Assembly: GCA_021806605.1 (NCBI GenBank)
Contig: JAJZQY010000009.1
Span: forward strand, 1-43,845
Source: Pseudomonadota bacterium
GTDB taxonomy: Bacteria; Pseudomonadota; Gammaproteobacteria; Burkholderiales; JABEVD01
Reading direction: 5' to 3'
Length of the DNA: 43,845 nucleotides
Part shown: in pieces, positions 1-43,845 of the stretch
Numbering within the stretch: the stretch's first letter is position 1
Layout: each line of letters starts with the position of its first letter
The notes under the pieces: generated by a model
Seen by the model: only the letters and a program-made list of their open reading frames with translations
Database searches by the model: none
Told to the model about the DNA's origin: nothing
Program-made: the position numbers and the translations under genes

Positions 1-126
1 ATGGTAGCGATAGGCGAGCTTCACCAGGATGGCCTTGGCCGAAAAGCCGACCGCAGCGAGCAGCGCGAAGACTATGCCGAGCGGCGCTTCCCCGTTTCCC
101 AAGCTGTTTCGCGAATTGTTTGCCAT
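1..126 (-). CDS. EamA/DMT-family permease, N-terminal fragment
   Basis: This is the first 42 codons of a gene running off the left edge. Read on the minus strand it starts MANNSRNSLGNG and continues into a hydrophobic helix with the sequence FALLAAVGFSAKAILVKLAY. A first transmembrane helix of this type, rich in small residues and followed by a Lys and an aromatic, is typical of EamA (DMT superfamily) ten-helix drug/metabolite permeases of the inner membrane. An AGGGG ribosome-binding site lies about 7 bases before the ATG. The substrate cannot be told from this fragment. Confidence 0.7.
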   Translation of the reverse strand, partial: MANNSRNSLGNGEAPLGIVFALLAAVGFSAKAILVKLAYRYH

Positions 127-373
127 GTCGGACCCCTGGAATAAAGGCTCATTCGGGTCTTGGGCTGATCAGGCAACGCGGTCGGACCCGCTTTGCCAAG
201 TTGAAAATCAGAACAGAAAGGCGCTGCGGCGGGGGAAAGGTTTACCCGACCACAGTCGTTTGAATGCGCGCGGTGCGCGAAAAAGATGCCGGTTCATGTT
301 TCGGACTATACGGGTTCGGAATGGGCGCGTCAACGGGATCGGCGGCGAGCCGCAAGCCGCCGAGGGGCCGGCC

Positions 374-529
374 TTACTTGACCTTCTTGGCTTCCGCGCG
401 AGGCGGGCGCGAAATGAAAGGCGTGCCGGTCTGCGCAGCCAGCTGGCGCGCCTTCTCGGCTGCGCGCATCAGGGCCTGCGGAACCTTCTGCAGGTCGGGA
501 TCTTTGGAATGAGAGACGGGGGCTTTCAT
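374..529 (-). CDS. Small conserved-type protein downstream of zeta-like kinase
   Basis: A 51-residue protein starting MKAPVSHSKDPDLQKV, with a helical stretch rich in Ala, Lys and Arg (about residues 18-34) and a basic tail. Its ATG lies 4 bases after the stop of the zeta-toxin-like gene, so the two are almost certainly co-transcribed. An alternative ATG at 544 overlaps the end of the upstream gene. I recall similar very small proteins next to zeta-like kinases in Proteobacteria, but have no database match. It could be an antitoxin-like partner, although it is much smaller than the classical epsilon antitoxin and lies after, not before, the kinase. The role is unproven. Confidence 0.55.
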   Translation of the reverse strand: MKAPVSHSKDPDLQKVPQALMRAAEKARQLAAQTGTPFISRPPRAEAKKVK

Positions 530-533
530 GGCA

Positions 534-1055
534 TCAACTTTCATCAAGCAACACAGGTGGCGCACTGGAATTATCGTACAATTGCCAGGCATCCACCAGC
601 AATTTGTAGCGCTCAAGATTGGCGATGCCATGCGCGAAGCGGCGTCGAATGACATTGACCGGAATATTGTGTCCGCCCTGCTTCACGCGAATCGCCACAC
701 GTTCGATCGCCATCTCCGCCTCCGGCAAGGACAGGAAAATCAGCTTCACCGCGTAACCCGATGCGCGCCAGACCGGGATCATCTGCGCGTAGGTCAGGCC
801 GGAAAGCGTCGTCTCGAAAGAAAAGCTCTCGCCGCGCTTCGCATAGTCCGCTATAGTCTCCAGCATCAGCCGCCCGGCCTTGAAAGCTGCAAGCTCCGGC
901 GCGAACGGAGAAAGGCCGGCTGCGATCAGGTCGGCATTCACGAAATTGGGCAGCTCGGCATCCGTCGGCAGGAACTCGCGCGCAAAGGTCGTCTTGCCCG
1001 CGCCGTTCGGCCCGGCGATGATGACGATGCGCTTATTGTTTGTGGCGGTTGTCAT
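534..1055 (-). CDS. Zeta-toxin-like P-loop kinase (AAA_33 type)
   Basis: A 173-residue P-loop protein. The Walker A motif AGPNGAGKTT is at residues 14-23. It is followed by the zeta-family pattern of NADLIAAGLSPF, an Arg/Lys-rich helix and a SFETTLSG segment, the usual substrate-binding region. True zeta toxins phosphorylate UDP-N-acetylglucosamine and so block cell-wall synthesis, but many short chromosomal relatives are uncharacterised kinases. The ribosome-binding site is weak (GAGCAAGC before ATG). The gene is directly preceded by a patch of dispersed repeats, which suggests it sits in an exchanged region. The fold is clear; a toxic function is not shown. Confidence 0.8.
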   Translation of the reverse strand: MTTATNNKRIVIIAGPNGAGKTTFAREFLPTDAELPNFVNADLIAAGLSPFAPELAAFKAGRLMLETIADYAKRGESFSFETTLSGLTYAQMIPVWRASGYAVKLIFLSLPEAEMAIERVAIRVKQGGHNIPVNVIRRRFAHGIANLERYKLLVDAWQLYDNSSAPPVLLDES

Positions 1056-1063
1056 GCTTGCTC

Positions 1064-1262
1064 AGAAAACGTGGTCTGTCCCCAATTGGCCCCAAAAAGA
1101 GAATGTTGTATTGCAAGACCTGACCCCGTGCATTTTTACGTGCATTACATAACCGTGAGCCGGGCCGTGCGCAAGTTCGAAAATGTTGGAATGTAAGACC
1201 TGACCCCGACCCCAAAATCGGACCGGCCCATGCTTGACGCCCAAGACGGTATCTGACCCCGT
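1064..1262 (-). repeat. Decayed dispersed-repeat cluster (RAYT/REP-like ends)
   Basis: Two near-identical 27-base units lie in the same orientation at 1102-1128 and 1182-1208, with 24 of 27 bases equal. Both end in AAGACCTGACCCCG on the plus strand. A third partial TCTGACCCCG is at 1253-1262, and the related word GGTCTGTCCCC is at 1072-1082. On the minus strand these read GGGGTCAGGTCTTGC and GGGGACAGACC. I associate such words with the flanks of REP-associated tyrosine transposase genes in Proteobacteria. No intact transposase is present, so this looks like a deletion remnant or a non-autonomous copy. Confidence 0.5.
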
Positions 1263-1291
1263 CTTCCTCCGGAAGCAGTTCGACCTACATA

Positions 1292-1882
1292 TCAGTGGCC
1301 CAATGGTGTCCTAAGGATCAAGAATTGCATGAGGATAATGAACAAGTATATTGACGCAGAAAATCCCAAAATTACAAAAATACCGAAGAGAACCTTTAGC
1401 CCTTTACTAACAATTGGTTGAGGGTACATTTGAATGGTTTGAGCCACACACTCTGCGCTCCGAACAGTCAAAAGCATAGGTAAATCTCCATTCACTATTA
1501 GAACCTCTATCCCGATAACCTCAGATGGAGCCAAGCTTTCGAAAACAAGAACATATCGATTATCCGTCTCAGTATGCTCAGTAAAATGCCTCGCAGGCCA
1601 GAGATTAAGGCACATAGGTTTCCAATTGAAAACGACTTCAACTTTGGACGCAGAAATCTTACCAGCATTTTGGATCGTATAAGAACATGTTCTTACCGTT
1701 TGGTTGGGCGAGATCAATTGGCCTTCGGGATTATATAAAGGCTCTTGGACAAGGAAGGTGAATTGATGAGGTGAAGCCAACAGCAGCTTTGCTTTTGACT
1801 TAAATACTTGGTTTAGTATCCAAATAATTATGGGAACAACAAAAGAAACAATCTCTTTCCCATAAGATTCAAAAAATGTCAT
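1292..1882 (-). CDS. Orphan membrane protein, two helices, AT-rich gene
   Basis: A 196-residue protein not recognised as a known family. A hydrophobic helix lies at about residues 11-27. It is followed by a roughly 120-residue soluble, beta-rich stretch containing SYTIQNAGKISASKVEVVFN, reminiscent of an immunoglobulin-like or CARDB-like fold. A second strong helix lies near the C-terminus (about residues 164-190). Both ends would sit in the membrane with the middle on one side. The gene is clearly richer in A and T than every neighbour, which points to recent acquisition. It stands alone beside the repeat patch. No function is proposed. Confidence 0.6.
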   Translation of the reverse strand: MTFFESYGKEIVSFVVPIIIWILNQVFKSKAKLLLASPHQFTFLVQEPLYNPEGQLISPNQTVRTCSYTIQNAGKISASKVEVVFNWKPMCLNLWPARHFTEHTETDNRYVLVFESLAPSEVIGIEVLIVNGDLPMLLTVRSAECVAQTIQMYPQPIVSKGLKVLFGIFVILGFSASIYLFIILMQFLILRTPLGH

Positions 1883-2097
1883 CTAGAGCTCCCCGAATTG
1901 CCCCCGCGTATCCGCGGCACTTTAACATCAAAAAGTCTGGAAATATTCACTAGTTTTGTCACTTAGCAGCGCGATACAGATTGCCCGCTTTGGCCGAGAA
2001 TCCGCCAAATCGCAACTGGGCCCGACCGAAGACCAGATTTGCCGGTTCACCCTTCCATGCAGCCTGCTGCCCAGTCGGGACGAACGTCCCTGGTTGG

Positions 2098-3765
2098 CTA
2101 CCGGCTGATCGGCTTGTATCTGAGGCGCCTGGGCTTCGCGCCTTCCACCCCGAGGCGCTTCTTCTTGTCTTCCTCGTATTCCTGGTAGTTGCCGTCGAAG
2201 AATACCCATTTCGAATCCCCTTCCGCCGCGAGGATGTGGGTCGCGATCCTGTCGAGGAACCAGCGGTCGTGCGAGATCACCATCACGCAGCCGGCGAATT
2301 CGAGCAGCGCATCCTCCAGCGCGCGCAACGTTTCGACGTCGAGATCGTTGGAAGGCTCGTCGAGAAGCAGCACGTTCCCGCCAGAAATCAATGTCTTAGC
2401 GAGATGCAGCCTGCCGCGCTCGCCGCCGGAAAGGTTGCCCACGATCTTCTGCTGGTCGGAGCCCTTGAAATTGAAGCGCCCGATGTAGGCGCGCGAAGGC
2501 GTCTCGTACTTTCCCACGGTGAGAATGTCGCGGCCTTCGGATATCTCCTCGAACACGGTCTTGTCTGCGGCGAGCGCATCGCGCGACTGGTCGACATAGG
2601 CGAGCTTCACGGTGGCTCCCCTCTTCACCTCGCCGGAATCGGGGGATTCCTTGCCCGTGATCATCCTGAACAGGGTGGACTTTCCCGCGCCGTTGGGGCC
2701 GATGATGCCGACGATCGCCCCAGGCGGCACCTTGAAGCTGAGGTCGTCGATCAGCAGGCGGTCGTTGTAGGCCTTGGAAACATGGGAGAACTCGATGACT
2801 TCGTTGCCGAGGCGCTCGCCGGCGGGAATGAAGATTTCCTGGGTTTCGTTGCGCTTCTGGTATTCCTGCGAACTCAGCTCCTCGAAGCGGGAAAGCCTCG
2901 CCTTGGATTTGGCCTGGCGCGCCTTGGGATTCTGCCTCACCCATTCCAGCTCCTGCTTCATCGCCTTCATGTGCGCGTCGATCTGCTTGTTCTCGGTCTC
3001 CAGCCGCGCTTCCTTCTGCTCCAGCCAGCTCGAATAATTGCCCTTCCAGGGAATGCCGTGGCCGCGGTCGAGCTCCAGTATCCATTCGGCGGCATTATCG
3101 AGAAAATACCGGTCGTGGGTGACGGCCACCACGGTTCCCGGAAAGCGCGTGAGGAACTGCTCCAGCCATTCGACCGACTCGGCATCCAGATGGTTGGTCG
3201 GCTCATCCAGCAGCAGCATGTCTGGCTTGGAGAGCAGCAGGCGGCAAAGCGCGACGCGGCGCTTCTCCCCCCCGGAAAGATTCTTGATCACCGCATCCCA
3301 GGCGGGAAGCCGCAGGGCATCGGCTGCGACTTCCATCTGCAGCTCCGCATTGTGGCCGTCGGATGCCGAAATGATCGCTTCCAGCCTCGCCTGCTCCGTG
3401 GCGAGCGCATCGAAATCCGCATCGGGTTCGGCATACGCTGCATAGACGGCTTCCAGCTTCTGCTGGGCTTCGAATACTTCTCCCAGTCCCTGCTCGACTG
3501 CCGCTCTCACTGAAATGCCTGGATCGAGTTGGGGCTCCTGGGGAAGATAGCCGATGTTGAGGTTGGGCATGGGGGTGGCTTCCCCCTCGATGTCACGGTC
3601 TATCCCCGCCATGATCTTCAGCAGGGTGGATTTTCCGGAGCCGTTGAGCCCCAGCACGCCGATCTTGGCGCCGGGAAAAAAGCTCAAGGATATGTCCTTG
3701 AGGATCTGACGCTTCGGGGGGACGATCTTGCCCACCCGGTTCATCGTGAAAACGTATTGTGCCAT
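2098..3765 (-). CDS. ettA: Energy-dependent translational throttle protein EttA (ABC-F)
   Basis: A 555-residue ABC-F ATPase, the usual EttA length. The first ATPase domain has Walker A GLNGSGKST (39-47), signature LSGGE (163-167) and Walker B LLLDEPTNHLD (184-194). The second has GPNGAGKST (356-364), a second LSGGE and LLLDEPSNDLD. The helical linker between them (about 240-320) is the P-site tRNA interaction region. There is no membrane domain, so it is a soluble ribosome-bound factor. In E. coli EttA binds the E site and gates the first elongation step according to the ATP/ADP ratio. The gene is monocistronic, divergent from the DUF2934 gene, and intact. Confidence 0.95.
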   Translation of the reverse strand: MAQYVFTMNRVGKIVPPKRQILKDISLSFFPGAKIGVLGLNGSGKSTLLKIMAGIDRDIEGEATPMPNLNIGYLPQEPQLDPGISVRAAVEQGLGEVFEAQQKLEAVYAAYAEPDADFDALATEQARLEAIISASDGHNAELQMEVAADALRLPAWDAVIKNLSGGEKRRVALCRLLLSKPDMLLLDEPTNHLDAESVEWLEQFLTRFPGTVVAVTHDRYFLDNAAEWILELDRGHGIPWKGNYSSWLEQKEARLETENKQIDAHMKAMKQELEWVRQNPKARQAKSKARLSRFEELSSQEYQKRNETQEIFIPAGERLGNEVIEFSHVSKAYNDRLLIDDLSFKVPPGAIVGIIGPNGAGKSTLFRMITGKESPDSGEVKRGATVKLAYVDQSRDALAADKTVFEEISEGRDILTVGKYETPSRAYIGRFNFKGSDQQKIVGNLSGGERGRLHLAKTLISGGNVLLLDEPSNDLDVETLRALEDALLEFAGCVMVISHDRWFLDRIATHILAAEGDSKWVFFDGNYQEYEEDKKKRLGVEGAKPRRLRYKPISR

Positions 3766-3829
3766 GGCCGTTCTTTGAAGATGTCGAATCTCGGAAGCTT
3801 AACCGATGACCGCGCTTTTGGGTAGCGCC

Positions 3830-3857
3830 TTGAATCTCGCCCCCGGTGGTCTATAAA
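3830..3857 (+). promoter_or_regulatory. Sigma70-type promoter for the DUF2934 gene
   Basis: TTGAAT at 3830-3835 and TATAAA at 3852-3857 are separated by 16 bases, about 28 bases before the ATG of the DUF2934 gene. The -35 box has 4 of 6 consensus bases and the -10 box 5 of 6. Predicted only from sequence. Confidence 0.45.
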
Positions 3858-3885
3858 TGGAAAAAGCATTCCTCAAGGAGCCGCC

Positions 3886-4341
3886 ATGCCCAGAACCCAC
3901 TCGCACAGCAAGTCAGCCGAAGAGCGCTTCAGGATGGTCTCGGAAGCCGCCTATTTCCGGGCGGAAAAGCGCGGCTTCGACGGCAATCATGCCATGGAGG
4001 ACTGGATCGAGGCCGAGGAGGAGATCGACCGGGTGCTCCTCGAACCGCGCAGGATGAAGGAAAAGGAAGCCTTCCGGAAAAGGATCGAAGCGCAGCTCGA
4101 CGAATGGGATGCGAGGCTCGCCGATCTCGGGCACAAAGCCAGGGAAGCCGGAAGCGAAATCAGGGCCGACTTCGACGCTCAGGTCGGAGCGCTTGCCGAG
4201 AAGCGGGAAGCCCTGCAATCCGGGCTGCACGAGCTGCTTGCGCATACCGGAAGCACATGGAAGGAGCTGAGGGGCGGAATCGAGAAATCCTGGGATGAAA
4301 TGCGCAAGACGCTCGATCGCATCGCTTCCCGCTTCAAGTAG
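3886..4341 (+). CDS. DUF2934-containing coiled-coil protein
   Basis: A 151-residue, highly charged soluble protein. Residues about 12-48 match the DUF2934 pattern, with AAYFRAEKRGF followed by MEDWIEAEEEID. The rest is a long Glu/Lys/Arg/Ala-rich amphipathic helix, probably a coiled coil, ending in a Trp-containing helix. AAGGAG stands 6 bases before the chosen ATG, and a promoter is visible upstream. DUF2934 proteins are common in Proteobacteria and have no settled function. An imperfect inverted repeat (CAGTTC/GAACTG, 4343-4362) follows the stop but lacks a T-run, so termination there is uncertain. Confidence 0.8.
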   Translation: MPRTHSHSKSAEERFRMVSEAAYFRAEKRGFDGNHAMEDWIEAEEEIDRVLLEPRRMKEKEAFRKRIEAQLDEWDARLADLGHKAREAGSEIRADFDAQVGALAEKREALQSGLHELLAHTGSTWKELRGGIEKSWDEMRKTLDRIASRFK

Positions 4342-4363
4342 GCAGTTCCCAGGAAAGAACTGT

Positions 4364-4540
4364 CTACAACAGCCCGAGCTCCGACTGGAAGGCGAAGTGC
4401 GCGGCGAAATAGGCCTGCAGTCCGGGGCCATTGGACAGCTTCACCCTGGCCCTGCTGCAATGGGCTGCCCCGTCGCCACCGGATGCGGACGCAGGCAGCG
4501 CCGGCAAGGCCAGCAGACAAACCACGAGGAACATTCTCAT
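4364..4540 (-). CDS. Tiny exported peptide downstream of Spy/CpxP-like gene
   Basis: A 58-residue reading frame beginning MRMFLVVCLLALPALPASAS, a convincing Sec signal peptide with probable cleavage after ASA. The mature part is only about 40 residues, with one Cys, and ends in AHFAFQSELGLL. It starts 10 bases after the stop of the Spy/CpxP-like gene, so the two probably share a message. The ribosome-binding site is weak; a second ATG lies two codons later. No family is recognised. The signal peptide and tight spacing are the evidence that it is real. Confidence 0.55.
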   Translation of the reverse strand: MRMFLVVCLLALPALPASASGGDGAAHCSRARVKLSNGPGLQAYFAAHFAFQSELGLL

Positions 4541-4550
4541 GCCATTCCCG

Positions 4551-4979
4551 TCAGGGGCGACGATGCATCATCATGAAATGCCTGTCGGCCGCAGCCTGCT
4601 GCTGCGGCGTCAGCACGCCGTAGAGCCGCTTGAACGCTTCGTCCATGTTCTCGAGGGAGGCAATGCGGCGCTTCATCATCTCGATGCGCCTGTCGAAACG
4701 CTGCGGAGCGGTCTGCGGCATGTCCTGTCTCGCCTCGCGCATGGCTTCGCGCATCTGCTCCATTTCGCCCTTCGCCTTCTGCGCATACTCGCTCCAGGCG
4801 CCTTCCTGGTCGGGCGTGATGCCGAGCGCCTCCTTCATCCTGGCGAGATGCCTGTCCAGATTCGCCTCCGGATTTCTTTCCTGCATTTTCCCGCCCGGAC
4901 CGCAAGGGCCGTAGGCATAAGCCGGAACCGCCAGGCCGATGACGAAGATGGCGAGCAATACCCTGCCGACTTTTTTCAT
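4551..4979 (-). CDS. Spy/CpxP-like periplasmic chaperone or metal-stress protein
   Basis: A 142-residue protein with a clear signal peptide (MKKVGRVLLAIFVIGLAVPAYA, which I read as ending at residue 22). The mature part is all-helical and carries the LTxxQ hallmark of the Spy/CpxP/ZraP group at LTPQQQ (123-128) plus a looser copy near ITPDQ (54-58). Family members are periplasmic chaperones or sensors of envelope and metal stress. The tail is Met/His-rich (FMMMHRR), which could suit metal binding. AGGGAGAG precedes the ATG. It is divergent from dps and leads a two-gene unit with the tiny exported peptide. Confidence 0.85.
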   Translation of the reverse strand: MKKVGRVLLAIFVIGLAVPAYAYGPCGPGGKMQERNPEANLDRHLARMKEALGITPDQEGAWSEYAQKAKGEMEQMREAMREARQDMPQTAPQRFDRRIEMMKRRIASLENMDEAFKRLYGVLTPQQQAAADRHFMMMHRRP

Positions 4980-5014
4980 GATTTCTCTCCCTGTTCAAGA
5001 ATTTTGACCCTTCC

Positions 5015-5049
5015 ATTGAAACGCAGTCATGTAATCGGGATGTTTCAAT
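5015..5049. promoter_or_regulatory. Inverted repeat in the divergent spy-like/dps promoter region
   Basis: ATTGAAAC (5015-5022) and GTTTCAAT (5042-5049) form a perfect 8-base inverted repeat with a 19-base spacer. It lies 35 bases before the Spy-like start and about 90 bases before dps. Position and symmetry suggest an operator for a dimeric regulator; which one is unknown. Confidence 0.4.
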
Positions 5050-5138
5050 ACGGTTAAACTTTGTGACATGGCTTCGGAAGGGGAGTTGTGATAGATTTTG
5101 AGGGTGCGCTGGCATCAACCATAACCGGGAGAAGCATC

Positions 5139-5633
5139 ATGGCAGACAGGAAGAAGGCTGTTTCGAAGATCGACATAGGCATATCCGACAAGACCCGCAA
5201 GGCGATCGCATCCGAGCTTTCCCGCCTGCTCGCGGATACCTACACGCTGTACCTGAAAACCCACAATTTTCACTGGAATGTCACCGGCCCCATGTTCCAG
5301 ACGCTGCACCTGATGTTCATGGATCTCTACAACGAACAGTGGATGGCGGTGGACTTGATCGCAGAACGCATCCGCGCCCTGGGATTTCCCGCGCCGGGCT
5401 CCTACCGCGAGTTCACGGCGCTTTCCTCCATCCAGGAAAGCCATGGCGCGACTGCCGCGAAAGACATGATTCGCCAACTGGTGGATGGCCAGGAAGCCGT
5501 GGTGAGGACTGCGCGAAGCGCTTTTTCGGTCGCCGAGCAGGCCAACGACCAGCCTACCTGCGACCTGCTCACCCAGCGCATGCAGATTCACGAAAAGAAC
5601 GCCTGGATGCTGAGGAGCCTGCTCGAAGAATAG
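5139..5633 (+). CDS. dps: Dps ferritin-like DNA-protection protein
   Basis: A 164-residue Dps-family protein. The ferroxidase ligands found between subunits in Dps dodecamers are all visible: HNFHW (His45), His57, Asp72 and Glu76 in DLIAER. Dps proteins oxidise Fe(II) with hydrogen peroxide, store ferric oxide and shield DNA. The ATG at 5139 is chosen because GGGAGAA precedes it; the 17 codons upstream in frame have no family likeness. The N-terminus is Lys-rich ([10 protein letters not shown]), as in DNA-binding Dps forms. It is divergent from the Spy-like unit, suggesting shared stress control. Confidence 0.93.
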
Positions 5634-5684
5634 CCGCATGAGCCGCCCTTTTTCTGGGGAACCTGGCCCTGCCGAACCGCATCG

Positions 5685-6842
5685 TCAATTTGCCGCGACG
5701 GCAGCTCCCGTCATGAAGTATTCCAGAAGCTCCCCGACGGTCCTGATGGCGCTGCCGAACGGCAAAGGCTCGCTCCCCCTGAAAAAGAGGCCTTTCCTGA
5801 CGTCCCCCTTGAGGGCGGCCGCGAGCTGGGCATCGATGCAGAACTGCCCCGCCCTTGCAATACCGTCCCGCAGCCCGCAATGCAGCAGACAGCCGAGGCC
5901 GGATGCGCAGCGTCCTCTCTCCGCCCTGGCGCAAGCCTGCAGTTTCTTCTCCCGGCCCAGATAATTCTTCAGCCAGGGCGTGATTACCGCGCGTGCGGGA
6001 AGCCCGGCGACGCTCATGAAAGTGACGATCTCTTCGGGCTTCGCTTCCGCAAGGACCTTCTTGAAGTTGGGATGAGCATCTCCTTCAAGCGTCACGGCGA
6101 AAGGCGTGCCGATCTGAACGGCGCTCGCCCCCAGAGCAAGCAGCTCGCGTATCTTCTCGTGGGTGTTGATGCCTCCCGCCGGAATCAGAGGAATGCACTC
6201 GCGCTCGATGCCGAGGACTCTGAGCGACTGGAGCACCTCTTCGATGACCGAAGGGAAATCGAAGCGCGGATCGCCGATTTCCTCCGGCTTCGGCGCGCCC
6301 AGATGCCCGCCGGCATAGCGCGGATGCTCGATCACGACGGCATCCGGCAGCCGGTTCTTGCGCATCCATTTCTTCAGCACCAGGTTCACGCCGCGCGCAT
6401 CAGAAAGGATCGGAATCAGGGCAACTTCGGGAAAATCTTCAGCAAGATCGGGCAAGTCTAGCGGCAACCCGGCTCCCATCACGATCGCCTGAGCCCCGCT
6501 CTCGCATGCCTGCCGCACCAGTGCGGCGTGCTCGGTGACCGCCTTCATGACGTTGACCGCGATCAGCCCGTTTCCACCGGCAAGTGCCAGCGCGGCCCTT
6601 GTTTCGCGGTCCAGCGCGATCAGATTGGCCCTGTCGAGGGCGGATTTGTCCTTTCCGCCGCGGGCCATCAGGTCGGGATGGTGGTGGCGCAAATCGATGC
6701 TGGCAATGGTGCCGATTGCCCCGGAGGCGGCCACCGTTCCGGCAAGGCGGTGCGCAGAGACGCCGACCCCCATTCCCCCCTGCACGATGGGGAGCAGCGC
6801 TTTTCCCTTCAGATGCAGCGAAGGCAGAACGTATTGGCTCAT
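5685..6842 (-). CDS. Nitronate monooxygenase (2-nitropropane dioxygenase type)
   Basis: A 385-residue FMN-dependent TIM-barrel protein. Visible family marks are IVQGGMGVGVS near the N-terminus, IPAGGI and the phosphate-binding region with ALGASAVQIGTPF. The C-terminal part has a Cys-rich segment (CARAERGRC then GLGCLLHCGLRDG) followed by GQFCIDAQLAAAL, seen in the longer members of the family. Nitronate monooxygenases oxidise propionate-3-nitronate and similar toxins; the physiological substrate is unknown for most. AGGAGT stands before the ATG. The promoter region carries an FNR-type site at the spacing of an activated promoter, so it may be induced at low oxygen. Confidence 0.9.
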   Translation of the reverse strand: MSQYVLPSLHLKGKALLPIVQGGMGVGVSAHRLAGTVAASGAIGTIASIDLRHHHPDLMARGGKDKSALDRANLIALDRETRAALALAGGNGLIAVNVMKAVTEHAALVRQACESGAQAIVMGAGLPLDLPDLAEDFPEVALIPILSDARGVNLVLKKWMRKNRLPDAVVIEHPRYAGGHLGAPKPEEIGDPRFDFPSVIEEVLQSLRVLGIERECIPLIPAGGINTHEKIRELLALGASAVQIGTPFAVTLEGDAHPNFKKVLAEAKPEEIVTFMSVAGLPARAVITPWLKNYLGREKKLQACARAERGRCASGLGCLLHCGLRDGIARAGQFCIDAQLAAALKGDVRKGLFFRGSEPLPFGSAIRTVGELLEYFMTGAAVAAN

Positions 6843-6883
6843 GCTGTACTCCTGGAATCTTCATCATGAAAAGCTGATATGCC

Positions 6884-6925
6884 AGCATAGATCGGACAGA
6901 ATCCTCCCGTCTTGATCCAGATCAA
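6884..6925 (-). promoter_or_regulatory. FNR/ANR-type site with class II spacing for the nitronate monooxygenase gene
   Basis: TTGATCCAGATCAA at 6912-6925 has both perfect half-sites of the FNR/ANR consensus TTGAT-N4-ATCAA. On the minus strand a -10-like TATGCT lies at 6889-6884. If that is used, transcription starts near 6877 and the site is centred at about -41.5, the classic position of an FNR-activated promoter. The ATG follows at 6842. Confidence 0.6.
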
Positions 6926-6971
6926 GCCAGCTCCCTTTTCATGTCGAACGATCTAATCTCGGCAGGGATTT

Positions 6972-7000
6972 TTGACATTGCATCATGCTGCGTCTAGTAT
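6972..7000 (+). promoter_or_regulatory. Sigma70 promoter for the HD-GYP gene
   Basis: TTGACA (6972-6977), exactly consensus, is followed after 17 bases by TAGTAT (6995-7000). The predicted start near 7007 lies downstream of the first in-frame ATG at 6985, so that ATG cannot be the start if this promoter is used; the ATG at 7054 is preferred. Confidence 0.65.
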
Positions 7001-7053
7001 TCTTTGATGGATTGCGCGATAGCGGCGACGCCGCATTCCCTGGAAAAACCGGC

Positions 7054-7656
7054 ATGGAATCAAAAGGCGGCATTTACGCTGCGCTGTACAAATACACGAA
7101 GGCCTTGTCGGTTGCCCTGGGCTACCGCGACCTTCTGACGCGGCTCCACTCCGAGCGCGTGCATGGCCTGTCGGTAGCGATCGGAAAGCGATGCGGCCTG
7201 GACAAACATGAACTCGAAGCGCTGCGAATCAGCTCATCGTTTCACGACATTGGCAAGATCGGCATACCGGACCGTATCCTGCTGAAGCCCGGGCAATTCG
7301 ACGAAGACGAATGGTCGGTGATGAAGCAGCATTCCGAAATCGGCGAGAAAATCATGCTCGCGACCGAACTCGAAGACTCGATCCAGCCGGCTCAGGCAAT
7401 CCGTCATCACCACGAGCATTACGACGGGCGGGGTTACCCTGACGGCCTTTCAGGGGAAAGCATTCCGGTCTGCTCGCGCATCATCTCCATCGCGGACAGC
7501 TACGATGCAATGGCCGTGACTAGATCGTACCATCCGGCAAGAAGCCACGCGGAAATCATGTCCATCATGCACGAAGAGACCGCAAGGAAATTCGATCCGC
7601 ACCTGATGCGCATCTTTTCCGAAGTCATCCCTGGAAGCCAGTTCAAGGTTGCCTGA
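7054..7656 (+). CDS. Stand-alone HD-GYP c-di-GMP phosphodiesterase
   Basis: A 200-residue protein that is essentially a bare HD-GYP domain. The metal-binding HD is His64-Asp65 in SSFHDIGKIGIPD. HHHEHYDGRGYPDGL supplies further ligands and the GYP triad (127-129). Such enzymes hydrolyse c-di-GMP to pGpG or GMP. No sensor domain is present; the first 30 residues form a short helix. The start at 7054 follows from the promoter position, although its ribosome-binding site is weak. The end is 19 bases from the end of the convergent AAA ATPase gene. Two cyclase genes in this window could supply its substrate. Confidence 0.88.
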   Translation: MESKGGIYAALYKYTKALSVALGYRDLLTRLHSERVHGLSVAIGKRCGLDKHELEALRISSSFHDIGKIGIPDRILLKPGQFDEDEWSVMKQHSEIGEKIMLATELEDSIQPAQAIRHHHEHYDGRGYPDGLSGESIPVCSRIISIADSYDAMAVTRSYHPARSHAEIMSIMHEETARKFDPHLMRIFSEVIPGSQFKVA

Positions 7657-7675
7657 GAGGCCTTCAGCGGTTTCC

Positions 7676-8641
7676 CTAGAACCCGATCTTGGATTTTCTC
7701 CTCGAAAGCCTGCCGACATCGAGATCCCTGGAAAGCAGGTGAGTTCGTCGTTCCAGCATCGCATTGCCGAAGGCATCGACCAGCAGCTTCCGCATGTCGC
7801 GCGGCGGAATTTCCGCAAGAGCGGCAAGAATTTCCTCCGCAGGCTCGTCTGGAAAGCCCCAGTTGTGATCGTCCAAAATGTCGCGATAGACCGCCAGAGC
7901 GATCTTCATCGCCCCCTCCGCGTCCGGCCTGTCGATGACGTAGACGTTCATCCTGTTGAGGATCGGCTCGGGAATGGCGCTTTCGTCGTTGGCGGTGGCG
8001 ATCCACAGGATATGGCTCGCATCCATATCGACTTCGATGAATTCGTCCCTGAAATGCTCGGCGGTATCCCGCTCGAGCAGGCCGTAGAGTGCGCCCATCG
8101 GATCGTATCTGGAATCTCCGCCGCATTTGTCCACTTCGTCGAGAACGACGAGGGGATTGGCGAATTCTCCGTTGACCAGGGATTGCGCGACCTTGCCGGG
8201 CTTGGCGCTGTTCCATTGCGAAGATGCGCCGGACAATATCCAGCCTGCGGTGAGCGAGCTCATCGAAATGAATTCGAAATGCGTGCCGAGCACCTTGGAA
8301 ACGCATTTCGCGAAGTGGGTCTTGCCGAGTCCGGGTTCGCCGAGCAGCAGAATGGGCGTGAAGCTCACCGGCTCGTTGCCGAAAACGGCGAGCGCCATCT
8401 GCTTGCGCAAGTCTCCTATCACCTCCCCGAAATTCGGCGCGCTCTCGTAGAGGGAATCCAGCCCTTCATCGCTGGAAGGCTTGACGATGTAGCGCACGCC
8501 GCCCGCCTGCTTCATTTTCTGGTAGACGGAATTGAGCGATTCGTTGTTCCGCGGCGCGGATTCCTCCATCGCCCGGTCGACGTCCGCAACGCTGTAGATG
8601 GACTTGTAGTCCGCTATGGGAATATGCAATGCATTGGCCAT
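7676..8641 (-). CDS. Lon-like AAA+ ATPase without protease domain
   Basis: A 321-residue AAA+ protein. Walker A is GEPGLGKTH (101-108 core), Walker B VVLDEVDK (165-172), sensor 1 ATAND (215-219), an arginine-finger candidate lies in ILNRM (Arg230), and a sensor 2 helix lies around RDMRKLL. The ATPase core resembles Lon, but the Lon substrate domain and the Ser-Lys protease domain are absent. The first 90 residues are not recognised. It may act as an unfoldase or remodelling factor with an unknown partner. AAGGAGT precedes the ATG. A FliA-like promoter upstream hints at motility control. Confidence 0.82.
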   Translation of the reverse strand: MANALHIPIADYKSIYSVADVDRAMEESAPRNNESLNSVYQKMKQAGGVRYIVKPSSDEGLDSLYESAPNFGEVIGDLRKQMALAVFGNEPVSFTPILLLGEPGLGKTHFAKCVSKVLGTHFEFISMSSLTAGWILSGASSQWNSAKPGKVAQSLVNGEFANPLVVLDEVDKCGGDSRYDPMGALYGLLERDTAEHFRDEFIEVDMDASHILWIATANDESAIPEPILNRMNVYVIDRPDAEGAMKIALAVYRDILDDHNWGFPDEPAEEILAALAEIPPRDMRKLLVDAFGNAMLERRTHLLSRDLDVGRLSRRKSKIGF

Positions 8642-8712
8642 GATCGACTCCTTGAGATTCGATGAAATTCAAGCATGAACCGTACCCGCTCCCCCTCCTC
8701 CATTCGGTCGAT

Positions 8713-8739
8713 ATAGCGGCATCCCCAGCGGGGACTTGA
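8713..8739 (-). promoter_or_regulatory. Candidate sigma28 (FliA) promoter for the AAA+ gene
   Basis: On the minus strand TCAAGTCC (8739-8732) is followed after exactly 11 bases by GCCGCTAT (8720-8713). This resembles the flagellar sigma consensus TAAAGTTT-N11-GCCGATAA, with 5 of 8 and 6 of 8 matches; TCAAGT is a common form outside enterics. The start would be about 65 bases before the ATG. The CCCC/GGGG symmetry inside the spacer may be chance. Confidence 0.4.
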
Positions 8740-8765
8740 GCCAGAATGCACCATAACGGTGCCGC

Positions 8766-9545
8766 TTACTGGGCGATCAGCCCCTTCTTCAGGCAATCCT
8801 CGTGGTAGCCGAAGACAACGTCGGGATTGGGCAGGGTGATCTCCTCATCCTTGGCGTCGTACTCCAGGCGGGTCAGGATATCCTTAATCACGCTGATCCT
8901 GGCGAGCGGTTTGTCGTCCGCCCTGACCACGGTCCAGGGCGCGACGATATTGTGCGTGCGCGCGAACATCTCGTTGCGCGCATTGCTGTAGGCTTTCCAG
9001 CGGCCGAGTGCGGCTTCGTCGATGTCGCTGATCTTCCACTGCTTGAGGGGGTCCTGCTTGCGGTCTTCCAGGCGAATTTCCTGCTCCTTCCTGGAAATGT
9101 CGAGATAGTACTTGAATAGCTTGATTCCGGAATGCACCAGAAGGCTCTCGAATTCGCAGACCGACCCCATGAACTCCTCGTATTCGGCATCGCTGCAAAA
9201 TCCCATCACCCGCTCCACCCCCGCCCGGTTGTACCAGCTCCTGTTGAAAAGAACCAGTTCCTGGGCCGCGGGAAGATGAGGCACGTAGCGCTGGAAATAC
9301 CAGGAGCCCCGGTCCCTGTCGGAAGGTTTTCCCAGAGCGACGACGCGCGTCTCCCTGGGCGAGAGGTGCTCGACGATGCGCTTGATCGTCCCGTCCTTTC
9401 CCGAAGCATCCCTGCCTTCGAAAATGATCAGGATTTTCTCGCCGCACTTGATGAAATGCCGCTGCAGCTTGGTGAGTTCTATCTGCAGCAGATGCAGGCT
9501 TTCCCCGTATTCATGCTTCGCAAGCTTCGGCAGTTTCTTTTTCAT
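8766..9545 (-). CDS. ppk2: Polyphosphate kinase 2 (single-domain PPK2)
   Basis: A 259-residue single-domain PPK2. Walker A is GRDASGKDG (44-52), Walker B lies in ELVLFNRSWYNRAG (96-109), and the lid region contains PSDRDRGSWYFQRYVPHLP. Family enzymes move phosphate between polyphosphate and nucleotides, often making ATP or GTP from polyP and NDP. The specific nucleotide cannot be told. AGGAGAGGGG precedes the ATG, which lies 21 bases after the stop of the aminotransferase gene. It is thus probably the last gene of the glycolate operon, an unusual partner for that pathway. Confidence 0.93.
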   Translation of the reverse strand: MKKKLPKLAKHEYGESLHLLQIELTKLQRHFIKCGEKILIIFEGRDASGKDGTIKRIVEHLSPRETRVVALGKPSDRDRGSWYFQRYVPHLPAAQELVLFNRSWYNRAGVERVMGFCSDAEYEEFMGSVCEFESLLVHSGIKLFKYYLDISRKEQEIRLEDRKQDPLKQWKISDIDEAALGRWKAYSNARNEMFARTHNIVAPWTVVRADDKPLARISVIKDILTRLEYDAKDEEITLPNPDVVFGYHEDCLKKGLIAQ

Positions 9546-9566
9546 GCCCCTCTCCTGAAAACCTGA

Positions 9567-10748
9567 TTATGCCATAAGCGACCTCGTGGCGGCGGCAAGG
9601 GCCTCTCCGCTCCTTACGGGAGCTTTCAGCCTGACCAGGACATCTTCCAAGGCGGAAAGGCAGAGCAGCACGTTTCGGGCATTGCAGGCATGCCCCATCA
9701 GGCCGATGCGCCAGACTTTGCCTGCCATCGCCCCGAGGCCCGCGCCGATTTCAAGCTGCCAGTCGGAAAGCAGCATGGATCTCACGGCAGCATCGTCGAC
9801 TCCTTCCGGAATGGCGATCGCGTTGAGCTGGGGAAGGCGCTCTGCTTCCGGGACCACGAAGGCCAGCCCCATCGCCTCGATCCCCGCACGCAGGGCAAGA
9901 TGATGCTTCCTATGGCGCGCCCACGCGTTTTCCAGACCCTCGTCCTGCAGAATCACCAGCGCTTCGTGCAAGCCGTAAAGGGCATTGATCGGGGCGGTAT
10001 GATGGTAGGCGCGCTTGGCATTGCCGCCCCAGTAGCCCATCACGAGATTGAGGTCCAGGAACCAGCTCTGCACCTTCGATTTGCGGCCTTTGATCCTCTC
10101 AATGGCGGCATCCGAAAAGCTCACCGGGGAAAGTCCGGGAGTGCAGGAAAGGCATTTCTGGGTGCCCGAATAGATCGCATCGAGCTTCCATTCGTCTACC
10201 TTCAGGGGGGAGCCTGCGAGGGAGGTGACCGCATCGGCAATCACGAGACATCCGTGCCTGTGGGCGATCTCCGCCAGGGTTTTCGCATCGGACACGGCGC
10301 CGGTCGACGTTTCGGCATGCACGAACGCCACGATTTTCGCGTCGCTGTTGGCCTTCAGGGCATCTTCCAGCTTTTGCGGATCGACGGCCCGCCCCCATTC
10401 ATCCTGAACCATCACCGCGATCCCGCCGCAGCGCTCGACGTTCTCCTTCATCCTGCCGCCGAAAACGCCGTTCTGGCAAATGATCACCTTGTCTCCCGGC
10501 TCGACGAGATTGACGAAACAGGTTTCCATGCCCGCGGAGCCCGGCGCGGAAACGGGCATGGTCAGCTCGTTGCCGGTTTGGAAGGCATATTTCAGAAGCG
10601 CCTTGACTTCGTCCATCATGGCGACAAAAACCGGGTCGAGATGGCCCAGCGTGGGCCGGGACATCGCCTCCAGAACGCGGGGGCTGACATCGGACGGGCC
10701 GGGGCCCATCAGGGTGCGCTGCGGGGGATGAAAAGATCCGATTTTCAT
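9567..10748 (-). CDS. Serine/alanine-glyoxylate aminotransferase family enzyme
   Basis: A 393-residue fold-type I PLP enzyme of the small-chain alanine/serine-glyoxylate aminotransferase group. The early GPGPSDVSPRVLEAM motif, ADAVTSLAG (Asp172, binds the PLP ring nitrogen) and SGTQKCLSCTPGL with Schiff-base Lys198 are visible. It would convert glyoxylate to glycine with Ser or Ala as donor. The start is set at the ATG preceded by AAGGAG, 10 bases after the glcF stop; a longer frame beginning at 10772 overlaps glcF and is less likely. Its place after glcDEF fits disposal of the glyoxylate made by glycolate oxidase. Confidence 0.9.
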   Translation of the reverse strand: MKIGSFHPPQRTLMGPGPSDVSPRVLEAMSRPTLGHLDPVFVAMMDEVKALLKYAFQTGNELTMPVSAPGSAGMETCFVNLVEPGDKVIICQNGVFGGRMKENVERCGGIAVMVQDEWGRAVDPQKLEDALKANSDAKIVAFVHAETSTGAVSDAKTLAEIAHRHGCLVIADAVTSLAGSPLKVDEWKLDAIYSGTQKCLSCTPGLSPVSFSDAAIERIKGRKSKVQSWFLDLNLVMGYWGGNAKRAYHHTAPINALYGLHEALVILQDEGLENAWARHRKHHLALRAGIEAMGLAFVVPEAERLPQLNAIAIPEGVDDAAVRSMLLSDWQLEIGAGLGAMAGKVWRIGLMGHACNARNVLLCLSALEDVLVRLKAPVRSGEALAAATRSLMA

Positions 10749-10758
10749 GTTTTCTCCT

Positions 10759-11964
10759 TCAGGTTTGATCAAAAAGTTCTATCCAGTGTCTGACCGGGAG
10801 CCTGGTCCCGCTTTCGAGATGCATCTGGCAGCCGACGTTGGCCGTGGCGATGATCTCCGGCATGCCGCCCTGCAGGGCGGCGAGCTTGTTTTCGAGTAGC
10901 TGCTCCGAAATTCCGGGCTGAAGCAAGGAATAGGTTCCCGCCGCACCGCAGCAGAGGTGGGAATCCGCAACCGGGGTCAGCTCGAAGCCGCAGGCTTTCA
11001 GCACGGATTCCACAGCGCCCCCGAGCTTCTGCCCGTGCTGCAGGGTGCAGGGGCAATGCCAGGCCACTCGCCTTCCCTTTCCGATTCCGAAAAAAAGGGT
11101 CAGGTCCTCCTTCGCCAGAATCTCGGAAAGATCCCGGACGAGCGAGCTGATTTTCTCCGCCTTTTCGGCGTAGTGCTCGTCCTCCTTCAGCATCTGCCCG
11201 TATTCCTTCACGGCAAGGCCGCACCCGCTCGCACTGAGGACGATAGCCTCGATGCCCGCCTCGACATGCGGCCACCAGAGATCGATGTTGCTGCGCATCA
11301 CCGCGCGAGCCGCCTCTTCCTTTCCCATGTGCTGATGCATCGCACCGCAACAGCCGGAAACCGGAATCAGGGATATGCCTATCCTGCCGAGGACGCGCGA
11401 TGCGGCGATGTTGGTGTTCGGGGAGGCAAGGGTCTGGACGCATCCTTCCAGAACCAGCATCTTGCGCTTATGGCGCACCGGCGGGAAGGCCTCCGCCGAC
11501 CTGCGGGGAAAGATTTTCCTTTTGAGATGGACCGGCAGGAAAGGCTTTGCGATTCTGGCGAACTTCAGCGCGAGATTCAGTCTGCCCGGATGAGGGAGGA
11601 CAGCCAGCATGGCAAATCGGCGGGCCCTGTCGAGAAAAGGTCGCCCGGCCTTCTCGTCGACGATCGCGCGCCCGATGTCGATCAGGCGGGCATACTTCAC
11701 CCCGGAAGGACAGGTCGTCTCGCAGGAGCGGCAGGTGAGGCAGCGGTCCAGATGGCGGCGCGTCCTCTCCCCTGCGACGCCTTCTTCGAGCATGTTCTTG
11801 ACGAGATAGATCCTTCCCCTGGGACCGTCAGGTTCCGATCCGAGAAGCTGATAGGTCGGGCAGGTCGCATTGCAGAATCCGCAGTGCACGCAGCTTCTCA
11901 ATATGGCCTCGGCCTCGGCAATCCTGGGGTCGGCATTCGATGCGGAATCAATCCTGGTCTGCAT
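10759..11964 (-). CDS. glcF: Glycolate oxidase iron-sulfur subunit GlcF
   Basis: A 401-residue protein with two CxxCxxCxxxC motifs for [4Fe-4S] clusters (Cys25, 28, 31, 35 in CVHCGFCNATC and Cys75, 78, 81, 85 in CLTCRSCETTC). Two CCG domains follow (SGCCGAMHQHMG and HLCCGAAGTYSL). This is the standard GlcF plan. It passes electrons from the flavin subunits toward the quinone pool at the inner membrane. Its ATG is one base after the glcE stop, so the subunits are translated together. It is intact and of normal length. Confidence 0.95.
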   Translation of the reverse strand: MQTRIDSASNADPRIAEAEAILRSCVHCGFCNATCPTYQLLGSEPDGPRGRIYLVKNMLEEGVAGERTRRHLDRCLTCRSCETTCPSGVKYARLIDIGRAIVDEKAGRPFLDRARRFAMLAVLPHPGRLNLALKFARIAKPFLPVHLKRKIFPRRSAEAFPPVRHKRKMLVLEGCVQTLASPNTNIAASRVLGRIGISLIPVSGCCGAMHQHMGKEEAARAVMRSNIDLWWPHVEAGIEAIVLSASGCGLAVKEYGQMLKEDEHYAEKAEKISSLVRDLSEILAKEDLTLFFGIGKGRRVAWHCPCTLQHGQKLGGAVESVLKACGFELTPVADSHLCCGAAGTYSLLQPGISEQLLENKLAALQGGMPEIIATANVGCQMHLESGTRLPVRHWIELFDQT

Positions 11965-11965
11965 G

Positions 11966-13009
11966 TCAGAATTCCGGGTAAAGGCGGCCTGGGTTGAAGA
12001 TCGCTTTCGGGTCGAACGCGGCTTTCAGTCTTCGATGCAGCATGCCAAGCGGCCCCTTCAGCGGATGAAAGGCATCGCCCTGCCCCCTGAAAAGGGTGGC
12101 ATGCCCGCCGATGGCCTCGGTCGCTCGCCTGACTTCGCCTTCTCCAGCCTCGCTCTTCAGCCAGCGCTGCGATCCGCCCCAATCCATCACCCAGGCTCCC
12201 TGCAAATTCGGCATGGGCGCAGACGGCCCGGATGCGATGCGCCACAGCGGCGCATCCGATCCGAAAAAGGGCAGACGCTGCTCGCGCAGGTCCTCCCAGA
12301 AGGCTTCATGCCCATCCAGCGCCTCGCCGCCCAGCAGATTTTTCGCCTCCGAGACGGCCTGGATGCTTCCGGAAAGGCGGATATGGCACAGTCCATCGAC
12401 ATGGGCTGCCGCATCGACGGGAATCGGTTTCGAGGCAAGTCCGCAAAGATAGGGAACGGGATCCCTGCATTCGTGCACCAGAGTGAGCGATGCAGCAGGC
12501 CTGGGCAGCACCCTGAGGCTGATTTCGAGGAGCACGCCCAGGGTGCCGAAGGCCCCGGCCATCAGGCGGGAGACATCGAATCCCGCGACATTCTTCATCA
12601 CTTTTCCCCCGAAATTCAGGATCTCTCCCCTGCCGTTGATGATCCTGCAGCCCAGCACATGATCCCTGACCGATCCGGCATAGGGGCGCCTCGGCCCGGA
12701 AAGACCGCAGGCTACCGCCCCGCCGAGTGTTGCCCCCTCCCCGAAACGGGGCGGCTCGAAAGGAAGCATCTGGCCGGATGCCGCCAGAACCTGCTCGATT
12801 TCCTCCAGTTTGGTGCCGCATCTTGCCGTGATCACGAGTTCCCTGGGGTCGTAGTCGACGATGCCGCTGTGTCCTGCGACATGCAGGGGCTCGGCCGTCA
12901 CCCGGTTCCCCAGAAAGGATTTGGTGCCGCCTGCAATGATGGCGACTGGGGTTCCGGAATCGATCGCGGATTTCGCCCGCTCCTGCAACGCGCTTTCGAT
13001 ATCGGCCAT
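11966..13009 (-). CDS. glcE: Glycolate oxidase FAD-binding subunit GlcE
   Basis: A 347-residue FAD_binding_4 protein. AIIAGGTKSFLGN near residue 25 and FGEGATLGGAVACGLSG followed by RDHVLGCRIINGRGE are typical GlcE segments. The C-terminal FNPGRLYPEF closes the domain. The start is the ATG that overlaps the glcD stop by one base (TGATG), even though the open frame continues far upstream without a family match. It forms the membrane-associated GlcDEF complex that oxidises glycolate to glyoxylate. Confidence 0.93.
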   Translation of the reverse strand: MADIESALQERAKSAIDSGTPVAIIAGGTKSFLGNRVTAEPLHVAGHSGIVDYDPRELVITARCGTKLEEIEQVLAASGQMLPFEPPRFGEGATLGGAVACGLSGPRRPYAGSVRDHVLGCRIINGRGEILNFGGKVMKNVAGFDVSRLMAGAFGTLGVLLEISLRVLPRPAASLTLVHECRDPVPYLCGLASKPIPVDAAAHVDGLCHIRLSGSIQAVSEAKNLLGGEALDGHEAFWEDLREQRLPFFGSDAPLWRIASGPSAPMPNLQGAWVMDWGGSQRWLKSEAGEGEVRRATEAIGGHATLFRGQGDAFHPLKGPLGMLHRRLKAAFDPKAIFNPGRLYPEF

Positions 13010-14478
13010 CAGAAGCGCTCCAGATGGGCATGGGGGAGCTTCCCGCCGTGGACATGCATCGCGCCGAATTCGGCGCAGCGGTGCAGGGTGGGAACGGCTT
13101 TCCCCGGATTGAGCAGGCCCTGCTGATCGAAAGCGGACTTGATCGCATGGAACTGGGCAAGCTCGGCGGAATCGAACTGGAGGCACATGGCATCGAGCTT
13201 TTCCACGCCGACCCCATGCTCTCCGGTAATGGTGCCACCCATTTCGATGCAGAGCGAGAGTATCTCCCGTCCGAAGGCTTCCGTCCTTTCGAGCTCCCCT
13301 TCCCTGTTTGCGTCGAACAGGATCAGGGGATGGAGGTTGCCGTCCCCGGCATGGAACACATTGGCCACCCTGAGACCGTATTTTTTCGACAGGCTCGCGA
13401 TGCGTTCGAGCACTTCCGGCAGATTGCGGCGCGGGATGGTGCCGTCCATGCAGTAATAATCGGGAGAAATCCGGCCCACTGCAGGGAAAGCCGACTTCCT
13501 TCCCTTCCAGAACATGCTCCGCTCTTTCTCGTCGCGTGCCGTGCGCACTTCGGTTGCGCCGGCATGCTGCATCACTTCCCTGACCTTCATGACATGCTCG
13601 GAAACTTCGGCATTGGTGCCGTCGAGCTCGCAAAGCAGGATGGCCTCCGCCCCTACCGGATAACCGGCGTGGGCGAAATCCTCGGCGGCCCTGATCGCAA
13701 GATTGTCCATCATTTCCAGCCCCGCCGGAATGATTCCGGCTGAAATCACCGCGCCGACCGCTTCAGCCGCATGGCGAACGTCGTCGAAGGCGGCAAGCAG
13801 CACCTGTGCCCGCTCGGGTCTGGCGAGGAGCTTCACGGTCACCTCGACGATCACCCCGAGCAGCCCTTCAGAGCCCGTCACCAGGGCAAGCAGATCGTAT
13901 CCCTGGGAGTCTGGCGCAGCGGATCCGATTTCCAGCAGTTCACCTTCCATCGTCACGACCTTGAGCGCCAGCAGGTTGTGCACCGTGAGCCCGTATTTCA
14001 GACAGTGCACGCCGCCGGAATTCTCCGCGACATTCCCGCCTATGGTGCAGGCAATCTGGGAAGAAGGGTCGGGCGCATAATAGAGCCCGTGAGGCGCTGC
14101 CGCTTCGGATATGGCGAGGTTCCTGACGCCTGGCTGAACGGTGGCAATTCTTTGCTCCGGGTCGATAGCGATGATGCGATCGAATCTGGATAGACTCAGC
14201 AGAACCCCGTCACTGATGGGCAGCGCGCCACCGGAAAGGCCGGTTCCCGCCCCCCTGGCGACGACGGGCACCCCATGGTCGCTGCAAAGGCGCAGTATGC
14301 CCTGCACTTCTTCGACCGTGGATGGGAGCAGAACCGCCAGGGGCAGCTTGCGATAGACGGAAAGCCCGTCGCACTCGAAAGGCGCGAGTTCCTCTTTTTC
14401 AGTCAGCACCGATTCTTCGCCCAGCATGGCGCGCAAGGCCAGAATCAGGGATTCCCGGCCCGATCCTCCAAACTGCAT
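13009..14478 (-). CDS. glcD: Glycolate oxidase catalytic subunit GlcD
   Basis: A 489-residue flavoprotein of the D-2-hydroxyacid dehydrogenase type. The FAD-binding segment VVARGAGTGLSGGA spans residues 72-85, followed by the CTIGGNVAENSGG motif and a C-terminal FAD-oxidase domain with FHAGDGNLHPLI and GEHGVG. Together with GlcE and GlcF it oxidises glycolate, which autotrophs make when RuBisCO fixes oxygen. AAGGT precedes the ATG. It lies 66 bases downstream of the MarR-type gene in the same direction. A short TACCT/AGGTA inverted repeat (14483-14505) lies just before the start. Confidence 0.95.
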   Translation of the reverse strand: MQFGGSGRESLILALRAMLGEESVLTEKEELAPFECDGLSVYRKLPLAVLLPSTVEEVQGILRLCSDHGVPVVARGAGTGLSGGALPISDGVLLSLSRFDRIIAIDPEQRIATVQPGVRNLAISEAAAPHGLYYAPDPSSQIACTIGGNVAENSGGVHCLKYGLTVHNLLALKVVTMEGELLEIGSAAPDSQGYDLLALVTGSEGLLGVIVEVTVKLLARPERAQVLLAAFDDVRHAAEAVGAVISAGIIPAGLEMMDNLAIRAAEDFAHAGYPVGAEAILLCELDGTNAEVSEHVMKVREVMQHAGATEVRTARDEKERSMFWKGRKSAFPAVGRISPDYYCMDGTIPRRNLPEVLERIASLSKKYGLRVANVFHAGDGNLHPLILFDANREGELERTEAFGREILSLCIEMGGTITGEHGVGVEKLDAMCLQFDSAELAQFHAIKSAFDQQGLLNPGKAVPTLHRCAEFGAMHVHGGKLPHAHLERF

Positions 14479-14482
14479 TTAT

Positions 14483-14505
14483 TACCTTAATTCTTTAGTC
14501 AGGTA
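14483..14505. promoter_or_regulatory. Possible operator between the marR-type gene and glcD
   Basis: TACCT (14483-14487) and AGGTA (14501-14505) form a 5-base inverted repeat with a 13-base AT-rich spacer, directly before glcD. A MarR site is conceivable, but the arms are short. Confidence 0.25.
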
Positions 14506-14544
14506 TGTATTGCAGCAGAGTTGGGAAGGAAAATCAACCGGGAG

Positions 14545-14967
14545 TTATTTCGCCCGCTTCAGGTCATTGACCCCGGGAACGCTGAACATGCCAGCAGAAT
14601 CAATAAGTTCGTCCCGGTGCAGGCGTGCGAGCCTCTCGACCATCCGGTTTCCTTCCGGGGTGAGATGAACCTCCACTTCGCGCTTGTCCGTTCTCCCCTG
14701 CATGCGATACACCAGGCCGAGCTTTTCGCAGCGTGAAACCAGGGAAACAGCCCCGTGGTGATGGGATTGAAGCTTCTCCGCGAGTTCCCCTATGGTCGCC
14801 CATTCCCTGTCATGGTAGCCCTTGAGGTGCAGCAGCAAGAGATACTGAAGATGAGTCAGACCGTGGCTGTGCACCGCCTCTTCGCTGAAGCGCAGAAAAC
14901 GCCTCAACTGGTAGCGAAAATTGGACAGTGTTTCGAATTCCTTCTTGCTGAGTGCATCGTCGGCCAT
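14545..14967 (-). CDS. MarR-family transcriptional regulator
   Basis: A 140-residue winged-helix protein of MarR type. A helical dimerisation start (FRYQLRRFLRFSEE) is followed by THLQYLLLLHLKGY, the recognition region ATIGELAEKLQSHHHGAVSLVSRCEKLGLV, and the wing with DKREVEVHLTPEG. MarR proteins are dimeric regulators that often respond to small aromatic or acidic ligands. Lying upstream of and parallel to glcDEF, it probably controls the glycolate operon. Whether glycolate is its ligand is a guess. The gene starts 39 bases after the end of the amidotransferase gene. Confidence 0.9.
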   Translation of the reverse strand: MADDALSKKEFETLSNFRYQLRRFLRFSEEAVHSHGLTHLQYLLLLHLKGYHDREWATIGELAEKLQSHHHGAVSLVSRCEKLGLVYRMQGRTDKREVEVHLTPEGNRMVERLARLHRDELIDSAGMFSVPGVNDLKRAK

Positions 14968-15006
14968 GGCGCATACTAACCCCGTTCTTCATTGCAAGAC
15001 AAGTCG

Positions 15007-15792
15007 TCACTTGCCGGTCATGCAACTGGCTTCCACTATTCCCTCGTGGAACATCCACAAAGTGCCGGGATCCATGATCGCCCAGGACTCGTTGTCGGTC
15101 AGCGGAGCTGTGGCAATTACCGCAACGCGATCGCTGGAGGAAGTCACTTCGCTGAAGTCGACCGAAATATCCTCGTCCTTGAGGTGCGCGACAGCGAAAG
15201 GGGCCTGCCGCACGATGTAGGCGAGATTTGTCGAACAATGGGCGAACAGGCAATCGCCGTTGGAGAGGAGGTAGTTGAATATGCCTCGACCAGCGAGCTC
15301 GCCGCTGAATTCGGCCAATGCGGAAAAAATCGCTTCGCGATCCGGGGCAATTCTGCCGAAACGCCGTGCGAGGCGCTGCAGCAGCCAGCAGAACATGCGC
15401 TCGCTGTCCGTGTCGCCTACCGGAACGAAAGGTCCTTCGAGCTCCGGGAAAAATTCGGGGAGATTGCCGTTGTGCGCGAAGATCCAGTACCTGCCCCAAA
15501 GTTCGCGCATGAAAGGATGGGTGTTTTCGAGGGCCACGCTGCCTTGGGTCGCTTTGCGGATATGCGCTATGACGTTGAGCGATCTGACCGGGTAGCTGCG
15601 CACGAATTCTGCGACGGGGGACTGCGCCGAAGGCTGCGGATCGACAAAAAGCCGTACCCCCTTGCCTTCGAAGAAGGCGATTCCCCAGCCGTCGCTGTGT
15701 ATGTCCGTTCCCCCGCCGCGCTTCTGAAAGCCGGCGAAGGAAAAGCAGATATCAGTGGGAACGTTGCAGCTCATCCCGAGCAACTGGCACAT
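15007..15792 (-). CDS. Class II glutamine amidotransferase (YafJ-like)
   Basis: A 261-residue Ntn-type amidotransferase domain. The nucleophile is Cys2, exposed after removal of Met1 (MCQLLGMSCN). HSDGWGIAFFEG, HIRKATQG and WIFAHNGNLPEF are characteristic glutamine-binding segments. Only the amidohydrolase part is present, with no synthetase domain, as in E. coli YafJ, whose in vivo substrate is not settled. It is divergent from the VIT-family transporter gene and points toward the glycolate operon. Read-through into the marR-type gene is possible, as no terminator is visible in the 39-base gap. Confidence 0.9.
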   Translation of the reverse strand: MCQLLGMSCNVPTDICFSFAGFQKRGGGTDIHSDGWGIAFFEGKGVRLFVDPQPSAQSPVAEFVRSYPVRSLNVIAHIRKATQGSVALENTHPFMRELWGRYWIFAHNGNLPEFFPELEGPFVPVGDTDSERMFCWLLQRLARRFGRIAPDREAIFSALAEFSGELAGRGIFNYLLSNGDCLFAHCSTNLAYIVRQAPFAVAHLKDEDISVDFSEVTSSSDRVAVIATAPLTDNESWAIMDPGTLWMFHEGIVEASCMTGK

Positions 15793-15881
15793 CTCAGTCC
15801 TTGCGTTTCACCCAAGTAGCGGATGATTCTAGCAGAATCCGGCACATCGCAGATTCCGTATCTCGGGTGTATCATGTCCGC

Positions 15882-16577
15882 ATGTTCATCAAGCATCAGG
15901 AAAGACACCGCACCCACCATATCGGATGGCTGCGCGCCGCCGTGCTGGGTGCCAACGACGGCATCGTATCGACCGCCAGCCTCGTCGTCGGTGTCGCAGC
16001 CTCGGGCGCCAGCCTGAAGGAGATTCTGGTGGCAGGCATCGCAGGGCTCGTCGCGGGCGCCATGTCCATGGCTGCGGGCGAATATGTTTCGGTCAGTTCC
16101 CAATCGGATACGGAGCGCGCCGATATCGAGCGGGAGAAGCAGGAGCTTGCCGCCGACATCGAGCATGAAAGGCGCGAACTCGCTTCGATCTATGCCGGGC
16201 GCGGGCTGGAGCCGGAACTCGCGAGGCAGGTCGCCGAGCAGCTCATGGCAAAGAATGCGCTCGAAGCGCATGTCCGCGACGAACTCGGGATTTCCGAAAC
16301 AGCTGCAGCCAAACCGGTCCAGGCCGCCTTCACCTCGGCTTTCACCTTCTCCGTTGGCGCAGCGCTGCCGCTGGCAGTCATTCTGATTGCGCCGATGGCG
16401 GATCTCATCCCGCTCGTCTGCCTCACCTCCCTTTCCTTTCTTGCCTTTCTCGGCGGGCTGGCTGCCCATACCGGGGGCGCATCCATCATGAAAGGCGCGG
16501 CCAGGGTAACTTTCTGGGGCATGCTTGCCATGGCGCTGACCGCGGGCGCAGGAGCGCTTTTCGGAAGTCATTCGTAG
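15882..16577 (+). CDS. VIT1/CCC1-family iron/manganese transporter
   Basis: A 231-residue membrane protein of the vacuolar-iron-transporter type. The family opening HRTHHIGWLRAAVLGANDG leads into helix 1, and GLVAGAMSMAAGEYVSV forms helix 2. A charged cytoplasmic helical segment (about residues 75-140) with many Glu, likely metal-binding, precedes three more helices. VIT proteins export Fe(II) or Mn(II) from the cytosol. The ATG at 15882 is preferred because family likeness begins there; the frame is open from 15801. No strong ribosome-binding site is seen. With dps it adds to iron handling in the region. Confidence 0.9.
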   Translation: MFIKHQERHRTHHIGWLRAAVLGANDGIVSTASLVVGVAASGASLKEILVAGIAGLVAGAMSMAAGEYVSVSSQSDTERADIEREKQELAADIEHERRELASIYAGRGLEPELARQVAEQLMAKNALEAHVRDELGISETAAAKPVQAAFTSAFTFSVGAALPLAVILIAPMADLIPLVCLTSLSFLAFLGGLAAHTGGASIMKGAARVTFWGMLAMALTAGAGALFGSHS

Positions 16578-16692
16578 CGCACGCTGCGACAGCATCGTCG
16601 CCGAAGCAATCGGTCAGACCGTCGATTTTCTGCAGAACCCCGCAGACCGGAAAATTTAAACAAATATTTATTTTTCTCCAAAACCGTGGATA

Positions 16693-17709
16693 ATGTCAGA
16701 TTGGCCGGAAAAGCGCGGGGACATCTTGGAAGTTGTCGAACTGCTGAAGCAAAATTTGGCGATCGAACCGGATTTGCAAAGTTTCGCCGCCTTCATTCTC
16801 GATGCCGTGGAAACGCTCGGCGGGAATGCTTTCGCCTCGGTTCGGCCGGCGCTCGACCTGATGCAAAGGCTGCGCAATTCGGGCGCGTCCACAGGCTATC
16901 CCCTTTGCGCCACCCTGCACCTGGAAAGGGAATGCCTTTTCGTACGCTGGGAAGATCAGCATGCAAGGATAGCGACGCTCGAACACCTTCCGGAAAAAGA
17001 AACCGTCGAACGATTGCGCCAGCGCCTGCACGACTCGACAGTGGCGAACGACCCCGACCTGCTGCTGCTGAAGAACGCCGAGATGGCTCGCCATCTCGAA
17101 GAGACCCGCGAGCAGGCCAGGCAGGAAATGGCCTCCTTGCAACAGGCCCTGGAAAAGCACCAGAACAAGCTCTATGAATCCCTGCGTCAGGCCGAAACCG
17201 ACCCGCTCACCGGGCTTCTCAATCGCCGCGCCTTCAACGAGAAGCTCGACCACGCCTTCCGCAGCACCCTGCGCCAGAGGCACTCCCCGCTCACCCTCAT
17301 GCTGCTCGACCTCGACCATTTCAAGGAAGTCAACGACCAGTTCGGCCACCAGTATGGCGATCATTACCTGATCAGGACAGCCGACACCTTGCGCAGCGTC
17401 ATCAGGGAAGACGTTGATTTCGCTTTCAGGATCGGTGGGGACGAATTCGCCATTCTGCTCTTCGCCGACACGCAGCTTGCCAGCGAGAAGGCGGAATTCC
17501 TGCTCAAGCTGTCGGAATGCAAGATGAGCATCGGCATTGCCTCTGTCACTCCCGATACGCCGCAGGAACTCGAACTGGACAAATTCATCCACTGTGCTGA
17601 TGAAGCGCTCTACAAAGCAAAAAACCTCGGCAGAGGCCAATTCGCGCTGGGATTTCCCGAAACCCATTCCGATTCCCCCGTATTTTTCTCGACATGGCTC
17701 ACATCGTAG
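16693..17709 (+). CDS. GGDEF diguanylate cyclase heading a stressosome operon
   Basis: A 338-residue soluble protein. Residues 1-120 are an unrecognised, mostly helical input domain, 125-165 a coiled coil, and 168-322 a GGDEF domain with DPLTGLLNRRAF, LDLDHFKEVND and RIGGDEFAIL (GGDEF at 248-252). The active-site residues are complete, so c-di-GMP synthesis is expected. The inhibitory RxxD site is not canonical; its place reads E239-x-x-D242. The stop lies inside the next gene (16-base overlap). In related stressosome loci the T kinase leaves the complex and binds an output protein. The novel N-terminal domain here is the obvious docking candidate. Confidence 0.92.
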   Translation: MSDWPEKRGDILEVVELLKQNLAIEPDLQSFAAFILDAVETLGGNAFASVRPALDLMQRLRNSGASTGYPLCATLHLERECLFVRWEDQHARIATLEHLPEKETVERLRQRLHDSTVANDPDLLLLKNAEMARHLEETREQARQEMASLQQALEKHQNKLYESLRQAETDPLTGLLNRRAFNEKLDHAFRSTLRQRHSPLTLMLLDLDHFKEVNDQFGHQYGDHYLIRTADTLRSVIREDVDFAFRIGGDEFAILLFADTQLASEKAEFLLKLSECKMSIGIASVTPDTPQELELDKFIHCADEALYKAKNLGRGQFALGFPETHSDSPVFFSTWLTS

Positions 17710-18713
17710 ACAGCATCAAGGACAGCAAGCTGCTGTACAACGGCGCCACGCAAAACGAGGGGGCGCACATCGTGCTGCGCTCGAAGCTTTCCGCGATAGC
17801 GAAACGCCTCGGCATTGCCGACCTGAAGCGGGAAAACATGCTCCTTGTCGCGGCTGAGCTGGTGAGCAACAACATCAAGCATGCCGGCGGACGGGGCCTG
17901 GTTCAGATCTGGCAGCAACCCGGACCGGTTCTGGACATTTTCTCCCTCGATTACGGGCCGGGCATCCGCGATCTCTCCCGTGCCGAGGAGGATGGCTATT
18001 CCAGCCTTGGCACGCTGGGAAAGGGGCTGGGCAGCATCCGCCGCCTGAGCGACGAGTCGTATATCTATACCCAACCCGAAGGCCAGACCAGGAAATGGAA
18101 CGGCACGGCATTCCTTGCGCGTTTCCTGCTGGGGAAGAATTCGGAAAACATCGGCTTCTTCTCCAGATCCCTGTCGGATGTCCGTCACAATGGCGACAGG
18201 ATCTACCTTTACGAGACCCAGGGCAGAATCCGCTGGTTCCATCTGGACGGCCTGGGGCACGGCATCGAGGCCCAGGCTGCCACAGCCGATCTCGCATCCT
18301 GCCTCGCCCATTTCGATGATCTGGAATCGGCCATAGCCTCTGCCGACAGCCAGCTCGCAGCCAAGCGCGGAGCCGTGGCGATTTTCGGCGAGATCGACCT
18401 CGAAAAGCAGAAGCTCAAGCTGCTCGGCGTGGGAGACATGCACGCCCATCTTTATATGGATGAGCAGATGCGGCATGTTTCCTTCGCGCCAGGCATCCTG
18501 GGGCGGGATCACCGGTCTCCGTCGCAATTCCAGGCTGACGTCGCCAAAAAAAGCGTGATCGTGACCGCCAGCGACGGCGTACGCCGGAATTGGGACACCT
18601 CGAATTTCGCCGGACTTTTCAACCAGCATCCCCAGCTCATCGCCTACATCCTGGGGAACATCATGGGCAGACTATCGGACGATCAGTCCCTATTCGTATC
18701 AACCATCAAATAA
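17694..18713 (+). CDS. RsbT-type ATPase fused to RsbX-type PP2C phosphatase
   Basis: A 339-residue two-domain protein. Residues 1-145 are a GHKL ATPase of RsbW/RsbT type, with N-box ELVSNNIKHAGG (Glu55-Asn59), DYGPGI (86-91) and a glycine-rich lid LGTLGKGLGSIRRLSD. Residues 150-339 are a SpoIIE/RsbX-like PP2C domain, with NGD (Asp168), LDGLGHGIEA (Asp185), TASDG (Asp294) and DDQS near the end (Asp329/330). All expected metal ligands are present. One chain would both phosphorylate and dephosphorylate the STAS partners. It overlaps the GGDEF gene by 16 bases and ends 12 bases before the RsbR-like gene. Confidence 0.9.
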   Translation: MAHIVDSIKDSKLLYNGATQNEGAHIVLRSKLSAIAKRLGIADLKRENMLLVAAELVSNNIKHAGGRGLVQIWQQPGPVLDIFSLDYGPGIRDLSRAEEDGYSSLGTLGKGLGSIRRLSDESYIYTQPEGQTRKWNGTAFLARFLLGKNSENIGFFSRSLSDVRHNGDRIYLYETQGRIRWFHLDGLGHGIEAQAATADLASCLAHFDDLESAIASADSQLAAKRGAVAIFGEIDLEKQKLKLLGVGDMHAHLYMDEQMRHVSFAPGILGRDHRSPSQFQADVAKKSVIVTASDGVRRNWDTSNFAGLFNQHPQLIAYILGNIMGRLSDDQSLFVSTIK

Positions 18714-18725
18714 GGAAAACGTGAC

Positions 18726-19589
18726 ATGAACCAGAAACTCAGCGAAAAGCTCTCCGCGCTGTTCAGCCTCAAGATCGGCAACATTTCCCCTTTGCTCGAG
18801 GAGCCCGGGAAGATCCATTTCGGCAGCGACAGCAATCTGATGGACGACGACGAAATCGCCGACCTGAGCGCAGAATTTCTCAGCCTCATGGCGGAGCTTC
18901 TGGGATCGAAAAATCCGAACGACCGGAAATCCCCCGAGTTCCATGCCCTTGAAATGTTCTTTGCTGCCCTTTCCCACAAGATACTGATGCGGGGAGGGAG
19001 AGTCGAGGAAGTGGTGCGCTATACCCAGCTCCTGCAATACGCCCTGATAGAGGCACTGGAAAAGGACAGCGGCATCCCCTTCACCGAATCGAGATCCGTC
19101 CTGCACTATTTCACCAGCATCTTCAACGAACTGATCATGGCCGTTTTCCGCGCCTATCTGGAAGAACGCGAGCGCGTCCTCGAAGCCCAGGAAGCCGAAC
19201 TCAGGGAAACCGCCACTCCGATCACCGAAATATGGGATGGCGTACTCACCCTGCCCATCATCGGCACGCTCGACTCCAGCCGCACCATGCTGGTGATGGA
19301 AGCCCTGCTCAACCGCGTGGCGAAAGATCACGCCGACGTCGTCGTGATGGATCTGACCGGCGTGCAGAACATCGACTCCCAGGTTTCCCATCACCTCATC
19401 CAGATCGTCAGGGCGGTTCAATTGATGGGATCTAGCGCCATCATCACCGGCATCCAGCCCGAAATCGCGCGCGCCCTGATCAGCCTCAACATCGATCTCA
19501 GCGGCGTCACCACAAGAGCCAGCCTCTCGGACGGACTCAAGGAAGCTTTCCGCCGCCTGGGCATTCAGGTCAGCCACAAGGCATCATGA
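18726..19589 (+). CDS. RsbR-like stressosome sensor (RsbRD-type N-domain plus STAS)
   Basis: A 287-residue protein. Residues 1-160 are an all-helical sensor-like domain resembling the RsbRD N-terminal type, followed by a linker helix (EERERVLEAQEAELRE) and a STAS domain (about 165-280). In the STAS domain, the DLTGVQNIDSQVSHHLI segment puts Ser218 at the place of B. subtilis RsbRA Thr171. LSGVTTRASL puts Thr263 at the place of Thr205. Such proteins form the stressosome core with RsbS and present the sensor turrets. AAGGA precedes the ATG. The stop overlaps the next start (ATGA). Confidence 0.9.
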   Translation: MNQKLSEKLSALFSLKIGNISPLLEEPGKIHFGSDSNLMDDDEIADLSAEFLSLMAELLGSKNPNDRKSPEFHALEMFFAALSHKILMRGGRVEEVVRYTQLLQYALIEALEKDSGIPFTESRSVLHYFTSIFNELIMAVFRAYLEERERVLEAQEAELRETATPITEIWDGVLTLPIIGTLDSSRTMLVMEALLNRVAKDHADVVVMDLTGVQNIDSQVSHHLIQIVRAVQLMGSSAIITGIQPEIARALISLNIDLSGVTTRASLSDGLKEAFRRLGIQVSHKAS

Positions 19590-19942
19590 TCCCGGGACTG
19601 CATCTGACCCGGATAGGAAGGGAAGCCTTCCTGCTCGAGCCCTCGCGGAGCCTGAACATCAGGGACGAGGCGAGGCTGGTCGAGCACATCGCGGCAAAAC
19701 TGCAGCAGGCGAAGGCATCCTGCCTCTACTACGATCTTGCCGAGCTGGCGCTCATCGACCCCGTCTATTACGCCTGGCTGAACGCCCTTGCGCGCACCAT
19801 GGCGGCAATCAATGTGCGGATGATTTGCATCCACATGCAGCCGACCGCCGCCTTTTCGCTTTCAGGCTTCATCGCGGGCAAACCCGCTTTCGAAACCGCA
19901 CTGGACATACCGGACGTTCATTTCACGGGAAGTCCGGTATAA
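19586..19942 (+). CDS. RsbS-like single-domain STAS protein with Pro59
   Basis: A 118-residue bare STAS domain. Aligning the second strand and helix by eye, YYDLAELALIDPVYYAWL corresponds to the RsbS segment DLTSVDMIDSFIAKVL, so Pro59 stands where the phosphorylated Ser59 of B. subtilis RsbS is. The remainder (VRMICIHMQPTAAFSLSG) fits the STAS fold. It starts inside the rsbR-like stop. The 3' end overlaps the convergent phosphoesterase gene by 25 bases. It could be a scaffold that cannot be switched by phosphorylation, or the switch may have moved to another residue. Assignment as RsbS rests on size, fold and neighbours. Confidence 0.8.
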   Translation: MIPGLHLTRIGREAFLLEPSRSLNIRDEARLVEHIAAKLQQAKASCLYYDLAELALIDPVYYAWLNALARTMAAINVRMICIHMQPTAAFSLSGFIAGKPAFETALDIPDVHFTGSPV

Positions 19943-21363
19943 GGATCCAGCATGAGGCGTCTGGAGATGGGGCGGGAGAAATCGAACAGGTCGGCGAGCG
20001 ATCCCGCCTTCTCGTCGAAGGACTGATCCCCGATCCTGCCCAGATTCCAGTTGTCCTCGATGAAGCGCAGGATCGAGCTCTGGTCGGCAATCGAATGGCT
20101 CACGTAATTCGGTTTGGCCCAGGGTGAAATCGCAAGCAGGGGAAGGCGCGGCCCGTAGCCGCAGCGAACCGGATAGCCGGAATTCTTGCCGCAACTGGCA
20201 TCCAGGCTGGAGCCCGACTGATTAACGATCGGTCCCATCACATGGTCGTACCAGCCGTCCGAGTCATCGTAGGCAATGAATACGGCAGTGTCCTGCCAAT
20301 CCTTCAGCTTCTGCAACCGGTTGAGCGTCCCCACAATGAAAAGCTGCTCGTCGAGCGGATCGGAATAGCCGGCATGACCGTCTTGCGCCATTCTGGCCTT
20401 GAGGAAGCTGACGGCGGGCAGATGCCCCGATTCTGCGGCCTTCCAGAAATCCTCCAAATCGTACTGATGATTGGCGCGGCCGTTGCGGCCGATTTCCCCG
20501 ACCGATGCAGGCGCTAAATGGTGGGGATTGGCGGTGGAGGCATAATACTGGAAAGGCTCGTGGTGAGGACTGTAATCGGGAACGGCATTTCCCGCGATAT
20601 TGCGGCTACTCGCCCCGCAGACTGCCTTTCCTCCGGCATATTCGGTGGGACGGAACCCGCCCTGAAACCAGCCCCAGGTAAGGTTCCTGGCATTCAGCAG
20701 ATCGCCCAGATTCTTTCCGGACATTGAAACTCCGGCGCCGTGCGAGCAATCGTCATAGGCAGGGTCGACATCGCCGTAGAGCGTACCGTCCTTCGTGACC
20801 TCGGAAAGATTCGGGGGCGCAGCGCCGTGGGTCTGCCCGGAAATCAGGTTGATCGCGCCCGGCGTGGAGGGGCCGAAAGTGGTGCCAAAGAAATTGTCGC
20901 TCATGGAAAAATGCTGCGCATAGTTCCATAAGGCGGTCACGGTATTGCCGTCGAAATACCCCATCACCTGCCCCGGGTCGCAATGCTTCGAAGCGGTGTA
21001 TTCGACGAATTTGTCGATCAGCCCCGAATGGTAGGCAAGCTGCTCGGCGGTGTATTCGTGCTCCATGTCGCAGGTCATCGCATCGCGCCTTGCCAGCCTG
21101 CGGGGATTGGCGGCATTGGGATTGTGCCGGAGCAGCGTCTCGTTCAGCCCGTTGACCGAAGGCGTGCTTCCGGATGCGTGAAAGGGCGGCTCCCCCGGCT
21201 CGTTGAGGGCATTCGGGTAAGTCGCGAAATAGTGGTCGAAGGAAACGTTCTCCTGGAGGATCACGACGACATGCCTGATCGGCGAGGCCCTCCCCGCCGC
21301 ACAATGGAAGAGCGCGAGCGCACAGAACGCCAAGGGCAGCCAGGGCTTCATCGGCAGCTTCAT
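19918..21363 (-). CDS. Exported phospholipase C/acid phosphatase-type phosphoesterase
   Basis: A 481-residue secreted enzyme of the phosphoesterase family (bacterial phospholipase C and AcpA-type acid phosphatases). A signal peptide covers about residues 1-26, ending near AAGRAS. The metal-site motif ILQENVSFDHYFATYP (36-50), FSMSDNFFGTTFGPSTPG and TAVFIAYDDSDGWYDHV are family marks. Substrates may be phospholipids or phosphomonoesters. Its ATG overlaps the stop of the upstream beta-propeller gene (ATGA), so translation is coupled. The start could also be the ATG four codons later. Confidence 0.9.
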   Translation of the reverse strand: MKLPMKPWLPLAFCALALFHCAAGRASPIRHVVVILQENVSFDHYFATYPNALNEPGEPPFHASGSTPSVNGLNETLLRHNPNAANPRRLARRDAMTCDMEHEYTAEQLAYHSGLIDKFVEYTASKHCDPGQVMGYFDGNTVTALWNYAQHFSMSDNFFGTTFGPSTPGAINLISGQTHGAAPPNLSEVTKDGTLYGDVDPAYDDCSHGAGVSMSGKNLGDLLNARNLTWGWFQGGFRPTEYAGGKAVCGASSRNIAGNAVPDYSPHHEPFQYYASTANPHHLAPASVGEIGRNGRANHQYDLEDFWKAAESGHLPAVSFLKARMAQDGHAGYSDPLDEQLFIVGTLNRLQKLKDWQDTAVFIAYDDSDGWYDHVMGPIVNQSGSSLDASCGKNSGYPVRCGYGPRLPLLAISPWAKPNYVSHSIADQSSILRFIEDNWNLGRIGDQSFDEKAGSLADLFDFSRPISRRLMLDPYTGLPVK

Positions 21364-22481
21364 CTCCGCTTCAGGAAAATCAGCGCCCCGTTGGCATCTA
21401 TGTCGTAGGCCGTGACGTCGTTGTCGCCGCCGTTGGCAACGTAGGCGAACTTTCCGGAAGGATCCACGGTCACGGCCTTGGGCGCATGTCCGGATTCGAA
21501 GGGGCTGCCGTCAAGCTGGGCAAGCGCCCCGGTTTCCTGATCGACGCTGTAGCCGGATATTCCCCCGAGCCAGTTCACCACATAGACATTTTTCCCGGAA
21601 GGCGAAACCGTCACCCAGAGCGGCGTCATTCCGGTCTGGAACGGGCTGCCTGGAACGGGGCTCAATCGGCCCTTCCGGTCCACTGCAAAGGCCGAAACCT
21701 TGGTGGTGAGAGAATTCGTCACATAAATATATTTCCCGGAAGGGGTGAGCGCTATGGCGAAAGGCCCGGAACCGGTCTTGAAGGGGCTTCCCGGGACGGA
21801 TGCGAGCGCCCCATCTTCCCTGATGGAAAAGACCGAAACGCTATTGGAACTCGAGTTCGCGACAAAAACGAATTTCTCGTTCGCCGCAACTGAAGCCGGG
21901 GCCTTGCCTGAGTCGAATGGAGATCCCGGCACCTCCTTCAGCGCCCCGGTCCTTCCGTCTATGGCATAGGCCGAAACAGTGGTCGATCCGTAGTTGGTCA
22001 CATAGGCATATTTTCCGGAAGGCGTGATCGCGATGAAGGTGGGATTGTTTCCGGCCCGGAAAGGACTTCCGGAAACCGGCTTCAATGCGCCGCCATTACG
22101 GTCTATTGCATAGGCCGAAACGCTGGTCGAATCGGTATTCGCCGTATAGGCATACTTCCCTGAAGGATCGATTGCGATAAGATTGGGCCCCCAACCGGAA
22201 GCGACGGGGGAAGCCCCGAGAGGTTCGAGCTTGCCGTCCCTTGCAATGGCGTAGATCATGACGTTGCCGCCGTTGGAATTCGTCACGTAGGCATATTTTC
22301 CGGCAATCGCAACCGAACTCGGCGTGATTCCCGCCTTGACCGTGCCGTTAGAGCGGAGCCGATCCGCGGGATTGTCCCTGTTTTTCACGACATCCGAAAA
22401 CCTGGAATCGACCGGATTGGTCGGCGATGGGCTGCAGCCAGCCAGGAAGAAGGGGAGAAGCAGCAACAATCTGGAAAACAT
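21360..22481 (-). CDS. Lipoprotein beta-propeller (YVTN/lactonase-like)
   Basis: A 373-residue lipoprotein. The signal sequence ends in lipobox LAGC (FFLAGCSPSP). The mature part is a seven-bladed-type propeller made of repeats about 43 residues apart, each with a PSGKYAYVTN-like strand and an SGSPF-like turn. The start at 22481 is chosen because AAAGG precedes it and the lipobox then sits properly; the frame is open further upstream. Similar proteins resemble 6-phosphogluconolactonase but often act as surface or scaffold proteins. It is translationally coupled to the phosphoesterase gene. Confidence 0.88.
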   Translation of the reverse strand: MFSRLLLLLPFFLAGCSPSPTNPVDSRFSDVVKNRDNPADRLRSNGTVKAGITPSSVAIAGKYAYVTNSNGGNVMIYAIARDGKLEPLGASPVASGWGPNLIAIDPSGKYAYTANTDSTSVSAYAIDRNGGALKPVSGSPFRAGNNPTFIAITPSGKYAYVTNYGSTTVSAYAIDGRTGALKEVPGSPFDSGKAPASVAANEKFVFVANSSSNSVSVFSIREDGALASVPGSPFKTGSGPFAIALTPSGKYIYVTNSLTTKVSAFAVDRKGRLSPVPGSPFQTGMTPLWVTVSPSGKNVYVVNWLGGISGYSVDQETGALAQLDGSPFESGHAPKAVTVDPSGKFAYVANGGDNDVTAYDIDANGALIFLKRR

Positions 22482-22823
22482 GAATCTGCCTTTGATCTGA
22501 TGAATCCCGCCATTATGCCGTTTTTGCGTCCGCGCAAAAAGCGCATGCCCTTCACGGCCTGCTCGCGTTACAAAACCGTCACAATAAAATGTGAACTTTC
22601 CGAACCAGGGAACAGTCTCTATCACATCGACAGTGAAAACCTGTATTGAATATGTTTCTTATCTTCAAACGAATTCTAAACCTCAGCCGCTCCTTCGATC
22701 ACGCTTACGGCAGCGGCATCCCCAATTCGTCGCAGGCCCGGAGCGGATCGTTCATCCCTCCGGCAAGCCGGCCACAAGTTGAGGTACGCAAACGTCATCG
22801 CTTTTCAGCAAGGAATCCACAGC
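22482..22823. other. Divergent intergenic region with a 20-base dyad
   Basis: These 342 bases separate the lipoprotein operon from the small exported protein. A perfect dyad TTTTTGCG-TCCG-CGCAAAAA lies at 22521-22540, about 40 bases before the lipoprotein start. It could be an operator or a hairpin in the leader. GCGTTAC and CCGTCAC, four bases apart near 22565-22583, faintly recall a Pho box. Only short open frames occur, none convincing. No RNA gene is recognised. Confidence 0.4.
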
Positions 22824-23069
22824 ATGAAAAATAGTCATATCGCAATATTCAGCATAATAGCCGCCACAACCTCCCTGCCTGCGCTGGCAGGCCCAAACTG
22901 GCGGGTGATCGACCAGGAACGCCAGGACCAGGTCCGCTTTTCTCAGGAAAATGCGCATCAGAATCGGTGTCCCTGCCCCAAGAAAACTCAAAGCCTGAAC
23001 GGCAAACATGGGCTTGCGGGGATGCACGCATCGAAAATGAATCATGCGGCATCAAGCCGGCAAAGCTAA
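22824..23069 (+). CDS. Small exported protein of unknown function
   Basis: An 81-residue protein beginning MKNSHIAIFSIIAATTSLPA and cleaved probably after ALA, giving a mature start GPNWRVIDQERQDQ. The mature part is polar, with two Cys in a CPC motif and many His and Lys. AAGGA precedes the ATG. A perfect GC-rich hairpin (23102-23121) stands shortly after the stop. No family is recognised. The signal peptide, ribosome-binding site and hairpin argue for a real gene; the low-complexity tail leaves doubt. Confidence 0.5.
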   Translation: MKNSHIAIFSIIAATTSLPALAGPNWRVIDQERQDQVRFSQENAHQNRCPCPKKTQSLNGKHGLAGMHASKMNHAASSRQS

Positions 23070-23101
23070 CGCACTGACACCGGAAATCTGAAGCATGCCA
23101 C

Positions 23102-23121
23102 GCCGGGCGCATTCGCCCGGC
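23102..23121 (+). terminator. GC-rich hairpin after the small exported protein gene
   Basis: GCCGGGCG (23102-23109) and CGCCCGGC (23114-23121) form a perfect 8-base stem with loop CATT. Only AATCCTTT follows, so termination would be weak or Rho-assisted. Confidence 0.45.
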
Positions 23122-23234
23122 AATCCTTTCGCCCGAATGGCTCCCAGCCGGGCAAATCTCCCTGAAAAATGAAACCCCAGGCTTCATCCGCGGAACCCCG
23201 TCTCACTGAAGATGTATTTTTAGTACATTATCTA

Positions 23235-23263
23235 TTGACAGACTTGATGCGGGAAGATAATAT
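23235..23263 (+). promoter_or_regulatory. Near-consensus sigma70 promoter of the candidate sRNA
   Basis: TTGACA (23235-23240), 17 bases, then TAATAT (23258-23263). One of the best sigma70 matches in the window. The predicted start is near 23270, with no gene start for another 166 bases but a strong terminator at 23346. Confidence 0.7.
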
Positions 23264-23269
23264 GCCATC

Positions 23270-23373
23270 GGAATATATCAATTCTTGATGTATTCTGGTT
23301 TGAAGCGGTCAGCGAACCCCTTTTCCTGACCGTGTTGCGGCATTCGAGGGGGAGCTTCCTCCCCCTCTTTTTT
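23270..23373 (+). ncRNA. Candidate small RNA, about 100 nt
   Basis: A strong promoter (23235-23263) is followed, about 80 bases downstream, by a textbook intrinsic terminator, with no reading frame or ribosome-binding site between. The expected transcript has a first hairpin CGGTCAG/CTGACCG (23306-23312 with 23326-23332). Its 13-base loop CGAACCCCTTTTC is single-stranded and C/U-rich, suited to pairing with G-rich ribosome-binding sites. Then comes the terminator hairpin with a second C-rich arm. A leader RNA of the following DsrC-like gene, ended by attenuation, is the alternative. No known sRNA family is recognised. Confidence 0.6.
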
Positions 23374-23416
23374 CGGTGAAAACATCAGCATATCATGATA
23401 GTATCAATAGTTGATA
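23276..23416. promoter_or_regulatory. Two TATCAA-N3-TTGATA operator-like palindromes
   Basis: TATCAATTCTTGATG at 23276-23290 (one mismatch in the right arm) and the perfect TATCAATAGTTGATA at 23402-23416 share the same arms and spacing. The first overlaps the start of the sRNA transcript, the second lies 20 bases before the DsrC-like gene. A third short palindrome TATCATGATA adjoins the second (23391-23400). A common regulator of both transcripts is suggested. Confidence 0.5.
23346..23373 (+). terminator. Intrinsic terminator of the candidate sRNA
   Basis: GAGGGGGAG (23346-23354), loop CTTC, CTCCCCCTC (23359-23367), then six T (23368-23373). Perfect 9-base stem with U-tract. It lies 62 bases before the DsrC-like start. 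Confidence 0.85.
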
Positions 23417-23435
23417 TTTCAAGGAGGACCTGAAC

Positions 23436-23726
23436 ATGCCGGAAATCGACGAAGAAGGTTATCTGATCGAACCCCAGGACTGGAGCGAAGAAATCGCCAT
23501 TGAATTCGCGCGCCAGGAAAACATCGTTCTCACCGAAGAGCACTGGAGCGCGATCCGCTTCATGCGCGAATATTATGCCGAGCACCAGATCGCGCCGGAT
23601 GCGCGCTTCGTGATCAAGCACCTTGGGGAACGGAACAGGCTTTTCGAGCTATTCCCCTACGGCTATGTGAAGCAGGCTTGCAAGATCGCAGGCATGAAGC
23701 GCCCCCGGGCCTGGAGCACGGGCTGA
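23436..23726 (+). CDS. DsrC/TusE-family protein lacking the terminal cysteine
   Basis: A 96-residue DsrC/TusE-type protein. EEGYLIEPQDWSEEIA, LTEEHWSAIRFMREYY and LFPYGYVKQACKIAGM match the family in order. The inner cysteine (Cys82, CysB of DsrC) is kept. The penultimate CysA, which carries sulfur in TusE and DsrC, is missing: the tail is RPRAWSTG, with Trp93 at the expected place. The loop before LFPYG is also shortened. Sulfur relay of the usual kind is therefore unlikely; a regulatory (RspA-like) role is possible. AAGGAGG precedes the ATG. It is followed 39 bases later by the ClC gene. Confidence 0.88.
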   Translation: MPEIDEEGYLIEPQDWSEEIAIEFARQENIVLTEEHWSAIRFMREYYAEHQIAPDARFVIKHLGERNRLFELFPYGYVKQACKIAGMKRPRAWSTG

Positions 23727-23765
23727 CTCAACGCACGATGAAACTCATTTATTGCCAAGGAAGAG

Positions 23766-25562
23766 ATGCAACACGAACATCGCACTCCTCTTGAAGGGGA
23801 GGGATTCAGGATTTTCTTCGTTTCCATTCTTTCAGCGCCGATAGGCATACTTGGCGGCCTAGCCGCCTGGCTGCTCTTCAAGCTCATCGGCCTTTTCAGC
23901 AATTTCGTCTTTTACCAGAAATTCTCGTTCATGCTCCCCATGGATCTTTCGGATCACAGGCTTGGGTACTGGCTGCTTCTGGTTCCTGCCCTCGGCGGAC
24001 TGATCGTCGGCCTGATGGGCAAGTACGGCACGGCAAAAATCCGCGGCCATGGCATTCCGGAAGTCATGGAAGCTGTGCTGACTAACAGAAGCCGCGTGCA
24101 GCCCCGTGTCGCATTGCTCAAGCCGCTGAGCGTCGCAATATCCATAGGAACGGGCGGTCCGTTCGGAGCAGAAGGCCCGATCATCCAGACCGGCGGCGCG
24201 CTGGGTTCCCTGTTCGGTCAGATGATCGAGGTCTCGGCTTCAGAAAGAAAGGTTCTGCTTGCCTCAGGCGCTGCAGCGGGCATGGCGGCCACGTTCTCGA
24301 CGCCCATTTCCGCCGTCATTTTCGCCATCGAACTGCTTCTTTTCGAATTCAAGCCCCGCTCTTTCATTCCGCTCGTGATCTCCGCCACGCTGGCCATGAC
24401 GGTACATGATGCGCTCGTCGGAAACGGTCCGCTGTTCCATGTCTCGCCCATGGATTTCGGTCTGCCTTTTTCGCTCCCCTTTTATGCCCTTCTCGGCATA
24501 CTGTGCGGGCTCGGGGCTGTCGGATTTTCCAGGCTGTTCTACTGGGTTGAGGAACAATTCGAGCGCCTCCCCCTCGATCCCCTCTGGTGGCCGGCGATAG
24601 GCGGCGTCGGCCTCGGCGTGGTGGGCCTTGTCGAACCGAGAGTCCTCGGCGTGGGGTACCAGACCATCACCGCCATCCTGAACGACAAACTCGATCTCCT
24701 GTCGCTCTTTTCCATCCTGATCTGGAAGTCGATCGCGCTTCTTGTCTCGCTCGGCTCGGGCACGTCCGGCGGTCTGCTCGCGCCGATGTTCACAATGGGT
24801 GCGGCTCTCGGCGGCGCCGTCGCCATACTGCTGAACCTGGCATTTCCCGCACTCCATCTTTCGCCGGCGGCTTTTGCCATGGTCGGCATGGCCGCGCTCT
24901 TCGCCGCGGCCTCCCGCGCCACTTTCGCCTTCATCATTTTCGCGTTCGAAATCACCCGCAACTACGACTCCATTCTTCCGTTGATGTTTGCATGCGTGCT
25001 CGCAACGGCAATCGCCCTGAAGATTTCCCGCCATTCCATCATGACCGAGCGACTCGCGAGACGGGGGATGAAAGTGGACCAGAACTACGAAGTCGATCCT
25101 TTCAGGCAGACGAACGTCGAAGACGCCATGGCCGACATCCCCTTCACCCTTCAGGACAGTGCGACAGTCGGCGAAATCGCTTCCCGCATCGCCGCCCACG
25201 ATCCCGTTCTTTCTCTTCAGCAGAGTTTCCCCATTCTGGACGAAAATGGACGACTTTCCGGAATACTTTCCAGAGGCGACATTCTGCGCGCAGTTGAGAA
25301 AGGAGACATGGCAAAAAGCGTGATCGAAGCAGGTCGGCGCGAGCCTGTCGTGGCCTATCCTGACGAGTCGCTGCACGATGCACTTGCCAAGATGCTTTAT
25401 CACGAGGTGGCCAGCCTTCCCGTCGTTGAAAGAGACGATGCCGGACAGATGGTGGGGTTGCTCACGAGGGCTTCGATGCTGGAAGCGAGGCTGGGGCGCT
25501 TCCAAGAGGAACATGTCAGGGAAAAAGGCTGGCTGGGCAAATTGTTCGGCAAGGCCGCCTGA
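23766..25562 (+). CDS. ClC-family chloride channel/transporter with CBS pair
   Basis: A 598-residue protein with a ClC membrane domain (about 1-425) and two C-terminal CBS domains (about 440-575). Ion-path motifs are seen: GGPFGAEGP, which keeps the gating Glu, and GSGTSGGLLAPMF. At the inner proton-glutamate position the FAIELLLFEF segment seems to have Leu, which by analogy could mean channel rather than exchanger behaviour; this is read by eye. CBS domains usually sense adenine nucleotides. AAGGAAGAG precedes the ATG. The next gene starts 5 bases after the stop, joining it to a drug-efflux operon. Confidence 0.92.
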   Translation: MQHEHRTPLEGEGFRIFFVSILSAPIGILGGLAAWLLFKLIGLFSNFVFYQKFSFMLPMDLSDHRLGYWLLLVPALGGLIVGLMGKYGTAKIRGHGIPEVMEAVLTNRSRVQPRVALLKPLSVAISIGTGGPFGAEGPIIQTGGALGSLFGQMIEVSASERKVLLASGAAAGMAATFSTPISAVIFAIELLLFEFKPRSFIPLVISATLAMTVHDALVGNGPLFHVSPMDFGLPFSLPFYALLGILCGLGAVGFSRLFYWVEEQFERLPLDPLWWPAIGGVGLGVVGLVEPRVLGVGYQTITAILNDKLDLLSLFSILIWKSIALLVSLGSGTSGGLLAPMFTMGAALGGAVAILLNLAFPALHLSPAAFAMVGMAALFAAASRATFAFIIFAFEITRNYDSILPLMFACVLATAIALKISRHSIMTERLARRGMKVDQNYEVDPFRQTNVEDAMADIPFTLQDSATVGEIASRIAAHDPVLSLQQSFPILDENGRLSGILSRGDILRAVEKGDMAKSVIEAGRREPVVAYPDESLHDALAKMLYHEVASLPVVERDDAGQMVGLLTRASMLEARLGRFQEEHVREKGWLGKLFGKAA

Positions 25563-25566
25563 TAAC

Positions 25567-27123
25567 ATGATCGATTTTGCAAGATATTCGCGCATCCTGC
25601 CTCCGGCGCAGTTCATCCTGCTCAATCTCGCCCTCGGAACAGGCCATTTCCTGGTGCTCCTCAATGCGGGCGCCTACCTTCCCATGCTGCCATACATTTC
25701 CGGTAGCGCCGGGGAGGCCATAGGCTACGTCGAGTGGGGGCAGATCGATTATTTCACGGCAATGGGCGCATCCATGCTGATCGCGCGCCCGATCATGCAA
25801 CGCTACGGCCCGAAGAACGCGTCCATTTTCGCCTATCTGCTGTTCTCGCTGGCCAGCCTTGCCGCGCTTCTCGTCATACCGTACTTCTCGGTCTATACCA
25901 CGATAAGGGTCATTCAGGGCTTTGCAGCGGGAATCAGCATCGTTCCCTCCTTTTTCCTGCTTCTCGAATACTACAGGGAAACCGAGCAGAAAACGGCCAT
26001 ATCCCTCTGGAGCCTCGCGCTCTTCGTCCCCTACACGATCGGCCCGGCACTGGGTGGATGGTTCGCTTATGTCATGGGAGACTGGCGCCTGCTCTTCGAG
26101 GCATCCTTTGTCATTTCACTCGCCATTTCGGCGATCATCTGGGCGCTGCTCGCCGACTGGGAAGACAAGGCGGAAAAAAGCCGCCGCGCCTTCTTTTCAT
26201 CGCTTACTCTTTTCGCCCTGTTCTTTTCAGCAGCCATGGCGCTTCTAGGCTTCTTCGATGTCGGGATACTGACCGACATCACCAGCAATGAAGCCACGCT
26301 CTGGCAAGTTTTCATGGCGTTCCTGCTCCTTTCCTGGCTATTCTGGCTCAAAAACGGGGAAGCGAGACATCCGCTCATTGATTTTTCGCTTTTCAGGCAC
26401 ACCAATTACGGATTCAGCATGCTGATCCTGTGCTTCTCATTCATGTGTTTCCAGGGATCGATCGTCCAGTACCTGCTGCGCATCCAGCTCATCGAAGGTT
26501 ATACGGCCTGGCACGCCGGACTGATCTTCCTGCCCCTTTTCGTTTTCTCCAAACCCCTCAACATGCTCACGCAGAAGCTGATTCACAATGGACTGGACCC
26601 CCGTCTGCCGGCAAGCGTTGCGCTCACCGCATTTGCCGCGAGTTACTGGTGGATATCGGGATACGCACGCCCCGCTACCTGGGAAACCCTGATCTGGCCG
26701 CAGTTCCTGATGGGGGCGGCAATGGGCCTATTCTTCGTCTCCATGACCTCCCTTGCCCTGAGCCACATACCGAAGAAGGAGCAGGTCCATGCCGTGGACA
26801 TGCTCAACGCATTCCGCACCCTGTCCGCTGCGCTGGGCATCACTATTTCGGACATCGCATGGGACCTCATCAACGATCACGAGCAGAACAGGCTCGCCAC
26901 CCCTGACCCGGCCAATGCATATCGCTTCTCTTTTTCCTTCGACAACCTGCACCTGATGCATGAAAAATTCAACCTGCAAGCCGCTCTTCTGACGCTCAAC
27001 GACTTATTCTATCTGCTTGCTGTGGTCTTCGTCTTCCTGGCCGCCACAGTATGGCTGCTCAGACCTGACGCGAGAAAGGAGCCTGAAATGGTCATTATCG
27101 AAAATCTTGGGGAGGAGACTTGA
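25567..27123 (+). CDS. EmrB-like MFS efflux transporter (DHA2, 14-helix type)
   Basis: A 518-residue, strongly hydrophobic MFS protein. RPIMQRYGPKN occupies the loop 2-3 motif A position, and RVIQGFAAGISIVPSFFLL resembles helix 4 of DHA2 transporters. Extra helices in the middle give about 14 in total. Its stop overlaps the TTG start of the outer-membrane factor gene, and an EmrA-like adaptor follows. The set would form a complete inner membrane-to-outside pump of the EmrAB-TolC type. The substrate is unknown. Confidence 0.88.
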   Translation: MIDFARYSRILPPAQFILLNLALGTGHFLVLLNAGAYLPMLPYISGSAGEAIGYVEWGQIDYFTAMGASMLIARPIMQRYGPKNASIFAYLLFSLASLAALLVIPYFSVYTTIRVIQGFAAGISIVPSFFLLLEYYRETEQKTAISLWSLALFVPYTIGPALGGWFAYVMGDWRLLFEASFVISLAISAIIWALLADWEDKAEKSRRAFFSSLTLFALFFSAAMALLGFFDVGILTDITSNEATLWQVFMAFLLLSWLFWLKNGEARHPLIDFSLFRHTNYGFSMLILCFSFMCFQGSIVQYLLRIQLIEGYTAWHAGLIFLPLFVFSKPLNMLTQKLIHNGLDPRLPASVALTAFAASYWWISGYARPATWETLIWPQFLMGAAMGLFFVSMTSLALSHIPKKEQVHAVDMLNAFRTLSAALGITISDIAWDLINDHEQNRLATPDPANAYRFSFSFDNLHLMHEKFNLQAALLTLNDLFYLLAVVFVFLAATVWLLRPDARKEPEMVIIENLGEET

Positions 27124-28514
27124 GACTTATTTTCATCCTGGCCCTGTTCCTTGCAGGCTGCGCCCCGACCATACGCGAAGGAGCCCCCCTGCTGAACAAG
27201 GTTTCTCCTCAGAAGGCGGATTCCAATCCCGCCGTGAAACCCGTGACCGAATTGCCCGAGATGTGGTGGAAGGCATTCAATGATCCCGATCTCGACAGGC
27301 TGGTCGATCTCGCCATGCAGGGCAACCCTGCGCTCGATGAAGCCCGTGACCGTCTGGAAGAGGCCCAGGCCAGGACAGACGAATCCGGGGCGAGCCTTTA
27401 TCCGCATGTCGACAGCGTGAGCAGCTTCAGGCGGCAAAGGCTTTCGAGAAACGGCAATAACGACATCTACAACGGAAAGACGGCAACCATAGCCAACGTT
27501 TTCCCGCTTTTCGTCAATTACAACCTCGATCTCTGGAACCGCAACGGAGAAATCGTATCAGCCGCTTCTGCATCCGAAAAGGCAACCCGGGCTAAATACA
27601 GGCAGAGCGCATTGATGCTCAGTTCCGCAGTCATCAAGACCTATTTCGCATTGAGCACGGCGAAGAATCTCGCTGCAATTCAGGCGGAAATAGTGAGGCT
27701 CAGCGAAGAGAAGACGGATCTTCTCGATTCAGCCTACCGGGCCGGGATCAGGCCCAAAAACATTCCCGTTTCGGCGCGCGCCGACCTGAGAAAATCGAAA
27801 GCGGTCTTGGCTGCACTGCATCAGCGGAAGGAAACGCTGAATTTCGCCCTGGTCGAGCTTCTCGGCAAGACGTCCGAAGAAGAAATCCGGACGGCGTCCA
27901 CCGGCATCCCGGAGCGCTTCGGCATCCCGGGCCGCATCGACCTCGACCTCCTCTCCAAGCGCCCCGACGTGCAGGCTGCACTCTGGAATGTGAGAAGAGC
28001 CGCTCACCTCGAGAAATCCGCCAAGGCCGCCTTCTACCCCAACATCAACCTGTTTGCCCTGACCGGATTCAACAGTATCGGGATTTCCGATCTGCTGGGA
28101 CCCGGGGGCGCAACCTACGCTTATGGGCCGGCCATAGACCTTCCCTTGTTTGAAGGCGGCGCCCTGGAAGGCAGGTTGCATGAACGTGAAGCAGCCTACG
28201 ATGAGGCTGTTCATGCCTACAACAGGATTCTGCTTGCGGCAGTCAGGCAGATCGCGGACGCGCTCTCTGCGATGCGGTATGGCAGGCAAAAGCTCGATGA
28301 AAGGACCGCGTCAGTCGATCTGCGCAATTCCGAAACGAGCATCGCGCGATCGGGATTCCAGTCCGGAGTGTCCGGAAAACTGCCCTATCTGGAGGCGGAA
28401 ATCCGCCTGAACAAGGAAAAAATGGCCCAAATGGAGGAAAGTTTGAACTGGCTTTACAGCATCACAGACGCCGCAACGGCGCTAGGCGGCGGATTCGGGA
28501 GATGGCCCTCATGA
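27120..28514 (+). CDS. Outer-membrane efflux lipoprotein (NodT/OprM type), TTG start
   Basis: A 464-residue RND/MFS-type outer-membrane factor. The lipobox is LAGC (Cys14, LFLAGCAP), so it is lipid-anchored like OprM. Two OEP repeats follow, with WWKAFNDPDLDRLVDLAMQGNP opening the first and RPDVQAALWNVRRAAHLE the second. The start codon is TTG, overlapping the MFS stop and preceded by a strong GGGGAGGAG; no ATG fits the signal sequence. The stop overlaps the adaptor gene start (ATGA). Confidence 0.9.
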   Translation: MRLIFILALFLAGCAPTIREGAPLLNKVSPQKADSNPAVKPVTELPEMWWKAFNDPDLDRLVDLAMQGNPALDEARDRLEEAQARTDESGASLYPHVDSVSSFRRQRLSRNGNNDIYNGKTATIANVFPLFVNYNLDLWNRNGEIVSAASASEKATRAKYRQSALMLSSAVIKTYFALSTAKNLAAIQAEIVRLSEEKTDLLDSAYRAGIRPKNIPVSARADLRKSKAVLAALHQRKETLNFALVELLGKTSEEEIRTASTGIPERFGIPGRIDLDLLSKRPDVQAALWNVRRAAHLEKSAKAAFYPNINLFALTGFNSIGISDLLGPGGATYAYGPAIDLPLFEGGALEGRLHEREAAYDEAVHAYNRILLAAVRQIADALSAMRYGRQKLDERTASVDLRNSETSIARSGFQSGVSGKLPYLEAEIRLNKEKMAQMEESLNWLYSITDAATALGGGFGRWPS

Positions 28515-29659
28515 AAGCGAATCCCGTAGTCCGCTCGAAAATCAGGCATCACCGGCTGAGAGGGGTAATCGCCCTGATCATCATCGCCATCGCAGGATTC
28601 TCTTCCTACTGGTATCTTTTCATGCGACAGGCGGTCGAAAGCGACGATGCCTATGTTTCCGGGAACATCATTCCGGTTCAGGCGCTCGTTCCTGGAGTGG
28701 TCTCGAACATAGGCGTGGACAACAGCATGAGGGTCAAGCCAGGGCAATGGCTCTTGAGCGAAGAGAAAAATCTAACCGGCGCAAGAATGGACAGGGCAGC
28801 AGCCGCGCTTGCCGAAGCCGTACGCAGCACGAAGAGCCTGTTCGCGCAGGTCGACAGCGAAGCTGCTGAAATCGCCTCCCTGAATTCGCAGGAAACGAAA
28901 CTCTCGAATGATCTTTCCAGATATGAAGCGGCAGCACCCAGCGGCGCGGTCTCTCTTCAGCAGATTTCAGACACGAAGGAAGAAATCAATGCGTTACGCG
29001 GAAAGATAGCAAAGGCGCAGGCCCTGCTACGCAAGGCGAAAGCGCTGGTTTCAGGTACAACCGTGTCGGACAATCCGCATGTCTTGAAGGCGCGCGCCGA
29101 GTATGTCGAAGCCTATATCGAATGCCATCGTTCTAGCCTCTATTCCCCTGCCGATGGCTATGTGGCGGACAGGCAGGTTCAGGCGGGCGAACAGGTGAAA
29201 ACCGGCCAAAGGTTGATGTCCATCGTGCCGCTCGACGAATTGTGGGTCACGGCGAATCTCAAGGAAACAAGGCTGTCCAGGGTGAGAACGGGAGAAGGCG
29301 TGAGCATGACGGCGCATGCCTATGGCAGCGAATTTACCTACCATGGGCGGGTGATCGGCATGGATCCGTCCGGAGGAAGCACATTCAGCCTGTTCCCGCC
29401 CAACAATGCCACGGGAAACTATATCCATATCGTCGAGCGCATCCCGGTGAGGATCAGCCTCCTGAAAAGCGAACTGAAGGACCATCCGTTGAGGCCGGGC
29501 ATGTCCGTCACGGTCAGAATCGATACCGGAAATTTCAGAAGCCTTCCCATGCTGGCAACCGAAGTCGCAGCGCGAGATGCAAGCTACAGAACGGTCCTCT
29601 ACAACCAGGAAATGCTTTCGGCACAGCAATCCGCCCAGAAAATCATCGAAAGCAATTAG
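28511..29659 (+). CDS. EmrA/HlyD-type membrane-fusion adaptor
   Basis: A 382-residue adaptor. An N-terminal cytoplasmic tail and one helix (about residues 19-38) are followed by ESDDAYVSGNIIPVQALVPGVV, the first lipoyl half, a coiled-coil hairpin (about 90-180), the second lipoyl half (SPADGYVADRQVQAGEQV) and a beta-barrel with LWVTANLKETRL. This is the EmrA plan. The ATG at 28511 overlaps the preceding stop and has GGGAG upstream; an ATG three codons earlier is possible. It completes the MFS-OMF-MFP pump. Confidence 0.9.
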   Translation: MKANPVVRSKIRHHRLRGVIALIIIAIAGFSSYWYLFMRQAVESDDAYVSGNIIPVQALVPGVVSNIGVDNSMRVKPGQWLLSEEKNLTGARMDRAAAALAEAVRSTKSLFAQVDSEAAEIASLNSQETKLSNDLSRYEAAAPSGAVSLQQISDTKEEINALRGKIAKAQALLRKAKALVSGTTVSDNPHVLKARAEYVEAYIECHRSSLYSPADGYVADRQVQAGEQVKTGQRLMSIVPLDELWVTANLKETRLSRVRTGEGVSMTAHAYGSEFTYHGRVIGMDPSGGSTFSLFPPNNATGNYIHIVERIPVRISLLKSELKDHPLRPGMSVTVRIDTGNFRSLPMLATEVAARDASYRTVLYNQEMLSAQQSAQKIIESN

Positions 29660-29675
29660 GGCGCGTTAACAGTAC

Positions 29676-30470
29676 TCAGGGCGACTGGCTGAAAAATTCC
29701 TTCATCATGAAAGCCTGCAGTTGCGCGTCGTCCTTCAGGCGGGCCGAAAGCACGACTTCGCCGCCCAGTCGATCGGATTTCCAGTTGAAATCGCCGTCGT
29801 AATAGCGTCTGATGATTTCTATCATCTTGCGTACGACGGCGCGCCGCACATCTCCGTCTGCCCCGGCACTGACATCGAACACTTCGCGATGGGAATTGCT
29901 GTATTCCGAATGCCAGCCGAGAAATGAAAACTCGGCCGATTCGTCATCGATCCTGAGGATCTGGAATACGCCGCTGGTGCCTTCCTTTTGTTTCCCGCTG
30001 TCGGGGAACGGCCCCATCGCCTGGGGCTGAACCGGATATTCGTTGGCGCTGGCTTCCCTGCGCGCCCTGGATGCATTGACATAATCCAGGAAGCTCATGT
30101 GCGGCTGCGGAGTGGGGTTCGGCGCGCGCTGTTCTGGAATGGCCACGGCTTTCCTGGAGGGGCGCCTCACTGCGATGATTTTCCTCGTGGTCAGGGCCTG
30201 AGGCACCACAACAGACTTCTGGATCTTTTTCAGGGGAACCAGTTCCACTGCCAGGGGCTGGGTATTCGCATGCGTGATCGCGATCGGGGGATGCCGGAAT
30301 GTCACAAAAAGAACCAGCGCATGCAGCAACAGCGAGACCAGAATCGCGATCGTCAGGTTGCGGCTCAGGCGGATCTTGAAAAAAACGTCCCGCCTTCCCC
30401 AACCCGGACTTTCCAGTTCGAATCCGGCGCCGGAATCAGGCGACGCATCCAGTGGCAGAGGCTCACCCAT
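29676..30470 (-). CDS. TonB-like single-pass inner-membrane protein
   Basis: A 264-residue protein with a soluble N-terminal tail, one membrane helix (about 37-57, LTIAILVSLLLHALVLFVTF) and a long periplasmic part. The helix with an internal His and the following Pro/Lys/Arg-rich stretch (RRPSRKAVAIPEQRAPNPTP) recall TonB or TolA. The C-terminal domain (about 165-264) is not a recognisable TonB_C: it contains FSFLGWHSEYSNSHREVFDV and a helix before YYDGDFNWKSDR. Function unknown. It is convergent with the adaptor gene, 16 bases away. The ribosome-binding site is poor. Confidence 0.75.
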   Translation of the reverse strand: MGEPLPLDASPDSGAGFELESPGWGRRDVFFKIRLSRNLTIAILVSLLLHALVLFVTFRHPPIAITHANTQPLAVELVPLKKIQKSVVVPQALTTRKIIAVRRPSRKAVAIPEQRAPNPTPQPHMSFLDYVNASRARREASANEYPVQPQAMGPFPDSGKQKEGTSGVFQILRIDDESAEFSFLGWHSEYSNSHREVFDVSAGADGDVRRAVVRKMIEIIRRYYDGDFNWKSDRLGGEVVLSARLKDDAQLQAFMMKEFFSQSP

Positions 30471-30577
30471 TATCTCAGAAATTCTCGCAGGAAATCATGC
30501 CGCTTCACTTTGCCTCGCTCAGGAAGCGAGATTCTCCTACCAGCCGAGAAATAATTCAATCCATGAACAAGAAATCA

Positions 30578-30605
30578 TCGGCGCCTGAAGACGATCTGGC
30601 GCCGA
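30578..30605 (-). terminator. Probable terminator after transaldolase
   Basis: TCGGCGCC (30578-30585) and GGCGCCGA (30598-30605) form a perfect 8-base stem with a 12-base loop, 31 bases past the transaldolase stop on the minus strand. The following T-tract is broken, so efficiency is uncertain. Confidence 0.45.
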
Positions 30606-30635
30606 GTTCAGTCCACTGCTGTCGCGTGACAATCC

Positions 30636-31583
30636 CTACAGGCGATCGGCCAGAAGCTTTTCCAGCTTGATCTGATCGACGGTAAATCCGCGAATGCCTT
30701 CTGCAAGCTTTTCCGTAGCCATGGCATCCTCGTTCATTTCCCAGCGGAACTCGGCTTCCGTCATCGAAGCCGGGCGGGGCTTGATCTCCCCGGCATAGTG
30801 CAGGCGGCGCTCCAGCGCACCGCTGGCATTGTGCAATTCCTCCAGGAAATTCGGCCCGATGGTGAGGCGATCGCATCCTGCCAACGCAATGATCTCGCCG
30901 CTGTTTCGGAAGGACGCCCCCATCACCGTGGTAGGATAGCCGTGTTCCTTGTAATACTGGTATATCTTCCGGACCGACAGCACCCCCGGATCTTCTTCCG
31001 GCGTGAAAACCGCGCCTCTGGACTTGTACCAGTCCATGATGCGCCCGACGAAGGGCGAAATCAGGGTAACGCCGGCCTCCGCCGCGGCGCGCGCCTGGGC
31101 AAATCCGAACATCAATGTCAAGTTGCAATGGATGCCTTCATGCTCGAGAATTTCCCCGGCCCTGATGCCTTCCCAGGTCGAGGCGATCTTGATCAGGACG
31201 CGCTCGCTGCCTATGCCGGCTTCATGGTAGAGGCGCATCAGTTTGCGGGCCCTGGCGAGCGTGGCCTGCGTATCGAAGGAAAGGCGGGCATCCACCTCGG
31301 TGGAAATGCGCCCCGGCACGATCTTCAATACTTCCAGCCCGACATCCACAGCCAGCCTGTCGCTCGCGTCGCGAATCTGCTGTTCCCGGTCATCGCTTTG
31401 CGTGCGGGCCCATGCGATCGCATCATCGATCAATGGAACATATTCCGGCAGCGCCACCGCCTTCAGCAGAAGGGAGGGGTTGGTCGTGGCATCTTCCGGA
31501 TGGTGGCGCCGAATGGCTTCTATATCGCCGGTATCGGCAACGATCGCGGTCATGGACTTCAACTGCTCGAGCAGCGTGCTCAT
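30636..31583 (-). CDS. tal: Transaldolase
   Basis: A 315-residue class I transaldolase of the TalB type. [12 protein letters not shown] places Asp31 near the E. coli Asp17 role, and [11 protein letters not shown] holds the Schiff-base Lys132, the same number as in Tal[20 protein letters not shown] and [12 protein letters not shown] follow. It moves a dihydroxyacetone unit between sedoheptulose 7-phosphate and glyceraldehyde 3-phosphate in the pentose phosphate pathway. The ATG at 31583 is preceded by AAGGGGGAA; the frame runs 23 codons further up without family likeness. It stands alone, 132 bases from the REC-TPR gene. Confidence 0.95.
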
Positions 31584-31714
31584 TGTGATTCCCCCTTCAA
31601 AGGGTTGATTGGTCGTTTTCGATGCAAGTCTGCTCTTGCGAACACCCTGCATTGCTCAGACCAGTCTGGCTCTTCATAGTTTCAATTGCAATGATCAAAA
31701 CCGGGATCGGCGAT

Positions 31715-33319
31715 TCAGGCGCGGCTGGCAAGCTCTCCCAGGAAGCGCCTGAAATTCGCCGCCCTCTCGTTTCCCGGCGCCAGCCTGTCGAGCGCATCCA
31801 GGTAGGAGGAAGCCTTCTGCGCATAGGCCTCGTCGTAGCCATTCTGGCTCATCCAGAGTAGATTGAGCTGCGCCGCGGCCATCAGTGTTTCCACATGGTC
31901 GGGCGCCCTGTCGAAAGCTTCCTTCAGCTTCTCGAATGCCTCGGAAAATTTGGCCTTCCGCATCAGCGCTGCAGCTTCCGAAACGATGGCCAGAATTTCC
32001 TTCTTCGCGGGATCCACGATGTCCTCGATATGCGCTTCGAGTCCGGAATCCACGAGGGCTTTCCTGGCAAAGCCGACAATCCTGCGGTTTTTTTCATCCG
32101 CCCTGACCGCCAGGGAAAGCAGCTTGAGTCCTTCTTCGTGATCCCCCAAAGCGAGGCAAGCCTTGGCCATCGTCACCGTCGCCAGATCCCCCTGCGGATC
32201 GCGGATCAGATTTCTGGCCCGCTCCAGAGATTTCCTGGCGAGTTCCGGCTCACCGAGAGCGGCATGGGCCTGCGCCTTGACGGATGCCTTGACCTGGGCG
32301 AAAACCCCGGTATCCCCGAACGATTTCGTTCCGGTATCCAGAACCTGCAGCGCCTTGTCGGGTTCTCCCGCATCCACGTGAGCCTGGGCCAGCGACAGGA
32401 AGTCCGTGGACTGCTCCGTCATCGACCCTCTGGTATGCTTGATGACGCGCTCGTAAGTCGCCTTTGCAGTCTCCAGGTCGTTGGCCTGATAGGCCACCTC
32501 GGCGACGATCCGGTGCCGCCTCGGGCTTGGAATGATGGCCGACGCCTGCTTGAGGATGTCCAGCGCGGCCGCCTTGTCTTCCTGCTTTTCGGCAATTTCG
32601 GCCAGCACATCGTAAACCGCGATGAAATTGCCGTTCTTTTCCAGCAGTTCGGTGGCAATCGCATTGGCTTGCCCGGGATTTCCGGAAGCCAGGTGGCATT
32701 TGGCCAAACCGAGCTTCGCCCATGCCAGATCTTCCCTCTGGAGCAGCACCGCCTCGTAAGCGGCTTTCGCTTCTGTATGGCGCCCCATCTCGAGAAGGAT
32801 GGCTGCCTTTTGACGATAGGCCTCAATGGCCCATTTCGTATCGAGAAGCTTGTCGCACTCCTGAACGGCTTTTGCGGGATCTTTCGAATTCAGGCAGTTC
32901 ATGATCGGCTGCAATGCCCCCTGCTTGTCCAGCAGGCGCTTGAGCCTCGCCCTCAGGCTGTCGGAAGTGAACGGCTTCAGCAGGTAGTCGTCGGGCTGAA
33001 ATTCCGAAACGGAGGCCACGGCATCGTAATCGGCCTCGGCCGTAACCATCAGGAACAGGGTGTGGGCTGGAAGAATATCCTGTGAGCGCAAGAATTCCAG
33101 AAACTGCTGCCCCGTACTGGCACGGTTGAGATTGTAGTCGCACAATATGACGTCGTACTTGGCGCCCCTCACCCTGTCGAGCGCATCCTCCGGATTGGAG
33201 GCTGTATCGACATCCGCGATGCGCAGCTGGTTCAATTGCGCTTTGAGCGAATTGCGCATGGCGCCCATATCGTCGATGACCAGCGCTTTCAGTTCCGACA
33301 GATCTCTTTCCAATTTCAT
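31715..33319 (-). CDS. Response regulator with C-terminal TPR array
   Basis: A 534-residue soluble protein. Residues 8-130 are a receiver domain with DD at 16-17, phosphorylation site Asp61 (ILCDYNL), conserved Thr in VTAEAD and Lys in LLKPF. The remaining 400 residues are helical TPR-like repeats (for example AIEAYRQKAAILLEMGRHTEAKAAYEAVL and the spans that follow). No DNA-binding or enzymatic output is present, so it likely acts by protein contacts, as in VieB-like regulators. No histidine kinase gene is next to it, so it is an orphan here. Confidence 0.9.
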   Translation of the reverse strand: MKLERDLSELKALVIDDMGAMRNSLKAQLNQLRIADVDTASNPEDALDRVRGAKYDVILCDYNLNRASTGQQFLEFLRSQDILPAHTLFLMVTAEADYDAVASVSEFQPDDYLLKPFTSDSLRARLKRLLDKQGALQPIMNCLNSKDPAKAVQECDKLLDTKWAIEAYRQKAAILLEMGRHTEAKAAYEAVLLQREDLAWAKLGLAKCHLASGNPGQANAIATELLEKNGNFIAVYDVLAEIAEKQEDKAAALDILKQASAIIPSPRRHRIVAEVAYQANDLETAKATYERVIKHTRGSMTEQSTDFLSLAQAHVDAGEPDKALQVLDTGTKSFGDTGVFAQVKASVKAQAHAALGEPELARKSLERARNLIRDPQGDLATVTMAKACLALGDHEEGLKLLSLAVRADEKNRRIVGFARKALVDSGLEAHIEDIVDPAKKEILAIVSEAAALMRKAKFSEAFEKLKEAFDRAPDHVETLMAAAQLNLLWMSQNGYDEAYAQKASSYLDALDRLAPGNERAANFRRFLGELASRA

Positions 33320-33799
33320 CGCCTCAGCATATCAGGAATCGGGCCTATATTACGGCAAGTGGAGGGTAAAACTGAAGCGTTTTCAAGAAACATCGTCATG
33401 CCTCATCCCGCCCCACGGATTGTTCACCGGAAATCGCGATGATAAGTTAGCCGATGCATTTCATGTTGCGGATCGGGTAATCGCGTTAACCCGATAATCG
33501 ATATAAATAATTTTTGCAATCCACATTTTCTGTGGATAAGTTTGTTGACAACGCAAGACGATGCTTCTCAACACATTTGCGCAAAAGGATTTTTACGGAG
33601 CCGCTTATTTTTTAGTCACAAATTATTTATTTAATAAACATCATGTTACGAAATCAAATGAAATTCCCGCGCGCCTCTTGACATTTCCGTGGCAATGATT
33701 GCCGCATGGTGGATAACGTCGCGAAAATCGGAAGGTATTTTTGCACTAACTGTCTGTCCCGCTGGGAGATTGGCTGAATATCCCAGGCGTTCCTTTCGC
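33320..33799. other. 480-base AT-rich gap with DnaA-box-like sites
   Basis: No convincing gene lies here. On the plus strand TGTGGATAA (33531-33539) is the perfect complement of DnaA box TTATCCACA. It forms an inverted pair with ATCCACA (33519-33525), five bases apart. GGTGGATAA (33708-33716) is one base off. A larger inverted repeat ATCGGGT/ACCCGAT is at 33472-33495. A very AT-rich stretch (about 33605-33660) resembles an unwinding element. It may be a DnaA-titration or replication-linked site, or just a long promoter region. Confidence 0.4.
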
Positions 33800-34108
33800 C
33801 TAAACCGCCTCGTCGACATGCCCGGTTTCACCGCCGGGGTCGTGGCGGCGCCGGTCGACCAGAGAACGGAGTTCTTCCAGGACCGGCCAATGATAAATGC
33901 GCCGGCAGTAGGTCCTGCGTTCTTCCTGCGGGGGCGGGCCGTACCGGCGCTCCTCCCCGACAGGGTGCTGTTGACCAGCCTCTGCCCGCGTCGCGTCCTG
34001 CTTCATGTGAGGCTCGACCGGATGAACCCTGGCCACTTCGTTGACCTTGTCGATCACCCTGTTCTCGGGCGGATGAATCACGAGGTCGGACGGAACATAC
34101 TGCACCAT
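33800..34108 (-). CDS. Small Arg-rich protein, unknown function
   Basis: A 102-residue soluble protein, MVQYVPSDLVIHPPENRV at the start, with a strongly basic, Pro-rich middle and a C-terminal core YCRRIYHWPVLEELRSLVDRRR. The RRxYCRRIYH...LxELRSxxDRR pattern looks like a conserved motif I have met in hypothetical proteins of related bacteria, without known function. AGGGGG precedes the ATG. It lies downstream of ssb in the same direction but behind the ssb terminator. The charge could suit nucleic-acid binding; this is a guess. Confidence 0.65.
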   Translation of the reverse strand: MVQYVPSDLVIHPPENRVIDKVNEVARVHPVEPHMKQDATRAEAGQQHPVGEERRYGPPPQEERRTYCRRIYHWPVLEELRSLVDRRRHDPGGETGHVDEAV

Positions 34109-34160
34109 GCTTGCCCCCTGTTCAATTGTCGATGGATGGCGATCCTAACAACATGACAAT

Positions 34161-34192
34161 AAAAAACCCGGACTATACGATGATAGACCGGG
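34161..34192 (-). terminator. Intrinsic terminator of ssb
   Basis: On the minus strand CCCGG-T-CTAT, a short loop, ATAG-T-CCGGG and then six T. The stem spans 34192-34167 with one mismatch and the U-tract is 34166-34161. It lies about 30 bases after the ssb stop. Confidence 0.85.
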
Positions 34193-34223
34193 CATTATTT
34201 ACATAACCACCATAAGGTGAATC

Positions 34224-34667
34224 CTAGAACGGGATATCGTCGTCCATGTCGTCGAAGCCGCCCTTCTGCTGGGCCTGCTGCGCAGGCCGCTGCGGCCGCG
34301 ATTCGGAGGGCGAATCGGAAACCTCGAAGCTGTTGCCGCGGCTCCCCAGCATCTGCATCCTGTCGGCGACGATCTCGGTAGTGTAGCGGTCCTGCCCTTC
34401 CTTGTCCTGCCATTTGCGGGTCTGTATTCGCCCCTCGACGTAGACCTGGCTGCCTTTCTTCAGGTATTCGCCCGCGATCTCGGCAAGCTTGCCGAAAAAG
34501 GCGACCCTGTGCCATTCGGTTTTTTCCTGCTTCTCCCCGCTCTTGTCCTTCCAGTTTTCGGTGGTCGCCAGCGTGATGTTGGTGATCGCAGAGCCGTCAG
34601 GGGAATAGCGCACGTCCGGGTCCTTGCCCAGGTTTCCAATCAATATCGCCTTGTTCACAGATGCCAT
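34224..34667 (-). CDS. ssb: Single-stranded DNA-binding protein
   Basis: A 147-residue SSB. The N-terminal OB fold opens [21 protein letters not shown], with [21 protein letters not shown] in the core. A Gln/Pro/Ser-rich linker leads to the acidic tip DMDDDIPF, which recruits repair and replication proteins. It is a homotetramer in E. coli. AAGGAG precedes the ATG, and a promoter and terminator flank the gene, so it is a single-gene unit. The nearby uvrA is not co-transcribed. Confidence 0.97.
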
Positions 34668-34704
34668 GTACGCTTCTCCTTTTGAATGCCGTAGCCGTTG
34701 TCAC

Positions 34705-34732
34705 ATTCTATCTGATTAGCCTGCCAACTCAA
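34705..34732 (-). promoter_or_regulatory. Sigma70 promoter of ssb
   Basis: On the minus strand TTGAGT (34732-34727), 16 bases, TAGAAT (34710-34705). About 40 bases before the ssb start. Confidence 0.6.
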
Positions 34733-34784
34733 ACCGCTGGAGAAGCCTCCGTGACATGGCGAACCTACCCCATGCCGGCCGCAA

Positions 34785-34793
34785 TGCTATAAT
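34785..34793 (+). promoter_or_regulatory. Extended -10 promoter of the hemerythrin-GGDEF gene
   Basis: TGCTATAAT at 34785-34793 is a perfect extended -10 element; no good -35 is seen. Transcription would begin near 34800, downstream of the upstream in-frame ATG at 34756, which supports the start at 34825. Confidence 0.55.
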
Positions 34794-34824
34794 CAGGAGC
34801 GTCACAAATCTACAACAAGGCATC

Positions 34825-36681
34825 ATGCACCCCGAATCATCCCCGGTTTCAGATATTTTCGTATGGGACAGCCAGTTCGAAACCGGAATTCATGATCTCG
34901 ACAAACAACACAGACAGCTCGTAGACCTCATCAATTCTCTGGGACGCATCCTTTCCTCGGAAACGGAAGCCGTCGAAAGCGCCCTGCTCGGCGTTTTCGA
35001 CGAACTGTCCGATTATGTCGTTTTCCATTTCAATTACGAGGAAGGCCTGATGGCGCCTTTTTCCTCCGGGCACGAGTCCGCCCACCGGCAGTCCCATGCG
35101 AAATTCGTCGAGCAGCTTGCCGAAGCCCGGGCCGCGGCGCAAATCTCCCCTTTCGAAACCACCGGAAAGATGCTCACCTTCCTTTCCAGATGGCTGATGC
35201 TGCACATCGTCGGCACCGACAGGCGTCTCGCAAAGAAAATCATCGCTGTCGAATCCGGATTGTCCCTCGAAGAAGCGGAGCGCGCGGCAAACGCCGCCAT
35301 GGGCGATACCGGCGAAGTCCTGCTGCATGTCATGAACAGGCTCTACGACAACCTCGCCACCCGAACCAGCGAACTGCTGGAAGCCAAGCGCAGGCTGCGC
35401 AGGGAGATCGACGCGCACAGGCTCACCGAATTCGAACTGAGAAAGCTCTCCAGTGCAGTCGAGCACAGTCCGGTTTCGATCATCATCACGGACGAACGCG
35501 GATGCTTCGAATACGTCAATCCGAAATTCACCGAACTGACCGGCTATGGCTTCCACGAACTGGATGGAAAAACGCCGAGGGTATTGAAGTCCGGGGAGAC
35601 GGCAGACATCGCATACGAGAAGCTCTGGAAAACCATCAGCTCGGGACAGGAATGGTACGGCGAATTCCACAACAGGAAAAAGAACGGGGAGCATTACTGG
35701 GATCACGCCTCGATTTCCCCTATTTTCGATTCCAGCGGTAAAATCACCCATTACGTCGCCATCCGGGAAAACATCACCGCGCGCAAGCAGGCCGAAGAAC
35801 ATCTGCAACAGCAGAAGCAGTTTTCGGACGACATCATCAACAGTCTTCCAGGCATCTTCTACATGCTCAACGAGCATGGGCGCTTCGTCAGGGTGAACCC
35901 TCAATTTTCAGATGTCACCGGCTATTCCAGGAGCGAGATTCTGGACATGACCGCCCTGGATTTTTTCGACGGAGAAGATCGCGAGCGGATCGCGGCGAGG
36001 ATAGCCGAGGTGTTCGAGAGAGGGGAATCCTGGGTCGAGGCCGATCTCGTCGTGAAGGACGGGCGAAAAATCCCCTACTATTTCACCGGGCACAGGACGG
36101 CATTCAGCAGCAAGTCCTACCTCGTCGGGCTGGGCACCGACATTTCGGAAAGGCGCAAGCTGGAGCTGGAGCTCGTCCGCCAGGCGAGGATGGACATGCT
36201 CACCAATCTCCCCAACCGCCGCCACTTCCTGGACCTCGCCGGACAGGAACTCGCCCGGGCCAACCGTTACGGCAGCCTGCTTTCCGTCCTGATGATAGAC
36301 CTGGACGAATTCAAAGCCATCAACGACGAATACGGCCACCACACGGGCGACAAGGTATTGATCAAATTCGCCGAGATCTGCCGTCAGACGATGCGCGGCA
36401 TCGACATCACGGGACGCATTGGCGGGGAGGAATTCGCCGTCCTGCTTCCGGAAACAGACGAGAAACGCGCGCTCGATGCGGCAGAAAGATTGCGGCAGCG
36501 CGTCTCCGAGGAAGCAATCGAATCGGAAGTGGGAAAAACCTTCCATTTCACCGCATCGATCGGGGTGGCGACCCTCTCCCCGGCGAGCTGCGACATCGAC
36601 ATCCTCCTGAGCGCGGCAGACAAGGGGCTTTACGAGGCGAAGCGCTCGGGCCGCAACCGGGTCGTCAGCTTCAGGCCGTAG
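34825..36681 (+). CDS. Hemerythrin-PAS-PAS-GGDEF diguanylate cyclase
   Basis: A 618-residue sensor cyclase. Residues 8-140 are a bacteriohemerythrin domain with all seven di-iron ligands visible: His29 (DKQH), His68 and Glu72 (HFNYEE), His87, His91, His127 and Asp132. Two PAS domains follow (about 220-330 and 345-455), then a GGDEF domain with RIGGEEFAVLLPE. A canonical inhibitory site RGID precedes it with five residues between, so product inhibition is expected. There is no membrane segment, so it probably senses cytosolic oxygen or redox state. The 3' end overlaps the convergent MFS gene by 11 bases. Confidence 0.95.
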   Translation: MHPESSPVSDIFVWDSQFETGIHDLDKQHRQLVDLINSLGRILSSETEAVESALLGVFDELSDYVVFHFNYEEGLMAPFSSGHESAHRQSHAKFVEQLAEARAAAQISPFETTGKMLTFLSRWLMLHIVGTDRRLAKKIIAVESGLSLEEAERAANAAMGDTGEVLLHVMNRLYDNLATRTSELLEAKRRLRREIDAHRLTEFELRKLSSAVEHSPVSIIITDERGCFEYVNPKFTELTGYGFHELDGKTPRVLKSGETADIAYEKLWKTISSGQEWYGEFHNRKKNGEHYWDHASISPIFDSSGKITHYVAIRENITARKQAEEHLQQQKQFSDDIINSLPGIFYMLNEHGRFVRVNPQFSDVTGYSRSEILDMTALDFFDGEDRERIAARIAEVFERGESWVEADLVVKDGRKIPYYFTGHRTAFSSKSYLVGLGTDISERRKLELELVRQARMDMLTNLPNRRHFLDLAGQELARANRYGSLLSVLMIDLDEFKAINDEYGHHTGDKVLIKFAEICRQTMRGIDITGRIGGEEFAVLLPETDEKRALDAAERLRQRVSEEAIESEVGKTFHFTASIGVATLSPASCDIDILLSAADKGLYEAKRSGRNRVVSFRP

Positions 36682-38053
36682 TCAGTCTGGCGACGCCCTC
36701 TTCGTCGAAACCGCTCATGTTGGTCTTCAGGTAGGCCACCCCTTCGGAGCCGATCACCACCGCCTCGTAAACCCCCGAGAGGGCGGAAAGCTGCTCGGAA
36801 AGCAGCTTCGCCTGAACTTCATCCATCAGCTTCACGTGATACATCTTGGATCGCACTGCCGGAGGCGCCTTCATCGTAATCGCAAGAACCAGCCAGAGCG
36901 CGCTCATGGCGGCGCCGAAAACGAACACGGAAACATGCCCGCCGAAGCTTGCAAGCACGCCCCCCACAGCGCCACCGGTGAACAGCCCCAGCGACTGGCT
37001 GGTGTTGTAAACCCCCATCGCGGTTCCCTTGGCAGAAACCGGCGCGATCTTGGACACCAGCGAAGGCAAGCTCGCTTCCAGGATGTTGAAGGCGGTGAAG
37101 AAAAGCAGCAAAGTCGCCGCGATGCCCCAGAAGGAGGTGAACAGCACAGAGAAAAGCAATTGGGAAAAGAGCAGGAGGGCAATCGCCCCGACGAATACAT
37201 TCTTGAGCTTGCCCTTCTTCTCGCCGTAAATGATGAGCGGCACCATCAGGATGAAGGCGAAAATCATCACCGGCACATAGATCTTCCAGTGCTGGCTCTC
37301 GGGCATGTGCCCGGATTCGATCAGCGCAGAGGGAATCACCACGAACATCGCCATCTGTGCCGCATGCAGGCTGAAAATGCCGAAATTGAGCCTGAGCAAC
37401 TGGGCATTCTTCAGCACACCGGAAAGCCTGGCCGTCGAGACTTCCGTGTCCGAATGGAAAAGCCGCCTTTCCGGGTTAGGAATCAATTTCGCCACGACGA
37501 AGATCGCCGCCAGCGATAGAATGCCGGTCAGGGCGAACATGCCCGGCACGCCTATCGCCTGATAGAGCAGCGGACTCACGGCCATGGAAACGGCAAAGGT
37601 CATGCCTATCGTCGTGCCGATCATCGCCATCGCCTTGGTTCTGTGTTCCTCGCGAGTCAGGTCGGCTAGCAGCGCGGTAATCGCCGCGGATATCGCCCCA
37701 GCGCCCTGGATGGAGCGGCCGATAATGATCCAGTAGATATCGTGCGCGGAATAGGCAACAAAGCTTCCGATGGCGAATATGGCAAGGCCGAAATAAATGA
37801 CGGGCTTTCTGCCGAACCTGTCGGAGGCCATGCCGAAGGGAAGCTGCAGAACCGCCTGGGTGAGCCCGTACATGCCGAGGGCGAGTCCGATCAGCATATG
37901 GTCTTCGCCCCCCGGAAGCGACTTGGCGTAAATCGCAAAAACCGGAAGAATCAGGAACATGCCCAGCATCCTGAGGCCGAATATGCCTGCAAGTCCCATG
38001 CTCGCGCGCCGCTCCAGAGGCGTCATGTTGTCGATATTGTTGGTATTTTTCAT
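36671..38053 (-). CDS. MFS transporter with YajR-like C-terminal domain
   Basis: A 460-residue protein with about 12 helices and loop motif [15 protein letters not shown]. The last 65 residues after the final helix ([20 protein letters not shown] onward, ending near GFDEEG) form a small soluble ferredoxin-like domain, as in E. coli YajR (YAM domain). YajR is a proton-driven transporter of unknown substrate. The ATG at 38053 is preferred over a TTG five codons earlier because it opens [16 protein letters not shown] and has GGAA upstream. It is divergent from uvrA. Confidence 0.9.
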
Positions 38054-38119
38054 ATTCCGTTTCCGCAAATCCAGATAAGACGGTATATTAGCAGGTTGAG
38101 TTCAACTTTTTTAGATTTC

Positions 38120-40939
38120 ATGGAATACATCAGGATCCGCGGCGCCAGGACGCACAATCTCAGGAACGTCAATCTCGACCTTCCCAGAAACAGCCTCATC
38201 GTGATCACCGGGCTTTCCGGGTCGGGAAAATCCTCGCTGGCATTCGACACGCTCTACGCGGAAGGGCAGCGCCGCTATGTGGAATCGCTCTCGACCTATG
38301 CCCGGCAGTTCCTGCACCTCATGGAAAAGCCCGATGTCGACCTGATCGAGGGACTTTCTCCGGCCATTTCGATCGAGCAGAAGGCGACCAGCCACAATCC
38401 GAGATCGACCGTCGGCACGGTGACCGAAATCCACGACTATTTGCGACTGCTTTTCGCGAGAGCGGGAGACCCGGTCTGCCCCGAGCACGGCATCACGCTG
38501 AAAGCCCAGAGCGTGAGCCAGATGGTCGACCACATCCTTTCATTGCCTGCCGACACCAAGCTGATGATCCTCTCCCCGCTCGTGGTGGGCAGGAAGGGGG
38601 AGCAGATCGACCTCATCGACGAACTGCGCGCGCAAGGGTTCGTGAGGCTGAGGCTGGACGGCGAAATCCATGAAATAGACAACGTTCCGAAACTGCAGAA
38701 GAACCGGAAGCACACTATCGAGGTCGTCGTCGACAGGCTGAAGGTCAACGTCGAGGCCAAGCAGCGCCTCGCCGAATCCCTGGAAACCGCATTGCGCCAT
38801 GCAGACGGGCGGGCGCTCGCTGTGGAAATGGATACGGGAGCCGAGCATCTTTTTTCGGCGAAATTCTCCTGCCCGGTCTGCTCCTATTCGCTCCCCGAAA
38901 TGGAGCCGCGGCTCTTTTCTTTCAACAATCCCATGGGCGCCTGCCCGAAATGCGACGGGCTCGGCCAGGTCAGCCTTTTCGATCCCAAAAAGGTCGTCGC
39001 CTTTCCCCATCTTTCCCTCGCCTCGGGGGCGATCAAGGGATGGGACAAGCGCAACCATTTCTATTTCCAGATGCTGGCTTCCCTCGCTGCGCATTACGGA
39101 TTCGATATCGAAGCGCCCTTCGAATCCCTTCCGGAAGCACCGAAAAACGTCATACTTTACGGTTCCGGGCGGGAAAAGATCGAATTTCATTACCCCACGG
39201 AACGAGGCGCGAAGCGCATCCAGCAGCATGCCTTCGAGGGCATCATTCACAATCTGGAGCGCCGCTACAGGGAGACCGATTCGGTCATGGTACGGGAAGA
39301 GCTGTCCCGGTTCCTGACCAACAGCCCCTGCCCCGAGTGCCATGGCACGCGGCTGAGGAAAGAGGCGAGGCACGTGATGGTGGCCGGCCTCACGCTGCAC
39401 GAAATCAGCCAGAAGCCCCTGAAGGATGCCCTGTCCTTTTTCCAAGCCCTTTCCCTTCCCGGAAGCAAGAAGGCGGTCGCGGAAAAAATCTCGCACGAAA
39501 TCGTCAGCCGCCTCACCTTTCTCAACAACGTCGGCCTCGACTACCTTTCGCTGGACCGGAGCGCCGACACCCTGTCCGGCGGGGAGGCGCAGCGCATCAG
39601 GCTGGCGAGTCAGATCGGCTCGGGGCTTACCGGCGTCATGTACGTCCTGGACGAGCCCTCGATCGGGCTGCATCAGCGCGACAACACGAGGCTCCTCGAC
39701 ACCCTCAAGCATTTGAGGGATCTGGGCAATACGGTGATCGTGGTCGAGCACGACGAGGATGCGATAAGATGCGCCGACCATGTCGTCGATATCGGCCCTG
39801 GAGCCGGCGTCCACGGCGGCAGGATCATCGCGGAAGGGCCGCCGAAAGCCATAGCGGAAAATCCCGATTCGCTCACCGGCCTCTACCTTTGCGGCAGAAA
39901 ATCCATTCCCGTCCCGAAAAAAAGGATATTGCCTTCCGAATCGCGCTGGCTGAAGCTCAAGGGGGCCTGCGGGAACAACCTGAGAAACGTGAACCTCGAT
40001 CTCCCTGTCGGCCTCTTCACCGCGATCACCGGCGTATCGGGTTCCGGCAAATCGACCCTGATCAACGACACGCTCTATGCTGCAGTATCCCAATCCCTCT
40101 ACGGCAGCAGCCGCGATGTCTCCCCTTTTGAATCGATTGCCGGAATCGAGTATTTCGACAAGGTGATCAACATGGATCAGAGCCCGATAGGCAGGACTCC
40201 CAGATCGAATCCTGCCACCTACACCGGGCTTTTCACCCCGATCCGGGAGCTCTTCTCGGGCACCCCCCAATCGCGGGAAAGAGGCTACGGCCCCGGGCGG
40301 TTTTCCTTCAACGTCAAGGGCGGAAGATGCGAAGCCTGCCAGGGAGACGGCGTGATCCGGGTCGAGATGCATTTCCTCCCCGACATTTACGTGCCCTGCG
40401 ACGTCTGCCATGGCAAGCGCTACAACAGGGAGACGCTGGAAATCCATTACAAGGGCAAAAACATCTACGAGATCCTCGAAATGACCGTGGAAGCTGCAGC
40501 CGAATTCTTCTCCGCAGTGCCTGCCGTATCCCGGAAGCTGCAGACCCTGCTCGACGTGGGACTGGGCTACATCACGCTCGGGCAGAGCGCGACCACCCTC
40601 TCGGGCGGAGAAGCGCAGCGCGTCAAGCTCTCGCTGGAGCTGTCCAAGCGCGATACCGGCAGGACCCTCTACATTCTGGACGAGCCGACCACCGGGCTGC
40701 ATTTCCAGGATATCGCCATGCTGCTCAAGGTGCTGCACCGCCTGCGCGAGCAGGGGAACACGGTGGTGGTGATCGAACACAACCTGGACGTCATCAAGAC
40801 CGCCGACTGGATCATCGATCTGGGTCCCGAAGGCGGTAACGGCGGAGGAGAGATCGTCGCGGAAGGATCGCCCGAATCCGTGGCTGAAAATCAGCGCAGC
40901 CATACCGGGCGCTATCTGGAAACAGTGCTGCACAAATGA
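38120..40939 (+). CDS. uvrA: UvrABC excinuclease subunit A
   Basis: A 939-residue UvrA, the normal length. It has two ABC ATPase modules: the first with [19 protein letters not shown] near the start and [19 protein letters not shown], the second with [13 protein letters not shown] and [17 protein letters not shown]. Zinc modules are present (CPVC...CPKC around 250-280, CPEC, and CEACQGDGV...CDVCHGKRY near 740-770). It recognises bulky DNA lesions and loads UvrB. The start at 38120 begins [17 protein letters not shown]; the open frame continues upstream antisense to the MFS gene and is not coding. No clear LexA box is seen. Confidence 0.97.
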
Positions 40940-40971
40940 AAAACCCGCCACCTCATGCAAGGTGACGGGTT
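40939..40971 (-). terminator. Intrinsic terminator of the rplQ operon
   Basis: On the minus strand AACCCG-T-CACCT, six-base loop, AGGTG-G-CGGGTT followed by further T (bases 40971 to 40939). The U-tract overlaps the uvrA stop codon on the other strand, so the two convergent genes share this site. Confidence 0.8.
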
Positions 40972-40994
40972 CGGCATCTCGGAACTTCCCTGGC

Positions 40995-41363
40995 TTATTC
41001 GGCCTCGGGCTGATCCATCAGCATGACCAGCGCCATCGGGGCATTGTCGCCCTGGCGGAAGCCTGCCTTCAGTATCCTGAGATAGCCGCCATTGCGGTTC
41101 GCGTAGCGGGGGCCGAGCTCGTCGAACAGCTTGACGACCATGTCGCGGTCGCGCAGCCTGTCGAAAGCGAGCCTGCGGTTTGCGAGCGATGGCTTCTTGC
41201 CCAGCGTAATCAGGGGCTCTGCAACGCGGCGCAGTTCCTTTGCCTTGGGCAGCGTGGTCGTGATGGTTTCATGCTTCAGGAGCGAGTTGGTCATATTCCT
41301 GAGCATCGCCAGACGATGGCTGCTCGTGACATTCAGTTTTCTCAATCCGAGACGGTGACGCAT
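40995..41363 (-). CDS. rplQ: 50S ribosomal protein L17
   Basis: A 122-residue L17. [20 protein letters not shown] and the following segment with [24 protein letters not shown] are typical. It lies at the peptide exit tunnel side of the 50S subunit. It is the last gene of the alpha operon, 13 bases after rpoA, and is followed by the terminator. Confidence 0.97.
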
Positions 41364-41376
41364 AACTTATCCTTTC

Positions 41377-42354
41377 TTAAGGCTTTTCCAGCCCTGCAGG
41401 AGGCCAGTTTTCCAGTTTCATTCCCAGGGAAAGGCCGCGCGACGCGAGCACTTCCTTGATTTCGTTGAGCGACTTGCGCCCCAGATTCGGCGCCTTCAGG
41501 AGCTCGTGCTCGGTGCACTGGATCAGGTCGCCGATGTAAAAAATGTTTTCAGACTTCAGGCAGTTGGCGCTTCTCACGGTCAACTCGAGATCGTCCACGG
41601 GCCTCAGCAGGATCGGATCGATCTGGGGAGCCTTGGGCTGCTCGGCAAGCGCGGGAGTCCCTTCCAGGTCCGCGAAAACCGAGAGCTGATCGACCAGAAT
41701 CCTCGCTGCATGCCTGATCGCATCCTCGGGATCGATCACGCCGTTGGTCTCGATATTCATCACCAGCTTGTCGAGGTCGGTACGCTGCTCGACGCGAGCG
41801 CTTTCGACAGCATAGCTGACGCGGCGCACCGGGCTGAAGGAAGCATCCAGCATGATCCTGCCGATCGCCCTGTTCTCGCCGGACTTGATGCGCACGGAAC
41901 TGGGCTGATAGCCGCGCCCCTTCTCGACCTTGATTTCCATTTCCAGCTTGCCGCCTTCGGTCAGGTGGGCGATCACATGCTCGGGATTGACGATCTCCAC
42001 ATCGTGGGAAGTCTCGATATCGCCAGCGGTGACCTTGCCTTCGCCTTCCTTCTTCAGGGTGAGGAAAGCCTCATCGCGGTTGTGCAGCTTGAGCACGATG
42101 CCCTTGAGATTGAGCAGGATATCGACCACGTCCTCCTGCACGCCGTCCAGGCTCGAATATTCGTGGAGCACGCCGCTGATCTGAACCTCGGTAGGGGCAT
42201 AGCCCGTCATCGAAGACAGCAAGATGCGGCGCAGTGCATTGCCCAGGGTGTGGCCGTAACCACGCTCGAAAGGTTCCATGGTGACCTTGGCATGCGTAGA
42301 TGCCAGGCTCTCGACCTCGATAATACGCGGCTTAAGAAGAGTACTGCTTTGCAT
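41377..42354 (-). CDS. rpoA: RNA polymerase subunit alpha
   Basis: A 325-residue alpha subunit. The N-terminal domain (about 1-230) contains [18 protein letters not shown], which dimerises and holds beta and beta'. The C-terminal domain (about 245-315) contains the helix-hairpin-helix region [20 protein letters not shown] and [13 protein letters not shown], which contacts UP elements and activators. The start at 42354 gives [15 protein letters not shown], as in other betaproteobacteria; AGGAT immediately precedes it. It lies 23 bases after rpsD. Confidence 0.97.
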
Positions 42355-42377
42355 ATCCTGATTCCCTCGGTTGCGAA

Positions 42378-43004
42378 TTACTTGGAATACAACTCGACAA
42401 CAAGATTTTCGTTGATGGTGGAAGGCAATTCGGAGCGCTGCGGCTTGGCCTTGAACACACCTTTCATCGCCTTGGCGTCGACATCGACCCACTCGGGGAA
42501 GCCGCGCTGCTCGGCTGCCTCGACGGATGCCTTGATCCTGAGGTGCTGCTTGGCGCCTTCGGCAACTTCGACCACGTCGCCCACTTTCACCTGGTAGGAA
42601 GGAATATTGACCCGCCTGCCGTTGACCAGGATCCCGTTATGCCTGACAACCTGTCTCGCTTCACTCCTGGAAATGCCGAATCCCATCCTGTAGGCCACGT
42701 TGTCCAGACGGCATTCGAGCAGCTGGAGCAGATTGTCGCCGGTGATGCCACGCCTTCTGTCGGCTTCCTTATAGGAAAGGCGGAACTGGCCTTCCAGAAT
42801 GCCGTAGATGCGGCGCAGCTTCTGCTTGGCGCGCAACTGGACGCCATAGTCGGAAAGTCTGCCCTTCTTCTGTCCGTGCTGGCCCGGCGCATAATTCCTG
42901 CGCTCGATCGCGCACTTGTCGGAGAAGCACTTCTCGCCCTTCAGGAAAAGCTTTTCGCCTTCACGCCGGCACTGACGGCACTTTGCATCGAGATTTCTAG
43001 CCAC
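42378..43004 (-). CDS. rpsD: 30S ribosomal protein S4, zinc-binding form
   Basis: A 208-residue S4. The N-terminus keeps four cysteines (Cys9, 12, 26, 31), so this is the zinc-containing C+ form. The S4 RNA-binding domain (about 98-160) has [20 protein letters not shown]. It nucleates 30S assembly and in enterics represses this operon by binding its leader. It lies 15 bases after rpsK. Confidence 0.97.
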
Positions 43005-43019
43005 TATCAGACTCCTGAA

Positions 43020-43409
43020 TTAAATACGGCGCTTCTTGGGCGGACGGCAGCCGTTATGGGGAATGGGGGTCACATCCGAAATGCTGGTGATCTTGAACCC
43101 TGCCGAATTCAGCGCGCGGACAGCGGACTCGCGTCCCGGGCCGGGGCCCTTGATGCGCACTTCCAGATTCTTGACGCCGCATTCCTGGGCGAGCTTGCCG
43201 GCCGTTTCCGCGGCGATCTGCGCGGCGAATGGCGTGCTCTTCCTGGAACCCTTGAAACCGCCGCTTCCCGAAGTCGCCCAGGAAAGCGCGTTGCCCTGGC
43301 GGTCGGTGATCGTGACGATGGTGTTGTTGAACGAGGCGTGAATGTGCGCAATGCCTTCAGAAACATTCTTCTTGACCTTTTTGCGCACCCTGGTATTAGT
43401 TTTTGCCAT
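43020..43409 (-). CDS. rpsK: 30S ribosomal protein S11
   Basis: A 129-residue S11. [20 protein letters not shown] and the basic C-terminus [18 protein letters not shown] are unmistakable. It sits on the 30S platform. It lies 14 bases after rpsM in the alpha operon. Confidence 0.97.
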
Positions 43410-43423
43410 ATCGGTTCCCCTGA

Positions 43424-43783
43424 TTATTTAGCGCGCATCGACTTGCGCGGCCCCTTGCGGGTCCTGGCATTGGTCCTGGTACGCTGCCCGCGAACGGGAA
43501 GCCCGCGTCTGTGGCGGAGGCCGCGATAGCAACCCAGATCCATCAGACGCTTGATATTCATGGACACTTCGCGGCGAAGATCGCCTTCCACCGTGATATG
43601 CGTCACTTGATCGCGCAGCTTTTCGACCTCCGCCTCGGTCAGATCCTTGATCTTGGTCGAGGTGCTGATCCCTGCCGCAGCGCAAATTTGACGTGCCCGA
43701 GTGCGACCAACACCGTAGATCGCGGTCAACGCGATTTCAGCGTGCTGATGATTCGGAATGTTAACCCCTGCTATCCGGGCCAT
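43424..43783 (-). CDS. rpsM: 30S ribosomal protein S13
   Basis: A 119-residue S13. [36 protein letters not shown] and the tail [19 protein letters not shown] are typical. It contacts the P-site tRNA and the 50S subunit. GGAGTG precedes the ATG. It heads the part of the operon visible here and has its own strong promoter just upstream. Confidence 0.97.
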
Positions 43784-43812
43784 TCGTTCACTCCAACTTA
43801 GAAAAATTGATA

Positions 43813-43842
43813 ATTATAACACCAGAACCGATCGAAACTCAA
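43813..43842 (-). promoter_or_regulatory. Promoter directly upstream of rpsM
   Basis: On the minus strand TTGAGT (43842-43837), 18 bases, TATAAT (43818-43813), with TG at the extended -10 position (TGTTATAAT). Transcription would begin near 43806, leaving a leader of about 23 bases before rpsM. Confidence 0.6.
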
Positions 43843-43845
43843 TCA

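Follow-up and report, generated by a model that had tools for sequence, protein, structure and literature searches.

A candidate self-terminated small RNA of a predicted NsrR-type regulon ahead of dsrC in uncultured Burkholderiales

Architecture of the locus

The window described here, by which we mean the whole stretch of 43,845 nucleotides that was analysed, belongs to a genome of 1.95 Mb (82% complete) in a genus represented by a set of nine genomes. On its plus strand a dsrC/tusE-family gene is followed by genes for a ClC chloride channel, an MFS transporter, an outer-membrane efflux protein and an HlyD protein, and a lactonase-like beta-propeller gene lies upstream in divergent orientation. 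The interval ahead of dsrC is occupied by a compact series of palindromes, promoter and hairpins closed by an intrinsic terminator, and no upstream gene ends on the plus strand near enough to need that terminator. The features, all on the plus strand, are as follows:

23209-23231, plus: O1, palindromic box AAGATGTATTTTTAGTACATTAT upstream of the -35 element; matches the NsrR 11-1-11 inverted repeat in a pattern search
23235-23263, plus: sigma-70-type promoter TTGACA-17-TAATAT, matching 10 of 12 consensus positions; spacing identical in all related loci
23267-23299, plus: P1, 5' stem of the RNA, 15 bp with a 3-nt loop (arms 23267-23281 and 23285-23299), overlapping O2
23273-23293, plus: O2, palindrome ATATATCA-N5-TGATGTAT, candidate operator at the predicted transcription start
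23305-23333, plus: P2 hairpin, its C-rich loop containing CGAACCCCTTTTC; in relatives the stem sequence is replaced and the pairing kept
23337-23345, plus: conserved single-stranded linker GCGGCATTC
23346-23373, plus: intrinsic terminator GAGGGGGAG-CTTC-CTCCCCCTC followed by six T; perfect 9-bp stem with a 4-nt loop
23403-23417, plus: extra palindrome TATCAATAGTTGATA with an O2-like core, between terminator and dsrC
23436-23726, plus: dsrC/tusE-family gene (Pfam PF04358, E 2.9e-31; NCBIfam TIGR03342) with its own Shine-Dalgarno sequence AAGGAGG at 23422-23428

The initial annotation of this DNA had proposed a small RNA between a near-consensus promoter and a perfect 9-base terminator stem with six T, and both signals are borne out at the positions above. 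When both strands of the 43.8-kb window were scanned for a promoter with a perfect stem (at least 8 bp) and a T-run within ~160 nt downstream, this pair was the only one found. Transcription, which we infer from the promoter to begin near 23270, would yield an RNA of ~104 nt with three stem-loops, the outermost pairs of P1 possibly preceding the transcript start. The segment 23265-23373 folds at -48.5 kcal/mol, against -27.4 +/- 3.3 kcal/mol for dinucleotide shuffles (z = -6.4). The hairpin with the C-rich loop, originally taken to be the first, is real and is the second structure, preceded by the 15-bp stem. The element had also been described as free of reading frames; it carries a single ATG frame of 13 codons (23288-23329, MYSGLKRSANPFS), which has no Shine-Dalgarno sequence and is not kept in relatives; a leader peptide was therefore rejected. 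With its own promoter, an intrinsic terminator and no coding capacity, the element has the make-up of a gene for an intrinsically terminated bacterial small RNA (typically ~50-250 nt).

The same annotation recognised no known sRNA family here, and covariance models of the 4227 families of Rfam 15 agree, giving no match to the element even at E <= 1, a test that would include RsaE/RoxS only if they are represented among those families. A plasmid search found no DNA similar to the element. The only Rfam match of the whole window is an alpha operon ribosome binding site (Alpha_RBS) on the minus strand at 43751-43845, truncated by the window end.

Several neighbouring features deserve mention in their own right. 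The DsrC-like proteins (window 23436-23726 and loci L016-L026) end in ...KQACKIAGMKRPRAWSTG, with one cysteine kept and the usual DsrC/TusE C-terminal cysteine absent. In the window the chloride channel gene clcA (23766-25562; see also L125) separates dsrC from the efflux genes, which is not so in G006. A short stretch at 23080-23208, just before O1, resembles the 3' end of the TlpA-thioredoxin gene found ahead of dsrC in G001 (L017), and the remainder of that gene has apparently been lost from both the window and G006. Between terminator and dsrC (window 23392-23417), the palindromes TATCATGATA and TATCAATAGTTGATA are retained in G006 and, in part, in G001.

Copies and conservation within the genus

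The initial annotation had suggested a covariance search in related genomes. A model built from ten sequences retrieved ten copies, all within the genus, in seven of its nine genomes (best E 2e-19), and under stricter filters none in 291 other genomes of the order. Of the ten, eight stand before DsrC-like genes, the ninth (L014) precedes a gene for a small cytochrome c, and the tenth is an orphan; G003 by itself holds four. A further candidate in that genome (G003:C28), which matched the linker pattern, was rejected for want of a terminator, P1 or P2. At five loci (L019, L020, L021, L023 and L026) the T-run lies ~15-20 nt ahead of the start codon of dsrC. With no space for a second promoter in between, transcription of dsrC at these loci has to depend on read-through, as it presumably does in the window. 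Two dsrC paralogues (L018 and L022) have the same promoter type and no RNA; the RNA is thus not needed for dsrC regulation. In G004, whose dsrC (L018; L120 7542) has a different palindrome, AATATCATCAAAAGATGATATT, overlapping the -35 element in the place of O1, the RNA element is absent genome-wide.

The copies bear the marks of selection on RNA structure. P2 stems that differ in sequence pair nonetheless (GGUCAG/CUGACC, GCGGC/GCCGC, GUUGCA/UGCAAC), and P2 alone beats 1000 dinucleotide shuffles at p <= ~0.004 in seven of eight distinct copies (p = 0.07 in the eighth). Conservation of the element in relatives supports the initial proposal. Against two orthologues the RNA has diverged by 3.8% and 5.7%. 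The corresponding values for third positions of dsrC are 13.5% and 11.5%, so that the RNA changes 2-4 times more slowly than these, and those for the flank upstream are 14% and 22%. Third positions of clcA were dropped as a yardstick because that gene does not follow dsrC in G006, the relative examined. Selection on P1 is harder to read because the stem doubles as a DNA operator: it extends outward by a median of 5.5 bp at RNA loci and 0.5 bp at operator-only loci (Mann-Whitney p = 0.004, n = 8 and 8), in loci that are not independent and with some pairs possibly lying before the transcript start.

The orphan copy (G003:C33:71015-71104) lies on the plus strand between a lactonase gene on the minus strand and a convergent gene of 254 aa, whose stop codon abuts its T-run. 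The orthologue of that convergent gene is found in the window at 29676-30470, past the whole dsrC-clcA-efflux operon; dsrC and the efflux genes are thus missing between RNA and convergent gene in G003, and dsrC was not found on the orphan stretch examined (L113). What remains is intact: promoter, both boxes (O1 and O2), a 12-bp P1, an 8-bp P2 and the terminator. The absence of the operon behind an intact RNA argues that the RNA was kept for its own sake, in a single case whose operon loss cannot be dated and may be recent. The orphan would illustrate how a terminated leader becomes, or persists as, a stand-alone sRNA gene.

A role for the C-rich loop as a conserved anti-ribosome-binding-site seed is not supported. 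The P2 loop varies between copies (UUCU at L023, GCUCA at L026). Exact 10-mers complementary to the one loop of the window showed no excess over the reversed control in three genomes, nor did their matches share a ribosome-binding site before orthologous genes. The seed AACCCCUUUU was rejected since its complement is not commoner than the reversed control and the shared matches lie outside ribosome-binding sites.

Operators and the predicted regulon

O1 was sought in the nine genus genomes as AAGATGYAT-N5-ATRCATYTT with up to two mismatches. Nearly all matches fall at RNA or dsrC loci, at related promoters (of a nirK-like copper oxidase, an outer-membrane protein and clcA) or upstream of an NsrR-like Rrf2 gene; chance was rejected as their source, the reversed pattern giving no match in the same nine genomes. 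Boxes of an NsrR regulon are inverted repeats of the type AAGATGYATTT-N-AAATRCATCTT; the window box fits the pattern with two mismatches and the orphan box with none. The NsrR site of E. coli ytfE is AAGATGCATTTAAAATGCATCTT (PMC5320621), and in beta-proteobacteria nirK is a known NsrR target (PMC1274295). An NsrR-like gene is present in all eight relatives, and in five of them (G002, G003, G005, G007 and G008) O1 lies ~60-80 bp upstream of it; the encoded proteins have NsrR as their best family (E 8e-38), with scores under the NCBI curated cut-off. No such gene was found in the window's own genome, which is 82% complete. G008 holds a second NsrR-like paralogue divergent from a clcA homologue, with O1 and O2 in between; that homologue has an O1/O2 promoter of its own.

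O2 is as specific as O1: the pattern ATRYATCA-N5-TGATRYAT occurs in 1-6 copies per genus genome and its reversed control in none. It is also conserved at loci without the RNA, namely the nirK-like, outer-membrane-protein and clcA promoters. Palindromes of the form ATATATCAC-N3-GTGATATA are present in three genomes (L114 2178, L117 1922, L126 2293), ahead of a small gene whose product begins MLP(Y/F)A..QQTEENDIAKL; they may belong to another regulator.

From these boxes the RNA promoter is probably under a nitric-oxide-sensing NsrR-type repressor. Known NsrR proteins are inactivated by nitric oxide or nitrite, and it is from the family that we infer the inducing signal in these bacteria.

Competing readings and known systems

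We lean towards a small RNA that belongs to an NsrR-type regulon and stands ahead of an operon expressed by read-through, a reading we hold with modest confidence. Inactivation of the Rrf2/NsrR-type repressor would release the promoter; RNA polymerase would then make the three stem-loops and mostly halt at the strong terminator, giving abundant free RNA, while a fraction of polymerases would continue into dsrC and the following genes. Once released, the RNA would most likely act in trans, base pairing through its exposed loop or linker sequence. A more elaborate version is offered tentatively: that the copies form a genus-specific family of sibling sRNAs with diverged loops, under the direct control of a nitric-oxide repressor of the NsrR type and terminated at the heads of dsrC and cytochrome operons, one start providing both a trans-acting RNA and a read-through operon.

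The initial annotation had itself named a mere read-through leader among the findings that would refute its proposal. The strongest rival, possible in our view if less probable than the favoured reading, is a cis-acting attenuator: the RNA would do no more than serve as 5' leader to the dsrC operon, with a protein, a metabolite or translation providing the signal that chooses between termination and read-through. Nine of the ten copies do stand directly before a gene, the five short T-run-to-start distances suit such a leader, and the element also precedes the cytochrome gene (L014). Against this, an attenuator should have its regulated gene directly downstream in every instance, and the orphan has none; nor does the element accompany the dsrC copies that share its promoter. 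A conserved, mutually exclusive antiterminator of the kind expected in an attenuator or riboswitch is absent: with the 3' arm of the terminator blocked, the 5' arm pairs fully with upstream sequence in two of eight copies and not at all in three, and in each of the eight the terminator fold is the more stable by ~10-19 kcal/mol. Pairing between the C-loop and a GGGGG arm, tried as an antiterminator, is present in G000 and L014 and absent from L004, L017 and L021. A conserved leader peptide or Shine-Dalgarno sequence is likewise missing. Because the terminator fold dominates, no antiterminator or leader peptide is conserved and some dsrC copies lack the RNA, a free sRNA with read-through is favoured over a purely cis-acting attenuator.

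The RNA might instead have no regulatory role, its terminator damping basal dsrC transcription and its hairpins shielding the transcript end. That loops diverge freely and that the target search gave none fit such a passive insulator or 5' stabiliser, which we nevertheless consider unlikely: damping needs neither the conserved linker GCGGCATTC nor a structured P2, and at the orphan there is nothing to damp. Least plausible by far is that the 5' hairpin is a DNA operator that happens to read as an RNA stem, the rest being an ordinary intergenic terminator. The conservation of O2 at RNA-less promoters would suit this account, against which stand the conserved P2 and linker downstream of the operator, the further outward pairing of the palindrome at RNA loci (part of it possibly before the transcript start) and the want of a plus-strand gene end close enough upstream to require a terminator. 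Since the orphan keeps the RNA after loss of the genes behind it, the RNA is probably a real regulatory one rather than the mere head of a longer transcript.

Should the favoured small RNA prove true, the nitric-oxide response of uncultured Burkholderiales would include an RNA arm with a connection to sulfur-relay proteins; were the sibling-family version to hold, nitrosative stress would have a post-transcriptional link to genes of sulfur metabolism and electron transfer. In practical terms, the RNA family is now defined, and a model that finds it can be applied to metatranscriptomes. Few small RNAs are, to our knowledge, tied to NsrR, and among the papers searched none links one to dsrC.

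Judged by analogy, the element would work most like the nitric-oxide-responsive, C-rich sRNAs RoxS/RsaE of Bacillus and Staphylococcus (PMC4409812), of which it is not a member. Both are small and self-terminated with C-rich loop(s), and nitric-oxide-responsive control is predicted here. RoxS/RsaE belong to a different phylum, are controlled by the two-component systems ResDE/SrrAB and not by an Rrf2 repressor, and are free-standing genes, whereas the element mostly stands at an operon head; there is neither a sequence match nor Rfam-level similarity, and the C-rich loop is not conserved here. We know of no small RNA or dsrC member in beta-proteobacterial NsrR regulons. Those regulons (PMC1274295) resemble the predicted one in the 11-1-11 box and a candidate Rrf2 regulator; nirK is a known target there, and a nirK-like copper-oxidase gene has the same promoter type here. 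They differ in that a second conserved palindrome, O2, is found here. The Neisseria sRNAs NgncR_162/163 differ in being encoded at tandem loci, with conserved single-stranded seeds and no known NsrR box or dsrC linkage. They are alike in being beta-proteobacterial siblings in more than one copy (PMC9973317). Terminated 5' leaders such as attenuators and riboswitches resemble the element in having a promoter, a structured leader and an intrinsic terminator just before the start codon, and differ from it in that the element lacks a known sensor fold as well as any conserved antiterminator or leader peptide, and in that one of its copies has no gene downstream. Set beside all of these, the predicted RNA is best regarded as representing a new family.
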